Shown piece by piece: positions 1-64,000 of a DNA stretch of 64,000 nt. Origin of the DNA: Chitinophaga niabensis (GTDB taxonomy: Bacteria > Bacteroidota > Bacteroidia > Chitinophagales > Chitinophagaceae); contig NZ_CP154260.1 in assembly GCF_039545795.1 (NCBI RefSeq), positions 1,493,001 through 1,557,000 of the forward strand. Reading direction: 5' to 3'. Position numbers and translations under genes: made by a program. Each line of letters begins with the position of its first letter. The first letter of the stretch is position 1. The notes under the pieces were generated by a model. That model saw only the letters and a list, made by a program, of their open reading frames with translations. It had not been told where the DNA came from and searched no databases.

Positions 1-1
1 G

Positions 2-190
2 GAAGGGCAGAAGATCCTGCAACAGGTAATGGAAATAACAAGGGCAAGGCATCACCGTCCTTTTAACCCGCAAACGCCGCAGCATCAGCAGTTCTTACAA
101 ACTTATGTGAAGAAAACAAAGGCCCTGGTGGCAGCACATCCTTTTTTAGAAATGGGAGAGGAGCTGGGGTATTTTGAAGGGAAAGTATAG
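2..190 (+). CDS. C-terminal end of an unknown protein (partial)
   Basis: An open frame enters from the left edge and runs 62 codons to a TAG. The visible tail is polar and helical, ends in the sequence GELGYFEGKV-like (MGEELGYFEGKV), and shows no motif I recognise. The stop codon lies inside a strong hairpin shared with the convergent transporter gene. No function can be assigned from this fragment. Confidence 0.6.
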   Translation, partial: EGQKILQQVMEITRARHHRPFNPQTPQHQQFLQTYVKKTKALVAAHPFLEMGEELGYFEGKV

Positions 191-218
191 CTGGCATGCC
201 CTCCGGCACGCCAGCTAT
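187..218. terminator. Bidirectional terminator hairpin between convergent genes
   Basis: A 14-bp stem with one mismatch closes on the four-base loop CTCC. It overlaps the stop codon of the partial upstream gene and lies just past the stop of the convergent transporter gene. Neither side has a long T run, so termination is inferred from stem strength and position. Confidence 0.55.
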
Positions 219-226
219 GATTATGT

Positions 227-1735
227 TTAAACGTCTGCAACTTCTGCAAAACCGTCTGCTGTTTTCTTTTCTTTAATGAAGATCAATCCTATCACCAGGC
301 AGATCAATGCAATACCGATCGGGTAGATCAGTCCTGCCAGGTGGTTATTGTATTTTGTAACCAGCAGGGTAGAGATAGCCGGTAACAATCCACCAAACAC
401 GCCATTCCCGATATGATACGGCAGCGACATGGAAGTATAACGGATCCGGGTAGGGAATAATTCCACGAGGAAGGCCGCTATTGGTCCGTATACCATGGTT
501 ACAAAGATCACCTGTATGAAAATAAGCAGGATCAGCCATGCCTGGTTGCTCTTACTTACGGTTACTTCTTTCTTCACATCCACTTTGCCGGCTGCAGAAG
601 TAGTGGTGATCTCTTTTACCACGGTACTATCTGTATACACATGGATCTTGGCAGACCTTTCCGAGAACTTTCCGCCTTCCTGCGGGGTGAGGCTGCTTTC
701 CACGCGATACGCGCTGCTGATCTCTTCTTTTTTGCTCAGGTCTGTTGTATTATCCATCGCTTTATAGATAGGGTAGTAAGAGAGCGCAGCAATGAGCATT
801 CCTGTCATCATTACTTTTTTCCGGCCTATCTTATCAGAGAGGTGGCCGAAGTAAATGAAGAAAGGCGTAGCGAAGAACAGTGCCACCGCAATGATGATAT
901 TGGATTGCACGAACTCCACGTGCATGGTGTTCTGTAAAAAAGATAAAGCATAGAACTGCCCGGTGTACCATACCACACCCTGGCCCATAGCCGCACCAAA
1001 GAGCGCCAGCAATACCAGTTTCAGGTTCTCTTTATTACCGAAGCTCTCCTTAATAGGGTTCTTGGAAGTTTTACCTTCTGCTTTCAGTTGTACGAACTGC
1101 GGGGATTCATGCAGTTTGATACGGATGTAATAGCTCATCAATACCAGCAGGATACTTAACCAGAAAGGTATCCGCCATCCCCATTCATTAAAGCTTTCAG
1201 CGCTCATGGTAGTTCGGGTGGCCAGGATCACGCCCAGGGATACAAACAACCCAAGTGTGGCGGTGGTTTGAATAAAGCTGGTATAGTAACCCCTGCGCCC
1301 TGCGGGAGAGTGTTCTGCCACATAAGTAGCCGCGCCGCCATATTCACCACCCAGTGCAAGCCCTTGCGCCAGGCGCAGGATCAACACTAAGATAGGGGCT
1401 AATATCCCTATGGTAGCGTACCCGGGTATAAGGCCGATAGCAAAAGTGGAACCTCCCATGATCAAAAGGGTTAGGAGGAAAGTGTATTTCCTGCCCACCA
1501 TATCACCCAATCTGCCAAATACAATGGCGCCGAAAGGGCGTACGATGAAACCTACTGCAAAAGTGGCCAGGGTGGCTACATAGGAGAGGGTGGGATTGGT
1601 GTCCGGGAAGAATTTTTCAGATAATATCAGGGAAAGACTGCCGAAGATGTAGAAGTCGTACCATTCTATTAAGGTGCCTGCAGACGAAGCGAATATCACT
1701 TGCCAGATACTCTGCTTTTGGTTCGGTAAATTCAT
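227..1735 (-). CDS. MFS transporter, metabolite:H+ symporter (MHS) type
   Basis: This 502-residue inner-membrane protein belongs to the MHS branch of the major facilitator superfamily (ProP, KgtP and ShiA relatives). The N-terminus WYDFYIFG and the loop 2-3 motif GRLGDMVGRK are diagnostic, and RLAQGLALGGEYGG is a typical MHS helix. Members import small organic acids, betaines or shikimate with protons; the substrate here cannot be told. An unusual insert of about 75 polar residues (roughly 325-400) breaks the C-terminal half, between helices, and should face one side of the membrane. The gene is convergent with the preceding fragment and divergent from the patatin gene. Confidence 0.88.
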   Translation of the reverse strand: MNLPNQKQSIWQVIFASSAGTLIEWYDFYIFGSLSLILSEKFFPDTNPTLSYVATLATFAVGFIVRPFGAIVFGRLGDMVGRKYTFLLTLLIMGGSTFAIGLIPGYATIGILAPILVLILRLAQGLALGGEYGGAATYVAEHSPAGRRGYYTSFIQTTATLGLFVSLGVILATRTTMSAESFNEWGWRIPFWLSILLVLMSYYIRIKLHESPQFVQLKAEGKTSKNPIKESFGNKENLKLVLLALFGAAMGQGVVWYTGQFYALSFLQNTMHVEFVQSNIIIAVALFFATPFFIYFGHLSDKIGRKKVMMTGMLIAALSYYPIYKAMDNTTDLSKKEEISSAYRVESSLTPQEGGKFSERSAKIHVYTDSTVVKEITTTSAAGKVDVKKEVTVSKSNQAWLILLIFIQVIFVTMVYGPIAAFLVELFPTRIRYTSMSLPYHIGNGVFGGLLPAISTLLVTKYNNHLAGLIYPIGIALICLVIGLIFIKEKKTADGFAEVADV

Positions 1736-1861
1736 ATTGTGAAATTGTTATCCCGAAAAGATAGAGAAATACTTTAATAAATAAAATCACTTTGATTACA
1801 GTTTGTTTTTCGGATCGTTAAAACCTTTACCTTTATTATTGTTCAAGGACGGTAAACCCGC

Positions 1862-4090
1862 ATGCTTCGACTATTCATTATCATACTTCTTTTCCTGCCT
1901 TATTTTGTGGCCGCGCAGCAGGCGCCGGGCCACAGGCCGGGCATTGGACTTACTTTAAGCGGTGGCGGCGCGAAAGGCCTGGCGCATATCGGCATCCTGC
2001 AGGCGCTGGACAGTGCAGGTTTAAAAGTTAATTATGTAACCGGCACCAGCATGGGCAGTATCGTAGGCGCCCTGTATGCGATCGGTTATTCCGGCGATAC
2101 CATTGAGATTATTGCCAAAAAGCTGGATTGGGGCACATTATTCTCCAATCAGCCCGTTTTGAACGATATCAGTTTTGAAGAAAGGGCAGAATACAACCGT
2201 TATATGCTGGAGATCCCCTTTGAGTATGGTAAACCCAAGCTCAATTCCGGTGTTATCTCCGGGGAGCGCTTATGGCTGCAGCTGGCAAAACTCAGCTGGC
2301 CCGCGCGGGACATCAAAGATTTTTCCAAATTCAATATTCCTTTTAAATGTATTGCCACCGATGTGGCCACCGGGGAGATAGTGACGCTCGATAAAGGAGA
2401 GCTGGTTACGTGTATGCGTGCCAGTATGGCCATCCCTTCCGTGTTCACGGCGGTGAAGATCGGCAACCGCAAGCTCGTGGATGGCGGGGTAGTGCGTAAT
2501 TTCCCTTCCGTTACCGCCAAAGAGATGGGCGCTGATTTTATTATCGGCTCCAATGTGAGCAATGGCCTCCGGCCCGCAGATGAACTGCTTACGCCATTTG
2601 ATGTGCTTTACCAGTTAGGTTTTTATAAAGATGCAGATGATTTTGTAAAAGCCCGCAAGCTGGCCAACATCTATATTCATCATGATCTGAAGAATTATTC
2701 CGCCGCCAGCTTCAACAGTGTGGATTCCATCATTGAAGAGGGAAAACGGAAAGGAAGGGAGATGTATCCCATTTTCAAACACATGGCAGATTCGCTGGAT
2801 GCTATCTATGGCAAAGAAGAACGGGTGGCTAACCGCCTGCCGAATGTGCCGGATGTAGAGATCTCCGGGATCAGGATAAAAGGGCTGGTGCATTCAGATG
2901 AAAACTTCTTCCGTGGCCGTTTAGGTCTCGAAGCGGGAGGTTGTTATACGCCGGAGATGATTGAAGAAGCAGTACTGAACGTATATGGTACCCGTTTCTA
3001 CAAACAGATCACCTATCACCTTACCCCCATGGGTTATGGCAGCAGCCAGCTGGAAATAGATGTGGAAGAGAACCCGCTTAGTTATGTGAAGTTCGCACTG
3101 CATTATAATACCTTCACCAATGCCAGTGCTATCATCAACCTCACCCAGCGTAACTTCATTGTACCCAACTCCCGGGCCTATGTAACCGTGGCTATCAGTG
3201 AAAATCCCCGGATCAGGGCAGAGTTCTTTAAATACATGGGGCGCAAGCGGAACTTTGGTTTTGGCGTAGGCACCTATTACGAAAACAATCCCTACAATTT
3301 CTACGATAATTTTAAGAAGATCCAGGAGTACCGGAATAAATATGCCTCGGTAGATGCCAAACTGCAATACATGCTGAACCGGGTGATGGCAGTAGGCGTA
3401 AGTTCCCGCTGGGAGTATATCCGCATTAAACCTAAACTTTCTCCTTATGTGGAGCTGGACGGCAATACCAAACAATTCAATTCCTTTTTATATTATGGTT
3501 TAAGTACGGTGGACCGCAAACAGTTCCCCACCAAAGGAGCAGAGATCCAATTTGAAGCCGGCATGATCCATAATCAGAATCCGGACCTCAGGGTAACGCT
3601 GGAAGGTGTTACGCAGGACATAGACAGCCTGGGTTATAATTTCTCCGACTACCAGCGCGTATTGCTGAAAATGAATTACTATTTCCCTTTTTCCAAAAGA
3701 TCTACCCTGATCGTAAACGGTTATGCGGGATTTAACTTCAACTATAACCAGATCATCACCAACGACTTCCTGATCGGTGGCCTCACGGACTTCACGCGTA
3801 ACCAGATACCTTTTATGGGATTGTATCATGGAGAAGTGAATACTTCCAGTGTGGCCTCTGCTTCACTTGGTTTTCAATATGAAGCAATAAGGAACATCTT
3901 CATCACACCCAAGGCATCCTTCGGCGCGTATGATTTTAACGGCGTATCTGAAACAAAATATAATTATGTAACAGGGTATGGTGTTACATTCGGCTACAGC
4001 ACAAGGCTGGGGCCGCTGGAGGCATCCGTGATGTACAGTGATCAGGCACAGTATTTAAAAGCGTATGTAAACCTGGGTTTCCATTTTTAG
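1862..4090 (+). CDS. Patatin-like phospholipase fused to an Omp85-type barrel
   Basis: A 742-residue protein with a signal peptide (first 19 residues). The patatin domain carries the oxyanion loop SGGGAKG (33-39), the nucleophile elbow GTSMG (Ser63) and the catalytic DGG (Asp207), so the Ser-Asp dyad is intact. It is followed by one POTRA-like domain (about 330-405) and a C-terminal bacterial-surface-antigen barrel (about 405-742). This is the architecture of PlpD-like type Vd secreted lipases; in Bacteroidota the barrel probably anchors or exports the lipase at the outer membrane. Its stop overlaps the stop of the convergent miaE gene. Confidence 0.92.
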   Translation: MLRLFIIILLFLPYFVAAQQAPGHRPGIGLTLSGGGAKGLAHIGILQALDSAGLKVNYVTGTSMGSIVGALYAIGYSGDTIEIIAKKLDWGTLFSNQPVLNDISFEERAEYNRYMLEIPFEYGKPKLNSGVISGERLWLQLAKLSWPARDIKDFSKFNIPFKCIATDVATGEIVTLDKGELVTCMRASMAIPSVFTAVKIGNRKLVDGGVVRNFPSVTAKEMGADFIIGSNVSNGLRPADELLTPFDVLYQLGFYKDADDFVKARKLANIYIHHDLKNYSAASFNSVDSIIEEGKRKGREMYPIFKHMADSLDAIYGKEERVANRLPNVPDVEISGIRIKGLVHSDENFFRGRLGLEAGGCYTPEMIEEAVLNVYGTRFYKQITYHLTPMGYGSSQLEIDVEENPLSYVKFALHYNTFTNASAIINLTQRNFIVPNSRAYVTVAISENPRIRAEFFKYMGRKRNFGFGVGTYYENNPYNFYDNFKKIQEYRNKYASVDAKLQYMLNRVMAVGVSSRWEYIRIKPKLSPYVELDGNTKQFNSFLYYGLSTVDRKQFPTKGAEIQFEAGMIHNQNPDLRVTLEGVTQDIDSLGYNFSDYQRVLLKMNYYFPFSKRSTLIVNGYAGFNFNYNQIITNDFLIGGLTDFTRNQIPFMGLYHGEVNTSSVASASLGFQYEAIRNIFITPKASFGAYDFNGVSETKYNYVTGYGVTFGYSTRLGPLEASVMYSDQAQYLKAYVNLGFHF

Positions 4091-4686
4091 TGCATCCTGT
4101 CGCCACGCACCTTGAGAGTAGCGATCATGCCTGCTTCAAATTCCAGCCATTCCGCCCAGCGTTTCTTTACTTTTTCTTCCGGCAGGTATTCATTGGCGAG
4201 ATCGATAAAGAGGCGGTAGTGCCCTGCTTCGGAGATCATGAACTTACGGTAGAATTCGCGGAGGTAGGCATCTTCAAGGCCTTCGCTTAAGAGGCGGAAG
4301 CGCTCACAGCTGCGGGCTTCGATCAATGCAAAGATCAGCAGCCTGTCCAGCAGCACATCGGCAGGAGAGCCGCCTTTTACCTGGAAGGAGATCAGTTCAT
4401 TCACATATTCATCTTTCCGTTGTTTACCGAGTGTGAAGCCGCGTTTTTTCATTTCGGCAAGTACCTGGCGGAAATGGCCCCATTCTTCCGTAACAATGGG
4501 TGCGAGTTCTTCCACTAATTTTGATCTGTCCGGATATCGTTGAATGAGAGAGATACAGGAGGTAGCTGCTTTTTGTTCGCAGAAAGCATGATCCGTTAAT
4601 ACTTCTTCCAGCGAAATTGCTGCCAGGTCCACCCACCGCGGGTCCGATGGTAATTTTAATCCAAGGATCGAAACTTTACTGCTCAT
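4087..4686 (-). CDS. miaE: tRNA 2-methylthio-N6-isopentenyladenosine hydroxylase MiaE
   Basis: A 199-residue ferritin-like diiron monooxygenase that hydroxylates the isopentenyl group of ms2i6A37 in tRNA. Iron ligands are visible as EEWGH (Glu68, His71), Glu123 in EARSCERF, and SEAGHY (Glu153, His156). Length and spacing match the MiaE family. It is convergent with, and overlaps by four bases, the patatin gene, and is divergent from bioF with only 41 bases between the starts. Confidence 0.9.
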   Translation of the reverse strand: MSSKVSILGLKLPSDPRWVDLAAISLEEVLTDHAFCEQKAATSCISLIQRYPDRSKLVEELAPIVTEEWGHFRQVLAEMKKRGFTLGKQRKDEYVNELISFQVKGGSPADVLLDRLLIFALIEARSCERFRLLSEGLEDAYLREFYRKFMISEAGHYRLFIDLANEYLPEEKVKKRWAEWLEFEAGMIATLKVRGDRMH

Positions 4687-4692
4687 ACTATG

Positions 4693-4722
4693 TTTGATAT
4701 TGGGACAAGATACTTAGTTTTG
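4693..4722 (+). promoter_or_regulatory. Possible Bacteroidota-type promoter for bioF
   Basis: TTTG at 4693-4696 and TAGTTTTG at 4715-4722 are separated by 18 bases, close to the Bacteroidota consensus TTTG/TAnnTTTG. The start codon is at 4728, so transcription from here would give an almost leaderless mRNA. Tentative. Confidence 0.35.
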
Positions 4723-4727
4723 ACATT

Positions 4728-5825
4728 ATGCGAAAAGAAGACTTTCTGGAAACAGCATTGAACAAACGCAGGGAGCAGCACGCATTCCGCCAGCTGCGTT
4801 TGCCTGGGCGCATGATAGATTTCTGTTCAAATGATTACCTGGGTCTTGCGCGGAGTGAACGTGTACAGGAAGAAGCACTTACTATCAGCCGTCAACTGGC
4901 ACAGGTGCACGGAAGCGGAGGCTCAAGATTACTGGCAGGGAATTACGAACTCGTAGAGCAGGCAGAACAGGTATTGGCAAAGTTCCATGAAGCGCCTGCC
5001 GGCCTGATCTATAATTCCGGTTACGATGCCAACCTTGGTTTATTTTCTGCCGTTCCGCAAAAAGGCGATACTATTATATACGATCAGCTGATCCATGCTT
5101 CCATCCGGGATGGGGTGCGTTTATCTGCTGCCACTTCCTACTCATTTATTCATAACAGCGTGGAAGATCTGCAAAAGAAGATCTTATCCGTAGAAGGCGG
5201 CCGTGTATTCGTAGCTGTGGAGTCCGTTTATTCCATGGATGGCGATACTGCCCCGCTGGAAGAGATCACTGCCCTTTGCGATAAACTGGGCGCCCTGCTG
5301 ATCGTAGATGAAGCGCATGCTACCGGGGTAATAGGGCCAAGAGGGGAAGGGCTGATGCAGGCCCTGGGGTTGAGCTGTTTTGCCCGGGTACATACTTTTG
5401 GGAAAGCCGTGGGCTGCCATGGGGCAATCGTGCTGGGATCTGCGGTGCTGAGAGATTTCCTGATCAATTTCTCCCGTTCCTTCATTTATACCACTGCGCT
5501 GCCACCGCATGCCATAGCTGTAATATTGGCTGCATATGACATTTTTCCGGACATGCACCTGGAGCGTTCCCATCTTTCTTCCCTGATCGCTCAGTTCCGG
5601 AAAGGTGTTCCCGGGGCAGCCAGCGAAACGCCCATCCAGGTAGTAATGGCCCCCGGAAATGAGCAGGCCCGGCAATTGGCGCACAATTTGCAACAGGAGG
5701 GTCTGGATGTTCGGGCAATCTTACATCCCACTGTACCTAAGGGGCAGGAGCGTTTAAGAGTGGTGCTGCACAGTTTCAATACCGCTGCGGACGTGGACCG
5801 GCTCATAACCGCCATTAATATTTAA
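4728..5825 (+). CDS. bioF: 8-amino-7-oxononanoate synthase (BioF-like)
   Basis: A 365-residue fold-type I PLP enzyme of the alpha-oxoamine synthase family. HGSGGSRLLAGN (61-72), the DEAHATG segment (194-200) and the PLP-binding lysine in HTFGKAVG (Lys226) are all present. The family condenses pimeloyl-thioester with alanine in biotin synthesis; close relatives use glycine (KBL) or serine. No other bio gene is adjacent, so the exact acyl donor is inferred. Cytoplasmic. It is divergent from miaE and may be cotranscribed with the small gene 70 bases downstream. Confidence 0.85.
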   Translation: MRKEDFLETALNKRREQHAFRQLRLPGRMIDFCSNDYLGLARSERVQEEALTISRQLAQVHGSGGSRLLAGNYELVEQAEQVLAKFHEAPAGLIYNSGYDANLGLFSAVPQKGDTIIYDQLIHASIRDGVRLSAATSYSFIHNSVEDLQKKILSVEGGRVFVAVESVYSMDGDTAPLEEITALCDKLGALLIVDEAHATGVIGPRGEGLMQALGLSCFARVHTFGKAVGCHGAIVLGSAVLRDFLINFSRSFIYTTALPPHAIAVILAAYDIFPDMHLERSHLSSLIAQFRKGVPGAASETPIQVVMAPGNEQARQLAHNLQQEGLDVRAILHPTVPKGQERLRVVLHSFNTAADVDRLITAINI

Positions 5826-5894
5826 AATGAATAGCAAACATATTTGCTAAAAGGTGTATATTAACATGGAATTCATTACCTAAAGCCTGTTTCT

Positions 5895-6368
5895 ATGGAA
5901 GTAAATCCCGTTCTTAAAAAAGTATTGGAAGGACTTGACTTTGTAAACTGGTACCAGACCTTATCCGGAAACTACCAGACGGAGCCTGCATTTACGGACT
6001 TCAGCACCAGCGAAGCGCAGGATATGCTGATCGAGTTCGGGTTCGCAAGGACCACCTACAATCCCAAAACCACTACGTACATCCTGGAGAACAGCGAAGT
6101 GAACCGCATTGCCAAAGGGCTGAGTGCGGGGCTGGAAGTGTCCCTGGAAGGCGGCGTAGTAGATGTGGTAATGATGTTTTCCACTGACCCCACCCATCAT
6201 ACCGGGGCTACCTTTTCCAAACTCGGAGGTACGAAGAAACCTCAGTTTTCGAACTATAAGGAATTATATTCCTTATTAAAGAAGATCTTTGAGATGTATT
6301 CGGACATCCGGATAAAAATGATTGAGGTATGCGTGCTGAAAGAAGCGCCGCTGGCCCTCGCTAAGTAA
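5895..6368 (+). CDS. Conserved hypothetical protein
   Basis: A 157-residue protein with no signal peptide or membrane segment, predicted soluble and mixed alpha/beta. It begins with a helical stretch (EVNPVLKKVLEGLDFVNWY), has a central strand-rich part containing a DPTHHTG segment, and ends in a helix rich in Lys/Glu. I do not recognise the family. It lies 15 bases before the acylase gene and follows bioF in the same direction, so an operon is possible, but this says little about function. Confidence 0.7.
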   Translation: MEVNPVLKKVLEGLDFVNWYQTLSGNYQTEPAFTDFSTSEAQDMLIEFGFARTTYNPKTTTYILENSEVNRIAKGLSAGLEVSLEGGVVDVVMMFSTDPTHHTGATFSKLGGTKKPQFSNYKELYSLLKKIFEMYSDIRIKMIEVCVLKEAPLALAK

Positions 6369-6383
6369 CAGATTATTCCCAGT

Positions 6384-8798
6384 ATGAGATTTATACCCTT
6401 AATCCTTACGATTGCGCTTGTATGGGCGTTGAATCACAGATGGGGCAGTGTACCTGCATTTGGTATGCTCCTGAGCCCGCAGCATGGTTTCTGGCAACAG
6501 GCGGAGCGTTCTTCCATCAAACATGAAACAGGTCTTTCTTTTAAAGAGCTTACCGGCCCGGTAGAGGTATGGCTGGATGAACGTATGGTGCCGCATGTAT
6601 TTGCGGAAAAAGAGAATGATGTTTATTTCGTGCAGGGGTACCTGCATGCAAAAGACCGCCTCTGGCAGATGGAGCTGCAAACTTATGCGGCTGCAGGGCG
6701 GCTGTGTGAGGTTTTAGGGCCCCGTATGCTCACTTACGACCGCCGCCAGCGCAGGCTGGGCATGGTATCTTCTGCAGAAAAGACTGTGGAGGCTATTTCC
6801 AAAGACCCGGCTTCCAAAGCACAGGGGGATGCCTATACGGCGGGAGTAAATGCTTATATACACTGCCTCAGGGACCGCGATCTGCCCCTGGAATACAAAT
6901 TACTTGGTTACAGACCTGAGCCCTGGACGAACCTTAAAACGGCTTTGTTGCTCAAGTACATGAGCTATGACCTGGCTTATAACAATACGGACCTGGAGGC
7001 TACGAATGCGCGGCGGTTATTCAGTGCTAAGGAATTTGACCAGATGTATCCTGATTTCTCTGATACACTGGACCCTATTGTTCCAAAGGGGACTGTGTTT
7101 CCTGCGCCTTCTTTCGTTCCGGTAGCGCCATCTGACAGCGTATTGCACGCTACGGATGCTTTTTTCCGTTTCAAAGAAGATAAACCTGATCCTGATAACG
7201 GTAGTAATAACTGGGCGGTATCCGGCAGTAAAACTAAATCCGGCGCAGTTATCCTCTGCAATGACCCGCATCTGGGGCTAAGTCTCCCTTCCTTATGGTA
7301 TGAGATGCAGCTGCATACACCTTCTTTCAATGCGTATGGCGCTTCATTGCCTGGTGCACCAGGGATCATCATTGGTTTCAATGATCACATGGGCTGGGCG
7401 GTAACCAATGGAAGCGAGGATGTGCTGGATTATTACCGCATGGATTTCCGCAACGGGCGCACTGAATATCTCTTCAACGGCGCATACCGTAAAGCAGATC
7501 TGCGTGTGGAAGAAATCAAGATCAAAGGAGAGGAGCCCTTTATGGATACTGTAGCTTATACGGTATGGGGGCCTGTGATGTATGATAATACATTCATGGA
7601 TTCTACCGGCAAACAGGGCTTCCTGGCCGTGCGTTGGAAAGCGCATGATGAATCTAATGAACTGCGCACCTTTGCGCTCTTAAACCATGCTAAGAACTAC
7701 GAAGATTACCTGGAAGCATTGAAGCACTATACCTGTCCCGCGCAGAACTTTATCTATGCAGGGAAGGACGGGAATATTGCTATCTGGCACAACGGCCAGT
7801 ATCCTGCACGCTGGAAAGATCAGGGCAAATTTGTGATGCCCGGCGCTGATAGTACTTACGCCTGGCAGGGATATATCCCGCAGGCAGAGAACCCGCATAT
7901 CTTCAACCCTGCACAAGGCTTTGTAAGCTCCGCTAATCAACGCCCAACGGATAGCACATACCCTTACCGTCTGGTCGGAGAATATGATCTCTTCCGTGGT
8001 AAACGCGCTAATGAAAGACTGCGTGAGATGAACGGCATTACCCCGGAGGATATGATGAAGTTGCAGAACGACAATATGAACCTCTTTGCTGTAACGGCTA
8101 TTCCTCTTCTTGCGAATTTTCTGGATCCTGTAGCGCTTTCTGCCAAACAGAAGGAACAGTTTAAGACCATTGCTGCCTGGAACGGAGAGGCGAACCCGGA
8201 TTCTAAAGCTGCTACGATCTTTAATCTGTGGATAGAGGAATTGCAGAAGGATGTATGGGATGATGAACTTTCTATTGACAGTATTACTTTAGAAATACCT
8301 TTACAGCGCACTACGGTGTTATGGCTGCTGAAAGACTCTTCGATGCGCTTTGTAGATAACGTGCGCACACCTGCTGTTCGCGAAACACTTTCTGATATTG
8401 TTCTTCAATCGTTTAAAGCGGCTGCGGATTCTGCTGCTGCTTTAGATGCTGCCGGGAATCTTGCCATCGGTAAATGGAGAGGTACAGATATCCGCCATCT
8501 TACACGCAGCCTGCCTGCACTGAGCCGTATGAGCCTGAATACGGGCGGTGGTACACACATCCTCAATGCTACTAAGAAAACGCACGGGCCTTCCTGGAGA
8601 ATGGTGGTTGAACTAGGCCCTGAAACTAAAGCTTATGGTATTTACCCTGGTGGGCAGAGTGGTAATCCGGGCAGTGCTTTTTATGATAACATGGTGGATG
8701 ATTGGGTAGCAGGTAAATATTATTCGCTGCATATATATGATAAGAAGAAACAACCGGAAGGTTTGAGGGGGAAGATTTTTTTTGTAGCTAATAAGTAG
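6384..8798 (+). CDS. Penicillin acylase family hydrolase (Ntn hydrolase)
   Basis: An 804-residue precursor with an N-terminal signal/anchor (LILTIALVWAL). The autocatalytic junction DNG/SNNWAV places the N-terminal nucleophile Ser274 of the beta chain, followed by NDPHLGL, both diagnostic of the penicillin G acylase family (peptidase S45). Members are exported, self-cleave into alpha and beta chains and hydrolyse amides such as beta-lactam side chains, acyl-homoserine lactones or cyclic lipopeptides. Substrate cannot be predicted. It is the last protein gene before tRNA-Lys. Confidence 0.92.
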   Translation: MRFIPLILTIALVWALNHRWGSVPAFGMLLSPQHGFWQQAERSSIKHETGLSFKELTGPVEVWLDERMVPHVFAEKENDVYFVQGYLHAKDRLWQMELQTYAAAGRLCEVLGPRMLTYDRRQRRLGMVSSAEKTVEAISKDPASKAQGDAYTAGVNAYIHCLRDRDLPLEYKLLGYRPEPWTNLKTALLLKYMSYDLAYNNTDLEATNARRLFSAKEFDQMYPDFSDTLDPIVPKGTVFPAPSFVPVAPSDSVLHATDAFFRFKEDKPDPDNGSNNWAVSGSKTKSGAVILCNDPHLGLSLPSLWYEMQLHTPSFNAYGASLPGAPGIIIGFNDHMGWAVTNGSEDVLDYYRMDFRNGRTEYLFNGAYRKADLRVEEIKIKGEEPFMDTVAYTVWGPVMYDNTFMDSTGKQGFLAVRWKAHDESNELRTFALLNHAKNYEDYLEALKHYTCPAQNFIYAGKDGNIAIWHNGQYPARWKDQGKFVMPGADSTYAWQGYIPQAENPHIFNPAQGFVSSANQRPTDSTYPYRLVGEYDLFRGKRANERLREMNGITPEDMMKLQNDNMNLFAVTAIPLLANFLDPVALSAKQKEQFKTIAAWNGEANPDSKAATIFNLWIEELQKDVWDDELSIDSITLEIPLQRTTVLWLLKDSSMRFVDNVRTPAVRETLSDIVLQSFKAAADSAAALDAAGNLAIGKWRGTDIRHLTRSLPALSRMSLNTGGGTHILNATKKTHGPSWRMVVELGPETKAYGIYPGGQSGNPGSAFYDNMVDDWVAGKYYSLHIYDKKKQPEGLRGKIFFVANK

Positions 8799-8845
8799 CA
8801 GGGGAGCGGGTTTTGGAGCAGTGAGGAATTTTAGTTGGTGAAATA

Positions 8846-8876
8846 TTTGGGAAAAATAATTTAATACATATCTTTG
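8846..8876 (+). promoter_or_regulatory. Promoter of tRNA-Lys
   Basis: TTTG at 8846-8849 and TATCTTTG at 8869-8876 with a 19-base spacer match the Bacteroidota housekeeping promoter consensus exactly. The mature tRNA begins 26 bases after the -7 box. Confidence 0.7.
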
Positions 8877-8902
8877 CACTCCCAATTGAAAATGACGGGA
8901 AT

Positions 8903-8975
8903 GATTCTGTAGCTCAGTTGGTAGAGCAATACACTTTTAATGTATGGGTCCTGGGTTCGAGTCCCAGCGGAATCA
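8903..8975 (+). tRNA. tRNA-Lys (anticodon TTT)
   Basis: A 73-base cloverleaf: 7-bp acceptor stem GATTCTG/CGGAATC with one G-T pair, D arm AGCTCAGTTGGTAGAGC, anticodon stem ATACA/TGTAT around loop CTTTTAA (anticodon TTT at 8936-8938), and T arm with GGTTCGAGTCC. CCA is not encoded. tRNA-Lys genes are common integration targets, and the accessory region begins immediately downstream, but no second copy of the tRNA 3' end was seen in the window. Confidence 0.96.
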
Positions 8976-8998
8976 CAACAGCGAAAGCAAAAAGATTC

Positions 8999-9032
8999 AA
9001 AGCCGCATAGATCGTAGGATTTATGCGGCTTT
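8999..9032 (+). terminator. Rho-independent terminator of tRNA-Lys
   Basis: A perfect 11-bp stem AAAGCCGCATA/TATGCGGCTTT closes a 12-base loop and is followed by a T-rich tract. A related hairpin ends the tricorn protease gene at 51708-51743, and both are followed by the same 16 bases. Confidence 0.85.
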
Positions 9033-9361
9033 TCTCTTTTTCGGAAATGAAGTTAATCCTATCCAATCCAATCTGAAGGGATACAAATAAGGATACACCA
9101 AAAAATTCTAAGTTAGTGTATCCATGGCCATAATATCCCCTACAAGCACATAACAAATATGCGTGACTGTAGATGCATTGTTGCATGCATCATCCATGCT
9201 GAGTATGAGAATGCAGGAGAGGAATTTTTAGAAGATTGGGGCTCATGGATGAAGGAAAATCAAAAGATATTCTCTAGACGGGAAGGTGTCAGATAAATCC
9301 GTTCCCTATACCATGAAAAATATATACTGTACATCAAAATAGCAAATAATCTCTAGCTCAA
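9033..9361. other. Non-coding junction between tRNA-Lys and the accessory region
   Basis: No convincing gene lies here. It contains GGAAATGAAGTTAATC (9043-9058, repeated at 51752), and an 8-bp inverted repeat GGATACAC/GTGTATCC (9091-9098 and 9116-9123) whose arms recur in the terminator at 36988-37031. A 45-codon frame at 9159-9296 has no support. The position and repeats would suit an old integration junction, but no recombinase gene is present. Confidence 0.5.
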
Positions 9362-10369
9362 TTAAAGCTGGTTTTCCTTACGGTTAACACACATGGTCTG
9401 GGTAGCTTTGGCTAAATCTATTATCTTGTTGCCGTAGCTTTCTATTTTATCGTAATTATCCTCTAATTGCTTGGATAATTTAGAAAGGACCGCACCGTAA
9501 GTAGGCGCTAACATTTGCTCTGCCATTTGCAATGCCTTCGAAAGTGCGGCCTTTTCGTCAAATTTCATACCCTCGGGAATGTTTTTACAGATAATTTTAC
9601 CCATAAACTGCGAGATGAAAGCTATGCGAATTAAAGGATGTGGGTGTGGGTATTCAGTTTCGCCATAATATAATGCTGGATACCGCTGGGATGATTGAAT
9701 GAAGAAGCAAAATTTACCGCATAAAGCGACACTTGCCATTGCCTCTAGTTCTTCTGGCGTACCCTGTTCCCATTTTTCATTCTCATCTTTAAACGCTAAT
9801 GTAACCTGTCAGGCAACATAGTTAGTCGCTAACCAATCCGCATCTATTTCCCTAGCGTGAGTCATGGGAACATCAGATTCTTTTATGGTGCCAGTACTAT
9901 CTTCTGTATCGTTCGGATTTTGAGGACGCGGGCCCTGCACCAAATGGCCATATTCATGAAAATAGGCAAATGACAATAGATTCTCTAAAAAAGCTAAAAA
10001 CGCCGGCTCTCCAGTTCTTTTAAGCACAGCACGAACATCATTAAATGCATCATCATTTATCAAGGTTTCTTGTGACTGAAAGAATGCATGCATTTTCTCC
10101 ACTAACCCGTGAAAAATAGCAATGGCCTTATTATAGGCTCGGGTAGTTGCAAAAGCATTTTTAGTTGGATTATCCACAAAATAAAGGTACGAGGGAGGCC
10201 AACTCAACAATTGCCTTTTATACTGCAAGTGATCATTACGGAACTCAAACACGTGATCAAATACAGGTTTTAATGAAGGATTATTATTATAGTTATAAAT
10301 GGGATATTGGGGAATCACTCCATTGGGGAATTTTTGCAATAATTGCTTATAGTCTGGGTGCATGCGCAT
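9362..10369 (-). pseudogene. HExxH zinc metallopeptidase-like gene interrupted by an in-frame TGA
   Basis: One continuous reading frame of 335 codons is interrupted only by TGA at codon 187 (9809-9811). The first part has the zinc motif HEYGH (138-142) and a second acidic motif EIDAD (174-178) typical of gluzincin-like peptidases; the part after the stop continues in the same frame with a HPHPLIRI segment that also suits such enzymes. The arrangement recalls Lit (U49) or ImmA-type peptidases of phage-defence loci, but I cannot place it firmly. A good promoter is present upstream. Either a nonsense mutation has inactivated it, or the stop is read through; the former is more likely. Confidence 0.7.
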
Positions 10370-10419
10370 TGTAATATTAAATGTTAAAATAGAAAAGGAT
10401 CTGTTATATCGGTGGGAAA

Positions 10420-10452
10420 CAAAGATAAGTTCATTACGGCTTTACTTCCAAA
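10420..10452 (-). promoter_or_regulatory. Promoter of the interrupted metallopeptidase gene
   Basis: On the minus strand, TTTG (complement of 10449-10452) is followed after 21 bases by TATCTTTG (complement of 10420-10427), matching the Bacteroidota promoter. The start codon at 10369 lies about 50 bases downstream. Confidence 0.6.
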
Positions 10453-10533
10453 TTTAGGAATGGAGAGTACTAGGCATCCATAGAGGAAAAATGATGAAGA
10501 TTAAGAAATTACCGATTTTTAATATGGTATCTG

Positions 10534-12657
10534 ATGAAAATGAGATTAAAATTCAACATGTGGCCACCGGCTGATAACGAATTTCTCATTAATTTGATCA
10601 TTTTCATTATTTTAGTGTATGTCTTTTTTATGATAATACCCAAGTTCGATATTATATCTCTACAAAAATGCTATGAAAGCAATGATCCTCTATCGCAAGA
10701 ATTGAAACAGTTCCTTGACTGGATCATCGCCAAAAAACTCATCCGCTTCCAATCTACTGACATCGCACACTTTCCTCTGCTGATTAAAGAGGGATTGCTG
10801 GTTGTTGATGGTATGGTCGTGGCTGAAAAAGATTGGAGTATAGGTAATCAGCCATTGATGTATTATGGTTTATTCAGGAAGTTCAGCGAGCAATTGAAAT
10901 TTACTTATTCCCCGAACATAAAAAACCTATTTGAATTCCACCTTGCCATGGAGTCTCCATTCATGGTAAATGGGCAACCGCCTCATTCTAACCTCAGCAG
11001 TGGTATGGCTGACTTTTTGGTATTGATGGCAGATCGTTCTTCTCTGCATCAAATAGCAATAGATGTAGAAGCAATGCAGACCAATGATCCACACTTTCAT
11101 ACCTTTTTTAGGATTTTTTTTGACCACTATAAAAACTGGCAATTAAATATAGAAGATCTGCTGTATTGGTTAGATATCTATAATCAAAAAGTAGGTAGGC
11201 CAAATCCTGGTGAATATCACTATGGTTGGAACAAACTGAAACAGTTGCTTAAAGTATACTTATCAGAAAACAATGAAGCCTGGAAGTATGCAGAACAAGT
11301 AGCGTTAAGTAAATTGGGACATGTAGCAAGTGATTACTTTGGCGCATCTATTCTACAGGTTTTAAGGGAATTAGGAGGGATTTCGACAGACACTCTAGTA
11401 TCATGGTTGAATGATCCAGTAAAGTTCCATATATCTGTCGTGCTATTAACAGTCGAACCTATAGTAGATGTAGACCATCTTCGAATTATCAAGCAACGTT
11501 GTTTAATAGTTACATTTGCAGACAAGGGATATTCGGATGTCATTAAACTAGTATCGCATGTCCTAACTACTTTTAGGGACCTATCCATAGAAGATGAGCA
11601 ACTGTTGCTTCAGTTCATAAATAATGCGCTCTGCTGTGAGAATGAGAATATAGTCCATGGGACTATATTCTTGATGGCCATTTCAAAAAGCAGAACTCAA
11701 CAGTATTCTAAACTTTTGCTTGACTTACTACAAAGTGAATCTTGGTTACCTTCTTATTCACAGCCTACCGGCTTATTTTATATATCCCATCAAGATTTGA
11801 ACGGTTATTTTACCTTTCTAATAGCATATAGTCTGATTAACGGGCTATTATTTAATCCGGCTACGTTTGAAGACTCCATTATTATGTTGCATACACAACA
11901 ACCAGCATTGTTTGAATCAGCTGTTGTTCAAATGATGATCCACGACGAAGGATCAGTAAGATATGGAGGAAATCAATTACTATTTTCCCTTCATGGCTAT
12001 CGTCAGATAAAGTCTTTAACATTTGATCTATTGTCTTTAGATGCACTGCAACAGTATAAGTTTATCATAACTATTTTCTATGACAGAGTTCATATGAAGG
12101 AACTGATTACCTATGTTTCTCCTTTATTAGCCACCCCCTCTGATATTGTAAAAGAATTATTACTTTTTAAGTTGGAAGAGTTGCAGATGGGATATAAACA
12201 AGAGGTTATTGAAGAACTATCTCCGCATATTGAAGCCCTTGTGGATAAAACAGGTATCCTAGAAAGGCTAAATGCTGCATTGAAAGAATTGTATAGCAAT
12301 TTGCGCAAAAAACATGGCATACGTGAATTAGATGCTCGGTATGATTATCCAGCTTTAATGCGGCAGTTTTCCAAGGCCCAATTTAAACAATACGAGGGTA
12401 AAAAGAAGTCTATTTTGCCAAAAAAGAGTTTCTTGTCGATGGTGAACCGCGTTACTGTGGCTAGGGGTGGTGGGTACCTGCATCCGGATGGAACGATTCA
12501 TTCCTTCTCTCGACATAGTGTATCTTTTACCATTCCCCGGACAGTATTTCTATCTCCTGAGAAACAGGAATATGCTTCCTATGAATTTTATTCCACTAAC
12601 TGGTCAAATGAATTTTCAACATGCTCACAAACAATATTATTGTCCGGGAATACTTAA
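10534..12657 (+). CDS. Membrane-anchored large helical protein of unknown function
   Basis: A 707-residue protein with one N-terminal membrane segment (about 18-36) and a long, mostly helical body that looks like irregular HEAT/ARM-type solenoid repeats. A basic stretch (EGKKKSILPKK) near residue 625 precedes a short strand-rich C-terminus containing GGGYLHPDGTIHSF. I do not recognise the family. Its last 37 bases overlap the following nuclease gene, so the two are almost certainly cotranscribed and probably work together. A 27-codon frame (10491-10574), preceded by AGAGGAAAA, overlaps the start and might be a leader. ATG at 10540 or 10558 are alternative starts. Confidence 0.8.
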   Translation: MKMRLKFNMWPPADNEFLINLIIFIILVYVFFMIIPKFDIISLQKCYESNDPLSQELKQFLDWIIAKKLIRFQSTDIAHFPLLIKEGLLVVDGMVVAEKDWSIGNQPLMYYGLFRKFSEQLKFTYSPNIKNLFEFHLAMESPFMVNGQPPHSNLSSGMADFLVLMADRSSLHQIAIDVEAMQTNDPHFHTFFRIFFDHYKNWQLNIEDLLYWLDIYNQKVGRPNPGEYHYGWNKLKQLLKVYLSENNEAWKYAEQVALSKLGHVASDYFGASILQVLRELGGISTDTLVSWLNDPVKFHISVVLLTVEPIVDVDHLRIIKQRCLIVTFADKGYSDVIKLVSHVLTTFRDLSIEDEQLLLQFINNALCCENENIVHGTIFLMAISKSRTQQYSKLLLDLLQSESWLPSYSQPTGLFYISHQDLNGYFTFLIAYSLINGLLFNPATFEDSIIMLHTQQPALFESAVVQMMIHDEGSVRYGGNQLLFSLHGYRQIKSLTFDLLSLDALQQYKFIITIFYDRVHMKELITYVSPLLATPSDIVKELLLFKLEELQMGYKQEVIEELSPHIEALVDKTGILERLNAALKELYSNLRKKHGIRELDARYDYPALMRQFSKAQFKQYEGKKKSILPKKSFLSMVNRVTVARGGGYLHPDGTIHSFSRHSVSFTIPRTVFLSPEKQEYASYEFYSTNWSNEFSTCSQTILLSGNT

Positions 12658-14354
12658 ACAGCTTAAAGGAAGATGAGGAATTGGACAAACTATTGCCTAT
12701 TTTGCTCAGTATTAAAGGCTTGAAAATCGTAAGAACTGCTAAAGATACAAAGGGTGTCAATCAACAAGGCAAGGATATCATTGCCTATGGAATGGACAAG
12801 GACGGGATAGCAAAACGTTTTTACTTCGAGGTAAAAGGCCATAGTGATAAGGATATTACCGAAGCATCCATGGCAAAAACCGATGGAATCAGAGATTCCC
12901 TCGTTTCAGCCAAGTACGCCAAATTTGAGCAAAACGGAATTCCTGGGTTTAATGATCTTCCTGTGAAAATAATCCTTGTTCATAATGGGATTCTTAAGCC
13001 AGGTGCCAGAGATGTTTTTAATGGATTTATTGTTTCGCTTTTTGCTGATGGGGAAAGGGAATTTGAACATTGGGACATCCATCGGTTGACTGATGAATTT
13101 AATGAGCACTTATTCAGCGAGTACTTGTTGACGGATGAGGAAAGTATCCGCTTGTTTAAGAGAACATTAGTGCTAATGGAAGTGCCGGACTATAATTTAG
13201 AGGATTTTTATCTATTAGTAGATAAATTATTATCAGGCCAAATTAAAGTTAAAGGACGTTCCTTTACCAAAATGTTTGCTAGTTTAAACTTGATTAGCTA
13301 CATTTTATGGCATTATAGTAAAGAGAATAAAAATCTTTTACCTGCCATCAAAGGTACTTCTTACCTAATTTTGCGCACTTGGGCTTGGATATTGAAAAAT
13401 GAATTGCAATCTAAGCCTGCTGTAATGGAAGTTTTTAAAACTCTTTTAAAAACCCACTACGAAGTATTGAGGGCGTACTATGAAAAGACACTACCGGCCG
13501 CAGTTCTTGAAGATGGCTTATTTTCTGAACCAGGTGGTTCATTTGAAGACATCGGCTATTCACTGCGGTCAATGGATTACTTGGCTATGTTGATATATTA
13601 TTTTGGACTAGAAGAATTCATCATGGGAAACTATATGGATTATGGTGAGCTGAATGTTAGAGAACATCGTAGAAATAATATAAAAACACTTTTTTCCATT
13701 ATTGACAATAATGATGGTTGTAAAAGACCATTGTTAGATATGCATTCCAGACCTATACTCCTGATAAGCGAATATATTATGGGCAACACCTTTTGTAGTG
13801 GCGAAGATATCATTCAGCTAAATAATTACCTGGTACATGTATTAGATGGTATTGCCATGATTGAGGTCATGCGACATCGCTTGCCTGAGTTAAACGACAA
13901 TATAAGCGCTTTGATTGAGACAGCTGCAAGTAGGAAAAAATCTGCCGAATATAAAGATGGTGGTTCTATGTTAATTTTAGCCATTATTGAGATGTTGGCC
14001 GTTGTAGGAAATGCAGGTATGTACAGCGAAACACGGTCAAGGTTTCAGGAAATCGTCAATTTTCAAACCGCCTATCCCAATTGGGAAACCGATCCAAAAG
14101 AAACGGAAATTGCTTACTTCTCAGGTAATATTGCAGATAGTATGGTGGCGGAATCTAGCATTGAATTGCCCGAAGATTTTCACGCCTTTATTGCGCAGGT
14201 AATGAGTAAGCCCAAAGCAGAAGTACCATTTGTAACGGATGCAATTGGCTTATCTTTTCTCAAATCTCTTTCTATAGTTCACTTTAAAAATGACGTATTT
14301 CCTTCACAATGGAGAAGATTTTTATCATCTAATGTTAAACTTTTAGTTGGATAG
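12621..14354 (+). CDS. PD-(D/E)xK nuclease-like protein with large helical C-terminus
   Basis: A 577-residue protein. The N-terminal domain (about 1-165) has a restriction-endonuclease-type core: GKDII with Asp52, then YFEVKG with Glu70 and Lys72, in the order and spacing of Mrr-like PD-(D/E)xK nucleases. The remaining 400 residues are helical and unrecognised. The gene overlaps the end of the membrane-anchored helical gene by 37 bases. A nuclease paired with a membrane-tethered solenoid, next to decaying accessory genes, fits an anti-phage role; that is inference. Nuclease assignment rests on the motif alone. Confidence 0.78.
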   Translation: MLTNNIIVREYLNSLKEDEELDKLLPILLSIKGLKIVRTAKDTKGVNQQGKDIIAYGMDKDGIAKRFYFEVKGHSDKDITEASMAKTDGIRDSLVSAKYAKFEQNGIPGFNDLPVKIILVHNGILKPGARDVFNGFIVSLFADGEREFEHWDIHRLTDEFNEHLFSEYLLTDEESIRLFKRTLVLMEVPDYNLEDFYLLVDKLLSGQIKVKGRSFTKMFASLNLISYILWHYSKENKNLLPAIKGTSYLILRTWAWILKNELQSKPAVMEVFKTLLKTHYEVLRAYYEKTLPAAVLEDGLFSEPGGSFEDIGYSLRSMDYLAMLIYYFGLEEFIMGNYMDYGELNVREHRRNNIKTLFSIIDNNDGCKRPLLDMHSRPILLISEYIMGNTFCSGEDIIQLNNYLVHVLDGIAMIEVMRHRLPELNDNISALIETAASRKKSAEYKDGGSMLILAIIEMLAVVGNAGMYSETRSRFQEIVNFQTAYPNWETDPKETEIAYFSGNIADSMVAESSIELPEDFHAFIAQVMSKPKAEVPFVTDAIGLSFLKSLSIVHFKNDVFPSQWRRFLSSNVKLLVG

Positions 14355-14690
14355 AAAGAGATAAAACTTGTCCGGATTTAGGGGAGCCCAGCGACAGGTT
14401 ATTAATTGAGCCACCATTGCGTCGCACTCTTCAACTGTAGTTTGCCCATTTAAACTTGTGAAAGTCTAATTACTTTCATTTTTCACCCTTTGCCGGAATC
14501 GACCTCAGACTAAGTAAGAATATGTGTAGCCGGTTCATTTTGGCAATTGCTGTCCTAAAAAAAAGTGGCCGGGCCTTGCCGTTAGCCGAAATTTTAAAAT
14601 AATAAACTTGCATTAATAAGCAAGGATACCATATGCTATAATAATTAATCTCCTAATTAAAGAGGTTTTTATAAGTTAATAATTCCCGCC
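14355..14690. other. Intergenic stretch carrying one copy of a 54-bp repeat
   Basis: No gene seen. It contains the first copy of the 54-bp direct repeat (14387-14440) just 33 bases after the nuclease gene stop, and otherwise A/T-rich sequence without a recognisable terminator. Confidence 0.5.
14387..14440 (+). repeat. 54-bp dispersed direct repeat, copy 1
   Basis: Starts CCCAGCGACA and ends with TTGCGTCGCACTCTTCAACT plus four bases. About 46 of 54 positions match copy 2 at 15712-15765 in the same orientation, and the last 20-base block before the final four is identical. It contains the palindrome TGCGTCGCA and an inverted GCGAC/GTCGC pair. The two copies bracket the frameshifted gene. Confidence 0.75.
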
Positions 14691-15607
14691 TTAATGGGCA
14701 CTAGGAGCACACAGATCACTAACATAGAACAACAGCGATAATGCTTTATATGAATTTACCTTAGTCCCGTAATTGGAATATTCCCCATGCATTATGGAAT
14801 GCCTAGTAAACTCTATTTTATTTTCATCTTTATAGTAAAGTTGGAATGCCCCCATTCACCAATAATGCGGCTGCCATCGCCCTATTAAACGCAAACCTTT
14901 GTTCGGCAAGCACCCAATTTCGCACTCTTGGCAAATGAGTTTCATTCTCCTTTAAGAAAAAAGAGACAGCAGTATGTTCTTTGCAGATACCATCTACTTG
15001 TGCAAAAAAAACAGGAATAGATAAGTAATATTCCCCTTTCTCGTGAGCATTGAAGGCTGCACTTAATGGGCCATTTCGTTCAACATAATGCCTCAATAAT
15101 CTACATTTTAGGTCCTGGTAAATCTCGTCAATATTCTCTACCATATATTGATCCAGTAATATAATTTCGTTGGCATCAAGAAACTGCCTTAATTCACCAG
15201 TAGCTCTAGGAAGAAAGCTATAATTTATATACCAACCGTACATAGCCAACATCGTTAGCGTCTCCGAAATATACTCTTCAGTAGGAAAGCTAATATTTTT
15301 TTAGTTTCTCTGTTAGATATTTAAAAGTCTTGGAATATTGATCTATTTGCAAAGATGCTGCGGCTATAGCAGTTTGAATTGATGAACCCCCAAAAGGAGC
15401 CATCGCTTTGAAAACCTTTTCACTCGCTACAGCAGCCGTTATCTTCTTATGAAAATCAGATATTTCCGAATGGATCTTCGTATTATTAAGTACCGGTTGA
15501 TTTTTTAATGATTCAACAATTTCCTTAATCTGTTTAAACTCCTCAAAGAAATGAGGTAAATCTAATTCCTGAAGTTGCTCTATCGCCTTTTGTAAATCAT
15601 TGTTCAT
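14691..15607 (-). pseudogene. Frameshifted conserved gene (two homopolymer indels)
   Basis: Three consecutive frames join into one protein of about 304 residues if one base is removed from an A7 tract (complement of 15296-15302) and one from a G5 tract (complement of 14849-14853). Pieces: residues from MNNDLQKAIEQLQELDLP; a middle part with AHEKGEYYLSIPVFFAQ; and a C-terminal part RHSIMHGEYSNYGTKVNS followed by YKALSLL. The middle and C-terminal motifs belong together in a widespread family of uncharacterised proteins, which is why I treat it as one broken gene rather than three. Function unknown; the RHxxMHG motif recalls HEPN/Abi-type proteins, tentatively. Decay or base-calling error are both possible. 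Confidence 0.72.
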
Positions 15608-15711
15608 ATAAAGAGTCTTTTATGAAAATGGAATTATTCAATAAATATAACCGAAATGCTCCATATTGGACAATTGACAGCTTACAATAAAACAATTAGC
15701 ACATGGTGGGA

Positions 15712-15765
15712 CCCAGCGACATATTTTCAATTGGGCCACCGTTGCGTCGCACTCTTCAACTTTAG
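15712..15765 (+). repeat. 54-bp dispersed direct repeat, copy 2
   Basis: Second copy of the element at 14387-14440, same orientation, 1.27 kb away. The differences cluster at positions 11-17 of the element; the 3' half is nearly identical. It lies 105 bases upstream of the start of the frameshifted gene and marks the beginning of a long structured non-coding stretch. Confidence 0.75.
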
Positions 15766-15891
15766 GATCGCTATTAGTTTAGCATAAAGCGGCCTGTTTT
15801 TCCAAAGCCCCCTTATCCCTGGAAGATGGGCGGAAAACCCGCAGTCCCCCTATGAGTCCTCGGCCCGACAAAGGGAAAAAGGTCTCTCTCC

Positions 15892-15969
15892 GGCTTTAGG
15901 GAGGCAAATTCCCAATGCCCATGTTTATCTGCTCCTACAACATTACCCTGGTGCTGCCTCCCTAAAGCC
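15892..15969. repeat. Perfect 15-bp inverted repeat with 48-base loop
   Basis: Arms GGCTTTAGGGAGGCA (15892-15906) and its exact complement (15955-15969) enclose 48 bases. Part of the structured non-coding region. Confidence 0.75.
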
Positions 15970-16276
15970 TGCGTTCGGCCAGCTTTCGGTCTTTACGCTG
16001 ACGCGTAAATCCCTCCGCTGTCCATTTCGTCCGCCACCCGCCGTGCGGGTGGTGGCGGGAGCGGTTGCCGAAGCATAGATCCTTTGCTCCGGCAGAAAGT
16101 CTCATAAACTAAGATGATCGATGTCCTAAAGTGAGTGCGACATATCCATGGGCTATAAGTTGAGGCTGGACGACCTGGTCCTGCAGATATTTCCGGCACC
16201 CTAAAAACCAAGCTATAGAATAAGACTGCCGCGAACGGCTACTTTTGATCGTATTCAGCGTTGAATAATCTTGCCG

Positions 16277-16350
16277 CATTTATGCTGTGGAGGGTGGCAG
16301 GCAGAAATTACTTTTAAAGGTAGGTGGCCCCACCCTCCACAGCATAAATG
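16277..16350. repeat. Perfect 21-bp inverted repeat with 32-base loop
   Basis: Arms at 16277-16297 and 16330-16350 are exact reverse complements over 21 bases, with the core GCTGTGGAGGGTGG. No T run follows on either strand, so a simple terminator is unlikely. Confidence 0.8.
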
Positions 16351-16528
16351 TGAGTTTGCCCACATTCTTTTATAAATATGGTTATGCAACTCTGAACTAC
16401 GAGTTTAGGTCAGCGTCATAATTAGATTAGGCGTTGTTCTGAATTGGGGGAAACTGAGGGAGGGATATACATAAAGGAGAGGAATAAAGGAAAGCCAAAG
16501 GCTGTGAGCCCCATGGCCCCCGGAAAAC

Positions 16529-16687
16529 CTAAGTTTTCTTTTTTTTCTGAGAGGCGGTAAACTTTTCCCTAACTGCTTTCAAGGCTGCCTTTAATTCTTC
16601 TGGATGCTGCCAGTATTTAACACTCAGCTTTTCACGGATGTCGCGGACTTCCTGAACAGCATCGTATTTTTTATCCTTTTTCATCAT
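16529..16687 (-). CDS. Small antitoxin-like protein downstream of the PIN gene
   Basis: A 52-residue charged helical protein (MMKKDKKYDAVQEVRDIREK at its start, Lys-rich end). Its ATG overlaps the 3' end of the PIN-domain gene by 17 bases in another frame, so the two are translationally coupled. Small proteins of this type accompany PIN toxins in Bacteroidota and are presumed antitoxins; here the partner follows, rather than precedes, the toxin gene. Start could be either of two adjacent ATGs. Confidence 0.7.
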   Translation of the reverse strand: MMKKDKKYDAVQEVRDIREKLSVKYWQHPEELKAALKAVREKFTASQKKKKT

Positions 16688-17141
16688 CTCCTGCTTTTAA
16701 TATTTCGCGGGGTGTTCTAATTTCAATTAATCTGTAGCCTAATCGGAGGTTAATAGAATTGTAAAGCCGAATGCGATCAAGGTTTACAATATGTTTAAAA
16801 TTCCAGCTGGCTAAAACTTCCGCATTATTAATAGTTGCTAAAGCGATGTGAAGGGCATCATTGTAACTCTTATTAGTAAGGGCGCCCTCCAAAATATATG
16901 TTTCCGCCAGCTGAATAGCCTCGTCATTAGTTTCGAGATCAATTCTATGCTGTAAAGGTACTTCTTTTAATTTAGAGTGGATCTCCTCCCTTGCCATATT
17001 CAATTCCAGGAGAACAAGGTCAGAAAGGATAATTTGCTTTGTGCCGGCTTTAAACTCCTCAAAGAGGGCTAAACTCCATTCATTAAATTCGGCATCAAAA
17101 CAGCCGCCGATAACCGATGTATCTGTATATACGTTCACCAT
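16671..17141 (-). CDS. PIN-domain toxin, VapC-like
   Basis: A 156-residue single PIN domain. Acidic metal-binding residues are visible: Asp7 in YTDTSV, Glu46 in LLELN, Asp95 in YNDALHIA, with the characteristic ASWNFKHIVN following. VapC-type toxins are Mg-dependent ribonucleases that cut tRNA or rRNA. It overlaps the small antitoxin-like gene downstream and follows the SymE-like gene by 20 bases, so all three may form one transcript. Confidence 0.85.
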   Translation of the reverse strand: MVNVYTDTSVIGGCFDAEFNEWSLALFEEFKAGTKQIILSDLVLLELNMAREEIHSKLKEVPLQHRIDLETNDEAIQLAETYILEGALTNKSYNDALHIALATINNAEVLASWNFKHIVNLDRIRLYNSINLRLGYRLIEIRTPREILKAGDDEKG

Positions 17142-17161
17142 ACTAAAATACTAAAGGATTA

Positions 17162-17464
17162 TTAATACTTAGATTTTGTTCCAGGAATAGGTTCATTGTT
17201 TTCGTTCACCATCCACTTTTCAGGTATAGTCATTACCCACTTGTTAGCTGTCGGTCTGATCGTAAGGCAGCCATGTTTAACTTCTATCTCAACAATATCC
17301 CCGGATTGGAAGCCTGCTTCCTTAAACCATTTTCCGACAAGCTTTAATGATGGTATTCTGTATTCCGGTTTCCATCTAGTGGTGCCCCATCTACTGTCCG
17401 CAGTATATCCAATTGTAAGTAGGCGTTTGTCTTTTTTGATTTCCATAATTAGCATATTTGTCAT
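17162..17464 (-). CDS. SymE-like toxin family protein
   Basis: A 100-residue protein whose centre (residues 37-71) reads IPSLKLVGKWFKEAGFQSGD then EVKHGCLTIRP, the SymE_toxin/AbrB-like signature. SymE of enterobacteria is an SOS-linked toxin held down by an antisense RNA; whether that holds in Bacteroidota is unknown. ATGs at residues 4 and 7 are alternative starts. It shares a 137-base divergent region with the XRE regulator gene. Confidence 0.8.
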   Translation of the reverse strand: MTNMLIMEIKKDKRLLTIGYTADSRWGTTRWKPEYRIPSLKLVGKWFKEAGFQSGDIVEIEVKHGCLTIRPTANKWVMTIPEKWMVNENNEPIPGTKSKY

Positions 17465-17601
17465 TCAAATATACCAATAAGTCATGTTCTTTCCAAATAT
17501 TATTAGCATAAATGTTAATTATTTGCATTAAATTCATCGTTCTATTTACCTATAGATCATTTATTGAATTTTACAATTAACGTATAATAATACCATTATA
17601 T

Positions 17602-17940
17602 ATGACCTTTGGCGATAGGATCTCCGCAATCCGGAATGAGAAAAAACTTCAACAAAAAGATGTTGCTAAAGCTGTAGGCATTGCCCCAGTAGTATTAAGC
17701 AGGTATGAAAACAATGTGATTATCCCATCTGTGGTTGTTGCGGGAAGGATTGCCCAGGAGTTAAAGATTTCCTTGGATTATTTAGTTTTCGGAACGAGCG
17801 CTGACGAAGACTCTAATACTTCTGTAGGCATAGAACTTCGGCAATTTGAAAAGCTAAGCCGGGAGGATCAGGAGCATTTATTGGCTGTCCTGGCTGCCTT
17901 TATTGCAAAAGCCAGGCTGCATGATATTTTGGGTGAATAA
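17602..17940 (+). CDS. XRE-family helix-turn-helix regulator
   Basis: A 112-residue protein with a Cro/C1-type HTH at about residues 5-61 (ISAIRNEKKLQQKDVAKAVG, then the recognition helix region VVLSRYENN) and a helical C-terminal dimerisation tail. Divergent from the SymE-like gene and 110 bases before the Fic gene, it could control either. No operator was identified with confidence in the A/T-rich divergent region. Confidence 0.88.
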   Translation: MTFGDRISAIRNEKKLQQKDVAKAVGIAPVVLSRYENNVIIPSVVVAGRIAQELKISLDYLVFGTSADEDSNTSVGIELRQFEKLSREDQEHLLAVLAAFIAKARLHDILGE

Positions 17941-18050
17941 AAGCCCCTTTTCAACGGGAGTCCTTCACACCAAAGGTTCAAAGGTAACCATTCCTTTGAC
18001 GTGAGAACTATGCATTCACCAACTTCATTACCAAAACTGATTGATGAATT

Positions 18051-18860
18051 ATGAACATGCAAATAGTTTCCTCTGACTTATTAGATCTGTATAAATTTCA
18101 TATAGTAGCACCTGAGTTACTCCATATTTTTAGAAAGTTGAAGGACGCGGAACTTTCTTCTGATAATTTCAGCTTTTATGCTTCTTCAGCCGCTGTGCAT
18201 TCCAGTAAGATTGAAGGGGAAGCCATTGAACTGGATTCTTACGTTAAGCATAAGCGCTTTGGCATAGAATATCAACCCGCTTATACCTGTAAAATAGATG
18301 ATCTATACCAAGCGTATCAGTTTGCAAAGACAATGCGTCTTGAAAGTAATAGTTTAGCCAAGGCACATGTTTTATTAACTAAACATATACTTCCGGTCGT
18401 AAACCAAGGCAAGTTCAGAAGTGAAAATGTACTTATTACCCGAAAGGATGGTGCCATTGCATATGTAGCAGCTTCTTCATCTGATGTGAAAGATGCAATA
18501 GAAAAGCTGTATGCTGATATTGATCTGCTGTTAAAGAGTGAGCTCTCTATTGAAGAGGTTTTCTATTACGCCGGCATGATCCACTTGGTGTTTGTGAAGA
18601 TTCATCCCTGGAATGATGGTAATGGGCGTAGTGCACGATTGCTGGAAAAGTGGTTTCTTGCTGAAAAGTTAGGGGAGAAGGCGTGGTTTTTACAATCAGA
18701 AAAATACTACTACCACCATCACCAGGCTTACTATGATAATATGAGGGCGTTAGGGTTGGAGTATGATTTGTTGGATTATGGGCAGGCGTTAGAATTTTTA
18801 CTGATGTTGCCGAGAGCGTTGATTGGAGAAATGAAACCAGGGAAGATTGTTCCTTTATAA
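18051..18860 (+). CDS. Fic-domain protein with N-terminal inhibitory helix
   Basis: A 269-residue Fic protein. The catalytic motif HPWNDGNGR (185-193) matches HPFx(D/E)GN(G/K)R with Trp for Phe. Near the N-terminus SSKIEGE (51-57) fits the inhibitory (S/T)xxxE(G/N) helix of class II Fic enzymes, with Glu55 expected to block ATP. Such enzymes AMPylate, and sometimes deAMPylate, target proteins. The target is unknown. Its end overlaps the convergent small HTH gene by six bases. Confidence 0.9.
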   Translation: MNMQIVSSDLLDLYKFHIVAPELLHIFRKLKDAELSSDNFSFYASSAAVHSSKIEGEAIELDSYVKHKRFGIEYQPAYTCKIDDLYQAYQFAKTMRLESNSLAKAHVLLTKHILPVVNQGKFRSENVLITRKDGAIAYVAASSSDVKDAIEKLYADIDLLLKSELSIEEVFYYAGMIHLVFVKIHPWNDGNGRSARLLEKWFLAEKLGEKAWFLQSEKYYYHHHQAYYDNMRALGLEYDLLDYGQALEFLLMLPRALIGEMKPGKIVPL

Positions 18861-19067
18861 TAGATCGGTATATGAAATCCCTAGCACATCAGCAATTTCC
18901 TTTAATAAGTAAAACCCCACAAATGTTATATCCCTTGCAAGCAGCTTCCTCGTTTCCCGTGTCTCTAGTTTGGTAAGAATTGAAAGCTTCGTTGCATCAA
19001 TGCCTGCATTGTTGCAATGCGCAATAATCCGGTTGATAAGGATCTCTTCGCGTTTTTTCTTCCGCAT
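18855..19067 (-). CDS. Small HTH protein, probable regulator of umuDC
   Basis: A 70-residue basic protein whose helical pattern (ATKLSILTKLETRETRKLLA, then LKEIADVLGISYTDLL) is that of a minimal Cro/C1-like HTH. It is divergent from umuD, and the shared 136-base intergenic region contains two palindromes. I infer that it represses itself and umuDC; nothing else proves this. Confidence 0.72.
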   Translation of the reverse strand: MRKKKREEILINRIIAHCNNAGIDATKLSILTKLETRETRKLLARDITFVGFYLLKEIADVLGISYTDLL

Positions 19068-19118
19068 GCTTTCAGAGATTTAGGGCAAAATTACGATTAT
19101 AGATCGTTCCCTTACCAA

Positions 19119-19197
19119 TTGTTAATCAGGCCATTAACAAAGAAACGCAAATTTGTTTGTTAACTAATTAATTTAGTAATATTGCTAAATAAATTAG
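19119..19197. promoter_or_regulatory. Operator palindromes and promoter of the umuDC cassette
   Basis: Two inverted repeats: TTGTTAAT/ATTAACAA (19119-19126/19133-19140) and a 13-bp pair with one mismatch, CTAATTAATTTAG/CTAAATAAATTAG (19164-19176/19185-19197). A weak promoter TTTG (19153-19156)-N20-TAATATTG (19177-19184) has its -7 box inside the second palindrome, so a bound repressor would block it. Confidence 0.6.
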
Positions 19198-19203
19198 TAC
19201 ATC

Positions 19204-19659
19204 ATGAAGGCTGTCGGAAAATATAAAGAGTATGTAATATATGCACTAAGTGAAAAAGAAACCCTTCAGTTCAAATTAATTGACGTCCCAATATCTGCAG
19301 GGTTCCCTTCTCCGGCATTGGATTATATGGAGGAGGAGCTAGATCTGGTAAAACTGTTCAATCTCAATTCACCTACTGTATATGTCATTAAAGTAAATGG
19401 AGATTCCATGCGAGACGCATATATTCCCAGCAAGGCACTCATTGCAGTGGATCGAAATATCACTCCCCGGGACCGGCACCTGGTAATTGCTAAACTCAAT
19501 CGGGAATTTACCCTTAAAAGACTGCTAAAGACAGGAGCAGGCTGGATGTTACATCCGGAAAATCCGGAATATGATCCCTATACAATAAAACCAGATGATG
19601 ATTTCGAAGTTTGGGGTGTAGTTACCCGTATTTTTATTGATCCCAATCTTTATTTATGA
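19204..19659 (+). CDS. umuD: UmuD-like S24 peptidase, translesion polymerase subunit
   Basis: A 151-residue UmuD homologue. The self-cleavage site is Ala32-Gly33 (SAGFPSP), the nucleophile is Ser68 in NGDSM and the general base is Lys105 in FTLKRL. RecA-stimulated self-cleavage normally makes the active form that joins UmuC in polymerase V. It overlaps umuC by four bases (ATGA). Confidence 0.93.
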
Positions 19660-20918
19660 TTGCGCTTGTTGATTGCAATAATTTTTATGTTTCTTGCGAA
19701 AGACTATTTCAACCAAGCCTGCAGGGAAGACCTGTAGTAGTACTCAGCAACAATGATGGTTGCGTTATTGCCAGATCTGATGAGGCTAAGGAAATAGGTA
19801 TTGAAATGGGCGCCCCTGCCTTTTTCATGGAAGAAATGTTAAGTAGCCACAATGTTGCGGTTTTTTCCAGCAATTACGCGCTATACGGCAGCCTGTCAGG
19901 CCGGGTCATGCAGGTGTTACAGACCTATTGCGGAACGGTAGAAACCTATAGCATCGATGAAGCCTTCCTATTTCTTGGAGATATGCCGAACATCGATGTT
20001 GAACGGTATGCAGCAGATATTAAATCCGCAATCAAAGCCGTGGGTATACCGGTTACGATTGGCATAGCGCCCTCAAAAACATTAGCTAAGATGGCCAATC
20101 GTTACGCTAAAAAAATGAAAAAACACATTGGGACGCATATCCTTGATTCTACTGAAAAGATTCAGGAAGTACTCCAATATACGGAGGTAGGAGACATATG
20201 GGGCGTTGGCCCGCAGTATGCACAACTTTTGAAGCGGAATGGCTTCCGGACAGCTTTGGATCTTTCTTTAGCACCGGAAGAATGGGTACGTAAAAATATG
20301 ACCGTTGTTGGTCAGCGCACCTATAATGAACTGAAAGGCATTCCCTGTATAGAATTTGAGCAAGAACCGCCAGCCAAACAGAATATATGTGTAGCTCGTT
20401 CATTCGGACAATTATTATCCGAAAAAAAGGAGGTGACCGAGGCCCTGGCAAACTATACGGCAACAGCAGCCAAGAAGCTAAGGGAACAGGGCAGCTGCTG
20501 CAGGATGATCAATGTTTTCATCCAAACAAATAATTTTCGCCCACAGGACCTTCAGTATTACAAATCAATAAATATACAATTACCCGTTGCCACATCCGCG
20601 ACCAGTGAGCTGTTACACTACGCAAGAACCGGCTTGGATCATATTTGGCGGGATGGATATAACTTTAAGAAGGTGGGTGTCCTGTTGTTGGACCTTATTC
20701 CTGCCAACTCAGCACAGCGCGGATTATTTGATGAAGTAGATCGCCCCCGTAATGATCGGCTCATGAAGGCCATGGATGCCATCAACAGATCCTGTGGAGC
20801 CAAAGAGTTAGTCAAATTTGCCGTTCAGGGTTATGGACGTAAATGGAAACTTCGCCAGGAGAAACTTTCCCAATGTTATACCACTAGACTGGACCAGGTA
20901 TTAACCATTAATATTTAA
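19656..20918 (+). CDS. umuC: UmuC-like Y-family DNA polymerase
   Basis: A 420-residue Y-family polymerase. Catalytic carboxylates are Asp6 ([13 protein letters not shown]) and Asp101-Glu102 (YSIDEAF); the steric and thumb regions follow, and the C-terminus has the UmuC-specific domain. It performs error-prone bypass synthesis with UmuD'. Translationally coupled to umuD; a third gene follows after two bases. Confidence 0.95.
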
Positions 20919-20920
20919 AC

Positions 20921-21415
20921 ATGCACAACCCCTTGGCACTTCTAACAACACAGTTATTGGAAAGGCTTTGCGCAAGCGGTTTCCAATATTTTGTACGGCA
21001 GTCCTTTCCTCGAGGAATGGATCATGTTCAGACAGATATTATAGAAGCGTTTCTCATTACGCCTTATAAGGATTTCTCCCAGGTAAACGCTCATTTCCAG
21101 GCAATCAAATTTGATAAGAGAAAGCACGTATACCAGGTTGATCTTGTGGGTGAAAAGGAGAAGCTGACAATTGCAGCTGGCCAACCTCCGGGATTTAAGG
21201 TTTTTGTAAGCCTGTTAAGTACAAAAAAGTGGGTGCCTCCACTTGATTTGTACCCAAAGATTAAGCATTACCTCCGAAATCATGCAAGTTGGAAACCGGA
21301 AAGGGGAAAAGGTGTAAATGCCGGGTTATTCATTCAGTTTGGAGAGCTTTATATTAGCATCAAATATAATCATGAAGAAATTAAGGTGCCATTGGACGAA
21401 ATTGAAAAGTTATAG
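20921..21415 (+). CDS. Hypothetical protein encoded with umuDC
   Basis: A 164-residue soluble alpha/beta protein starting two bases after umuC, so it is part of the same transcript. It contains PPGFKVFVSLLSTKKWVPP and a lysine/arginine-rich middle. I do not recognise a family. Position suggests an accessory role in the mutagenesis cassette, perhaps an inhibitor or processivity partner, but nothing in the sequence shows it. Confidence 0.75.
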   Translation: MHNPLALLTTQLLERLCASGFQYFVRQSFPRGMDHVQTDIIEAFLITPYKDFSQVNAHFQAIKFDKRKHVYQVDLVGEKEKLTIAAGQPPGFKVFVSLLSTKKWVPPLDLYPKIKHYLRNHASWKPERGKGVNAGLFIQFGELYISIKYNHEEIKVPLDEIEKL

Positions 21416-21612
21416 CCTCCAAATAAATTTCATACACAATGTGATGAAATGAAATGCATTATCATAAGATACTCTATAAAAACTCACTTATGTTCTAAAA
21501 GTCTACAATGAGGGGGGAGTTGGTTCAGATTGACCTAATATGTCTACAAAATGGTTCCATTAAGATGTATATATTATAGGGAATTGAAGTATTTTAGCCT
21601 AAACTAAATTCT

Positions 21613-22764
21613 ATGTCCTTCACAGGCATGTTTCAAATCCCCAATGAATTATTAATTAAAAAACGTAGTGAAGATGATATAGCCATTTTGATTGGAGAAA
21701 ATGGTAGTGGAAAAAGTACGATGTTAAATGACATAGCAAAGAAATACATCGATTCTTACACTCAGGTTATTGCAATTGCTAACACGATACATGACAAATT
21801 CAAGGTCAAGAATAAAAGATTTTTTTCTTTAAAAGCATCTGAAGGTAAAAGCATTATAAGAAAGGCTTTAATACAATGTCTTGCGATGGTGGCCCGGGAT
21901 GATATGAAAAGATTAAATAGCATTGGAAATACACTTTCTTATATAGGTTATTGGAAATTACTCGGATTTAAGCTTCGGGGCCTGAAATATAATGCCATAG
22001 ATATAATCGCTCAAAGCGATCTTAGCCCGCAGAGTAAGGAGGAAATTACTTATTGCCTTGAAAATTACAGACGCCAATTTCAGTATAAATATTCCACTGC
22101 TAAGATAACTGTAGATAACCGCTCATTTCAAGCCATTAAAGATTCATATTTATTAACCTTGTTCAAATATGAGAGCGAATTACGAAAACATAAAGTAATT
22201 AGCTATGTAGACTTTTTTTTATACAGAGAAAGAGAAACAATTCCTTTAAATGGTGCCAGTTCAGGTGAGCTTACTTTGATTTCGACTCTTCTATTTATAA
22301 CCAGCATTATTTCATATGATTCAGTAATTCTAATTGATGAACCAGAAAATAGTCTGCATCCAAAATGGCAGATTGAATATGTTAAAAACATGAGTGAGCT
22401 ATTTTATCTTTACCAGCCTAAAATAATAATAGCCACACATTCACCTCTTATTATTAATGGTGCAGATTTGCTTTCAAAAGCTATTCAAATATTTAAAGGT
22501 GTTAAGGGTGAATTTAAATTGCAGGAAAACGAAACTAATAATGTAGAAGAAATATATCAAGATTATTTTGACGTAACTACACCAGAAAATAGGTATTTAT
22601 CAGAACTTGTTATTCATAAAATGAATGATTTGGCTGACGGAGGTATCACTTTGATAGAATTTGAAAAAACGATAAACGAACTAAATTCCAATTCCTATGA
22701 TGATAAACAGAAGGAGGTCTTACACGATATAATCGAAATGGGAAGAAGAATAAAAAAAGCTTAA
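21613..22764 (+). CDS. Septu-like defence ATPase (PtuA-type)
   Basis: A 383-residue ABC/SMC-type ATPase of the AAA_21/OLD-like group. Walker A is GENGSGKST (28-36), an ABC signature-like SSGE lies near 216-219, Walker B with the catalytic acid is ILIDEPE (239-245), followed by SLHP and the H-loop ATHSP (274-278). Paired three bases upstream of an HNH nuclease gene, it matches PtuA of the Septu anti-phage system. The N-terminus is short, with few residues before Walker A, compared with many PtuA proteins. No retron reverse transcriptase is adjacent. Confidence 0.82.
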   Translation: MSFTGMFQIPNELLIKKRSEDDIAILIGENGSGKSTMLNDIAKKYIDSYTQVIAIANTIHDKFKVKNKRFFSLKASEGKSIIRKALIQCLAMVARDDMKRLNSIGNTLSYIGYWKLLGFKLRGLKYNAIDIIAQSDLSPQSKEEITYCLENYRRQFQYKYSTAKITVDNRSFQAIKDSYLLTLFKYESELRKHKVISYVDFFLYRERETIPLNGASSGELTLISTLLFITSIISYDSVILIDEPENSLHPKWQIEYVKNMSELFYLYQPKIIIATHSPLIINGADLLSKAIQIFKGVKGEFKLQENETNNVEEIYQDYFDVTTPENRYLSELVIHKMNDLADGGITLIEFEKTINELNSNSYDDKQKEVLHDIIEMGRRIKKA

Positions 22765-22767
22765 TAT

Positions 22768-23391
22768 ATGGTGTTAGGGCCAGAAGAAATTCATTTAATT
22801 AAAGCAGCTATAAATAGGGGGGGCGATGTATGGAATGACGAAACTTTGTCTGATTTAAAGAGAAAAATTAAGCTTCATTGTTTAGGGCTAACAACTGAAC
22901 AATGTTGCTATTGCAGAACGGATTTTACAAATGAATTTATGATGGTTGTTGATATAGAGCATGTTTTGCCCAAATCAAAATTTGGAGATTTCATGTTCGA
23001 ATTGTTCAATTTAAGTGTTTCATGCAAAAGATGTAACATGAGCATAAAAAAGGAACGAACTGATTTCCTTTTGGATTTGAACCAAATTCGTCTCCAACCA
23101 CAAAATGCTGGTCAATATCTTTTTAGCCATCCTAACCTTGATAACTATTTCGACAATATTGAATATTTATTCAAAGCCAAAAACGATAAAAAAATAATTA
23201 AGTATACACCACTCACAGATAAAGGGCGCTTTACTTATAATTTTTTTAATTTGAATCAGAAAGAGGTAGAAACACTGAATGAAGCTCAAGGAGTTAAAGC
23301 GCCTGGAAATGAATTTTCGCAAAACATTCCTCAAGATCTAATTGGTGACGCACAACAATTATTAGATAAATTAAAGTCACACCCGCTATAA
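22768..23391 (+). CDS. Septu-like HNH endonuclease (PtuB-type)
   Basis: A 207-residue HNH nuclease. The zinc-stabilised beta-beta-alpha core is CCYCRTDF (Cys47, Cys49 region), DIEHVLPKSK (His65), Asn81 in FNLSVSC, and CKRCN (Cys86, Cys89, Asn90). It is the expected nuclease partner of the PtuA-type ATPase immediately upstream and would cut nucleic acid on phage sensing. All key residues are present, so the system may be active. Confidence 0.85.
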   Translation: MVLGPEEIHLIKAAINRGGDVWNDETLSDLKRKIKLHCLGLTTEQCCYCRTDFTNEFMMVVDIEHVLPKSKFGDFMFELFNLSVSCKRCNMSIKKERTDFLLDLNQIRLQPQNAGQYLFSHPNLDNYFDNIEYLFKAKNDKKIIKYTPLTDKGRFTYNFFNLNQKEVETLNEAQGVKAPGNEFSQNIPQDLIGDAQQLLDKLKSHPL

Positions 23392-23430
23392 TTAATTGTA
23401 CTTTGACTTAGAGGCTACTCAATTATTTCA

Positions 23431-23658
23431 CTAATTTTTATGCCTTATTACATATCCTTGCATCAAATCTCCGGGATGTACCTTGAGAAACTTTACTATC
23501 ATGGCTAATTTGTTCAAACGTGGTTGTCTTTTATTTTGGCACCATATACTTACGGTTGCCGGGTGACAATTTAAATATTTCGCCAGCTCACCTCCTGTCT
23601 TTTCCTGCAGACAAAGAAGAGCTTTAATTCTGTTTAGCTTATCTGTTTGCTGATACAT
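23431..23658 (-). CDS. Small XRE-type HTH protein
   Basis: A 75-residue Cro/C1-type HTH (TGGELAKYLNCHPATVSIWC followed by QNKRQPRLNKL). Its start overlaps the end of the next upstream HTH gene by 20 bases, and both run toward the Septu-like pair. The two similar regulators probably arose by duplication and may form one autoregulated unit. Confidence 0.8.
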   Translation of the reverse strand: MYQQTDKLNRIKALLCLQEKTGGELAKYLNCHPATVSIWCQNKRQPRLNKLAMIVKFLKVHPGDLMQGYVIRHKN

Positions 23659-23899
23659 ATGTTACTGTATTAAAAATGGAAGGTTCAGAAGTATATGCAG
23701 ATATCAATCTTGTCGGGTGTATCTTTAAACAGTCAGCTATGTTGTAAAGTTGATCAATTCTTGGTTGGTAGGTATTGCTCATCCATTTATGCATTTGTGA
23801 TTTAGTCATTTTCATATGCTTAGCTAAATCATTTGCTTTTACGTTAAGTAATTTCATATAATCGGTAATGCAGTTGTGATGTTGATAGGTTGGTATCAT
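23639..23899 (-). CDS. Small XRE-type HTH protein
   Basis: An 86-residue protein with a Cro/C1-type HTH (KANDLAKHMKMTKSQMHKWM, then YQPRIDQLYNIADCLKIHP). It resembles the overlapping downstream regulator in the sequence after the HTH (QPR-x-(D/N)-(Q/K)-L, then L-K-(I/V)-H-P), supporting a duplication. Three 16-base-spaced repeats start five bases upstream of its ATG and are probable binding sites. Confidence 0.8.
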   Translation of the reverse strand: MIPTYQHHNCITDYMKLLNVKANDLAKHMKMTKSQMHKWMSNTYQPRIDQLYNIADCLKIHPTRLISAYTSEPSIFNTVTYVSANR

Positions 23900-23903
23900 A
23901 TTC

Positions 23904-23951
23904 TTGTATTTATCAATTATTGTATTTATCGAGGATTGTATCGCATCTATA
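23904..23951. repeat. Three 16-bp iterons before the tandem HTH genes
   Basis: TTGTAT recurs at 23904, 23920 and 23936, exactly 16 bases apart; the first two units share TTGTATTTATC. Located directly upstream of the HTH gene start, they look like an autoregulatory site. Confidence 0.55.
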
Positions 23952-24227
23952 CAAAGGTATATTATTGGTGTTTTTTATACCCATAAATATGCTGGTATAC
24001 CCGTTGGTTCCTGCTTTGTGGAGAAGATCATCCCTAATCGTCATGGAATGAAAATACCTGAAAATAAAAGGATTACCTGTTGGGTTAAAACCCTGAGAAT
24101 TCTTAATTGCTTGTTAAGGAGGGATTCTCATTATTTTGCAATGGGATGCATTCTTCCGGTAATGGGGCGTGAGCCAAGGTTGTACGAGTTACTAATCTAG
24201 CGATAAATGTTTATGGATTGAATAGAT
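23952..24227. other. Intergenic stretch without a convincing gene
   Basis: A 98-codon frame runs through here (23904-24200, plus strand), but it begins inside the iterons, and its product has no recognisable feature. A 6-bp inverted repeat TATACC/GGTATA lies near 23977-24000. Otherwise nothing seen. Confidence 0.4.
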
Positions 24228-24254
24228 AAAACTGCCCACAGAAGTAGGCTGTTT
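24228..24254 (-). terminator. Imperfect hairpin after the small lipoprotein-module gene
   Basis: A 27-base sequence nearly identical to the terminator at 27507-27533 (four differences), but two changes in the stem weaken it. It lies 84 bases past the stop of the minus-strand gene at 24338. Confidence 0.45.
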
Positions 24255-24337
24255 ATTTTTAACCATTTAATATGAAAGACCTATCTAATGCAAATTTGTT
24301 TTTTTTTAAGCCGTTTTGCCTAAAGGGCAGAAACTCA

Positions 24338-24757
24338 CTATGGCCTATTACTCTTAATAAATGAAGTCCAGGCATCGCCATTTTCCTCAAATGTGTAATC
24401 TACCTTCCCTGTAACATCCCTGAATGAATGCCCATAGGTATTGATAAGTATCGTTCGCCTACTGCCATCCTTAAATTTCGCTACTGCCACGCGGGCAGTC
24501 CCTTTCCAGAGTATCGGGATTGATTTTACTTTCGCGGTGGAGAGTATTTTTTTAGCTTCATTTAGATCTGCCATTTTGGACGGCAATTTCTGGATATCAA
24601 CATCATTCATTTTGTGGAACTGATCTATTTCTACAATAGTATGAATTTCAAAAGATGTTAGCTCGCTCCATTTGGGCTGATCAAGCTTAAATGGATTAAG
24701 AAGTGCTAATAATAATAAAATAAGCATATAATAAGAGTTTAGTGTGATTAATTGCAA
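24338..24757 (-). CDS. Hypothetical exported or membrane-anchored protein
   Basis: A 139-residue protein with an N-terminal hydrophobic segment (MLILLLLALLNPF), then a soluble domain of about 115 residues rich in Lys and Asp. It overlaps the papain-like lipoprotein gene by 10 bases and is translationally coupled to it. The pairing would fit an inhibitor or immunity partner for the upstream product, but this is only a guess from gene order. Confidence 0.68.
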   Translation of the reverse strand: MQLITLNSYYMLILLLLALLNPFKLDQPKWSELTSFEIHTIVEIDQFHKMNDVDIQKLPSKMADLNEAKKILSTAKVKSIPILWKGTARVAVAKFKDGSRRTILINTYGHSFRDVTGKVDYTFEENGDAWTSFIKSNRP

Positions 24758-26202
24758 TTACCTGTATTTGAAAGAGCGGAGCCGGGTGTTCCATCTGCTC
24801 CTGGTATATTTCTCATATCCTGCCCAAGATCGCCTGGGTTTCGGCCAGGAAATAACTGGTTTTTTGTATAAGGTATATTCAGCCCTGCAGCTCTTCCTAT
24901 ATCAATGGCAAAATCGGTGCAATTATACCTGTAAAGATCGTAATTTGCTGTTGCATTATAGCACATGTCAAGAATATCTGCAAAGACTTGAGCCCCAACA
25001 TTTTTTTCAATCTTTACATCATAATGTTTATAACTATCATCTGCAAATGCATGTGGATTGCTGTAATTAAACATTTTGGCATCTTCTGAAGGGTAATAGC
25101 CGAATGTTCGCCGGGTGATAACACCATTAACCGTTTGTTCAATGCTTACAAATGCATGGCCAACATCAGCTATGCCATTTGTAGTTGTAATCACGTTCCG
25201 CGTATTAGGAACTGGTTGATCAGAGTAAATTGTAATTTTGGCCCCCAGGTTTCGCCTAAAGCACTTAAGGTAGTCATTTATATCAACCTCTAATTCAGAG
25301 GCACTATGCACATACTCACTATAAAAGGTATATGGAATGGGAAACCCTCCCTGGTTTTCCCCCGGATATTCTCCGGGATTTCCAGGATCATATTCTTCTT
25401 CCGATTCAAAGCATTCATAAATGCAGATATCATACAGGTAAACTGGTTCTCCACATTCAAAGGAAGGGCTACCGGGCATCGGATCTGGCACATCCCAGCA
25501 GGTTTCCTGCCAATACTCTGTACAATATTCCCAGCACTCATAATTTGCATTTGTATTAACCCCATTGTTAGCTTTTCTGGCTGAACTGCCACCGGGCTTA
25601 TTCAGAGAAATCATTCTTTTGGCCTTTCCGTTTTCAATTCTTAACATAAACAAGGGAGAATGGTCCACCCTGGTGTAAACTATGAAACCATAATAATCAT
25701 CATCAATTGCATTAAGGCGGTTACCACTTATATCGTACCCCTTACTCTTTAAGTATCCCTCATCTGGAACGTAGTTGATGAATATCTCTTTAATATTTCC
25801 ATCCGTTTTGTTCTTATATAACAGCAATCTTTGTATTCCTCCTGTTGGGGCGTGTTTTTCTTTCTTTTTTTCCGATTTGGAAGACCGCGTACTCACATTT
25901 ATAGATTGTTTAACAAGAAAAACAGTTGGAATTTCAATGTAAGTAATTCCCTTTTTTGAATAGGTTGTTGCCTGCCTCCAGTAAGGATAAATAGGACCAG
26001 ATGTAGCGGATCTCTGTCTCAGATTTGTTGATTTTGGCGTGCTTTGCTGATATCTTTCATTAAAGTAGTTTCGCGCTGCAGAAATTGTTAATTCCTGATC
26101 GGTAATGTCCGGTGGATTGTGATATTTGTTGCATGCAATTATAACCAGGAATAGAAATGTTGAAATATGGAAAGAAATAGATTGTACAATTTTACTTTTC
26201 AT
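24748..26202 (-). CDS. Lipoprotein with predicted papain-like (NlpC/P60- or LRAT-like) domain
   Basis: The chosen start (16 codons into the longest frame, which begins at 26247) gives a clean lipoprotein signal ending VIIAC, acylated Cys at residue 24. A Cys-rich middle (six Cys within about 40 residues) and a Pro/Gly/Glu-rich linker follow. The last 140 residues contain GHAFVSIEQ and RYNCTDFAIDI, a His and a Cys in the order expected of circularly permuted papain-like hydrolases. Anchored at the cell surface or periplasm, it could be a peptidase, amidase or acyl-modifying enzyme. It sits between the ligase-like and the small exported gene, overlapping both. Confidence 0.72.
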   Translation of the reverse strand: MKSKIVQSISFHISTFLFLVIIACNKYHNPPDITDQELTISAARNYFNERYQQSTPKSTNLRQRSATSGPIYPYWRQATTYSKKGITYIEIPTVFLVKQSINVSTRSSKSEKKKEKHAPTGGIQRLLLYKNKTDGNIKEIFINYVPDEGYLKSKGYDISGNRLNAIDDDYYGFIVYTRVDHSPLFMLRIENGKAKRMISLNKPGGSSARKANNGVNTNANYECWEYCTEYWQETCWDVPDPMPGSPSFECGEPVYLYDICIYECFESEEEYDPGNPGEYPGENQGGFPIPYTFYSEYVHSASELEVDINDYLKCFRRNLGAKITIYSDQPVPNTRNVITTTNGIADVGHAFVSIEQTVNGVITRRTFGYYPSEDAKMFNYSNPHAFADDSYKHYDVKIEKNVGAQVFADILDMCYNATANYDLYRYNCTDFAIDIGRAAGLNIPYTKNQLFPGRNPGDLGQDMRNIPGADGTPGSALSNTGNCN

Positions 26203-27481
26203 GTTCAATGGTTTGATTAATGAATGAAAAATTGCCTTTGTCTCCATTGGAGCCTATTTTGTTTAGTTTTCTTATTACATCCATCCGTATCTCATCTATT
26301 TTAATAGAGGGGATTTTAACTGGAAGACTTAGGATAGAATTACCACAAATGGATGCTTTCTCCATTTGACCAGTTATTAAATAGAAATTGAAAAGATGGT
26401 ACCTGTTTTTAAATCGATTTGGGACTGTGAATATTGATCTTAAGAAAAAGGATTCTGCCTCATTTAGATTTCCTAATTTTTGATGACAAGTGGCGATATT
26501 GTCTAATAAACTATTAGAGATCCTAATAATGCTGGCCTGGGTGTATATTTCCAGTGCTAAGGAGAAATGATGGAGTTCTTGTAGGGAATTTCCATATGAA
26601 AGAAGGAACTCGTAGTTCTGATGTAGATCATTGTATGCTTTTTTATACGAAAGTAAAGATGCTGTGATTGCGCCCGTTTCACTTAGTATCCTTGCATCTT
26701 TCCAATCGTTATATGCCTGCTTATTAATGATATATTCCCAGTTACTTAAGCTTAATACAAGAATATTAACTGAAAATAGTAGGGGTAGCGAGTATTTCTT
26801 GTTTATACTTACCTTATAAGCAGTTAAAACCAGAGTAAGTATAGCGCTGATTAAAATGCACCAGATAATGGGGTTTTCATAAATATGGGTGAAAAATGCA
26901 GCAAAAGAAATAGTGATTATTTGTGATGTGAAGAAGATGGTCGATTTAAGATCCTCTTTTTTGTTCCTTATTAAGTATAAAACGAGCTCGATTAAAAACC
27001 AGAAATAGACAACCAGTGCAATAATGCCTGCAATTCCATATTCAACCACAAATTGAAGGTAATCGTTAAAGGCGTAATAGGTATTGTCCGCAAGTAATAG
27101 CTCTTTGCTGGTATTTAGTCCACCCCCAAAGTATTCCGCCTGATATATATTATAGATACTTGCGAATTTACCAGGGCCAATTCCTGAAAAGAAATGATCT
27201 TTCCAAATTGGCAGTGATATTTTATATATAAGCAATCTGCCTCTCGATGAATCAGGATCAATAATAGTTGAGAGCACAAGCAGTATAATAGCAAGAAAAA
27301 TTAGACAAGAAATAAGTTTTAGTTTTCCAATACGAAACCTATTGCAGGTTAGATAAAGGAAAATTAGGCTCAAAGTGGATCCAGCAACAAAGGCCCGGTT
27401 AGCTGTAATAAGAAATATTACCCAGCAAATGAGGCAGATTATAATTGTGCTCCGATGATATTTAAGGTGCTTTATGAACAT
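26192..27481 (-). CDS. O-antigen ligase-like membrane protein with TPR tail, N-terminally short
   Basis: A 429-residue protein with about seven membrane segments, then two or three TPR-like repeats (about 290-400). The Wzy_C/WaaL signature is visible: GIGPGKFASIYNIYQ, then DNTYYAFNDYLQFVVEYG with the conserved Glu-Tyr-Gly. Family members usually have about five further N-terminal helices (150-200 residues); here the protein begins near the arginine helix (TANRAF). Upstream is a terminator and another gene, so the N-terminal half appears lost. It may be non-functional or a reduced glycan-transfer protein. Confidence 0.75.
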   Translation of the reverse strand: MFIKHLKYHRSTIIICLICWVIFLITANRAFVAGSTLSLIFLYLTCNRFRIGKLKLISCLIFLAIILLVLSTIIDPDSSRGRLLIYKISLPIWKDHFFSGIGPGKFASIYNIYQAEYFGGGLNTSKELLLADNTYYAFNDYLQFVVEYGIAGIIALVVYFWFLIELVLYLIRNKKEDLKSTIFFTSQIITISFAAFFTHIYENPIIWCILISAILTLVLTAYKVSINKKYSLPLLFSVNILVLSLSNWEYIINKQAYNDWKDARILSETGAITASLLSYKKAYNDLHQNYEFLLSYGNSLQELHHFSLALEIYTQASIIRISNSLLDNIATCHQKLGNLNEAESFFLRSIFTVPNRFKNRYHLFNFYLITGQMEKASICGNSILSLPVKIPSIKIDEIRMDVIRKLNKIGSNGDKGNFSFINQTIEHEK

Positions 27482-27506
27482 TTCAGCGCTTATTAAACCA
27501 AGGTTT

Positions 27507-27533
27507 AAAACTGCCCGCAGAAGTGGGCAGTTT
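27507..27533 (-). terminator. Terminator of the RteC-like operon
   Basis: A perfect stem AAACTGCCC/GGGCAGTTT with an eight-base loop, on the minus strand followed by TTTAAACC. It lies 75 bases after the stop of the minus-strand gene at 27608. Confidence 0.75.
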
Positions 27534-27607
27534 GTTATCTATCCTATGAAAAACCCATATCCTAATGAAAACATCTTTCTGATAATTTATCTTTAAAGTG
27601 GATTGCT

Positions 27608-28750
27608 TCACCTCTCTTTTTGCTCAAATAGGCTCTTTAATTGCTGAAAGAGCGATTTCCCCTTATTCTTATCATAACTTCGGGTAAGTGCCGCGGGAGT
27701 GAATGGTTGCCCGGATATGGTAACAAAATACCTGGCCATGAACCGGACTAGTTCACGCCTGTCCTCATTTAAAAATAAGCGCAATAGACCTGCTATTTGG
27801 GGCAAGGAAAGCTTTGTCTTTACTTTGAACTCAGCGAAAGGATTTGTTGTAATAATGGACTCCGTAACCATCAAGGCCCTGATACAACTTAACTCTGTAT
27901 TTATCCATGTTTCACATTGTTTTTCGAGGGAAGGTCCCAGAAAATACAATTGAGCTCCGCTGAGTGACCTGTTCAACTTTATATTTTTTCTTAATTCCAG
28001 GCATTTTTTTATCCGCTCTTTCCCCTGACTATTATCCAAATACGCTAAGTACTCTTCCCGGATCATTGCTACATATCTAGGATGATTAAAATTCAACTTC
28101 CAGAGAAGTTGCCTGATAGATCCGGCTTTCTCGGCATCATTCACCTCCCGGCGTATTATTGAAGTTGTGTCTTTGATCAATGCCTGATAATAGAAAATAT
28201 GTCTATAAACGAATTCATTTTCAGGCTCTTCAATTGGCAGGAGAAGAAGTTTATAGGCTTCGTAGCAAGCAGTTCCTTCCTGAAGCAGTTCTAGTTGATC
28301 GCTTATCTTTTCCCGGGTTTCTTTTACGAAAAACATTTCCATCACATCTGACATTACCTGGTCTATGTCAAATAGGTCTGGGTGCCTGGATATCAATAGG
28401 TCCATTATTTCTCGCAGATAAGCTATTATCTCCATCACAAGGGCATGCCAGCTGTCCGATATAGGGGTATCATCTATTGTAAATGATATTTTTTCCATGA
28501 AATACCCTAAAGTGCCTAACAGGTTATCGACCTTTTCCTGAAAAGACTGTATTAACCATGCAGCCTTTTTTCTTGAGGCAGTAGTCACTTTAACGGAATT
28601 GATCCTTTTAAAAATACGTCTTGAATCCTGTTCAATGATCTCTGTCACGCTTTTATAATACACAGGTGGCGGCCAGGGGAGGGCCTCTATCTTTTGCGAT
28701 AATTCATAATGAATGAATCGTTCAAAATTCTCAAATAGATTCACTGACAT
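27608..28750 (-). CDS. RteC-like protein of unknown function
   Basis: A 380-residue soluble, mainly helical protein. The C-terminal part (KTKLSLPQIAGLLRLFL, then a segment ending TRSYDKNKGKSLFQQL) resembles the end of RteC-family proteins, which regulate excision of Bacteroides conjugative transposons; the match is weak. LSGAQLYFLGPSLE in the middle recurs in Chitinophaga-type homologues as I remember them. It is preceded by a small HTH gene in the same direction 26 bases upstream, a common pairing in this phylum. Confidence 0.62.
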   Translation of the reverse strand: MSVNLFENFERFIHYELSQKIEALPWPPPVYYKSVTEIIEQDSRRIFKRINSVKVTTASRKKAAWLIQSFQEKVDNLLGTLGYFMEKISFTIDDTPISDSWHALVMEIIAYLREIMDLLISRHPDLFDIDQVMSDVMEMFFVKETREKISDQLELLQEGTACYEAYKLLLLPIEEPENEFVYRHIFYYQALIKDTTSIIRREVNDAEKAGSIRQLLWKLNFNHPRYVAMIREEYLAYLDNSQGKERIKKCLELRKNIKLNRSLSGAQLYFLGPSLEKQCETWINTELSCIRALMVTESIITTNPFAEFKVKTKLSLPQIAGLLRLFLNEDRRELVRFMARYFVTISGQPFTPAALTRSYDKNKGKSLFQQLKSLFEQKER

Positions 28751-28776
28751 AAGGGTTCGGTTTTAGTTAGGTTAAA

Positions 28777-28974
28777 TTAGTCTTTGAAGAATTCTCTTAT
28801 TGTCTTCTTTTTTATGCCGGAGTATTCGCAAAACTCTTGGATGGTGATACATTGCGATGGCTTTTTGCCGAGGCTATCCCTGATTTTGTGTAAGAGGAGC
28901 CTCGCTGCGCCTTCTTTAAGACCAGTGATGTTCATAACATCCTGAACGTATACCACTACACGGGCCGGTTTCAT
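28777..28974 (-). CDS. Small helix-turn-helix protein
   Basis: A 65-residue basic protein, VYVQDVMNITGLKEGAARLL then a second short helical unit ending KKKTIREFF, resembling small Bacteroidota HTH proteins often found in front of RteC-like genes. Probably DNA-binding. It shares the transcript with the 380-residue gene 26 bases downstream. The interleaved inverted repeats at 29082-29151 lie in its upstream region. Confidence 0.72.
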   Translation of the reverse strand: MKPARVVVYVQDVMNITGLKEGAARLLLHKIRDSLGKKPSQCITIQEFCEYSGIKKKTIREFFKD

Positions 28975-29081
28975 TTCCCGATTGATTTGTTTTTAAGAAG
29001 TGATGGTAGTGCTCTGTTTTTTGGGTGCATATTCTGAGGTTTAGTTTTTCTTGTCGGATATCTTATTACACAAAATTACAG

Positions 29082-29151
29082 AACCCGGGAATTCAACGGT
29101 TTGTCAAATGACAAAAAATCTGAATCCCGGGTTTTTTTTGTCATTTGACAA
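29082..29151 (-). promoter_or_regulatory. Interleaved inverted repeats: attenuator-like structure after the Crp gene
   Basis: Reading the minus strand from the Crp stop codon: TTGTCAAATGACAA (29151-29138), a CCCGGG arm (29133-29121), TTGTCATTTGACAA (29114-29101), and the partner CCCGGG arm (29095-29082). The first and third elements are complementary, as are the second and fourth, so the two stems exclude each other as a simple fold. On the plus strand the CCCGGG hairpin is followed by eight T. It could be a terminator, an attenuator, or a pair of regulator-binding palindromes. Confidence 0.6.
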
Positions 29152-29739
29152 CTAAACGCGATTGTTTTTTATCTTGCTGTAATAGGTTTCGGAAATACCA
29201 AAATACGAGGCGATATGGGCGCTTTGTGCTTTTTGAATGATGTAAGGATACTCTTCCAGCAGCTTTAGGTACTTTTCCTTTGCAGATAGCGCTTTGCAGG
29301 AATCCCGATCAATAAGTTGTGTGTAATAAATATGGATAAGCTTTGTGTAGGTAACAAAAAACATGGGATACTTTCTAAATAACTCCTCTTGATCGTCTAT
29401 ATGCATTTTGATGCAGGTTGTAGGATCAGTTGCCTGGAGATACTCCGGGCTGGGGTTACCAAAGAAGGATCCGTGTACCTGGAGCATAAAGTCATTATTG
29501 TTGAGGAACCATGTTGTAGACTCCTTTCGTCCATGGTCGCGATAGATCCTTACAAAGCCGTCAATGATAAAATAGCTATGCCGGGAAATTTCTCCTGGTC
29601 TAACGATGATATCTTTCCTGTCGAGTTTTACGATAGTGCTTGTTTGGATAATGTCTTTTTTTAATTCCTCTGGGTGGGGTTGAATTTGGTTGATCCTGGT
29701 GTATAAAGCATCATACCCAGAGTGGTAGAGGTTCTCCAT
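29152..29739 (-). CDS. Crp/Fnr family regulator
   Basis: A 195-residue protein with a cyclic-nucleotide-binding-type beta roll (about 30-120, IVRPGEISRHSYFIIDGFVR) and a short C-terminal HTH (AQSAHIASYFGISETYYSKI). This size and Bacteroidota-type HTH are typical; most such proteins lack obvious cAMP contacts. The target is unknown; palindromes directly after the gene might be its own sites. Confidence 0.88.
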   Translation of the reverse strand: MENLYHSGYDALYTRINQIQPHPEELKKDIIQTSTIVKLDRKDIIVRPGEISRHSYFIIDGFVRIYRDHGRKESTTWFLNNNDFMLQVHGSFFGNPSPEYLQATDPTTCIKMHIDDQEELFRKYPMFFVTYTKLIHIYYTQLIDRDSCKALSAKEKYLKLLEEYPYIIQKAQSAHIASYFGISETYYSKIKNNRV

Positions 29740-29853
29740 TTGTTTTTGGTTTTTGATTAAGAATTATGCTTTGCTTAGAGAGGGATAGGGGCTGATCTTT
29801 AAAAATTAGGGGAAATAATGCAGTCCAAAAAATGAAATTTTTCTGTAACAAAG

Positions 29854-29880
29854 CAACGCCCCGGCTTAACCGGGGCGTTG
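29854..29880 (-). terminator. Terminator of the holin-like gene
   Basis: A perfect 11-bp stem CAACGCCCCGG/CCGGGGCGTTG with a five-base loop, five bases past the end of the minus-strand gene at 29886. Confidence 0.75.
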
Positions 29881-29885
29881 TACAC

Positions 29886-30095
29886 CTATTCTTCATCTTT
29901 TACGACTGCCTGACTAACAGCCACCATTACACTCCCCGCTACAATTATGTAACCACTGATCTGCTTCACGATGTCTGGCAATGGAACGTTTACGGTGCCG
30001 GCTGTACTTCCTGCTGCAATAAGTACCAGGCCAACAGTGCGAAGTTTACGGAAGAATGGAGGTGTTCGTTTAAATAGCCGTTCCTTTATACTCAT
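29886..30095 (-). CDS. Small two-helix membrane protein, holin-like
   Basis: A 69-residue protein with a basic N-terminus, two membrane segments (about 20-38 and 45-63) and an acidic tail KDEE. Size and topology resemble class II holins. It lies 10 bases after the 241-residue gene in the same direction, so they are probably cotranscribed. No lysin or other phage gene is nearby, so the holin idea is only topological. Confidence 0.65.
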   Translation of the reverse strand: MSIKERLFKRTPPFFRKLRTVGLVLIAAGSTAGTVNVPLPDIVKQISGYIIVAGSVMVAVSQAVVKDEE

Positions 30096-30105
30096 GAATT
30101 ATGGT

Positions 30106-30831
30106 TTATTGTGCAGAAACGGCTACGAAAGCCGCCGCATTATATCCTTTGCCAATTGGGCTGAACCTTCCATCCACTTCCTTATAAAAGCAGATCCCAA
30201 GGGCAAGGATTAAGGTGGAAGTACATGCTGCAGGCAATTGTACTTCCAGCGGTGATAAAATGTGACCTTCATTCCTGATCAGCATATATTCCCCAGACTT
30301 GTATACCACTTGTCGGGCGGCAGTTTGAAAGTCTATTGAAGCGCCGGAAAGGTATAGCCTGAAGTAGCTGGCTTCCTCTGGTTTTATGATCTTAACCAAA
30401 GAAGGGAAAACTACCTTCATTAACCCGGTTGCGCGATCTATAGATGCCGAAAATGCTCCTTTGAGTGCATCTGAAAAACGCTTCTCCGAATTCAATTGAA
30501 AACCTTTCAATAGATGTAGCTCACCATCATAAAGATTGCGATAGCCACGCGGGTTAGTTACATCCGATTTTACCACCTTAGTCATTTGACTATTCAGCCT
30601 GTGGCCAAAATAGGATACATCTATCGCTTCGATAAATTCGGAAAATGTATTTCGGATAATAGTTGCTCCTGACAGGGCGCGTGCAAACTCTTGCATGTTT
30701 TCTCTGGTCTGGTCTTTCGTGGTAGCTCTGGCTTCTTTTTTCGGATGAGTTATGAAACCATCTTCCGATTTTCGGCATTTGATATTATCCATTGTGCCTA
30801 TTGTTTGTATGGCACCAATTATTTTTACCAT
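30106..30831 (-). CDS. Bacteroidota-specific hypothetical protein
   Basis: A 241-residue protein starting with VKIIGAIQTIGTMDNIKCRK and SEDGFITHPKKEAR, the N-terminal signature of an uncharacterised Bacteroidota family (typically G-x-hG-N-h-x-F-[YF]-K-x-x-D-G). The rest is helical, then strand-rich near the C-terminus with a possible jelly-roll-like part. The same general pattern (G-x-x-x-x-x-x-x-R-x-x-x-G, then T-x-x-Q-x-x-x-R) is seen in the divergent 187-residue gene, suggesting distant kinship. Function unknown. Confidence 0.68.
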   Translation of the reverse strand: MVKIIGAIQTIGTMDNIKCRKSEDGFITHPKKEARATTKDQTRENMQEFARALSGATIIRNTFSEFIEAIDVSYFGHRLNSQMTKVVKSDVTNPRGYRNLYDGELHLLKGFQLNSEKRFSDALKGAFSASIDRATGLMKVVFPSLVKIIKPEEASYFRLYLSGASIDFQTAARQVVYKSGEYMLIRNEGHILSPLEVQLPAACTSTLILALGICFYKEVDGRFSPIGKGYNAAAFVAVSAQ

Positions 30832-31000
30832 AGCATTAATATTTTTTGAATTTTGTGATAAATAGAACTGATTCTAAGGCCAGCTCTGTTCGCCTTATTG
30901 TTCACAGAACGATGGAGACGTCTTTCCTGCATGCTGTGTTTTCGGTACCGATATGGCAAAACTAATTGTGGAGATTTTTTTAAAAAAACCTACATGATGT

Positions 31001-31040
31001 TTTTGATGGATTTTGAAGGATTTTGATGGAATTGAAGGAA
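31001..31040. repeat. 10-bp tandem repeat
   Basis: Three units TTTTGATGGA, TTTTGAAGGA, TTTTGATGGA and a degenerate fourth, close to one DNA helical turn per unit. Confidence 0.7.
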
Positions 31041-31159
31041 AGTGCGGAATTTGATAGTTTTTGAGGGAAATGATAAATTTTAATTGCCGGCAAATAATTA
31101 GAATATCTTTTGGCAACTTTGTTCTAATACAATTTTAACCCGTTTACACCAAGGGCAGT

Positions 31160-31203
31160 CCTTCGGTTTTCCTTCGGTTCTCCTTCGGTTCACGTTCGGT
31201 CAT
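31160..31203. repeat. 11-bp tandem repeat
   Basis: Four units: CCTTCGGTTTT, CCTTCGGTTCT, CCTTCGGTTCA and the degenerate CGTTCGGTCAT. Confidence 0.75.
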
Positions 31204-31238
31204 GAACAATAGTTAAAATACTATATGCTTTTAAGATT

Positions 31239-31275
31239 CATGTGGTCGGTATACTTTTTCATGTATGCGGTATAC
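31239..31275. promoter_or_regulatory. Direct-repeat operator, 21-bp spacing
   Basis: CATGTGGTCGGTATAC (31239-31254) and CATGTATGCGGTATAC (31260-31275) start 21 bases apart, two helical turns. The second copy abuts the expected -33 position of the promoter at 31296-31303, as for an activator site. Confidence 0.55.
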
Positions 31276-31370
31276 GCTTTTTATTTTCCGCATCTCATCT
31301 TTGCAGAGTTAACAATAAGTACTTAAAGTTATTCGAAATCATTTTTTCAAACTTTTAAATTTTACTATTT

Positions 31371-31934
31371 ATGAAACAAAACCGTAACTCTATCATGCGC
31401 GGGGCAAGCGGAGCATTGGGAGAGGAACTTGTTTTCAGGCAGCGTGCCGGGAAAACAGTAATCAGCTTACCACCTGTGCCCAGGGAGGACAATCCTACTG
31501 GTGACCAGGTGGAAGTCAGAAGCAAATTCAAAGAAGCTAATCGTTACGCAAAAACGGCAACGGCAGATCCCGCTTTAAAGGTGGCTTATAAAGCCAAGGC
31601 AAGACCTGGCATGTCTGCCTTTAATGTAGCAATGGTGGATTTCTTTAAAGCTCCGGAAATCCTGGAAGTGGATGTAACTACTTATACCGGATTATCAGGT
31701 GAACCAATCCTGATCATGGCAACTGACGACTTCAAGGTCAAATCTGTTAAAGTATCGATCCTTAACATAGAGGGGGAAGAGATCGAATCCGGAGAGGCAA
31801 TGGCGCATCCTGAAAGTGATGACTTCTGGACTTATACAACAACGGCTGCCAATCCCGATGGCGCCAGTGGTATCATCAAGGTTGAGGTCAGCGATCTGCC
31901 TGGAAATTTGACCAAGCGGGAGCTGAGTTTATAA
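31371..31934 (+). CDS. Bacteroidota-specific hypothetical protein
   Basis: A 187-residue protein. N-terminus: SIMRGASGALGEELVFRQRA then GKTVISLPP, a conserved pattern of an uncharacterised Bacteroidota family; the middle is helical (FKEANRYAK) and the C-terminal 80 residues are strand-rich. No signal peptide or membrane segment. Divergent from a possibly related 241-residue gene across a repeat-rich promoter region, with its own strong terminator. Function unknown. Confidence 0.7.
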   Translation: MKQNRNSIMRGASGALGEELVFRQRAGKTVISLPPVPREDNPTGDQVEVRSKFKEANRYAKTATADPALKVAYKAKARPGMSAFNVAMVDFFKAPEILEVDVTTYTGLSGEPILIMATDDFKVKSVKVSILNIEGEEIESGEAMAHPESDDFWTYTTTAANPDGASGIIKVEVSDLPGNLTKRELSL

Positions 31935-31941
31935 ACAAGAC

Positions 31942-31973
31942 AAAACGCCGGAGGTACATGTACTCCGGTGTTT
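31942..31973. terminator. Bidirectional terminator
   Basis: An 11-bp stem AAACGCCGGAG/CTCCGGTGTTT (one wobble) between convergent genes; the right arm overlaps the stop codon of the AraC-family gene. T/A-rich flanks on both sides. Confidence 0.75.
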
Positions 31974-32952
31974 ATTTTCTGTATTGAAGAGGGGTAATAC
32001 CTTCGTGGCGTTTGAAGAATCTGATGAGAGAGGATGTATTACAAAATCCGGTTTCGTAAGCTATGTCTTTTAGCGGTTTATCAGTTTCTTGCAACAGGCT
32101 CTTTACTTTTTCTATTTTGGCCTCGTTAATTAGCTTTGTACGGCTTTTTCCGAATATTTTTTTAAAACCGGCCTGCAGCTTGGTAGGGTGGAGCAGTGCA
32201 CTTCGGGCTATATCTTTCAGATAGGTAAATTCGTCTATTTTCTGTATCTGCTGATTTCCCGCTTCCAGAATAGCATTAATATCCGCGGACGAAAAATTGA
32301 AATTGCCATGCTCTTTTTTGTCCTTGTCATTTATATCTTCTGCATATAGTAATAAGAGATCTCGCATCCGGGTTTCCTGGTAAAGGGCACCAATTTCTTC
32401 CACCAGCCGGCAGTATATTAGTTTACTCAATATATTGCAAATGCGGGGATTCATCCAGTTTACATTGAGCAGGATGCCCTCAGTTGCATTTTCAAGGATA
32501 CTGGTATGGGCCTCATACATCCCGTAGTAAGTACCCGCCAGTTTGTTCAGCAGGGTAGTGGTCAACTCAATCTGAACAATCATGCAAATATTCGTTTCTA
32601 ATTGCAGGGTATGCACACCAGTTGGGAAGTAAAAGAGGTAATATGATCCTTCTTCAATAGGAACATTCCCCATGCCCGGTACAGAAAAGAGGGCTTCGCC
32701 TTGCAATACATAGGTAAATGCCGCATAAGGTTTCTCTACAGCGAACTTGAAGGCCTGAAGTTCATGTACCTGGAAGATATGCAGGCTGATGGTAAACTCC
32801 TCTCTTCTGATCTCCTGGGTCAGCAGGCTGCCAAAAGATCCTTCGTGAATTGTGGCGGCGGCACAAGGCATCATGTATAATGCGGTGTGAGGTGTTTTTT
32901 GGACGCTAACTACAAGTTCATCCTGTGTTTGGCTGGAAAACAGGTAATGCAT
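31972..32952 (-). CDS. AraC family transcriptional regulator
   Basis: A 326-residue regulator. The C-terminal two-HTH domain (about 225-326) ends with the AraC signature IAYETGFCNTSSLIRFFKRH, GITPLQYRK. The N-terminal half is strand-rich and cupin-like, a probable ligand pocket. Convergent with the 187-residue gene. Its ligand and targets are unknown. Confidence 0.92.
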   Translation of the reverse strand: MHYLFSSQTQDELVVSVQKTPHTALYMMPCAAATIHEGSFGSLLTQEIRREEFTISLHIFQVHELQAFKFAVEKPYAAFTYVLQGEALFSVPGMGNVPIEEGSYYLFYFPTGVHTLQLETNICMIVQIELTTTLLNKLAGTYYGMYEAHTSILENATEGILLNVNWMNPRICNILSKLIYCRLVEEIGALYQETRMRDLLLLYAEDINDKDKKEHGNFNFSSADINAILEAGNQQIQKIDEFTYLKDIARSALLHPTKLQAGFKKIFGKSRTKLINEAKIEKVKSLLQETDKPLKDIAYETGFCNTSSLIRFFKRHEGITPLQYRK

Positions 32953-33140
32953 AGTATGGTTTGATCAGTTTGCGATGGTGGTTAACAGGGAATAATGTCA
33001 AATGTAGGTATTTTTTGTAAGCCTGAAATAGGGCGCACTAGGCCTTCAATCCGATCCGTAGGCGAACGCCCATTAAACTTCTGCTTTTTGAATGATCGGT
33101 TCTTTTACCAGTTTGGTAATTTATTTTTTCTGCTTTGAAA

Positions 33141-33174
33141 AAAGCCCCGGGAATAATAAATCTCCCAGGGCTTT
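33141..33174 (-). terminator. Terminator of the 492-residue lipoprotein gene
   Basis: Stem AAAGCCC/GGGCTTT with an inner GGGA/TCCC pair; on the minus strand it is followed by six T. Confidence 0.8.
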
Positions 33175-33199
33175 CTCATTATAAAACAAGCTGTCTTAG

Positions 33200-34678
33200 C
33201 TAAAAGGTCATCACCTGGTATACTACCGCGCCATTGTTGAATGTTATCTTAATTCCAAATGCCATGAAATTGATCCAGCCAATGGGACTGGTAAAACTGT
33301 TTTTGTCGTAAGGCCGATTGTTAGCTTCTGCTTCAAATTGAGCAATGGGTTTGAAAGTCCCCACCTCATAGGAATGGGTAGGGCTGTCTCCATTTGTGAT
33401 GTAAGCCACCTCAATACCGGCTACTTCATTTGCAACAGCCGGATTGATGACGAGGGCCTTTGTAATAAAGTTGGGTTCAAATACCACTGTTCTGCTAAAT
33501 CCGATTGTTACCTCGGAGTAATCCGGACCTCCGTTAGGATCCGGCACCCAGGTAGTGATCGGGTCGTTTGTAATGGACACATAAGGCCAGTTACCGATGT
33601 TGATTACACCCCAGCTGATATTTTGAACAGCTCTGTAAGCTAATATGCCACTCTGATTCTTTAAATAAACACTAAAAGATGTTTTAGGAGACTTTAACGT
33701 TACGGTTCCTTTTTGTGAAACAGTGCCGTTTATTTTGATCGCATAAGTACCCTTCCCGTCAGGAGGGGTGGTGACTGCAGATATGAAATCTACTAAGGAA
33801 TTAAATACGCCGCTTACACTGCCTGCAGAGGTAGATCCGCTTGATCCTCCATTGATCGCATCAATGCTGCTCCCCAGGCCAATAAATGAAGTGATAAAAT
33901 TTGTCAGATTCTTTATTCCATCTAAGGTAGATTCTCCGCCTTGTGGTTCTATAGTACCATTTAATTGAATATTTCCATTTAATACAATGTCTGATTGTGC
34001 AATTTCAGACATGCTGATATTGAATGCAAGGTTGTCATTTATTACAGCGCTGTAACCCCGTACATCAAAATCTGATACCATCCATTCCTGTACACCGGCA
34101 GTTGTTACCGCAACCTGCTTATAATCACTGGTTTTGGTATTGGAGGTCTGGGAATTCTGGTAAATGTTTATAGGAGGGCTATATTTAAACACATCCGCAT
34201 ACGTGTTGTGTGCTGCAAAACTGAGCACTATTTGCTGGGACGAAGAGAGAACATCATACGTTCTCAGGATACAAACTCTTAAGATGCCCCTGTATTTGTT
34301 ATATAAAACAACAAAAGGATAAGCATTTGCAGCGGTAGGTGTACCGAAATCCCTGGCTACCAGTATCCAGCCTTTAGCGGGATACATATCTGCATTCTGC
34401 ACATCAGTAGTACCATAGATCTCCTGGGAACCGTCAATAAAGGGGTTTAAGGTAGTGACTGTACCAATAGAACCGTTAGCATTATTGAAGTAAACGGTCC
34501 ATGATTGTTGTGTCCAGTCCCATGTAGGATCAAGGTTAGGGTCTCCGGCGGGTAAGGGTCTTGTAGTAGCCTGCAGGTCTTTAAGCGTTATACGCTGCTT
34601 ATCTTCTTCAATGCTGTTTTTCTTACAGGAAGATAGAATAAGGACTACGAGCAGGAGTTTGGTGGCTAACGTTTTCAT
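33200..34678 (-). CDS. Hypothetical lipoprotein
   Basis: A 492-residue protein with a lipoprotein signal (lipobox LSSC, Cys18). The mature part is strand-rich, with a Gly/Ser-rich hinge (INGGSSGSTSAGSVSG) near residue 280 and many Asn/Thr residues, consistent with an exported beta protein. No family recognised. Monocistronic: its own terminator follows and the next gene is divergent. Confidence 0.8.
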   Translation of the reverse strand: MKTLATKLLLVVLILSSCKKNSIEEDKQRITLKDLQATTRPLPAGDPNLDPTWDWTQQSWTVYFNNANGSIGTVTTLNPFIDGSQEIYGTTDVQNADMYPAKGWILVARDFGTPTAANAYPFVVLYNKYRGILRVCILRTYDVLSSSQQIVLSFAAHNTYADVFKYSPPINIYQNSQTSNTKTSDYKQVAVTTAGVQEWMVSDFDVRGYSAVINDNLAFNISMSEIAQSDIVLNGNIQLNGTIEPQGGESTLDGIKNLTNFITSFIGLGSSIDAINGGSSGSTSAGSVSGVFNSLVDFISAVTTPPDGKGTYAIKINGTVSQKGTVTLKSPKTSFSVYLKNQSGILAYRAVQNISWGVINIGNWPYVSITNDPITTWVPDPNGGPDYSEVTIGFSRTVVFEPNFITKALVINPAVANEVAGIEVAYITNGDSPTHSYEVGTFKPIAQFEAEANNRPYDKNSFTSPIGWINFMAFGIKITFNNGAVVYQVMTF

Positions 34679-34819
34679 AAAAAGGGTTTGGGTTAAGGAT
34701 TTTGGTATTGGGTTTCCTGCTAAAGTTAAATACTACCTTTTAATGTCAATATTAACTAATCGTTAAGCATGTAACTTACAATATTCCTCCTCGTTGTAGG
34801 GAATATAAAAATATCCCTC

Positions 34820-35509
34820 ATGAAGAAAATGTTTATTCTCTTAGCCTTCCTGCTGTACGTGTTTGCTGCAAATGCGCAGGTTAGATTTGGATTAAAGGCG
34901 GGTTATAATCTTACTGATGTTAAAATGAAAACGGATGCCTATAATATAAGGGGCCTTGATTATAATAAAGTATCCGGCTATCACGCTGGTGTAATGGTGG
35001 ATGTGGCTTTGGGAGAGCATTTTGCCCTTCAGCCGGGCCTGTTATATACGCTCCGCGGATTTGATGCGGGTGGCCGCGTCCCCGGTCCTCTTGACGGGCC
35101 GGTAGATGCCAGCGTAAAGGCCCGCTATCATTATCTTGAACTGCCTGTCAATTTCCTGTACAAATATTCCCTTGGTCCCGGTAAGTTCTTTGCGGGCGCT
35201 GGCCCTTTCCTGGCATATGCGGTACGCGGCAGGGTGAACAGGGCCTATGATGGATATACTTATCCGGAAGAAATAGTGGTGTTGCTTGATAAGCAAAAGG
35301 TATATAATGGAATTGAAGAGCCCAGGCAATACTTACGGCCTTTTAATGCAGGAGTTGGTTTTACGCTGGGATATGAGTTCAACGCCGGGATACTGATCAG
35401 CGCAAATTACAACCTGGGGCTGACGGACGTAGAACCGCAACCGGAGCTTTCACATAAAAGCAGGAGTTTGGGTATAAGTATTGGTTATTTGTTCAATAAC
35501 GGAAAATAA
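34820..35509 (+). CDS. Outer-membrane beta-barrel protein, PorT/OmpA-like
   Basis: A 229-residue protein with a signal peptide cut after ANAQ (about residue 20) and alternating hydrophobic strands typical of an eight-stranded PorT-type barrel (VRFGLKAGYN, FALQPGLLYTLRG, YLELPVNFLYKY, final GISIGYLF). Such proteins are abundant small outer-membrane barrels in Bacteroidota; specific role unknown. Confidence 0.88.
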   Translation: MKKMFILLAFLLYVFAANAQVRFGLKAGYNLTDVKMKTDAYNIRGLDYNKVSGYHAGVMVDVALGEHFALQPGLLYTLRGFDAGGRVPGPLDGPVDASVKARYHYLELPVNFLYKYSLGPGKFFAGAGPFLAYAVRGRVNRAYDGYTYPEEIVVLLDKQKVYNGIEEPRQYLRPFNAGVGFTLGYEFNAGILISANYNLGLTDVEPQPELSHKSRSLGISIGYLFNNGK

Positions 35510-35555
35510 GCCGGCCCTCAGATGCATTTTTAATGATGCTGTTATGTACCTCATT

Positions 35556-36233
35556 TTATGAGAATAAAATTAGTTTACTGTTGCTCAATACAAATCTTCG
35601 CCCTTGTTCCCAAAGTTCAAAATACGGTTTTAAAAAATCGATTTCGGGTTTGTTTTTATATCTCGGATATTGGAAATAGGCAGAAAGAAAATAATCGCAA
35701 CTTATAGAATAGTATGCTTCATCAAGAACACTAACCAATTCGCTTTTATCCGAATTTTCAATTCTCCAGTCAGAAAAAGCTTCGTATAAGGATAGGTGTT
35801 TATCGTTATTAAAATCCTGCTGGTCTGTATTCGATATTTCTATTTCGGTGATTTCTTTTAAACCTTTGATAAGGTTTCCGTCTTCGATAAATTCTGCAAA
35901 TGCGATCAGGTTTTTCAGAATTCTTTCGCCTATTTCTTTTACTAATTTAGTATCCTCTTTTTTGCCGGGTACAAAATATCCCGGTGAAGCATTTTGTTCA
36001 AAAATTGCTAAAGCCTCTTTTTCGGTTGTTTTAAAAATTGGTTTTACTCGTTCGTAAAATAATTGCCCATTTGAGATAGGTTCAAAAATTTTTTCTGCGT
36101 CTTTCCCATAAGGCATAAAACATTGAAAATAGCCATAGAATTGTTCCTCTAAAAATTTTCTTTCTGTATCTATTTCTTCTCCTATTAAATTTCCGAGATA
36201 TGCAGCGTATTCTTTTTGTGTCATAATTATCAT
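35556..36233 (-). CDS. Hypothetical cytoplasmic protein
   Basis: A 225-residue acidic, largely helical protein with no signal or membrane segment. It starts MIIMTQKEYAAYLGNLIGEE, so the ATG at residue 4 is an alternative. Codon use is more A/T-rich than the neighbouring barrel gene, which hints at recent acquisition. No family recognised; the composition would suit an immunity-type protein but there is no toxin nearby. Confidence 0.65.
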   Translation of the reverse strand: MIIMTQKEYAAYLGNLIGEEIDTERKFLEEQFYGYFQCFMPYGKDAEKIFEPISNGQLFYERVKPIFKTTEKEALAIFEQNASPGYFVPGKKEDTKLVKEIGERILKNLIAFAEFIEDGNLIKGLKEITEIEISNTDQQDFNNDKHLSLYEAFSDWRIENSDKSELVSVLDEAYYSISCDYFLSAYFQYPRYKNKPEIDFLKPYFELWEQGRRFVLSNSKLILFS

Positions 36234-36364
36234 TTTTTGTTGTGAGCGGGTTTAGTCAAAATGCCAGCTAACGGTTTGGGGATTTGCTATAGTATTTATT
36301 TCAGTTCACCTTTAACTGCTTGGCAATTACTTGGGTACAGTGTAATGGAGAATAAGCCTCCTCC

Positions 36365-36922
36365 TTATAGGCGCTTGCCTGTAACTATCAATTGGGCCAG
36401 GATCCAATCAGTGAGCGCTGCTCGTCTCGCTTTCATTCCCTGTAAGCGCACCAGGTACACGATGCTGAAAAGGATGCCGCATGCAGACAGTATCAGCCCC
36501 CATGCCAGGCCTTCCTGGTGCAATAACCAACCAAGTAAGCCAGTGATGATGCCAAGCAATATTACACCAACGAACCGTACGATACGTTGTGTGGAATTGA
36601 GGGTCAGGTAGGGAGTGATATCTTTTCTTTCGGGCCTGGATTCGGTCAGTTGTAAAAGCGCGGGTAATTGCTGGGTGGGCACTTTCCCATCGAGCCATAA
36701 TCTGGCCAATGCATCCGGCATGTACCGGTACTTATTATCAGATAAGGAATGGATAAGGTAGCCCTGTAACCTGGATCGTTTATCATATGCAGCATGTGCA
36801 GGTACAACCCCGCCTTTATACTGCACACAAATGTTGAACTGGGCGGGCACGTCATTGTTCCAGGGATTGGCTACATGAATACTTTTCAGTATTTGTGTTT
36901 CAGAAGTAACAAGGTGAGCCAT
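36365..36922 (-). CDS. Hypothetical membrane protein with two C-terminal helices
   Basis: The chosen start (MAHLVTSETQIL) removes 19 implausible residues from the longest frame, which begins at 36979. The 185-residue product has a soluble N-terminal part (about 1-110) and two membrane segments (FVGVILLGIITGLLGWLL and LAWGLILSACGILFSIVYLV) before a basic tail. Unknown function. Confidence 0.65.
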   Translation of the reverse strand: MAHLVTSETQILKSIHVANPWNNDVPAQFNICVQYKGGVVPAHAAYDKRSRLQGYLIHSLSDNKYRYMPDALARLWLDGKVPTQQLPALLQLTESRPERKDITPYLTLNSTQRIVRFVGVILLGIITGLLGWLLHQEGLAWGLILSACGILFSIVYLVRLQGMKARRAALTDWILAQLIVTGKRL

Positions 36923-36987
36923 GATTATTCGTTTGAAGGTACTGATACAAATTAATACTAATTGTTTCAAATCCCTCATTAAGTAAT

Positions 36988-37031
36988 AAAAAAGGATACA
37001 CTAAGAAACTGAACTTAGTGTATCCTTTTTT
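36988..37031. terminator. Strong terminator with 18-bp perfect stem
   Basis: Arms 36988-37005 and 37014-37031 are exact complements, with an A6 start and T6 end, loop AAACTGAA. It can serve both strands and lies just past the lipoprotein gene that ends at 37045. The core GGATACACTAAG resembles the inverted repeat near tRNA-Lys (9091-9123). Confidence 0.9.
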
Positions 37032-37044
37032 CCAACCTTTTGAA

Positions 37045-38514
37045 TTACAGAATAATAGACAGATGATAGGCTTCGGGCACATTTTCGATGACCCTTTGCA
37101 AACCGGTACCGTCTGTTTTACAGCGGAACAGCGTACCATGGTTTACCGTATAATCATATACTATCCAGTACAGGTATTGATTGCCGGTATCTATTTCCAG
37201 GTCTCCGACTCCCCCCATGAATTCCGCCGGGACCGGCAGTTTTTCAAGCGTTCCGGAGCCATCCCGTGCGCCTGCAAAGCATGCATTATTGCCCCCGTCT
37301 ATAATATAGATCTTCGTGTCGTCAAGGGCCAGGTTGGTTGGAGCACCGATGCCATCATTGGTATCGAATAACACTTTGGGGGCCTGTGCTGCCTGGCCGT
37401 TTATGCTGCCCTCATAAGTGCCCATGTACGTTTGCTCTGTCCAGTATAATTTCCCCCTGGATTCATCTATTTTTATTCCTACAGGCAGCATATCTGCCAG
37501 ATTATACAGTTCTGTTACTCCTGTTCCATCTCTGTTTACCCGGAAGATAAAATTGTGACCCGACCAGGTAAGGTCTGCCGCCGTTACATATAATCTGTCC
37601 TGGCTGTCAAAAGCAATATCAGACAACATCACTGCTTCCGGAAATGTATGAACGAGGGTGGGAGTAGTGCTTCCATCCATACTGCCGTAGTAAACTTTGT
37701 TGATGTCCAACCAGTATACGCGTCCGTTCTTTTTATCAACGGTTAGGCCAGCGGCATAAACGCCTATGTTGTCAGATTCGTCATATATAACCGTCATCAC
37801 CGGATTGCCGTTTTCATCCAGTACCGCCTTGTAAACCTTGCCCCATGATGCCCAGAAGATCTCCTTTACGCCAGTGGGTGTTTCATCTACAATGAATTGA
37901 CCTGCAGGTACTACGTAAGCCCCTTGTTCTACACGCATGGGTATGGTATCCGGCGTTATTTTCGGCACCTTTACTTTTACCTGTGTATTGCTGATCTCCG
38001 TGATGGTTCCTTCCGCATCGCCGAAGAAAATTTTGCAGCTGCCACTTTTAAAATTATATCCGTTGATAGTGATCTCTCCGCCAACCCTCGCATGCATAGG
38101 CTGCACTTCCATGACCATGGGCTTTGGAATAGCAGATGCGTCAACCGTAAATACAGGCCCCGTAGCAGCAGAATCTATCTGGCCGCTGTAGTTGTAACCA
38201 CCGGTTTGGTTCTTCCTGTTAAAATTGAATTCCAGCTTTCCGGTCATAGCGCCTTGTGGTATTTGTAACAACATACTGTCCAGGGACATGGTAACGATGT
38301 GTACTTCGGCGTTGTTGAGATGCACTTTGGCATCTGCCTTCAGATAGGTGAAATTATGGCCGTGTACTACTATGTAGGTACCCGCAGGCCCGATGCCCGG
38401 TGAAATGCTGTCGATAGTCACTCTGCCAAAATCACGCACATCGATCACTTCCTTTTGACAGGCCATGAACGTGCACATCAGCAACGCAAACAGTAAGTAT
38501 ATATGTCTTTTCAT
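37045..38514 (-). CDS. Surface lipoprotein with IPT/TIG domains and YWTD-type repeats
   Basis: A 489-residue lipoprotein (lipobox FMAC, Cys19). Two IPT/TIG immunoglobulin-like domains (about 33-120 and 130-212) precede a propeller-like region with repeated GRVYWLD, GKLYWTE and QYLYWIV motifs (about 225-489). It lies 11 bases after the TonB-dependent receptor gene, so it is the last gene of the sigma/FecR/receptor operon and probably the receptor's surface-exposed ligand-binding partner. Confidence 0.85.
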   Translation of the reverse strand: MKRHIYLLFALLMCTFMACQKEVIDVRDFGRVTIDSISPGIGPAGTYIVVHGHNFTYLKADAKVHLNNAEVHIVTMSLDSMLLQIPQGAMTGKLEFNFNRKNQTGGYNYSGQIDSAATGPVFTVDASAIPKPMVMEVQPMHARVGGEITINGYNFKSGSCKIFFGDAEGTITEISNTQVKVKVPKITPDTIPMRVEQGAYVVPAGQFIVDETPTGVKEIFWASWGKVYKAVLDENGNPVMTVIYDESDNIGVYAAGLTVDKKNGRVYWLDINKVYYGSMDGSTTPTLVHTFPEAVMLSDIAFDSQDRLYVTAADLTWSGHNFIFRVNRDGTGVTELYNLADMLPVGIKIDESRGKLYWTEQTYMGTYEGSINGQAAQAPKVLFDTNDGIGAPTNLALDDTKIYIIDGGNNACFAGARDGSGTLEKLPVPAEFMGGVGDLEIDTGNQYLYWIVYDYTVNHGTLFRCKTDGTGLQRVIENVPEAYHLSIIL

Positions 38515-38525
38515 GCTATTATTTT

Positions 38526-41500
38526 TTACAGGTTGAACTGGAATCCCAGCGTATAGTAAATACCCGGTTTGTAGTCGCGGATGTAATAATCACCGCGGAT
38601 GTATTTATTGTTCTCCGTACGGACCGGGCCGTGTATGGTCCATCCGAACAAGGTTGGATCAGTGTTGAATTTTTGGTTAAAGTCATTGTCCACATAATGA
38701 CGGATCGCTACGTTCAGCAGGTTCTGCGCGGCTACTCTCACGCTTACGTGTTTGCCGATCTTCTGCAGTACGGAAAGATCGAGCAGATGCCTGCTGCGCT
38801 CAATCACCGGAGGCTCCAGTTCTATTAACCTGCCGCCGGAGGTATTAGTGATGATACGTTCTGCAAGCACATTGTATTGCAATGATATTCTGCTGCCGCT
38901 GGCCTTGTGGTCATAAAAAAGACCGGCATTCAGGATCCAGGGGGCAGCGCCTGTGAAGGCCCTGTTCTCACCACCGGGATAGTAGTTGAGGTAGCCTGGT
39001 GCATCCGTCATCATGGCCTGGTTGCTCGCTTCTGTGAAGTTGTAACAAGCGTTCACGATGAGGCCCATATGCTCGAATACATCGCCACCCAGGAAGCCCA
39101 GTTGTTTGCGTACTTCCAGCTCCATTCCATAGATACGGGCAAAGGGCATATTGCTGTGTGTGAACCCGGGAACACCGGTATTGGTATTGGCCATCGTTTC
39201 TTCGATCGGCTGATTGATATGTTTGTAGTAAAAACCGGCAGATACAGCTTCTCCGGCAGCGGGATACCATTCCAGCCGCAGATCGTAGTTGTCGATGCGT
39301 GCATCATGCAGTGTAGGTTTTCCGATATAAGTAAATCCATCTGATGGATTATAGGTAACGAAAGGAGACAGTTCGCGCAGCTCCGGCCTGTTCAGCGTTT
39401 TGCCATAGCTCGCGCGCAGTTGCCACTCTTTGTTCATATGCAGCGTGGCATTCAGAGAGGGTAAAAAGAAATACTGATGTGTGGCAGGTGCTGTGCTAAC
39501 AAGCACCCGCTGGCCGGCGCTGTTCGTCTGATATTCCTCGAGGATCTGTTTTCCTCTCGTGTCTAACACAATACGTTTGGAATATTCCACGCGTAACCCG
39601 CCATAGATGTCCAGCTTCATCATCGGGCGTTTGCCGAAGGGCCAGCGGAAGGATACGGGGAGACTGGAGGCCAGGTAACCAGCTACGTTATCGAAAGTGG
39701 CGGTGTACCCGTTTGTCTGTGCTCCACCCAGTCCTACTTCCTGTACACTGGTGTACATGCGTACATTTCTTGTTTGCATGGCGTATAAGAGGCTGTCGCC
39801 CAGGTTATCCCAGGGATTTGTACTGTATCCCAGTTCCGGGAAGTTCTTGTAAGCCAGTGCGCTGTAGAAATATCGCTTGCGGCGGCTTTCTGCATATGCG
39901 CCTGCACGTATCAGGAAATCTTTCTTTTGTAACAGTGGCGTGAGGGTATAATCGAGACTTCCCTGCCAGCGCTGTTCATCACCTTCACCATCTGTAAATC
40001 GCCCGATGGTGGTATTTTTTCGTGTAGCTGCGTTTAACTTCCAGGTGGTTGAATCCGTCTGAACAAACTTTCCCGCACCGGACCTATCGCCGATGATGGA
40101 TGCGCCGTCCGGCTCATAAGCGTTGGAGAACTGGTTGGGATCTTTATTGATGCCCTGGGAATAGCTGGCCGTCCATTCCAGCAGATGTTTTTGATTGCCG
40201 GTTTTATGCGAACCACCGAGCATGCCCATGTAAAGGTCCTGCGTATTGTATGCATTTTCCATGCGGCGGATGAAGAGCGAAGGGGCTTCGTTCACAAACC
40301 ACTCATTAACGGTATTGATCTGCAACACCTGTTTTGTGCTGCGGTTCATCAGGCCCATGGCAGTGATCTCGTTCCGGTCATTGATGATCAGCGAGAAGTG
40401 CTGCATAGCCGCCAGCCGTATGCTGGAGGAGTAAACGGAATCATGTCCTATACGGAGGCTCGGAAGCGTAAAGGGCGTAAGCGCTACACCGGGAACTGGA
40501 AATGCTGTATCTCTGTACATATTGGCACTGCGTGCCGTTTTGGTAGTATAGAAGCTGCGTTGATTTTCATAACGGCCTACCGTTACACTGTTCAGTTTCA
40601 GCTTGCCGATATTGGCGTAAGTATAGTAGGTCATATCGCCCTGAAGATCTGCCGGATGATATTTTTTGCTCAGGTTCCAGGATTGAACGCTGCGTGCCAG
40701 CAAAGCGTCCGTAATGGCACCGTTGGCAGCCAGGTAAGCATCAGGGACGGAGGGTACATCTCCCAGGATCACCATGCCATAAGGGTTACGCGGCATGTTC
40801 ACCGGCATCGCACGGGTGCCATCGTCAAAACCCAGCCAGTCGTATTTACCACTACCACCCTGCACATGATCATCAAAGAACTTGTTGCCTGTGCGGTATT
40901 GTGCGTTCAGGCTGATCTCCAGCCTGCGGATAGGAACAGATTTTTTCGTGTATACCTTTACCACGCCACCGGCAAAATCAGCAGGGAGTTCCGGAGCAGG
41001 AGATTTATATACGATCATGCGGTCTATCACGGAAGAGGGTAACAGGTCGAAATTGAATGCCCTTTTATTGGGATCGGTAGAGGGAAGAAAAGCATTGTTG
41101 AGGTAAACGGGATTGTACCGCGGTGTCATACCACGGATGCTGATAAAACCATCCTGCAAAGTAACGCCGGATACACGGCGCACTACTTCAGAAGCAGAAC
41201 GGTCTACGCTGATCGTGATCTGCTCGGAAGAAATACCGGAAGCAATACTTCTCGCTGTTCTGATCTCTTCGATCAACTGGCGGTCGTTGGTGGTGATCAC
41301 ACGGTCAGCCCGCACGGTCACTTCTCCCAGCTGGCGTTTGTCTTTTTGTAATACGATGTCCAGTGTGGAGGTAGAATCGTCCTTTACCATTACGCCGGGG
41401 ATCTCTGTATAAGCAAATCCCACATAACTGATGATGGCGGTGTAATGGCCAGCCGGAAGCGTGATGCTGAAATGCCCGTTCTCATCCGTTGTGACGCCGT

Positions 41501-41939
41501 TACTCCCAATGCGGATATTGGCGCCGGGAACGGGTTGCCGTTGTTCCTCATCTATCACCTGGCCAACGAGTTTTCCTTTTGTACGAACAGGGGCATTGCT
41601 TTCCTTGCTGATGATAATATAACCATTGGCTTCCCGGAATGAAAGAGAAGTATTCTGTAACAGGGCTTTCAATACCTGCTCCAGCGTTTTGTTGGTGTAT
41701 TCGGTAACAGGGGCTTTGTAACCATTGGTGTTGGCGGCATTAAAAGCCAGTTTAAGCCCGGCCTGTTTCTCTACTTTCTCCAATGCAGCCGCCATGCTTT
41801 CACCGGTGAAGCGGATACTGATCTTTTTGGATAAAACGGATTGCTGTGCATACAAATGACTACCGGTAAAGAGGCACACCAGGAGCAGGAGGTGTTGCCA
41901 TAGGCGGTGCCGTGGTTTCGTCCGACTGAAAAATTTCAT
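38526..41939 (-). CDS. TonB-dependent receptor with STN signalling domain
   Basis: An 1137-residue outer-membrane receptor. Order: signal peptide (cut near AQQ), STN secretin/TonB N-terminal domain (about 37-110, ISIRFTGESMAAALEKVEKQ), carboxypeptidase-regulatory-like domain (about 122-200), plug (about 215-330) and 22-strand barrel to the final aromatic FQFNL. The STN domain talks to FecR, so ligand binding should activate the ECF sigma factor encoded upstream. Ligand unknown; not a SusC-type pair because no SusD follows. Confidence 0.93.
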   Translation of the reverse strand: MKFFSRTKPRHRLWQHLLLLVCLFTGSHLYAQQSVLSKKISIRFTGESMAAALEKVEKQAGLKLAFNAANTNGYKAPVTEYTNKTLEQVLKALLQNTSLSFREANGYIIISKESNAPVRTKGKLVGQVIDEEQRQPVPGANIRIGSNGVTTDENGHFSITLPAGHYTAIISYVGFAYTEIPGVMVKDDSTSTLDIVLQKDKRQLGEVTVRADRVITTNDRQLIEEIRTARSIASGISSEQITISVDRSASEVVRRVSGVTLQDGFISIRGMTPRYNPVYLNNAFLPSTDPNKRAFNFDLLPSSVIDRMIVYKSPAPELPADFAGGVVKVYTKKSVPIRRLEISLNAQYRTGNKFFDDHVQGGSGKYDWLGFDDGTRAMPVNMPRNPYGMVILGDVPSVPDAYLAANGAITDALLARSVQSWNLSKKYHPADLQGDMTYYTYANIGKLKLNSVTVGRYENQRSFYTTKTARSANMYRDTAFPVPGVALTPFTLPSLRIGHDSVYSSSIRLAAMQHFSLIINDRNEITAMGLMNRSTKQVLQINTVNEWFVNEAPSLFIRRMENAYNTQDLYMGMLGGSHKTGNQKHLLEWTASYSQGINKDPNQFSNAYEPDGASIIGDRSGAGKFVQTDSTTWKLNAATRKNTTIGRFTDGEGDEQRWQGSLDYTLTPLLQKKDFLIRAGAYAESRRKRYFYSALAYKNFPELGYSTNPWDNLGDSLLYAMQTRNVRMYTSVQEVGLGGAQTNGYTATFDNVAGYLASSLPVSFRWPFGKRPMMKLDIYGGLRVEYSKRIVLDTRGKQILEEYQTNSAGQRVLVSTAPATHQYFFLPSLNATLHMNKEWQLRASYGKTLNRPELRELSPFVTYNPSDGFTYIGKPTLHDARIDNYDLRLEWYPAAGEAVSAGFYYKHINQPIEETMANTNTGVPGFTHSNMPFARIYGMELEVRKQLGFLGGDVFEHMGLIVNACYNFTEASNQAMMTDAPGYLNYYPGGENRAFTGAAPWILNAGLFYDHKASGSRISLQYNVLAERIITNTSGGRLIELEPPVIERSRHLLDLSVLQKIGKHVSVRVAAQNLLNVAIRHYVDNDFNQKFNTDPTLFGWTIHGPVRTENNKYIRGDYYIRDYKPGIYYTLGFQFNL

Positions 41940-41965
41940 ACCTTCGTTCTAGTTTATTTGTTATA

Positions 41966-42019
41966 AATACCGGTACTTCTAATACCGGTGTTTTGAAGAC
42001 GCCTGCTTCTAACAGGCGT
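41966..42019. other. Intercistronic hairpins between fecR and the receptor gene
   Basis: Two ACCGGT palindromes (near 41970 and 41984) and an ACGCCTG/CAGGCGT hairpin (41999-42019) followed on the plus strand by T-rich sequence. On the transcribed minus strand no T run follows, so these may tune or protect mRNA rather than terminate it. Confidence 0.45.
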
Positions 42020-42028
42020 TTTTCTTTT

Positions 42029-42991
42029 TTAGCGAATGATCACTGCAGTACTGTCTTTCCGCCATTCCGCACGGTTCCCGTTCACCATACAGATAACTTC
42101 CATTAATGGCCGCAGGTCTGTTCCATATTTCACAGGCAGGTTATATTGATTGTGTTGTACAGCTGCATCGCCTGCTATGACGGTGATGCCATAGAGTTGT
42201 TTTACCAGGTTGGCCATTTCTGCAAAGCTGGCTTCAGAAAGGCGTACTTCCCCGCTGGTCCATTCCCCGATACCTCCAGGATCAGTATGTGTGGTTTTCG
42301 ATTTAGTGAAATCATAGAACACTCCGTCACCTGGTAACAAGGTGGCAATGGTATTCTGCTGCCTCTCCACCCGCACTTTACCGGTTTTTACAGCTACCTG
42401 GAAATGGTTAGCAATGCTGTCTGTCATAACAGTGAATGTGGTACCTAATACGATGGTCTGCATACCTTCGCGGCTTTCCACGATGAAAGGTGCTTCCTGT
42501 TTTGTAACGTCGAAATAAGCCTGCCCCTGCAGTAATTGCACAGTACGTGTTTTTCCGCTGAAGCTGGCCGGGTAACGGATGGCGGAGCGGGCATTGAGGA
42601 AGATGCGGGAGCTGTCTGGCAGAATAACTTCTTTCAGTTCTCCGTTGCTTGTTTGCAGGGTTAACATAGGGGGGTCTTTATCTTCCTGCAATAACATACC
42701 AATGCCTGTCATCACCAGCGCCACAGCGGCTACGCCTGCGAGGCGGTACCATAGGACCTTTCGTACAGGTTTGCGCGGTATCTTTTGCATGATCTGCTGA
42801 AAACGTATCTCCTGTGATGTTGCAGGCTCACCGGCAGCATCCGGCATGTCAGAGAAATCAATGCTGGCCAGCTGGTCTTCCGCTTCGGGAGTAGACAGGT
42901 ACAGGCGCAGCAATGCCATTTCACGGTCGGTAATGGTATTGTCTTTCTGTTTGCGCAGCAATTGCTTCAACAGTTCGGGAGAAACAGGCAT
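42029..42991 (-). CDS. FecR-family anti-sigma factor
   Basis: A 320-residue inner-membrane protein: cytoplasmic N-terminal domain (about 1-80) that binds sigma, one membrane segment (about 83-101, LAGVAAVALVMTGIGMLL), FecR domain (about 115-210, with LQTSNGELKEVILPDSSRIF) and a C-terminal STN-like part. It transmits the receptor signal to the ECF sigma factor encoded just upstream. Confidence 0.93.
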   Translation of the reverse strand: MPVSPELLKQLLRKQKDNTITDREMALLRLYLSTPEAEDQLASIDFSDMPDAAGEPATSQEIRFQQIMQKIPRKPVRKVLWYRLAGVAAVALVMTGIGMLLQEDKDPPMLTLQTSNGELKEVILPDSSRIFLNARSAIRYPASFSGKTRTVQLLQGQAYFDVTKQEAPFIVESREGMQTIVLGTTFTVMTDSIANHFQVAVKTGKVRVERQQNTIATLLPGDGVFYDFTKSKTTHTDPGGIGEWTSGEVRLSEASFAEMANLVKQLYGITVIAGDAAVQHNQYNLPVKYGTDLRPLMEVICMVNGNRAEWRKDSTAVIIR

Positions 42992-43054
42992 ATCGGGCGG
43001 CTTTTAGAGGAAGTACCCAATAAAGCCTGCAGAGTAGTAAGCGGTAACATTAAG

Positions 43055-43639
43055 TTAATATACGGGGAACAGCAACACAGCCAGGCTGTAAGCATAGGGA
43101 GTGACCTGTGTGCGTAAATGTGCGAGGGCAAGGCTTATCTGCTTCTTCACGGTGAGTACGGAAATGCCCAGCTCATCCGCGATCTGCTGGTAACTTTTAT
43201 CTTCATCCCGGCTCATGAGAAAGATCTTTTTCCGCATAGGTGGGAGGGATTGAATAATGGTGTGGATGTATTGTTCGATCTCCTGGAAATAGAGCTGTTG
43301 CAGCGGGTCTGACAGGTCAGCGGGTACTTTGGGCAGGCTGCTGATATCCGTATGCAGGATCTGCCTGCGCAGGGATTTAAGGGCCTTGTTGCGGCATACG
43401 GTGATGAGCCAGCCGGAGAGATCATTGCCTTCCATCCCGGCCCTGTGCTCCCAGAGGCTGGTAAATACATCCTGTACTACTTCTTCTGCATCCTGCCGGG
43501 TGATGCATATTTTGGATGCATAAGCGGTAAGGCGGGTATCGTAGGCCATGAATATTTCCCGGAATGCCTTTTCAGACCCAGTCCGGAACGCGGCGAGAAC
43601 AGAGGCTGGTACAGCAGGATGTTGATGGGAGATATGCAT
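43055..43639 (-). CDS. ECF RNA polymerase sigma factor
   Basis: A 194-residue sigma-70 family ECF factor: region 2 (about 25-90, FREIFMAYDTRLTAYASKIC) and region 4 HTH (about 130-180, SYQQIADELGISVLTVKKQI). First gene of the four-gene surface-signalling operon. The C-terminus ends in a hydrophobic stretch (SLAVLLFPVY) that is often seen in Bacteroidota members. Confidence 0.93.
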   Translation of the reverse strand: MHISHQHPAVPASVLAAFRTGSEKAFREIFMAYDTRLTAYASKICITRQDAEEVVQDVFTSLWEHRAGMEGNDLSGWLITVCRNKALKSLRRQILHTDISSLPKVPADLSDPLQQLYFQEIEQYIHTIIQSLPPMRKKIFLMSRDEDKSYQQIADELGISVLTVKKQISLALAHLRTQVTPYAYSLAVLLFPVY

Positions 43640-43844
43640 ACGGAAGGCAAATATAGCCGCAGGATGTTACCAAAGTGTTAAGGATGGAAGCACACCCAAT
43701 GAATACCGGAACTTAATTGATCATTTACCTCCCGGGTGCAATAACTCTGTTATTGATCCAGGAACATCTTTCCATTCTTTCAAAAACTCCTTCATGAATA
43801 GTGGCGGGAGTATCAGTCATTATATATACGGATCCGGGTAATGG

Positions 43845-44234
43845 TTAAGCGCTCTGCAAATCTTTCACATGCAGTTCATTTTCAAGTACTCGTTTACGAT
43901 GATTTTTGCCCCAATTATGCAAGGCAATAATTACTTCGGAAAGCGTTTCGCTATAAGGCGTTAACTCATACTCAACTGTAACTGGTTTTGTATTGCGTAC
44001 AGTTCGGGTAACAAGCCCGTTCATTTCTAACTCCTGCAGTTCTTTGGATAATATCCTCGGTGTTATATTTGCTTCGCGCGACAATTCGCGGAATCGCAGC
44101 TTTCCTTCTCTTAAAATGGATATTAATACCAGCTTCCATTTACCACCTACGATATCAAGTGTATCCTGGATGGTTAATCTTGCTTTTGCACATTCATCGT
44201 TGTTTCCAACAATGCATTTATCTTTTTTAGACAT
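43845..44234 (-). CDS. HxlR-family transcriptional regulator
   Basis: A 129-residue winged-helix HxlR protein: IVGGKWKLVLISILREGKLR and ITPRILSKELQELEMNGLVT are the family core. A Cys-containing N-terminus (CIVGNNDECAKARL) may sense redox or electrophiles. Divergent from pirin; two 18-bp tandem repeats directly upstream are probable binding sites. Confidence 0.92.
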   Translation of the reverse strand: MSKKDKCIVGNNDECAKARLTIQDTLDIVGGKWKLVLISILREGKLRFRELSREANITPRILSKELQELEMNGLVTRTVRNTKPVTVEYELTPYSETLSEVIIALHNWGKNHRKRVLENELHVKDLQSA

Positions 44235-44235
44235 A

Positions 44236-44271
44236 GTATCCTTTTTGTAACCGGTATCCTTTATGTAATAG
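44236..44271. promoter_or_regulatory. 18-bp tandem repeat, probable HxlR operator
   Basis: GTATCCTTTTTGTAACCG (44236-44253) and GTATCCTTTATGTAATAG (44254-44271) are adjacent direct repeats two bases upstream of the hxlR-type start. HxlR of Bacillus is known to bind tandem repeats at its own promoter. Confidence 0.65.
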
Positions 44272-44396
44272 ATAACAAAAATACATCAATATGCCCGTAA
44301 TTTGTTGTTATAGTAAGAGTAAAGCAAGCATGTTGTAGTGACCATATTCATTATTTGTATTTATTTAATATTCAGAATAAATGAAAACAGCAGCAA

Positions 44397-45134
44397 ATGT
44401 TACAGAAAATAAATAAAGCCTTGTTCGTAGGTAGTGGCCCAATCAGGATATTGTATCCTGGCCGGGTAAATTCAGTTACGGATACTGGTATAGGCAGTAT
44501 TGGAAGAATTGACCATCCGGAAATTCACGGAAACCCGGTAATTAAATTGCACCCACACATTAACGATGAAATACTCTCTTATTTCAGGACAGGAGAAGCC
44601 GAGCACACTGATTCGGAAGGTTATGTGCGGATGATTGGGAAGAACACCCTTATGCTCATGAAAGCGGGCAAGCTGTTCTACCACGAGGAAAAGATTTTTG
44701 GTGATGAAGAACCAATGGAAGGTCTGCAGATATTTATTCGCCCAGGTAAAAAGGACCTCCAGCCGAGTGTAACTTTTCTTGAACTGGATTCCCTCCACAG
44801 CGAAAACGCATGGCGATTACTGGCCAGCCCTACATCCGAAACTACTTTTCAGTTCAGCAGCCAAACATGGTTGTATGATATGAAATTGTTGAAAAATTCC
44901 AATGTTCAGCTTCCCGCCTTACCAAAAGACAACCTTACCTGCATACTATATGTGTTCAAGGGCCAGGTGCAGGTAAACAGTGATGTCATACTGGAGAAAA
45001 AGGAAGGGATTGTTATTAAAGGTGAAAACATTGAATTGGCATCAAAAGCGGAAGAAGCCGAACTGGTATTGTTCGTAACAGACGAATCGGCTGAATTTTT
45101 TGCTGGCGGCATGTACAGCGGTAATCAGGCATAA
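44397..45134 (+). CDS. Pirin family protein
   Basis: A 245-residue bicupin of the pirin family: RIDHPEIHGNPVIKLHPHIN carries the iron-binding HxH region and ILSYFRTGEAEHTDSEG follows. Pirins are iron proteins, some with quercetinase activity. It starts 163 bases from the divergent HxlR gene and precedes a cupin gene by nine bases, so the two form an operon probably controlled by HxlR. Confidence 0.85.
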   Translation: MLQKINKALFVGSGPIRILYPGRVNSVTDTGIGSIGRIDHPEIHGNPVIKLHPHINDEILSYFRTGEAEHTDSEGYVRMIGKNTLMLMKAGKLFYHEEKIFGDEEPMEGLQIFIRPGKKDLQPSVTFLELDSLHSENAWRLLASPTSETTFQFSSQTWLYDMKLLKNSNVQLPALPKDNLTCILYVFKGQVQVNSDVILEKKEGIVIKGENIELASKAEEAELVLFVTDESAEFFAGGMYSGNQA

Positions 45135-45143
45135 ACTACCATC

Positions 45144-45647
45144 ATGAATAATACAGAACTTGCGCCAAAAGCTACCGGCCCAATGGATGGGCCTTGTATT
45201 TCTATACAGGGAGGCACTTACCGCATACTGGTTTCCGGTGAACAAACGAACGGTGCATTTGCTGCCATAGAAATGATTGTTCCCCCGGGTGCAGGCCCTG
45301 GACCGCATGCTCATACGGATATTCAGGAAACTTTTTACATTCTTGAAGGGGAAGTGGAATTTAAATCAGAAGCTGGCACGTATACTGCTTCCCAGGGAGC
45401 GTATGTTGTTATTCCGAAAGGCGGCATTGTACATGCTTTTAAAAACAAAACAGATAAAATCGTGAAACTGCTTTGCACTGTAGTTCCTGCCGGGCTCGAT
45501 GGTTTTTTCCTGGCAGTTGGCGAACCGGTTACTCCTGGCACTTTTCTTCCCAAAAAGCCAATGGACGAAGCATTGCTTCAAAAAATACGCGCGGCTGGTG
45601 AGCAGTTCGGGCAAACAATTTTCCCTCCCGATTATTTAGAAAAATAG
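45144..45647 (+). CDS. Cupin domain protein, quercetinase-like
   Basis: A 167-residue single cupin. Motif 1 is PHAHTDIQETFYILEGE (two His and Glu for metal) and motif 2 is GGIVHAF. The tail EQFGQTIFPPDYLEK is typical of Bacteroidota members. Possibly a dioxygenase or binding protein acting with the adjacent pirin; substrate unknown. Confidence 0.86.
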   Translation: MNNTELAPKATGPMDGPCISIQGGTYRILVSGEQTNGAFAAIEMIVPPGAGPGPHAHTDIQETFYILEGEVEFKSEAGTYTASQGAYVVIPKGGIVHAFKNKTDKIVKLLCTVVPAGLDGFFLAVGEPVTPGTFLPKKPMDEALLQKIRAAGEQFGQTIFPPDYLEK

Positions 45648-45678
45648 TTATAGTTACACTATTTTTCTTTTTGAATCC

Positions 45679-46662
45679 TCAGATCCGCCACCAAATTGCT
45701 CCATTCTTCGTTGTCAGTTTCTCCAGCTTCCCGTTTGTAGTTAATTCGTCCAGAACCCTTTCACTTTCGTTCCTTGCAGTCCCCGTCAGTTCAGCAAATT
45801 CCTTTGCTGTCAGTGAATGGTATTTTGAAAATATATAACTCCAGCTTGTATCATACGCTGTCTTCACAAACTTAGGCTCAAGTTTCTGCAAAACACCTTC
45901 ATAAACGCTGTATGGCTTAGACCCATAAACCATTTCTGTTTTGCCTGTTGCATCGGTAAAAAACATCGTGGGAAATCCCCGGACCCCTAACTCCTTACCT
46001 AACTTCAGATCTTCGTTGAATAGATCTTTTGCCTTCCCTTCGTAATCCTTTTTGAATTGAACAACATCCAATCCAACGCTCATGGCAGCGGATTCCAGGT
46101 ATTCCCATTTAGTAATATTCTTCTTTTGCAGGAAAACCATTTCCCGGATCGCACGAAGAAATAAAATAGCCTTGCCCTTGTCCTGGAGTTGTGCTGCTTT
46201 GAAAGCAATGGATGGTGGATAAGAAGAGGGCAAGGGATCTTCTATCCAAACATCGCCGATAATAGGCATATCATAATGGTGGCTAACTTCATCCCAATGG
46301 TGGGCAACATCGGAGGGTTTGCTAATACCCCCACTATTATAACTCCAATCCGGTAATAAACCGCCCATCCGGTACTCTATTTCAATAACATCACCATATT
46401 CTAATTTAAGCTTCCGTAATTGCGGCTCTATACCCCAGCAGGAAGAACAAATAGGATCAGTATAATAAACAACCTTAATTGGCTTCGTCTCCGATTTAGT
46501 ATTGGCTGCAGAGTTGTTTTGTTGTCCAGGCATCTCACAAACGCCACTTTCCGGATCACATAATAAAGGGTTGGTATTTTCCATTTTCTTATTTGTTTGA
46601 GCCTGGCAACTTTGATTGCCGGGCAGTGTTAGCAGCAGCAGGAGATAAATGACTGACTTCAT
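45679..46662 (-). CDS. DsbA-family thioredoxin-fold protein (FrnE/SpxH-like), exported
   Basis: The chosen start gives a signal peptide (MKSVIYLLLLLTLPGNQSC); the longest frame begins 10 codons earlier at 46692. The thioredoxin fold starts at VVYYTDPICSSCWG with active-site CSSC, and VRGFPTMFF supplies the cis-Pro loop (FPT). About 60 C-terminal residues form a small winged-helix-like tail. A thiol oxidoreductase in the periplasm or at the membrane is likely. Divergent from an HxlR gene that probably controls it. Confidence 0.82.
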   Translation of the reverse strand: MKSVIYLLLLLTLPGNQSCQAQTNKKMENTNPLLCDPESGVCEMPGQQNNSAANTKSETKPIKVVYYTDPICSSCWGIEPQLRKLKLEYGDVIEIEYRMGGLLPDWSYNSGGISKPSDVAHHWDEVSHHYDMPIIGDVWIEDPLPSSYPPSIAFKAAQLQDKGKAILFLRAIREMVFLQKKNITKWEYLESAAMSVGLDVVQFKKDYEGKAKDLFNEDLKLGKELGVRGFPTMFFTDATGKTEMVYGSKPYSVYEGVLQKLEPKFVKTAYDTSWSYIFSKYHSLTAKEFAELTGTARNESERVLDELTTNGKLEKLTTKNGAIWWRI

Positions 46663-46712
46663 TTGATGAATAATTGCGCCTTCCTGTGCCATAAAATGTT
46701 ATTTTTGCACAA

Positions 46713-47066
46713 ATGTCAACGTCTCAGCTGGCATCTGCAATAAGTCAGCTTTTTATGACTACTAAAAAAGTAATAGAGGATAATACAACCTGCCCTGCGC
46801 AGGCGCTTTTAAAGCTTTTGTCAGGTAAATGGAAGCCGGAGATCTTTCGTTTGGCTGTTGATAGCCCTTTGCGGTTTAGCAGTCTACTCCGGCAAATTGA
46901 AGGGTCTAATAAACAAACATTGTCCATCGCCTTAAAAGAGTTAGAGGAAGGCGGCCTGTTGCAAAAAGTTGTTATAAAGGAGAAACCGCTGCATATCGAA
47001 TACAATCTCACCGAAAATGGGAAAGCCCTGATCCCTGTATTTATACAGTTGGAAAGTCTGAAATAG
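46713..47066 (+). CDS. HxlR-family transcriptional regulator
   Basis: A 117-residue winged-helix HxlR protein (LLSGKWKPEIFRLAVDSPLR; KQTLSIALKELEEGGLLQ) with one Cys in the family-typical CPAQALLKLL. The ATG at residue 15 is an alternative start. TATTTTTG at 46700-46707 could be its -7 box. Divergent from the DsbA-like gene, hence a probable redox-linked pair. Confidence 0.9.
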   Translation: MSTSQLASAISQLFMTTKKVIEDNTTCPAQALLKLLSGKWKPEIFRLAVDSPLRFSSLLRQIEGSNKQTLSIALKELEEGGLLQKVVIKEKPLHIEYNLTENGKALIPVFIQLESLK

Positions 47067-47127
47067 CGAATATTTTGGAGCCTCTTTTATTTAAAAACAG
47101 GGAATCAAAAAATAGTAAATTAGTCTG

Positions 47128-48408
47128 ATGAAAGCACCCTTACTATTTAAACTCGCATCTGCATGCCTGCTATTGACTGTTGCAGGGTTGGTGAAAGCCC
47201 AGCCCGTAAAAGTCGAAATCGTAGAAAAAGACAATGGTTTTGTGCTGATGAGGAACCACAAACCTTATTTTATAAAGGGCGCAGGCGGCACCAGTTATAT
47301 AGACCGGCTGGCAAAGTATGGCGGCAATTCCATACGTACCTGGGGCACCAATAACGGCGACCAGGTTCTGGCGAAAGCGGAGAATCTTGGCTTAACGGTA
47401 ACGATGGGCCTGGATGTAGCGAGGGAAAGACATGGTTTTAACTATGATGATACAATTGCAGTTCGTAAGCAATTGGAAAAACTTCGCCGGGAAGTGATCA
47501 AATACCGCAATCACCCGGCTTTGCTGATGTGGGGCATTGGTAATGAGCTTAATCTCAGCTATAAAAACCCTAAAGTATGGGATGCTGTGAACGATATTGC
47601 CAAAATGATCCATCAGGAAGATCCTAATCACCCTGTTACAACCATGCTTGCAGGAGTAAACCCGGCGGTAGTAAAGAATGTAATAGCGAGATGCCCGGAT
47701 CTTGACTTGTTAGCTGTACAGGTGTATGGCGGCTTAGCAAAGGTTCCGGAACAGATAGTAAATGCCGGATGGAAAAAAGCGTATATCGTCACGGAATGGG
47801 GCCCAACTGGTCACTGGGAAAGTATAATTACTCCCTGGAAAGCAGCTATAGAGGAAACCAGCAGTGAAAAGGCGGAAGTTTACCGGAAACGTTATGAGGC
47901 TTCGATCAAAACAGACAAAAAATGCCTGGGATCCTATGTATTCCTGTGGGGGCAAAAGCAGGAACGCACACCTACCTGGTATGGGTTGTTTACGGAAGCA
48001 GGGGAAGAATCTGAGGTAATAGACGTGATGCAATATCTGTGGACGGGCAAATGGCCGGATAACCGTGCCCCTCATTTGGATTCATTAACGCTGGATGGAA
48101 AGCGGGCCACTAGTTTTATTTACCTGCAACCAGGCAAAACGTACCCGGTGAATGTTTACGTAAAGGGCCAGGGCCTTACTAACCGTTGGGAACTATTACC
48201 CGAAAGTACTGATCTGAAGGAGGGGGGCGACCGCGAATCAAGGCCACAAGCCATACCAGGCCTGATAACGGCCAACAAAACGGGGTGTACCCTCAAAACT
48301 CCTGAGAAAGCCGGTGCTTACCGCTTGTTTTTGTACGTGAGCAATGGCAGGAATAAGGTGGCCACTGGCAATATTCCTTTTTTTGTAGGAACTCCCTCTC
48401 AAAAATAA
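47128..48408 (+). CDS. TIM-barrel glycoside hydrolase, GH2/GH5 clan
   Basis: A 426-residue exported protein (signal peptide to about residue 24, VKAQ). The clan A catalytic residues are visible: acid/base Glu140 in WGIGNEL and nucleophile Glu223 in VTEWGPTGHWE. The C-terminal 100 residues form a beta-sandwich. It resembles the GH2 C-terminal-domain proteins of Bacteroidota annotated as glycosidases or transglycosidases; substrate unknown. Tricorn protease follows after 38 bases. Confidence 0.82.
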   Translation: MKAPLLFKLASACLLLTVAGLVKAQPVKVEIVEKDNGFVLMRNHKPYFIKGAGGTSYIDRLAKYGGNSIRTWGTNNGDQVLAKAENLGLTVTMGLDVARERHGFNYDDTIAVRKQLEKLRREVIKYRNHPALLMWGIGNELNLSYKNPKVWDAVNDIAKMIHQEDPNHPVTTMLAGVNPAVVKNVIARCPDLDLLAVQVYGGLAKVPEQIVNAGWKKAYIVTEWGPTGHWESIITPWKAAIEETSSEKAEVYRKRYEASIKTDKKCLGSYVFLWGQKQERTPTWYGLFTEAGEESEVIDVMQYLWTGKWPDNRAPHLDSLTLDGKRATSFIYLQPGKTYPVNVYVKGQGLTNRWELLPESTDLKEGGDRESRPQAIPGLITANKTGCTLKTPEKAGAYRLFLYVSNGRNKVATGNIPFFVGTPSQK

Positions 48409-48446
48409 AACCCGTATTTTCATATTCACACAAAGTCTAAGCCCTA

Positions 48447-51400
48447 ATGAAAAGAATTCTTACTTGTTTCGTCCTTTTAGGATCAACCCTTACCTTAAAA
48501 GCACAACAGGATGCCCGCTTACTCCGTTTCCCGGCCGTTCATGGTAACCAGGTAGCCTTCACCTATGCAGGTGACCTCTATACCGTTCCCGCAACAGGCG
48601 GTGTGGCACGGCGCATTACCAGCCATCCCGGCTACGAGATGTTTGCCCGTTTCAGCCATGACGGTAAATCAATTGCCTTTACCGGCCAATACGATGGCAA
48701 CACGGAGGTGTTCATTATGCCCGCTACCGGTGGTGAACCTAAACGGATCACCTACACCGCCACCCTCGGCCGTGATGATATAGCGGACCGTATGGGGCCC
48801 AACAATATCGTAATGGGTTGGACGCCGGACGACAAACATGTGATCTATCGCGGCCGCGGTACCTCCTTTAATGCATTCAAAGGCAAGCTTTACCTGGCGC
48901 CCATTAATGGAGACCTCAGCCAGGAATTGCCATTCACCGTTGCTTCCTGGACCTCCTATAATGCCGATGGTTCCAAAATGGCCATGAACCGCGTATTCCG
49001 GGAGTTCCGCACCTGGAAGAATTATCGCGGCGGTATGGCGGATGATATCTGGCTGGTAGATCCCGCATCCGGTAAAGCCGAAAATATCACTAACAACCCT
49101 GCCCAGGACATTTTCCCGATGTATCATGGCGATAAGATCTACTTCGTGAGTGAGCGGGACAGAACAGCGAACATTTTTGTGTATGATACCAAAACAAAAC
49201 AAACGCAGAAAGTAACTACGTTCAAAGAGTTCGATGTTAAATTTCCATCCCTGGGAGATAATGCCATCGTGTTTGAAAATGGTGGATATATTTATCTGCT
49301 GGACCTCAGTAATAACCAGACCAGGAAGCTGAGCATCACCATCGCGGAAGATCTTGCCTCAGGCCGTTCCAAACAGGTAGATGCAGCTAATTTTGTGTAT
49401 AGCTGGGACCTGTCGCCTGATGGTAAACGTGCTGTTTTCAGCGCACGCGGGGATGTGTTTACTATTCCATCCAAAACCGGCGTTACACGCAATCTTACTC
49501 AATCCAGCAATGCACATGATCGCAATGTTGGCTGGAGCCCCGATGGAAAATGGATCAGTTATATCTCGGACCGTTCAGGAGAGGATGAATTGTATATCCA
49601 GCAACAGGGTGGGGCTGAACCAGCAAAACAATTAACGAAAGGAGGTGGTTCTTATAAGTTCAATCCCGTATGGAGCCCGGATAGTAAATACCTGATGTTC
49701 GGCAACCGGGAACAAGACCTTTTTATAGTGGATGTTGCTGCCGGAAGCAAAACACTGGTTGCTCATTCGGATGCCGGCACACTTGGATCATACACTTTTG
49801 CACCAGACAGCAAATGGATCGCATTTACCGTTCCCGGAAAGGCACGTGAGTTCAGTGTGATCAAACTCTATAATATCAACACAAAGAAAACCATCGCCGT
49901 TACAGATACCTGGTACGACAGTGGCGGGCCACAGTTCAGCCCCGACGGGAAGCTCTTGTATTTCGTATCCGAGCGCGACTTCAATCCCACTTACAGTAAT
50001 ACAGAATGGAACCATGCTTATACAGATATGGGGCGCCCGTATTTTGCCCGGCTCAGTGCTGGTGATAAATCGCCACTGGCTGATAAGAACGATGAAGTGA
50101 GTGTGAAAGGAGACGCAGATACCAGCGGTAAAAAAACACCTGCTCCTGCGGGAAAAGGGATAACAGTAGTGGTGGATGAAGAAGGCCTGGCAGACCGTAT
50201 TGAAAGCCTGCCCGTATCACCCGGGTCTTACGGAGGGCTGGTGCCTGTGGAAGATGGTGTTTATTATTCCTCCGGGAGCCGCGGCCCGAGAGGGTTCAAA
50301 TTCTTCAGCCTTACAGATCAGAAGGAAACAGAGATCGGCAACTTCGGTGGATACAGTGTTACACCGGATGCAAAGAAGATCCTGTTCCGCACAGGGAATG
50401 ATTTCTTTATTGAAAGCCTCAGTAAGTCAAAGATCACACCCAGCAATAAAATTGATCTGACCGGATTAAAGATAACGGTAGACCTGAAAGCAGAATGGAA
50501 ACAGATCTATGATGAAAGCTGGCGGCAGATGCGGGATTATTTTTATGATCCCAATATGCATGGTGTAAACTGGAAAGCCATGCACGACAAATACGCACCG
50601 CTGCTTCCGCATGTCAACCATCGTGATGACCTTACTTACCTGATCGGTGAAATGATCGGAGAATTGAATATCGGGCACGCCTATGTTAACAGCGGGGACA
50701 GGCCGCCCATCAATAAGATCCAATTGGGCCTGCTGGGAGCAAGGTTCAGTCGTGATAAAAGCGGCTACTACCGTATAGACAGCATCCTGTCCGGCGAAAG
50801 CTGGAACAAAACATTGGTATCTCCATTGCGCGCATCAGGCTCGAAAGTGAAAGCCGGGGATTATATCATTTCCATCAATGGCACGTCTATGAAGTCGGTC
50901 AATAATCTTTACGAACCACTGGCCGGTAAAGCAGGCCAGTTTGTAGAGATTGAAGTGGCGGGTTCTCCAGCTGCTTCAGGCACAAGGAAGCTGTTGGTGA
51001 AACCCATCGCCGATGAATCTTCTCTTTACTATCATGAATGGGTGCAGCAGAATATAGCCAAAGTGAATGCCGCCAGTAGCGGCAGGATCGGTTATGTACA
51101 CATTCCGGATATGGGAGTGGAAGGGCTTAACCAGTTCGCACGTTATTTCTATCCCCAGCTTGATAAAGAAGCGCTTATCATTGATGATCGTGGTAACGGA
51201 GGAGGAAATGTATCCCCGATGATCATCGAGCGCTTATTACGGAAGCCATCGCTGGGTACTATGTTGCGGAACAGCAAAACATCTTCCGTTAAACCGGATG
51301 CACATATAGGCCCGAAGGTTTGCCTGATTGATCAGTACTCCGCTTCTGATGGCGATCTGTTCCCCTGGCAGTTTAAATACAATAATATTGGCCCCCTGAT

Positions 51401-51692
51401 CGGTCAACGCACCTGGGGTGGCGTGGTTGGGATCAGCGGTTCGCTGCCGTTTATTGATGGGGGAGATATGCGGAAACCGGAGTTCGCACACTTTGCAGCA
51501 GATGGATCTTCGTTCATCATAGAAGGGGAGGGCGTTCATCCTGATATTGAAGTTGTCAATGATCCGTACAGTGAATATAAAGGTGCTGATGCACAGTTGG
51601 CCCGGGGCATAAAAGAACTGCTGGACAAACTGGCACAGGGTGGAAAAACCGGGGTGCCGAAGATCCCTGCGTTTCCGGATAAATCGAAGTAA
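48447..51692 (+). CDS. Tricorn protease homologue (S41 family)
   Basis: A 1081-residue exported protein with a signal peptide (cut near KAQQ), two beta-propeller regions of TolB/WD40-like repeats (about 25-640), a linker, a PDZ domain (about 760-850) and a C-terminal S41 catalytic domain. Catalytic positions seen: His744 in IGHAYV and Ser967-Asp968 in YSASDGD; the Gly before His replaces the Ser of archaeal tricorn. Likely degrades peptides in the periplasm or at the surface. Confidence 0.93.
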   Translation: MKRILTCFVLLGSTLTLKAQQDARLLRFPAVHGNQVAFTYAGDLYTVPATGGVARRITSHPGYEMFARFSHDGKSIAFTGQYDGNTEVFIMPATGGEPKRITYTATLGRDDIADRMGPNNIVMGWTPDDKHVIYRGRGTSFNAFKGKLYLAPINGDLSQELPFTVASWTSYNADGSKMAMNRVFREFRTWKNYRGGMADDIWLVDPASGKAENITNNPAQDIFPMYHGDKIYFVSERDRTANIFVYDTKTKQTQKVTTFKEFDVKFPSLGDNAIVFENGGYIYLLDLSNNQTRKLSITIAEDLASGRSKQVDAANFVYSWDLSPDGKRAVFSARGDVFTIPSKTGVTRNLTQSSNAHDRNVGWSPDGKWISYISDRSGEDELYIQQQGGAEPAKQLTKGGGSYKFNPVWSPDSKYLMFGNREQDLFIVDVAAGSKTLVAHSDAGTLGSYTFAPDSKWIAFTVPGKAREFSVIKLYNINTKKTIAVTDTWYDSGGPQFSPDGKLLYFVSERDFNPTYSNTEWNHAYTDMGRPYFARLSAGDKSPLADKNDEVSVKGDADTSGKKTPAPAGKGITVVVDEEGLADRIESLPVSPGSYGGLVPVEDGVYYSSGSRGPRGFKFFSLTDQKETEIGNFGGYSVTPDAKKILFRTGNDFFIESLSKSKITPSNKIDLTGLKITVDLKAEWKQIYDESWRQMRDYFYDPNMHGVNWKAMHDKYAPLLPHVNHRDDLTYLIGEMIGELNIGHAYVNSGDRPPINKIQLGLLGARFSRDKSGYYRIDSILSGESWNKTLVSPLRASGSKVKAGDYIISINGTSMKSVNNLYEPLAGKAGQFVEIEVAGSPAASGTRKLLVKPIADESSLYYHEWVQQNIAKVNAASSGRIGYVHIPDMGVEGLNQFARYFYPQLDKEALIIDDRGNGGGNVSPMIIERLLRKPSLGTMLRNSKTSSVKPDAHIGPKVCLIDQYSASDGDLFPWQFKYNNIGPLIGQRTWGGVVGISGSLPFIDGGDMRKPEFAHFAADGSSFIIEGEGVHPDIEVVNDPYSEYKGADAQLARGIKELLDKLAQGGKTGVPKIPAFPDKSK

Positions 51693-51707
51693 TGAATGAT
51701 ATCGGTA

Positions 51708-51743
51708 GAAGGCCGCATAGTTCTTAAGAGCTATGCGGCCTTC
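51708..51743 (+). terminator. Terminator of the tricorn protease gene
   Basis: A perfect 13-bp stem GAAGGCCGCATAG/CTATGCGGCCTTC with a 10-base loop, followed by GTTTTT. Its core and the bases after it repeat the tRNA-Lys terminator. Confidence 0.88.
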
Positions 51744-51751
51744 TGTTTTTA

Positions 51752-51767
51752 GGAAATGAAGTTAATC
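51752..51767 (+). repeat. 16-base repeat also found after tRNA-Lys
   Basis: GGAAATGAAGTTAATC is identical to 9043-9058, in both cases directly behind a GCCGCATA-type terminator. Confidence 0.7.
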
Positions 51768-51821
51768 GCCCGGTTTATTGATTGTATTCTTTCTTCTACG
51801 GTCGGGATAGCGAAACAAAAA

Positions 51822-51845
51822 AACGCCCCGGATATCCGGAGCGTT
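51822..51845 (-). terminator. Terminator of the sulfatase gene
   Basis: Stem AACGCCCCGGAT/ATCCGGAGCGTT with one wobble on the minus strand, followed there by a run of T, six bases past the sulfatase stop. Confidence 0.75.
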
Positions 51846-51851
51846 GTAATT

Positions 51852-53321
51852 TTATTCTTTCATTGCTGGCCGGGCCTTCTCCCACCCATCTTGCAGCTGT
51901 TGCTGCAATTCCCTGATCAAAGCAATATTCGCTGAAATGCCGGCGATATTATTCACTTCACCGGGATCCGACTGATGATCATAAAGTTCTATTGATTTAA
52001 CTTCATTTGTTTTAAAATTACGCCATTCCACGTAACGGTAACGATCCGTTCTGATGGCATAACCCATTATTTCAGGTTCACCTTTGTACTGCCAGGGACG
52101 GGGAAATTGACTGAACACGGCACTTTTCCATGATTGATCCGGCCTGGTCAATAACGGAGCAAAGGAAGTACCCTCCAGCCCTTCGGGAACAATAAGCCCG
52201 CTCAGCTCGGCCAGAGTAGGATAGAGGTCTACCAGTTCCACCAGCTCATCAGACCTGATACCATGCCCTTTACCCGGAGCGGCAATAATTAAAGGTACCC
52301 TGGTATCCAGCTCATAGTTGGTTGTTTTTGTCCATAATCCTTTCTCGCCTAAATGGAATCCATGATCACTCCACAAAACAATGATGGTATTCCTGGCCAG
52401 ATCTAAACGGTCCAGTTCTTCCAGCACCTTTCCGATCTGGGCATCCGTATAGCTGATCGCGGCATAATAGCCGTGCAGTAATTCCCGCTGTTTTGAATCA
52501 GCAAATGGGGTATCAGGTCCAATGTCGCTGTACCCTTTGAGCTCCTCGTTCTTATGAACTGCATAGGCCGGTATATTTGAAGGAATAGTACGCTGAACGG
52601 GCAGGGGGATATTTTTCCGATCGTACAGGTCCCAGTATTTTTTTGGCGCGCTGAAAGGCAGATGCGGACGGCGAAAACCTACCGCCAGGAAGAAAGGCTT
52701 GTCTTTGATCTTTCTCAGCATTTCCAGCGTCTGATCTGCAACCTGCCCATCTATATAAGCATCATCAGGTACATCTGCCTGTTCTGTTGCCGCTGCTTTT
52801 GAAGTTTTTTTCTGAAGGTTTGCAGGCAGTACATATTTACCTTCCCTTTTTGTTACTGCCATTATCTCCGGAGCCGACCAGGAAAGGGAATCCTGTGCTG
52901 AGGCAGGATCATGATAGATTTTACCGATGCATTGCGTATAATAACCATTATTTTTAAAATACTGGGGTAATGTAACTACATCCGGAATCGTATTACGAAA
53001 ATGCGTCTTTAAATCCCAGACCTTCGAGGTATTCGGCCTTCTTCCCGTCATTAAAGAAGTGCGTGAAGGAGAGCATACTGCCTGCTGGCAATAAGCCCGG
53101 TTGAATAAAACACCAGCCCCTGCCAGTTTATCAATATTGGGGCTCTGCACGATCTTATCTCCATAACACCCCAATTGAGGGCGCAGATCGTCTATTGCAA
53201 TAAAAAGGATATTAGGTTGCTTTTTATTATCGCTCAATCCTTTATTAATGCGACATCCGCTAATCGCCATCAACATTATAGAGATCGCTATAAAAGCATG
53301 TTTATTTGTGCCCAAAATCAT
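51852..53321 (-). CDS. Sulfatase, iduronate-2-sulfatase-like (S1 family)
   Basis: A 489-residue lipoprotein (lipobox AISGC, Cys23). The formylglycine signature CSPSRTSLMTGRRP places the catalytic Cys83, and the metal-binding IDDLRPQLGCYGD is intact, as is VLWSDHGFHLGEKG. Closest in pattern to S1_7 iduronate/uronate 2-O-sulfatases of Bacteroidota. It would need an anaerobic or oxygen-dependent maturase encoded elsewhere. Divergent from the polysaccharide-utilization locus, to which it probably belongs. Confidence 0.93.
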   Translation of the reverse strand: MILGTNKHAFIAISIMLMAISGCRINKGLSDNKKQPNILFIAIDDLRPQLGCYGDKIVQSPNIDKLAGAGVLFNRAYCQQAVCSPSRTSLMTGRRPNTSKVWDLKTHFRNTIPDVVTLPQYFKNNGYYTQCIGKIYHDPASAQDSLSWSAPEIMAVTKREGKYVLPANLQKKTSKAAATEQADVPDDAYIDGQVADQTLEMLRKIKDKPFFLAVGFRRPHLPFSAPKKYWDLYDRKNIPLPVQRTIPSNIPAYAVHKNEELKGYSDIGPDTPFADSKQRELLHGYYAAISYTDAQIGKVLEELDRLDLARNTIIVLWSDHGFHLGEKGLWTKTTNYELDTRVPLIIAAPGKGHGIRSDELVELVDLYPTLAELSGLIVPEGLEGTSFAPLLTRPDQSWKSAVFSQFPRPWQYKGEPEIMGYAIRTDRYRYVEWRNFKTNEVKSIELYDHQSDPGEVNNIAGISANIALIRELQQQLQDGWEKARPAMKE

Positions 53322-53713
53322 TTTTTACTTTTCAACAAGTATATGTACTACAATTAAATAAAGCAAGCATATTTATCCCCTGTTGCTGTTTTTTTATACC
53401 AGGCGGGAAAAATATCCTCTCTGAAAAAAAATATTTATTTGAATGTGTTTCATATACACTAAGACTTACAGCCGAATTCTGATGTGGGTTTTCATGAATT
53501 TAATTCACGTATTACCAGGCCTAAAGATGAATATTCTGGCCCTGAATATTATCAATTTCAAAAAAAATCTTTGATATGTACTACATATCTACTAGATTTG
53601 TTTTAGATAGTTTCCACGACTGACAGGATTAGATTACACGATTATGAAATTAACATCTCTCCCTCGGAGGTAATAGATTAACACGTCAATACAGCACGTA
53701 ATTCAAAAATCTT
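53322..53713. other. Divergent control region of the polysaccharide-utilization locus
   Basis: A 392-base A/T-rich region with no gene. It carries the rhamnosidase promoter (53570-53600) and a leader of about 105 bases. No clear sulfatase promoter was found on the minus strand. Confidence 0.55.
53570..53600 (+). promoter_or_regulatory. Promoter of the polysaccharide-utilization operon
   Basis: TTTG (53570-53573) and TAGATTTG (53593-53600) with a 19-base spacer match the Bacteroidota consensus. Confidence 0.65.
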
Positions 53714-56527
53714 ATGGCTATATCAAGAAGGAATTTCGTTAAACTAAGTTCTTTGGCGCCTCTTACATACGCTTTTCCTTTTCCTGAGTTTTTGGGTGCA
53801 TTCTATACAAATGCAGATTCCCTGTACGAAAATTTTAAGACGCCATCTGCTGCTGCCCGGCCCTTTGTCCGTTGGTGGTGGAATGGAGGAAAGATAAATG
53901 AAAAGGAACTGCTCCGTGAACTGGACCTTCTTAAAGAACAAGGTATTTCAGGAGTTGAAATTAATTCCGTAGCCTTTCCAAAAGCCATAAATGCAATCGA
54001 TTACCAGACGCTGAACTGGCTAAGTCCGGAGTGGCTGGCAGCGTTGAAAGCAACACTAAAGGCTGCCAGGGAACGGGGAATAGCCTGTGATATCATTGTA
54101 GGCTCCGGCTGGCCATTCGGTGGTGAATTCCTTCCAGAGGAGGAGCAGTTACAATTACTTGCGCTCGGAACCAAAAAACTGATAGGGCCACAGCAGTTCA
54201 TCATAAAGAAGGAAGCCCTGTTAGCTGAAACAAATTTCCTGTTGAAGCGTAAAACCGGCTCCATGGAACTTTTTGGATTGAGGCTTTCACCAGCCCGGCT
54301 CAATACTTTCAGCCCCGGAACCGACCTCCATGCACAAATAAAGGAGGATGAGATCATCGTTGATGTACCTGCCGGAGAACATGTGCTTTATTCCATCGTA
54401 AAATTCAAGGGTTATGCATCTGTAACACTTGGGGCGCCTGGTGCATCAGGGCCGGTACTCGACCATTACAACAAGGCCGCAGTTCAACGTTACCTGGATA
54501 GGATGTCTGATGCAATCACCGCCGGTATTGGCAACATGGGCGATCATTTCAGATCTGTATTTGTAGATAGTCTTGAACTTCGCGGATCGAACTGGTGCGA
54601 TGATATGTATGAACAGTTTAAACAAAGAAGAGGATATTCCCTGGAACCTTATTTGCCTTTTATCCTGTTTAAGTTAAGCAAAAGGCTCACGCATACAGGT
54701 TCACAATCCCTGGAAAACATCATCACGCTGTCGCCTCAGGCGCAGGACGAAGTTAACCGCGTGAGATACGATTTTGAAATAACCCGCCTCGAGCTCTTTC
54801 ATGAAAGGTTCTTACAAACGTTTTTAGACTGGTGCAGGAAGAACAATGTAAGATCAAGAGTGCAGGCTTATGGCCGCGAATATTACGCGTTAGAGTCAGC
54901 TATGCTGCCCGATATCCCGGAATGTGAAACCTGGATCCGTGATGATATAGGCGGCGATCTGCCGGAGAACACCTTTAGAACCGGCAGAGCCTACAGGCCG
55001 GTGAATAAGTTTGTTTCTTCTGCAGCCAGATTAACCGGTAAACGTGTGATAAGTTGTGAAGAGATCACCAATACTGATCTCGTTTTTAATGCCTCACTGG
55101 AAAAGATAAAAATTGCGGGAGATCAAAGTAATCTTTCCGGGGTTACTCATTCCATCCTCCATGGGTTCAATTATAGTCCGCCAGAAGCACCTTTCCCAGG
55201 CTGGGTGCGCTATGGAACTTTTTTTAGTGAAAGAAATACCTGGTGGCCATACCTGAAAAGATGGATAGACTATAAAGCCAGGCTATCCGCCGTTTTTCAA
55301 AATTCAGAAATGCAATCAGACGTTGCCGTTATGTTCCCTCATGCAGATCTCTGGTCGGAGGTTGGGCTGCAATATCAACAGGTGCCGCAGATCGTTTACC
55401 CGGCATATGCAAACAACTTATGGGAGGCTGTTCACCAGAATGGAAGCGGTTGCGATTATATAAACGAAACTATCCTTCAAAAATGCAGTTTTTCAAAAGG
55501 CATGCTGCATTTTAATACAAGAAGTTATAAAGTATTGCTTATGCCGGAAATGCAATCGATAGCAACCGGGACGCCGGAGCTGCTTAAGAAATTTGCAGCC
55601 GCAGGAGGGAAGGTGATCTTTATTGGCAAAGAACCTGTTAAGACTTTCGGAAAGCAGAAAGCGGAAGTACAAAGTGATATTCAATCCCTGAAAAAGGCTT
55701 TCCCGGAGAACGTTAGATGGTTCCCGGCTCCCCAGGGAAAGATTATCGACTGGTATGCTCAGTTACAATCTGAATGTAAGATTGCCCCGTTTGTAAAATT
55801 CGATAAACCTGTTTCGTATGTAAGCCAGGTGTATTACAAAACAGCCGAAGCAGATATTTTCTTTATCTGCAACTATCACCAGGAAAAAAACCATGAATTC
55901 ACGGCAACTTTTAATGTCAAAAATAAAAGCGCATGGCTGTGGGATCCCGAGACTGGAAAAAGGTATCTGTATCCTTATCAGGGTGCAAAGAATAATCTCA
56001 GGATCAGTCTTAATCCTGCCCAATCTGTGTTGATCGTGTTTACGAACGGCTCTGAAGGAGAGTTATATCAATTCTCAAAAGTTACTGGCAAACAATCCCG
56101 CATGCTGGAAGGTTCATGGGATGTAACCCTGGAAAAGATACATGAACTGCCTCGCAAAACAACATTTAATAAGCTGATCGATCTTAAGGATGATCCGGAA
56201 CTTCATTCGTTTGCCGGCGTTATTTTCTACGAAAAGCAATTCCAGGTAAACGAGCCGGGCAACTATCATTCACTCGATCTTGGGAAAGTATATGGAATAT
56301 CGGAGGTGGAAGTCAATGGCCGGTCATTAGGAGCCAGATGGTATGGCAGGCATATTTACGATCTGGGCCAGGCACTCAAAAGCGGTGGTAATACAGTGAA
56401 AATTAAAGTCACCACAACACTGGGTAATTACATGAGATCATTGGAGGATAATGCAGTTGCACAACACTGGACCGGGAAGCAGCCGTTGCACCCGGCAGGA
56501 TTGGCCGGCCCTGTAAAATTAATCTAG
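53714..56527 (+). CDS. Alpha-L-rhamnosidase-like glycoside hydrolase (GH106 type)
   Basis: A 937-residue protein with a twin-arginine-type signal (ISRRNFVKLSSLAPL). The start of the catalytic domain, RPFVRWWWNGGKINEKELLR and GISGVEIN, is the hallmark of GH106-like enzymes, and a beta-sandwich (about 800-937) with a galactose-binding-like fold ends the protein. Expected to remove terminal rhamnose or a related deoxy sugar. First gene of the plus-strand operon. GH106 assignment is from memory of motifs. Confidence 0.84.
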   Translation: MAISRRNFVKLSSLAPLTYAFPFPEFLGAFYTNADSLYENFKTPSAAARPFVRWWWNGGKINEKELLRELDLLKEQGISGVEINSVAFPKAINAIDYQTLNWLSPEWLAALKATLKAARERGIACDIIVGSGWPFGGEFLPEEEQLQLLALGTKKLIGPQQFIIKKEALLAETNFLLKRKTGSMELFGLRLSPARLNTFSPGTDLHAQIKEDEIIVDVPAGEHVLYSIVKFKGYASVTLGAPGASGPVLDHYNKAAVQRYLDRMSDAITAGIGNMGDHFRSVFVDSLELRGSNWCDDMYEQFKQRRGYSLEPYLPFILFKLSKRLTHTGSQSLENIITLSPQAQDEVNRVRYDFEITRLELFHERFLQTFLDWCRKNNVRSRVQAYGREYYALESAMLPDIPECETWIRDDIGGDLPENTFRTGRAYRPVNKFVSSAARLTGKRVISCEEITNTDLVFNASLEKIKIAGDQSNLSGVTHSILHGFNYSPPEAPFPGWVRYGTFFSERNTWWPYLKRWIDYKARLSAVFQNSEMQSDVAVMFPHADLWSEVGLQYQQVPQIVYPAYANNLWEAVHQNGSGCDYINETILQKCSFSKGMLHFNTRSYKVLLMPEMQSIATGTPELLKKFAAAGGKVIFIGKEPVKTFGKQKAEVQSDIQSLKKAFPENVRWFPAPQGKIIDWYAQLQSECKIAPFVKFDKPVSYVSQVYYKTAEADIFFICNYHQEKNHEFTATFNVKNKSAWLWDPETGKRYLYPYQGAKNNLRISLNPAQSVLIVFTNGSEGELYQFSKVTGKQSRMLEGSWDVTLEKIHELPRKTTFNKLIDLKDDPELHSFAGVIFYEKQFQVNEPGNYHSLDLGKVYGISEVEVNGRSLGARWYGRHIYDLGQALKSGGNTVKIKVTTTLGNYMRSLEDNAVAQHWTGKQPLHPAGLAGPVKLI

Positions 56528-56581
56528 CATTTATGTTTAACAAAATTATACAGCGAAACAACCAAATCAAATTTTTATCAC

Positions 56582-59500
56582 ATGTACCATGAACCAACTA
56601 CTTCTGCGGGTTTAGTCCGCATCCGTGTACCTGTACGCCGCTATTTCAGAACATTGATGGCTGTAGTGCTCATCGCATTATTCCTGCTGGGGAAGGCCAT
56701 GGCGCAACGCCCGCCTGCTGTTATAACAGGGCGCGTAACAGACACCAAAGGCGAAGCATTGGTGGGTGTAAACATCAGGCTTAAAAATGGAACAGCCGCA
56801 ACACGCACGGATACTACAGGCAATTTTAAGATCAGCGTTCCTGATCCTGAAAAGGGGATCCTTGTTTTTACTTACCTGGGTTTCAGTACTACTGATGTAC
56901 CTGTCAGGGGGCGCGCAAAGATCTCCGTTTCACTTGAGCCGGATGTTACCGGCCTCAACGAAGTAGTGATACTCGGTTATGGAAGCGCAGCTAAAAAGGA
57001 TCTGACCGGCTCTGTTGCCCAGGTGCGTGTGGAGGATCTGCAGAAGGCGCCGGTGTTATCATTCGATCAGGCGCTTGCAGGAAGGGTGGCAGGTGTGCAG
57101 GTATCGTCTAATGACGGGCAGCCCGGAGCGGAAGGTATCAACATCGTTGTCCGCGGTGCAAACTCTTTGTCGCAAAGCAATTCACCGCTTTATGTGATAG
57201 ATGGTTTCCCGATGGAAGATCCGCAGAATATGTCCCTCAATCCGGAAGATATCAAAACAATCAATATACTGAAGGATGCCTCTGCTACTGCGATCTACGG
57301 TGCGAGAGGCGCGAATGGTGTTGTGGTGATTGAAACGAAACGTGGTAAAACCGGCCTGGCATCCGTTACAGCAACTGCAACTTTTGGTTTCCAGGATGTG
57401 ACCAAACAGATGGCTATGATGACCCCCTTTGATTTTGTACGTTATCAGTTCGAGCGGGACGATCAAACCACCACCGATACGTATCTCACAAACGGCTTAA
57501 CGCTTGAGGACTATAAACGCACTTCCGGCATCAACTGGCAGGACCGCTTGTTCCGGCAGGCATCTATGCAGGTTTACAATGTTGCACTCCGCGGCGGTAA
57601 CGACAAAACAAAATATGCTGTTTCAGGTTCCGTCTCAGACCAGGAAGGGATAATGATAAATTCCGGCCTGAACCGTTACCAGGGCCGCTTTGTTTTGGAC
57701 CAGGCAGTGAGCAAAAAGGTGAACGTAGGTATCAATGTAAATTATAGCCGGTTTGGCAGTTACGGGCAGATTGCCTCCGGGGCAAATGCCGGAAACGGCG
57801 CAAGTGCGTACCTGCTATATTCCGTTTGGGGATCCCGCCCTGTGTCCGGAAAGAGCCTGAACCCGGAAACTGATGACCTTGGTGAAGATCTGATTGACGA
57901 GGATATTGATCAAACGATGGATTACCGGGTCAACCCGATCAAATCGGTGGAGAACGAGATCAGGAAATCGGTGTCAAATAATCTTATCGCCAATGCTTAT
58001 CTCACATATGATATCACGCCGGAATTGAAACTGCGGATAACCGGAGGTGTAGAGAACCTTATCCGGAAAAACACAAGCTTCTATAATTCTCAAACTTCCC
58101 GTGGTACGCCGCTATTCCCTAATAACACGCGCGGTCAGTTCGGCAGCGTTAGTTATGCTGAAAGAAGCAGCTGGCTAAATGAAAACACGCTGACGTGGAC
58201 TAAAAAGATCAACCGGAACAATCGCGTGGAAATTCTGGGAGGTTTTACCTTGCAGGGTGCAAATGCTGAAGGCTATGGTTTCCTGTCGCAGAATGTACCT
58301 AATGAATCGCTTGGTGTTGCCGGCCTTGAGCAGGGAATTCCGGGATCAACATCTTCATCAGCATCAGAAAGCAAGCTCAGTTCGTTCCTCAGCCGGGTGA
58401 ACTACAGCTACCGTTCCCGGTACCTGGTTACAGCGAGTTTCCGGGCAGACGGTTCATCAAAGTTTTCTCCCGAAAACCGCTGGGCCTATTTCCCATCTGC
58501 AGCTTTTGCCTGGAGAGTGAAGGAGGAACGCTTTATGAAGTCATTGAAATTTATCTCTGAGGCGAAGTTTAGAACCAGTTATGGCGTGACAGGAAATAAC
58601 CGGGTAAGCGATTTCGCCACCTTGCCGGCGCTGACCAGCCCAATAGGAGCTTCGTATTCATTCAATAACGGAAGCCCTTCCACCGGCGTTATCCAGTCGT
58701 CTTTAGGCAACTCCAGACTAAAATGGGAAAATACTACCCAGATCGATGTGGGCCTGGACCTGGGATTTCTGGATAACAGGATAATGTTAAACGCAGACGT
58801 ATATCGCAAAACTACTTCCGATCTGTTGCTGAATGCCAGCCTCCCAACAACCACTGGTTTTTCCAACGTTTTCAAAAATATAGGAGAGGTACGCAACGAA
58901 GGTCTTGAATTAACACTAACTACAATTAACGTCAGGTCTAATTCATTTTCCTGGAACAGTGATATCAATATCAGCTTCAACCGGAATAAGGTGATGGGGC
59001 TTGCTGAAAACCAGGATAATTTACTTAGCACAATAGGATGGGAAAACAGCTTTAATACAGTACCCCTTTATATGGCTTCCCTCAACGGACCGGCAGCAAT
59101 GTTCTTCGGGTATCTTTCTGATGGTCTATACCAGGTAGATGATTTCGATCAATCGGCCAGCGGTGCATATACACTCAAATTGTCCGAACCCACGAATGGA
59201 ATGGCGAGATACCGTATCCAGCCTGGTGATATCCGATATAAGGATGTCAATCTCGATGGAGTGGTGGATGAAAAGGACAGGGTTGTCATCGGACGTGTGC
59301 TGCCTGAACATTCGGGAGGTTTCAACAATAACTTCAGCTACAAGGGCTTTGACCTGAATATATTCTTTCAATGGTCGTACGGGAACCAGATCTACAATGC
59401 CAACCGGATGATGTTCGAAGGCAACGTTAACAACAAGGCCAATTTGAATCAATATGCTTCTTACAACAACCGGTGGACGCCGGATAACCAGGATAGCAAA

Positions 59501-59803
59501 ATGTTCCGCACCGGGGGAGCAGGCCCGGCAGGTTATTATACGGACTACTACCTGGAGGACGGATCCTATCTGCGGCTCAAGACCATTGCGCTTGCATATA
59601 CTATCCCTGCCAAACTGCTGGCGCCAACCTTCGTGAAAAGTTTATCGGCCACCATTTCAGCGCAGAACATATATACCTGGACGAAGTATTCCGGTATGGA
59701 CCCGGAGGTTTCTGTACGGAACTCCGCACTGACGCCGGGATTTGATTATTCTGCTTATCCACGGGCCCGGACGCTGGTTTTCGGCATCAGGGCTGGTTTT
59801 TAG
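56582..59803 (+). CDS. SusC/RagA-type TonB-dependent glycan transporter
   Basis: A 1073-residue outer-membrane transporter: signal segment around 26-41 (LIALFLLGKAMAQ), carboxypeptidase-regulatory-like domain (47-118), TonB-box-like LNEVVILGYG (125-134), plug (about 135-250; ALAGRVAGVQV, YVIDGFP) and barrel to the final FGIRAGF. It moves oligosaccharides captured by the adjacent SusD into the periplasm. The long basic stretch before the hydrophobic core suggests the true start could be Met26. Confidence 0.95.
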   Translation: MYHEPTTSAGLVRIRVPVRRYFRTLMAVVLIALFLLGKAMAQRPPAVITGRVTDTKGEALVGVNIRLKNGTAATRTDTTGNFKISVPDPEKGILVFTYLGFSTTDVPVRGRAKISVSLEPDVTGLNEVVILGYGSAAKKDLTGSVAQVRVEDLQKAPVLSFDQALAGRVAGVQVSSNDGQPGAEGINIVVRGANSLSQSNSPLYVIDGFPMEDPQNMSLNPEDIKTINILKDASATAIYGARGANGVVVIETKRGKTGLASVTATATFGFQDVTKQMAMMTPFDFVRYQFERDDQTTTDTYLTNGLTLEDYKRTSGINWQDRLFRQASMQVYNVALRGGNDKTKYAVSGSVSDQEGIMINSGLNRYQGRFVLDQAVSKKVNVGINVNYSRFGSYGQIASGANAGNGASAYLLYSVWGSRPVSGKSLNPETDDLGEDLIDEDIDQTMDYRVNPIKSVENEIRKSVSNNLIANAYLTYDITPELKLRITGGVENLIRKNTSFYNSQTSRGTPLFPNNTRGQFGSVSYAERSSWLNENTLTWTKKINRNNRVEILGGFTLQGANAEGYGFLSQNVPNESLGVAGLEQGIPGSTSSSASESKLSSFLSRVNYSYRSRYLVTASFRADGSSKFSPENRWAYFPSAAFAWRVKEERFMKSLKFISEAKFRTSYGVTGNNRVSDFATLPALTSPIGASYSFNNGSPSTGVIQSSLGNSRLKWENTTQIDVGLDLGFLDNRIMLNADVYRKTTSDLLLNASLPTTTGFSNVFKNIGEVRNEGLELTLTTINVRSNSFSWNSDINISFNRNKVMGLAENQDNLLSTIGWENSFNTVPLYMASLNGPAAMFFGYLSDGLYQVDDFDQSASGAYTLKLSEPTNGMARYRIQPGDIRYKDVNLDGVVDEKDRVVIGRVLPEHSGGFNNNFSYKGFDLNIFFQWSYGNQIYNANRMMFEGNVNNKANLNQYASYNNRWTPDNQDSKMFRTGGAGPAGYYTDYYLEDGSYLRLKTIALAYTIPAKLLAPTFVKSLSATISAQNIYTWTKYSGMDPEVSVRNSALTPGFDYSAYPRARTLVFGIRAGF

Positions 59804-59822
59804 TTACTAATAATATAGCAAT

Positions 59823-61640
59823 ATGAAAGCTAAATACATATATCTTCTGGCATTAGTCCTGGTAACTCAGGGTTCCTGTAAAAAGTTCCTTGAAACTAAA
59901 CCCAGCGATTTTCTGGCCCCTGAAACATACTATAACACAGAGAAGGAACTTACGTATGCGCTCACCGGCATATACGATGTGCTGGGCAGTTCTGATCTTT
60001 ATGGTGACAATGTGTTCTACCACTTCGATATCACGGATGAAGGAGTATACGGTCACGCTGGTGTTACAGCGGGTGTACAGGTATACAATTTTTCCAGTTC
60101 GGATCCGATTGTAGCCAGTACATGGGAAACGCTCTACAATGGTATTGGGCGTGCCAATCTGCTTCTTGAAAATATAGACCGGCCGGTGATGGATGAGGCT
60201 AAAAGGAAAGTGATCAAAGGCGAAGCACTTTTCCTTCGCGGTTATTATTATTTTTTATTGGCGCAGATGTGGGGGGATGTGCCACTGATCCTCAACACAA
60301 CCACTTCCCCTGATGATACGCAACGGCCGCGTACTCCGCTTGCGGATGTTTACAAACAGGTCCTTGCGGACCTCAAAGAAGCAGAAACACTTGTACAGCC
60401 CATCAAAACGCTGGGTTTCGGCGGGCGGGCAAATAAGTCTGCCGTACGTGGAATGCTTGCGCGGGTATGCCTTTATATGGCAGGTTATCCCCTGAATGAT
60501 AAGGCGAAATATACCGATGCACGCGATTGGGCCAAAAAGGTGATGGATGATGGGGAGGCTGGCCATGCCCTGAATAACTCCTATGACCAGGTATTTATCA
60601 ATCTTGCTGCAGACAAGTACGACATAAAGGAAAGCCTGTTCGAAGTTGAATTCTGGGGAAACCGTTCAGATGCCTATACGGAAAGCGGCCGCCTTGGTTC
60701 CCGGAACGGCATCCGTTGTACAAACGTGGATACAGGCTACAGCCTTGGACGTATTAATGCAACGCCGCGTTTCTACAACAGATATCAGCCGCTCGATGAG
60801 CGCCGGGACTGGAATATTGCACCCTATATCTACGGTGGTACGAACAATGCTGTGAGGGAATACTGGCCGGAGAGCAATACCTGGCAGCGAAGCTGTGGCA
60901 AATACCGGCGGATGTATGAAGTACTCCTGCCAAAGAGTACCAGTTTTACACCGATCAATTACCCGGTCATGCGTTATGCAGATGTTCTGCTGATGTTTGC
61001 AGAAGCGGATAACGAGCTGAATGCAGTACCCTCAGCAGAAGCGATCAATGCGGTGAATCTTGTAAGGCGGAGAGCATTTGGTAAAAATATTCATGGAGAA
61101 AACCTGAGCACGATAACTGTTGCAAATGGCGGCAGCGGTTATTCCTCCACAAATCTTCCGGTTATTACGATAACAGGCGGCGGTGGCAGCGGTGCAACTG
61201 CACGTGCAACGGTTTCCGGTGGCAGGATAACTGCGATCACTATAACGAACCGCGGTGCTTTCTATACCACTGCTCCAACTGTTACGATAACAGGCGGAGG
61301 CGGAACCGGAGCGAGTGCAGTTGCAGTGATCACCACTCCCGGCGATGCAGATGTAACGCCGGGCGATTACAGCTCGCAGAACAACTTCCGCGCCTTCCTG
61401 CACGATGAACGCAGCAGGGAATTATGCTTTGAAGGCCTGAGAAAAGGAGATCTCATCCGCTGGCAGGAGTTCATTGAAGAGATGCGTGCAGCAGGTACGG
61501 AGATCAACCAGATTGCCGCATCGGCCTACAAATTTGAATCAAGGGCAGGGCTTAACGTTTCAGAGAAAAATTATCTGTTCCCCGTTCCAACTAATGAGAT
61601 GTCGCTTAACCGCGCGCTCGTTCAGAATCCGGGATGGTAA
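59823..61640 (+). CDS. SusD/RagB-type glycan-binding lipoprotein with an inserted Gly-rich repeat domain
   Basis: A 605-residue lipoprotein (lipobox QGSC, Cys19) with SusD TPR helices ([23 protein letters not shown], here [20 protein letters not shown]) and the C-terminal [14 protein letters not shown]. Between the helix [12 protein letters not shown] and that segment lies an insert (about 429-505) of two Gly/Thr-rich beta repeats ([43 protein letters not shown]). Lids the SusC partner encoded 19 bases upstream. The insert is unusual for SusD. Confidence 0.93.
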
Positions 61641-61663
61641 ATCACTCACTAATACTTATCAAT

Positions 61664-62599
61664 ATGAAAATCAGGTATATCATAGCTGCTTTGTGCCTTG
61701 TGATCTTTGCATCCTGTGATAAAGAAGGTATCAGCCAGCCGGCTTTCAACATAACCGGCTACAAGGTCACCTCTATCGTGGATTCTTCAGGTAACACGGT
61801 TAACCAGGTAACTTTCAGCTTTTCCGGTGAGGCAGCCATTATTTCTTTTTATCCCGGCCTTATGGGCAGCGATTATGCCCACCGGGATGGGCGCATTCTT
61901 GATGTAAAGGCATTGCTTTCGTCATTTTCTACCACGCTGAATAACGGAACGCAGGACAACCAGCTGTCTGTAATGGTTTCTTCGGACTTTAACGGCACTT
62001 ACGACATTGCAAACATTCATGCCGCTACATGGACGGATATCACCAGCCGCTTTGTACTTAATACAAGAGATGCATCCGCATCCCTGCCTTCAGGAACGAA
62101 AGATATCAAAGACCTGGTTGCGGATGGGAAACCCCTTTATTATGCTTACCGCTACATCTGTAAACCACAGGCGGCAAACGGGGCTAATTCTACCTGGCGC
62201 ATCCGCGCTTTTTCACTGCAAACAGAAACGGACCTGGGAGTTACTTCGCTTGCTACACTTACCACAGCGGACTGGAAGCTCGTCAACGATGGAACGATCA
62301 TCGATGCCGGCAGAGGGGCAGTTATTGAAAGCTCCGGTGCCATCCGGTTCAATGGGAACCACTTGAACAAAGAGGTGTATACGGAGTCCTGGGCAATAAG
62401 CAAAGCATTCCGGATCACTGAAACGGATATGGGGCCGGACAGGCCTATTGCCATAAAGAGTGTCATCAATCCGCTGCTAAGCAGTTATTCTTTTAACTAT
62501 AACACCCCTGGAACTTACAAGGCAGTTTTTGTTGCTACCAATGCAAGTCATGAAGGTGAGGCACGGATTGTCCGCGAAATAGAGGTGACTATTCCTTAA
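61664..62599 (+). CDS. Surface glycan-binding lipoprotein (DUF5017-like)
   Basis: The chosen start, 10 codons into the longest frame (61634), gives a lipoprotein signal MKIRYIIAALCLVIFASC. The 311-residue protein has an N-terminal PKD/Ig-like region and a strand-rich C-terminal domain resembling DUF5017-type SusE-position proteins. It follows SusD by 23 bases and probably binds the target glycan on the cell surface. Confidence 0.82.
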   Translation: MKIRYIIAALCLVIFASCDKEGISQPAFNITGYKVTSIVDSSGNTVNQVTFSFSGEAAIISFYPGLMGSDYAHRDGRILDVKALLSSFSTTLNNGTQDNQLSVMVSSDFNGTYDIANIHAATWTDITSRFVLNTRDASASLPSGTKDIKDLVADGKPLYYAYRYICKPQAANGANSTWRIRAFSLQTETDLGVTSLATLTTADWKLVNDGTIIDAGRGAVIESSGAIRFNGNHLNKEVYTESWAISKAFRITETDMGPDRPIAIKSVINPLLSSYSFNYNTPGTYKAVFVATNASHEGEARIVREIEVTIP

Positions 62600-62617
62600 C
62601 CGTTAAATAACTATATT

Positions 62618-63841
62618 ATGAGAAAAAAACTGGATCTGCTGGCTCTCATTGTAATTATAAGTTTCTCTGCATGCCGGAAAGGAGCAGATACGAAGGAACG
62701 TATCAATGAAAACCTTCAAAGCCTTAAGCCTGATGTTATGGCGATGGCAACTGCCGTACACACAAGTATTAAGCTGTTTGACGGAGGAACCGGAGGCTTT
62801 CATGCTTATCGCATTCCTTCTATTGTACGTACAACCAACGGTACGCTCATCGCTATTTGTGAAGGGAGAGCAGATGGAGATAACGATTACGGAAATATCA
62901 ATGTTGTCTGTAAAACATCTTCGAACCATGGTGCAACATGGTCCGCGCTTAAAACTATTGCAGGAGCAACCCTCGGTACATGGGGGAACCCTACGGCGGT
63001 TGTTGACTGGGATACAGGCCGGGTATGGCTCTTTATGTCCTGGAACGATGCTGATCACAGCGAAAATGGCAGCGGTGATACAGACCCGATTGACACCTGG
63101 GGGCAAAGACGCGTATATTTAACATGGAGTGATGATAATGGCGCCACCTGGGCAACACCTGTTGATAAAACCAGTGCACTGTTACCTCCCACGATGACCT
63201 GGGATGCCATGGGGCCAGGTGTTGGCATACAAACTGCAGGCGGCCCCCATCCCGGCCGTTTGATCATTCCCGCCAGAAGGCGTAATATTTATAGCGATGA
63301 TCATGGGCAAACATGGCACTACCAGATTATTCCTGCAGGAACGGATGAGGGTACAATTGTTGAACGGGCAGACGGCACGCTTATGCGTAACGACAGACCG
63401 GGCGGAACACCCTGGCAGGAAGCTAAGAGACGCCATATCTCCACCGGGACCATTGAAGGAGGCTTTTCAGCATTTACGCCAGCTTCTGCATTGCCTGATC
63501 CGCGATGTGAAGGTTCGATAATACGATATGCCGGAGACCGCTCCCGTATTATTTTCCTGAATTCAGCCAGTGAAAGTACCCGCTATAACATGGTTGCCCG
63601 TGTAAGCTATAATGAAGGACAGACCTGGTACGCCAGCCGGAGGCTGCACAATACCATTACGCAGGAAGAGGCGGCTGCCCTGGGAAAAGGAGGATACTCC
63701 AGCATGACTAAAACAGCTGACTTTGCCGTAGGAGCGTTAGTGGAGCAAAAAGAAACGCCTTCTTCCACAAATAGCCATTGGTCTATCGAATTTCAGAAAT
63801 TTAATCTGACATGGTTGCTCGATGGCCAACCTGAACCTTGA
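62618..63841 (+). CDS. Exo-alpha-sialidase (GH33)
   Basis: A 407-residue lipoprotein-type protein (lipobox FSAC, Cys19). YRIPSIV (64-70) supplies the arginine of the FRIP motif, and four Asp-box-like elements are seen: SSNHGATW, SDDNGATW, SDDHGQTW and YNEGQTW. These define the six-bladed sialidase propeller that releases terminal sialic acid. It fits the operon, with the downstream acetylesterase-like gene removing O-acetyl groups that hinder sialidases. Confidence 0.92.
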   Translation: MRKKLDLLALIVIISFSACRKGADTKERINENLQSLKPDVMAMATAVHTSIKLFDGGTGGFHAYRIPSIVRTTNGTLIAICEGRADGDNDYGNINVVCKTSSNHGATWSALKTIAGATLGTWGNPTAVVDWDTGRVWLFMSWNDADHSENGSGDTDPIDTWGQRRVYLTWSDDNGATWATPVDKTSALLPPTMTWDAMGPGVGIQTAGGPHPGRLIIPARRRNIYSDDHGQTWHYQIIPAGTDEGTIVERADGTLMRNDRPGGTPWQEAKRRHISTGTIEGGFSAFTPASALPDPRCEGSIIRYAGDRSRIIFLNSASESTRYNMVARVSYNEGQTWYASRRLHNTITQEEAAALGKGGYSSMTKTADFAVGALVEQKETPSSTNSHWSIEFQKFNLTWLLDGQPEP

Positions 63842-63860
63842 TAATTATTAATTTGAATCA

Positions 63861-64000
63861 ATGAATACACTTTTTGCAGTAATACTATTTTTATCTTCTG
63901 TTTCAAAACCGGATCCTGATTTTCACCTTTACCTGCTGGTTGGACAGTCCAATATGGCAGGCAGGGGAGTTATCACCGCTGAATACCAAAACAGTTCACA
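63861..64000 (+). CDS. Sialate O-acetylesterase-type SGNH hydrolase (partial, runs off the edge)
   Basis: The first 46 codons are visible: a short signal (NTLFAVILFLSSVS), then HLYLLVGQSNMAGRG. GQSNM with Ser30 is block I of the SASA/CE6-type SGNH esterases. It begins 19 bases after the sialidase gene, so it is part of the locus. The catalytic His and Asp lie beyond the window. Confidence 0.85.
   Translation, partial: MNTLFAVILFLSSVSKPDPDFHLYLLVGQSNMAGRGVITAEYQNSS

Follow-up and report, generated by a model that had tools for sequence, protein, structure and literature searches.

What do two large overlapping genes beside a tRNA gene of Chitinophaga niabensis encode, and do they belong to a defence system that is already known? 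The stretch of DNA analysed here (the window) comprises 64,000 nt of this species, NZ_CP154260.1 positions 1,493,001 to 1,557,000, and carries two open reading frames on the + strand, 10534-12657 (707 codons) and 12621-14354 (577 aa), with the overlap of 37 bases that an earlier note on this sequence had described. That note took the genes for an undescribed module whose proteins match no defence system, a view that does not hold, as both match PADLOC profiles of Olokun, a two-gene anti-phage system of bacteria that passages in citing papers credit to Millman et al. 2022. The product of the first gene matches the OloA profile PDLC03925 at E 6.1e-21 (residues 185-690 of the 707-codon frame, profile positions 77-594 of 596), and that of the second matches the OloB profile PDLC03926 at E 1.8e-113 (residues 5-568, profile positions 2-554 of 556). 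At the level of sequence, the profile matches, the kept pairing and the conserved nuclease motif place the two genes in Olokun, and they are almost certainly a divergent chromosomal OloA-OloB pair of a Chitinophaga. The anti-phage role proposed in the note is supported by this membership. As a whole, the locus is best explained as a divergent, island-borne Olokun in which a nuclease, OloB, would be gated by a soluble OloA, a reading to which we assign a probability of roughly 0.8.

oloA and oloB occur as a pair

A protein search with OloB yielded, counting that of the window itself, at least 281 proteins (E <= 0.001). Counting from OloB places (weak OloA matches without an OloB also turned up), a profile-verified OloA lay upstream on the same strand at 29 of the 29 places whose surroundings were read, so the separate occurrence of homologues, named in the note as evidence against a unit, was not seen. 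The OloA gene was immediately upstream in 28 of them, the exception being L031, where two ISAs1 transposase genes lie between oloA and oloB. OloA also stood beside OloB in all six genomes of the phylum having OloB at E < 1e-20. L024, L027 and L028 are not among the 29; they represent a diverged sister type in which the OloA-like gene is larger and the OloB-like gene smaller, and in L024 and L028 the Olokun profiles match both. Also excluded are L010 and L052, which are OloB fragments of about 50 residues. L043, whose OloB is short (298 aa) and probably broken, is included.

The overlap itself (12621..12657, + strand) recurs as the identical 37 bases in L063, L064, L040 and L065, the four loci nearest the window in the OloB tree, and in the other adjacent pairs the overlap ranges from 0 to 119 bases, given the start codons assumed. 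The number of OloB homologues and the exact overlap in the four nearest loci argue that the two-gene pair is not a product of chance. Protein searches with OloA, using either the single sequence or the OloA alignment as query, returned nothing beyond the query itself; since 28 other OloA proteins were obtained from DNA loci, we take this blank to reflect the limit of a prefilter based on 5-residue words and not to make OloA an orphan. OloB was found neither in viral contigs nor in phage records. A scan of genome contigs yielded one relative (L002), the plasmid search yielded 23 records, or 34 with the L021 OloB as query, and the DNA of the Klebsiella pair was present in 2 of 5426 E. coli genomes.

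Strict pairing, overlapping genes and a partner that comes first would suit abortive infection of a toxin-antitoxin-like kind, in which OloB is a toxic nuclease restrained by OloA and freed when a phage disturbs OloA. OloA is, however, as large as OloB in most pairs, which leaves no small labile antitoxin, and we consider this reading unlikely.

OloB is predicted to be a PD-(D/E)xK nuclease

The profile match, the homologues and an AlphaFold2 model (pLDDT 86.3) predict that OloB (12621..14354, + strand) combines a FokI/MspJI/Mrr-like PD-(D/E)xK domain with a helical tail. The model places an alpha/beta domain at the N terminus (about residues 1-170; 12621..13130, + strand) and a tail of ~400 helical residues behind it, in agreement with the restriction-type core and long tail that had been described from the sequence. 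The catalytic motif (12774..12836, + strand) comprises the codons of D52 (12774-12776), E70 (12828-12830) and K72 (12834-12836); these residues and V71 lie at the positions first given for them, and D52, E70 and K72 are kept in 119 of 119 homologues among the matches listed. The predicted core fold is that of the PD-(D/E)xK superfamily, with FokI as the top structural match and MspJI also among the best. Motif and predicted fold thus support the nuclease assignment, for which a predicted structure lacking this fold had been named as contrary evidence, and OloB very probably carries it.

A Foldseek search with the whole OloB model gave no match at E <= 0.001, and sequence and profile searches of the PDB found no nuclease. 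In Pfam, the window OloB matched no restriction-nuclease family (Mrr_cat or other) at E <= 1, and across 49 homologues a total of 20 families were matched at E <= 0.5, none of them a nuclease family. Over the tail, the fold search with the whole-protein model returned mostly helical bundles and repeats; matches there to 14-3-3 and other helical proteins were put aside as generic.

The likeness to the restriction enzymes FokI and MspJI also invites a type IV-like restriction model, in which OloB would cut incoming DNA on its own recognition (e.g. of modified bases), with OloA conferring specificity and no infection sensor being involved, and on one Klebsiella plasmid (L030) a DNA methyltransferase gene does lie ~1.5 kb beyond oloB. 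Yet no methyltransferase was found among the ten window neighbours scanned, profile searches detected no known DNA-recognition domain, and the evolution of OloA, faster than that of OloB, is no less expected of a sensor than of a protein that reads DNA. This model strikes us as improbable.

OloA is probably not anchored in the membrane

The longest frame of oloA, opening at 10534, encodes a hydrophobic stretch (residues 17-35, mean hydropathy 3.14), from which the earlier note derived one N-terminal membrane helix and a membrane-linked sensor. The stretch is present in that frame, but the relatives place the start of OloA at codon 33 (ATG 10630), by which nearly all of it is lost. OloA of the closest relative, L063, begins at window residue 33, and the L063 stretch that matches the extension contains no ATG, GTG or TTG start. 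Starting from ATG 10630 gives a protein of 675 aa, compared with 674-679 aa in L040, L065 and L063. The 32 extra codons (10534..10629, + strand), which hold most of the apparent helix, are without a counterpart in the OloA partners aligned (27 proteins, none of which covers more than 13 of the 32 positions), and 0 of 28 other OloA proteins have a segment of mean hydropathy >=1.6 in their first 100 residues. Judged by L063 and the other relatives, ATG 10630 is the likely start and 10630..12657 (+ strand) the likely true extent of oloA, encoding a helical-repeat-like partner protein; the extra codons are probably 5' leader, and both the anchor and the sensor built on it are probably artefacts of taking the longest frame. 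We regard OloA as quite probably soluble, a correction of a membrane model that would mislead experiments.

The contrary view is a membrane-anchored Olokun variant, in which translation from 10534-10558 would supply a lineage-specific N-terminal helix that tethers the complex as a membrane sensor. The frame is open from 10534 and strongly hydrophobic at the residues given above, codon bias does not set the extension apart from the gene body (among gene-body pieces of equal size its score ranks at the 69th or the 29th percentile, according to the null model), and the longest frames of L064 and L066 likewise start with a few hydrophobic residues, though below the cut-off applied. Against this stand the lack of such a helix in every other OloA by the same measure, the inability of L063 to encode it from any of the three start codons, and a length from M33 that falls within the range of the relatives, so that we hold the variant to be distinctly improbable.

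Concerning the body of OloA, the predicted helix pairs agree with the long solenoid-like body noted earlier, but the model is poor, with a pLDDT of 49.7 that made it unfit as a structure-search query. Identity to L063 amounts to 75% in the OloB nuclease domain, 58% in the OloB tail, 47-49% in the C-terminal half of OloA and 24-33% in its N-terminal half. Short OloA forms (300-325 aa) consist of the C-terminal part only, spanning profile positions 278-360 to 574-589 of 596. In the alignment of 28 OloA, window's included, the C-terminal stretch at residues 598-672 in the 707-codon numbering (12325..12549, + strand; VARGGG inside) belongs to the better conserved half that the short forms keep, and a low-confidence model predicts it to be partly beta. 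We infer that OloA is helical and evolves faster than OloB, with a variable N-terminal and a better conserved C-terminal part.

OloB forms two clades

The ExK glutamate marks one supported OloB clade, window's included. Among 29 OloB from loci of both clades, D52 and K72 are present in all and E70 in 12, the glutamate being absent from the other 17, which belong to plasmids, to E. coli and to some of the genomes from the phylum of the window. In a column comparison made without L025, a long branch, the D-E-K set is invariant in the window's clade (22/22 rows), and in the other clade D52, K72 and the helix glutamates E17 and E20 persist (16/16), with a glutamate at position 96 of the window OloB, on the following helix, in 15 of 16 rows. 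In Cfr10I-type enzymes, the acidic residue likewise sits on the next helix instead. We tentatively propose that Olokun may comprise two branches that differ in the build of the active site, one canonical (D...ExK) and one in which the ExK glutamate is lost, its place perhaps taken by the acidic residue at position 96. The clade without the glutamate scores best against the PADLOC OloB model, and the window's clade, among the sequences compared here, was found almost only in Bacteroidota. If this division is true, the window pair would be the better model for showing Olokun as a nuclease system. That OloB is instead a catalytically degenerate, nuclease-like protein that binds and does not cut is suggested by the 17 sequences lacking the glutamate, but is very improbable given the invariance of D-E-K in the window's clade and the listed homologues, and of D52, K72, E17 and E20 in the other, L025 (set aside) having R at position 20.

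A variable island at tRNA-Lys holds the pair

The pair sits in a variable island of accessory genes bordered by tRNA-Lys(TTT) (8903..8976, + strand; ARAGORN). Continuous DNA similarity breaks off at 8976-8999 in all six congeners compared; none of the six has the olo pair at this site, and no OloB was found anywhere in their genomes. One congener carries type I restriction genes at the tRNA-Lys site, and another shares the Septu and Fic DNA. The neighbours reported earlier were all located in the window, namely PIN and SymE genes (16671-17464), a Fic gene (18051-18860) and Septu PtuA/PtuB (21613-23391). The GC content of oloA is 37%, compared with 46% in a 200-kb genome sample, and a search for an attachment site found no second perfect copy, 12 to 40 bases long, of the 3' end of tRNA-Lys within the window. 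The pair was probably acquired horizontally.

How the pair may act

Olokun "has not be thoroughly characterized" according to a passage in a paper of November 2025 (PMC12592470), and a table row of a 2026 review, common to Olokun and other systems, gives its mechanism as unknown (PMC12926258). The window copy offers an effector hypothesis that names putative catalytic residues, together with a partner that is probably soluble and has one conserved and one variable half. We lean, by a modest degree, towards OloA-gated DNA cleavage by the predicted nuclease OloB. The overlapping genes would keep the two proteins in step, and their complex would hold the nuclease silent before infection. Based on the segment identities to L063 and the short forms that keep the C-terminal part only, the better conserved part of OloA may bind OloB, and its variable N-terminal part may meet a phage-derived signal. 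Infection would then free OloB to cut DNA, such that the phage is stopped or the infected cell killed.

Comparison with known systems

The window pair resembles Olokun in the match of both proteins to its profiles over most of their length, in the oloA-oloB order with overlapping genes and in the defence-gene setting. It differs in its OloA, just 11-12% identical to that of Klebsiella and alphaproteobacterial plasmids, and in its OloB, which groups apart, in a clade that retains ExK. The window also encodes a Septu (PtuAB) pair 7 kb downstream of the olo genes, but Septu combines an AAA ATPase with an HNH nuclease, and neither window protein matches its models. Compared with the FokI cleavage domain, MspJI and Mrr-type nucleases, OloB is about 12% identical to FokI and has no Pfam match; in place of the recognition domain of FokI-type enzymes, of which profile searches found none, it has a tail of helices, and a partner gene accompanies it wherever the surroundings were read.

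Identification of the gene pair as Olokun

Both ORFs of the pair were found on the forward strand where the earlier note had placed them, the first (oloA, 707 codons) at 10534-12657 and the second (oloB, 577 aa) at 12621-14354, with an overlap of 37 bases, and the putative catalytic residues D52, E70 and K72 of the second protein had likewise been placed correctly. The claim that the two genes form an undescribed module was not upheld, as a search with PADLOC profiles matched the first protein to OloA (E 6.1e-21, residues 185-690) and the second to OloB (E 1.8e-113, residues 5-568), the two components of the anti-phage system Olokun; Pfam and NCBIfam profiles gave nothing useful for either protein. 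OloB was matched once in the 7.2-Mb single-contig genome, of which the window covers bases 1493001-1557000. We conclude that the pair belongs to Olokun as a divergent, otherwise unremarkable member.

The nuclease call made for the second protein was judged good, and a nuclease role for Olokun is already assumed in print, since a table in PMC10855318 places the system under 'Nuclease Activity-Nucleic Acid Degradation', giving Millman et al. 2022 as its source. A passage of PMC10121019 credits the first description of Olokun to the same work (its reference 7). The mechanism is given as unknown in a statement of PMC12926258, the system is called not thoroughly characterised in one of PMC12592470, and a passage of PMC12629846 on one Pseudomonas island hotspot describes Olokun as almost exclusive to this site. 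No mechanistic study of Olokun was found in the literature searched, a scope that leaves out most subscription papers and all preprints, and the names OloA and OloB returned no title on defence from it.

Genomic setting at tRNA-Lys

The tRNA-Lys gene that the earlier note had seen beside the pair was found at 8903-8976, preceded by a gene of 804 aa with a match in all 79 genomes of the genus. In the six congeners compared, continuous DNA similarity ends between 8976 and 8999; Olokun was not found at this site in any of them, and no OloB match was found anywhere in their genomes. The 3' side of tRNA-Lys is a hotspot of accessory genes in the genus. At locus L104, the tRNA end is followed by a 7.9-kb insert with type I restriction genes, and beyond the insert the window sequence picks up again with 8973-9069; no long window-like DNA was found at the site in L106, L108 or L109. 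No exact repeat of the tRNA-Lys end was found within the window. The GC content of oloA is 37%, versus 46% in a 200-kb genome sample.

Further along the window, a PIN-domain gene and an adjoining SymE-like gene lie at 16671-17464, and proteins whose first residues are nearly those of the PIN protein are found near Olokun at L063 (16531-17001) and L064 (3931-4401). A Fic gene at 18051-18860 (SoFic profile, E 2.6e-22) stands before a UmuD/UmuC-like pair (19204-20918), in which the UmuC-like profile score is under the model cut-off and UmuD is assigned by position and sequence alone. A Septu pair lies at 21613-23391 (PtuA, E 3.5e-112; PtuB, E 3.6e-69). The window has its Fic gene (75% DNA identity) and Septu (85%) in common with L105, and its Fic-gene DNA (69%) with L107; neither locus carries Olokun.

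oloA and oloB occur as a pair

A search with window OloB as query matched 2 of the 395 genomes of the class; in the family it matched 8 of 394, and in the genus 7 of 79, where one match was a 44-residue fragment. Each of these counts includes the window genome. The OloB profile matched 9 of 395 genomes of the phylum and none of 14 control genomes; in all six phylum genomes with an OloB match at E < 1e-20, OloA adjoins it. The OloA profile by itself matched 22 of the 395, and its weak matches are unspecific, because 2 of the 14 control genomes match as well.

We read 29 OloB neighbourhoods. One is that of the window, 18 come from other genomes of its phylum, nine lie on plasmids (Klebsiella, Agrobacterium, Rhizobium, Halioglobus, Tolypothrix and three of roseobacter type) and one is on an E. 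coli chromosome. As to whether homologues of the two genes occur apart, a profile-confirmed OloA was present at 29/29 of these places, which were picked by OloB match, so that the count covers OloB-bearing places, and the pair is thus not refuted as a unit. In 28 of them, OloA immediately precedes OloB in the same orientation; at L031 (Tolypothrix), a pair of ISAs1 transposase genes separates OloA from OloB.

Neighbours of Olokun elsewhere include TIR and SIR2 genes (L068) and AAA ATPase and CHAT genes (L073). In two congeners, a DUF4365 protein of ~610 aa is encoded 3' of oloB, at L063 (9521-11380) and, judged by its similar start, at L064 (9863-11689); none follows oloB in the window, and the protein is possibly an extra Olokun component or a neighbour. 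L024 and L028 hold diverged sister pairs (OloA-like, 856-891 aa; OloB-like, 492-498 aa), and the C-termini of their OloB-like proteins also match Lamassu LmuA (E 8.1e-11 and 5.1e-11); L027 is a candidate for the same sister type.

The start of OloA and the apparent membrane helix

The hydrophobic stretch of the OloA ORF (residues 17-35) is translated only from a start that precedes codon 33 (the ATG at 10630). At L063, the closest relative of the window pair (OloB 62% identical, OloA 37%), OloA starts at the residue equivalent to codon 33, and no ATG, GTG or TTG occurs among the 14 codons that separate this start from the preceding stop. From ATG 10630, OloA is 675 aa long, near the 674-679 aa of L040, L065 and L063. 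In none of 27 aligned relatives do more than 13 of the 32 added residues have a counterpart. An N-terminal membrane segment, measured as a 19-residue mean hydropathy of at least 1.6 within the first 100 residues, was found in 0/28 other OloA proteins; weaker internal hydrophobic segments (1.65-1.99) occur in seven of them. A membrane-anchored OloA may find a hint in the longest OloA ORFs of L064 and L066, which begin with a short hydrophobic run, under the threshold, before the Met where others start, or these may show the same start-choice effect. A codon-bias test of the 32-codon extension against the gene body did not separate the start options. Judging from its relatives, OloA probably starts at ATG 10630, and the membrane anchor proposed earlier is probably a start-codon artefact.

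Possible division of labour between OloA and OloB

Between the window and L063, the OloB nuclease domain is 75% identical and the OloB tail 58%; in OloA, identity is 47-49% for the C-terminal half and 24-33% for the N-terminal half. The order is the same for L040, L064, L065 and L041, but from the OloA of distant relatives window OloA differs to much the same degree in all its parts. Short forms of OloA (300 aa in Klebsiella and E. coli, 325 aa at L002) match the OloA profile at its C-terminal part only. This gradient and the short forms suggest a contact between OloB and the OloA C-terminus, with the N-terminal part of OloA as the variable and possibly sensing one. The predicted structure of OloA is poor (pLDDT 49.7, built from two sequences). 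It shows mainly helix pairs, and its least confident region, at the conserved C-terminal motif, contains two strands.

Two OloB clades that differ at E70

E70, the glutamate of ExK in the PD-(D/E)xK motif, is kept in all of the best 119 of 281 homologues of window OloB (self apart), a sample biased to close kin. Among the 29 OloB loci it is present in 12, the other 17 having T, S, I, V, A or L there. In a maximum-likelihood tree of 39 OloB sequences, which includes P0002 of Chitinophaga sp. 22321 (identical to OloB of L063 from the same-genus genome G1128), a branch with support 100/99 separates the 22 that have E70 from all others. E70 sequences of known origin in the tree come from the phylum of the window or from named Bacteroidota; the clade is not wholly confined to Bacteroidota, since P0066, one of the 119 homologues, comes from a metagenome-assembled genome labelled Paceibacterota. 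The sequences without E70 come from same-phylum genomes, plasmids of Pseudomonadota and Cyanobacteriota, and E. coli.

In the four members compared, the PADLOC OloB model scores those without E70 (L068, 2.4e-182; L021, 1.4e-156) better than those with it (window, 1.8e-113; L063, 1.7e-102). At the helix position corresponding to window residue 96, glutamate is found in 15 of 16 sequences without E70 and in 11 of the 22 with it; window OloB itself has serine. We consider the active-site difference between the two clades the most interesting by-product of this analysis. A relocated acidic residue is known from some restriction enzymes (the Cfr10I group), and the same may, speculatively, hold for position 96 in OloB proteins without E70.
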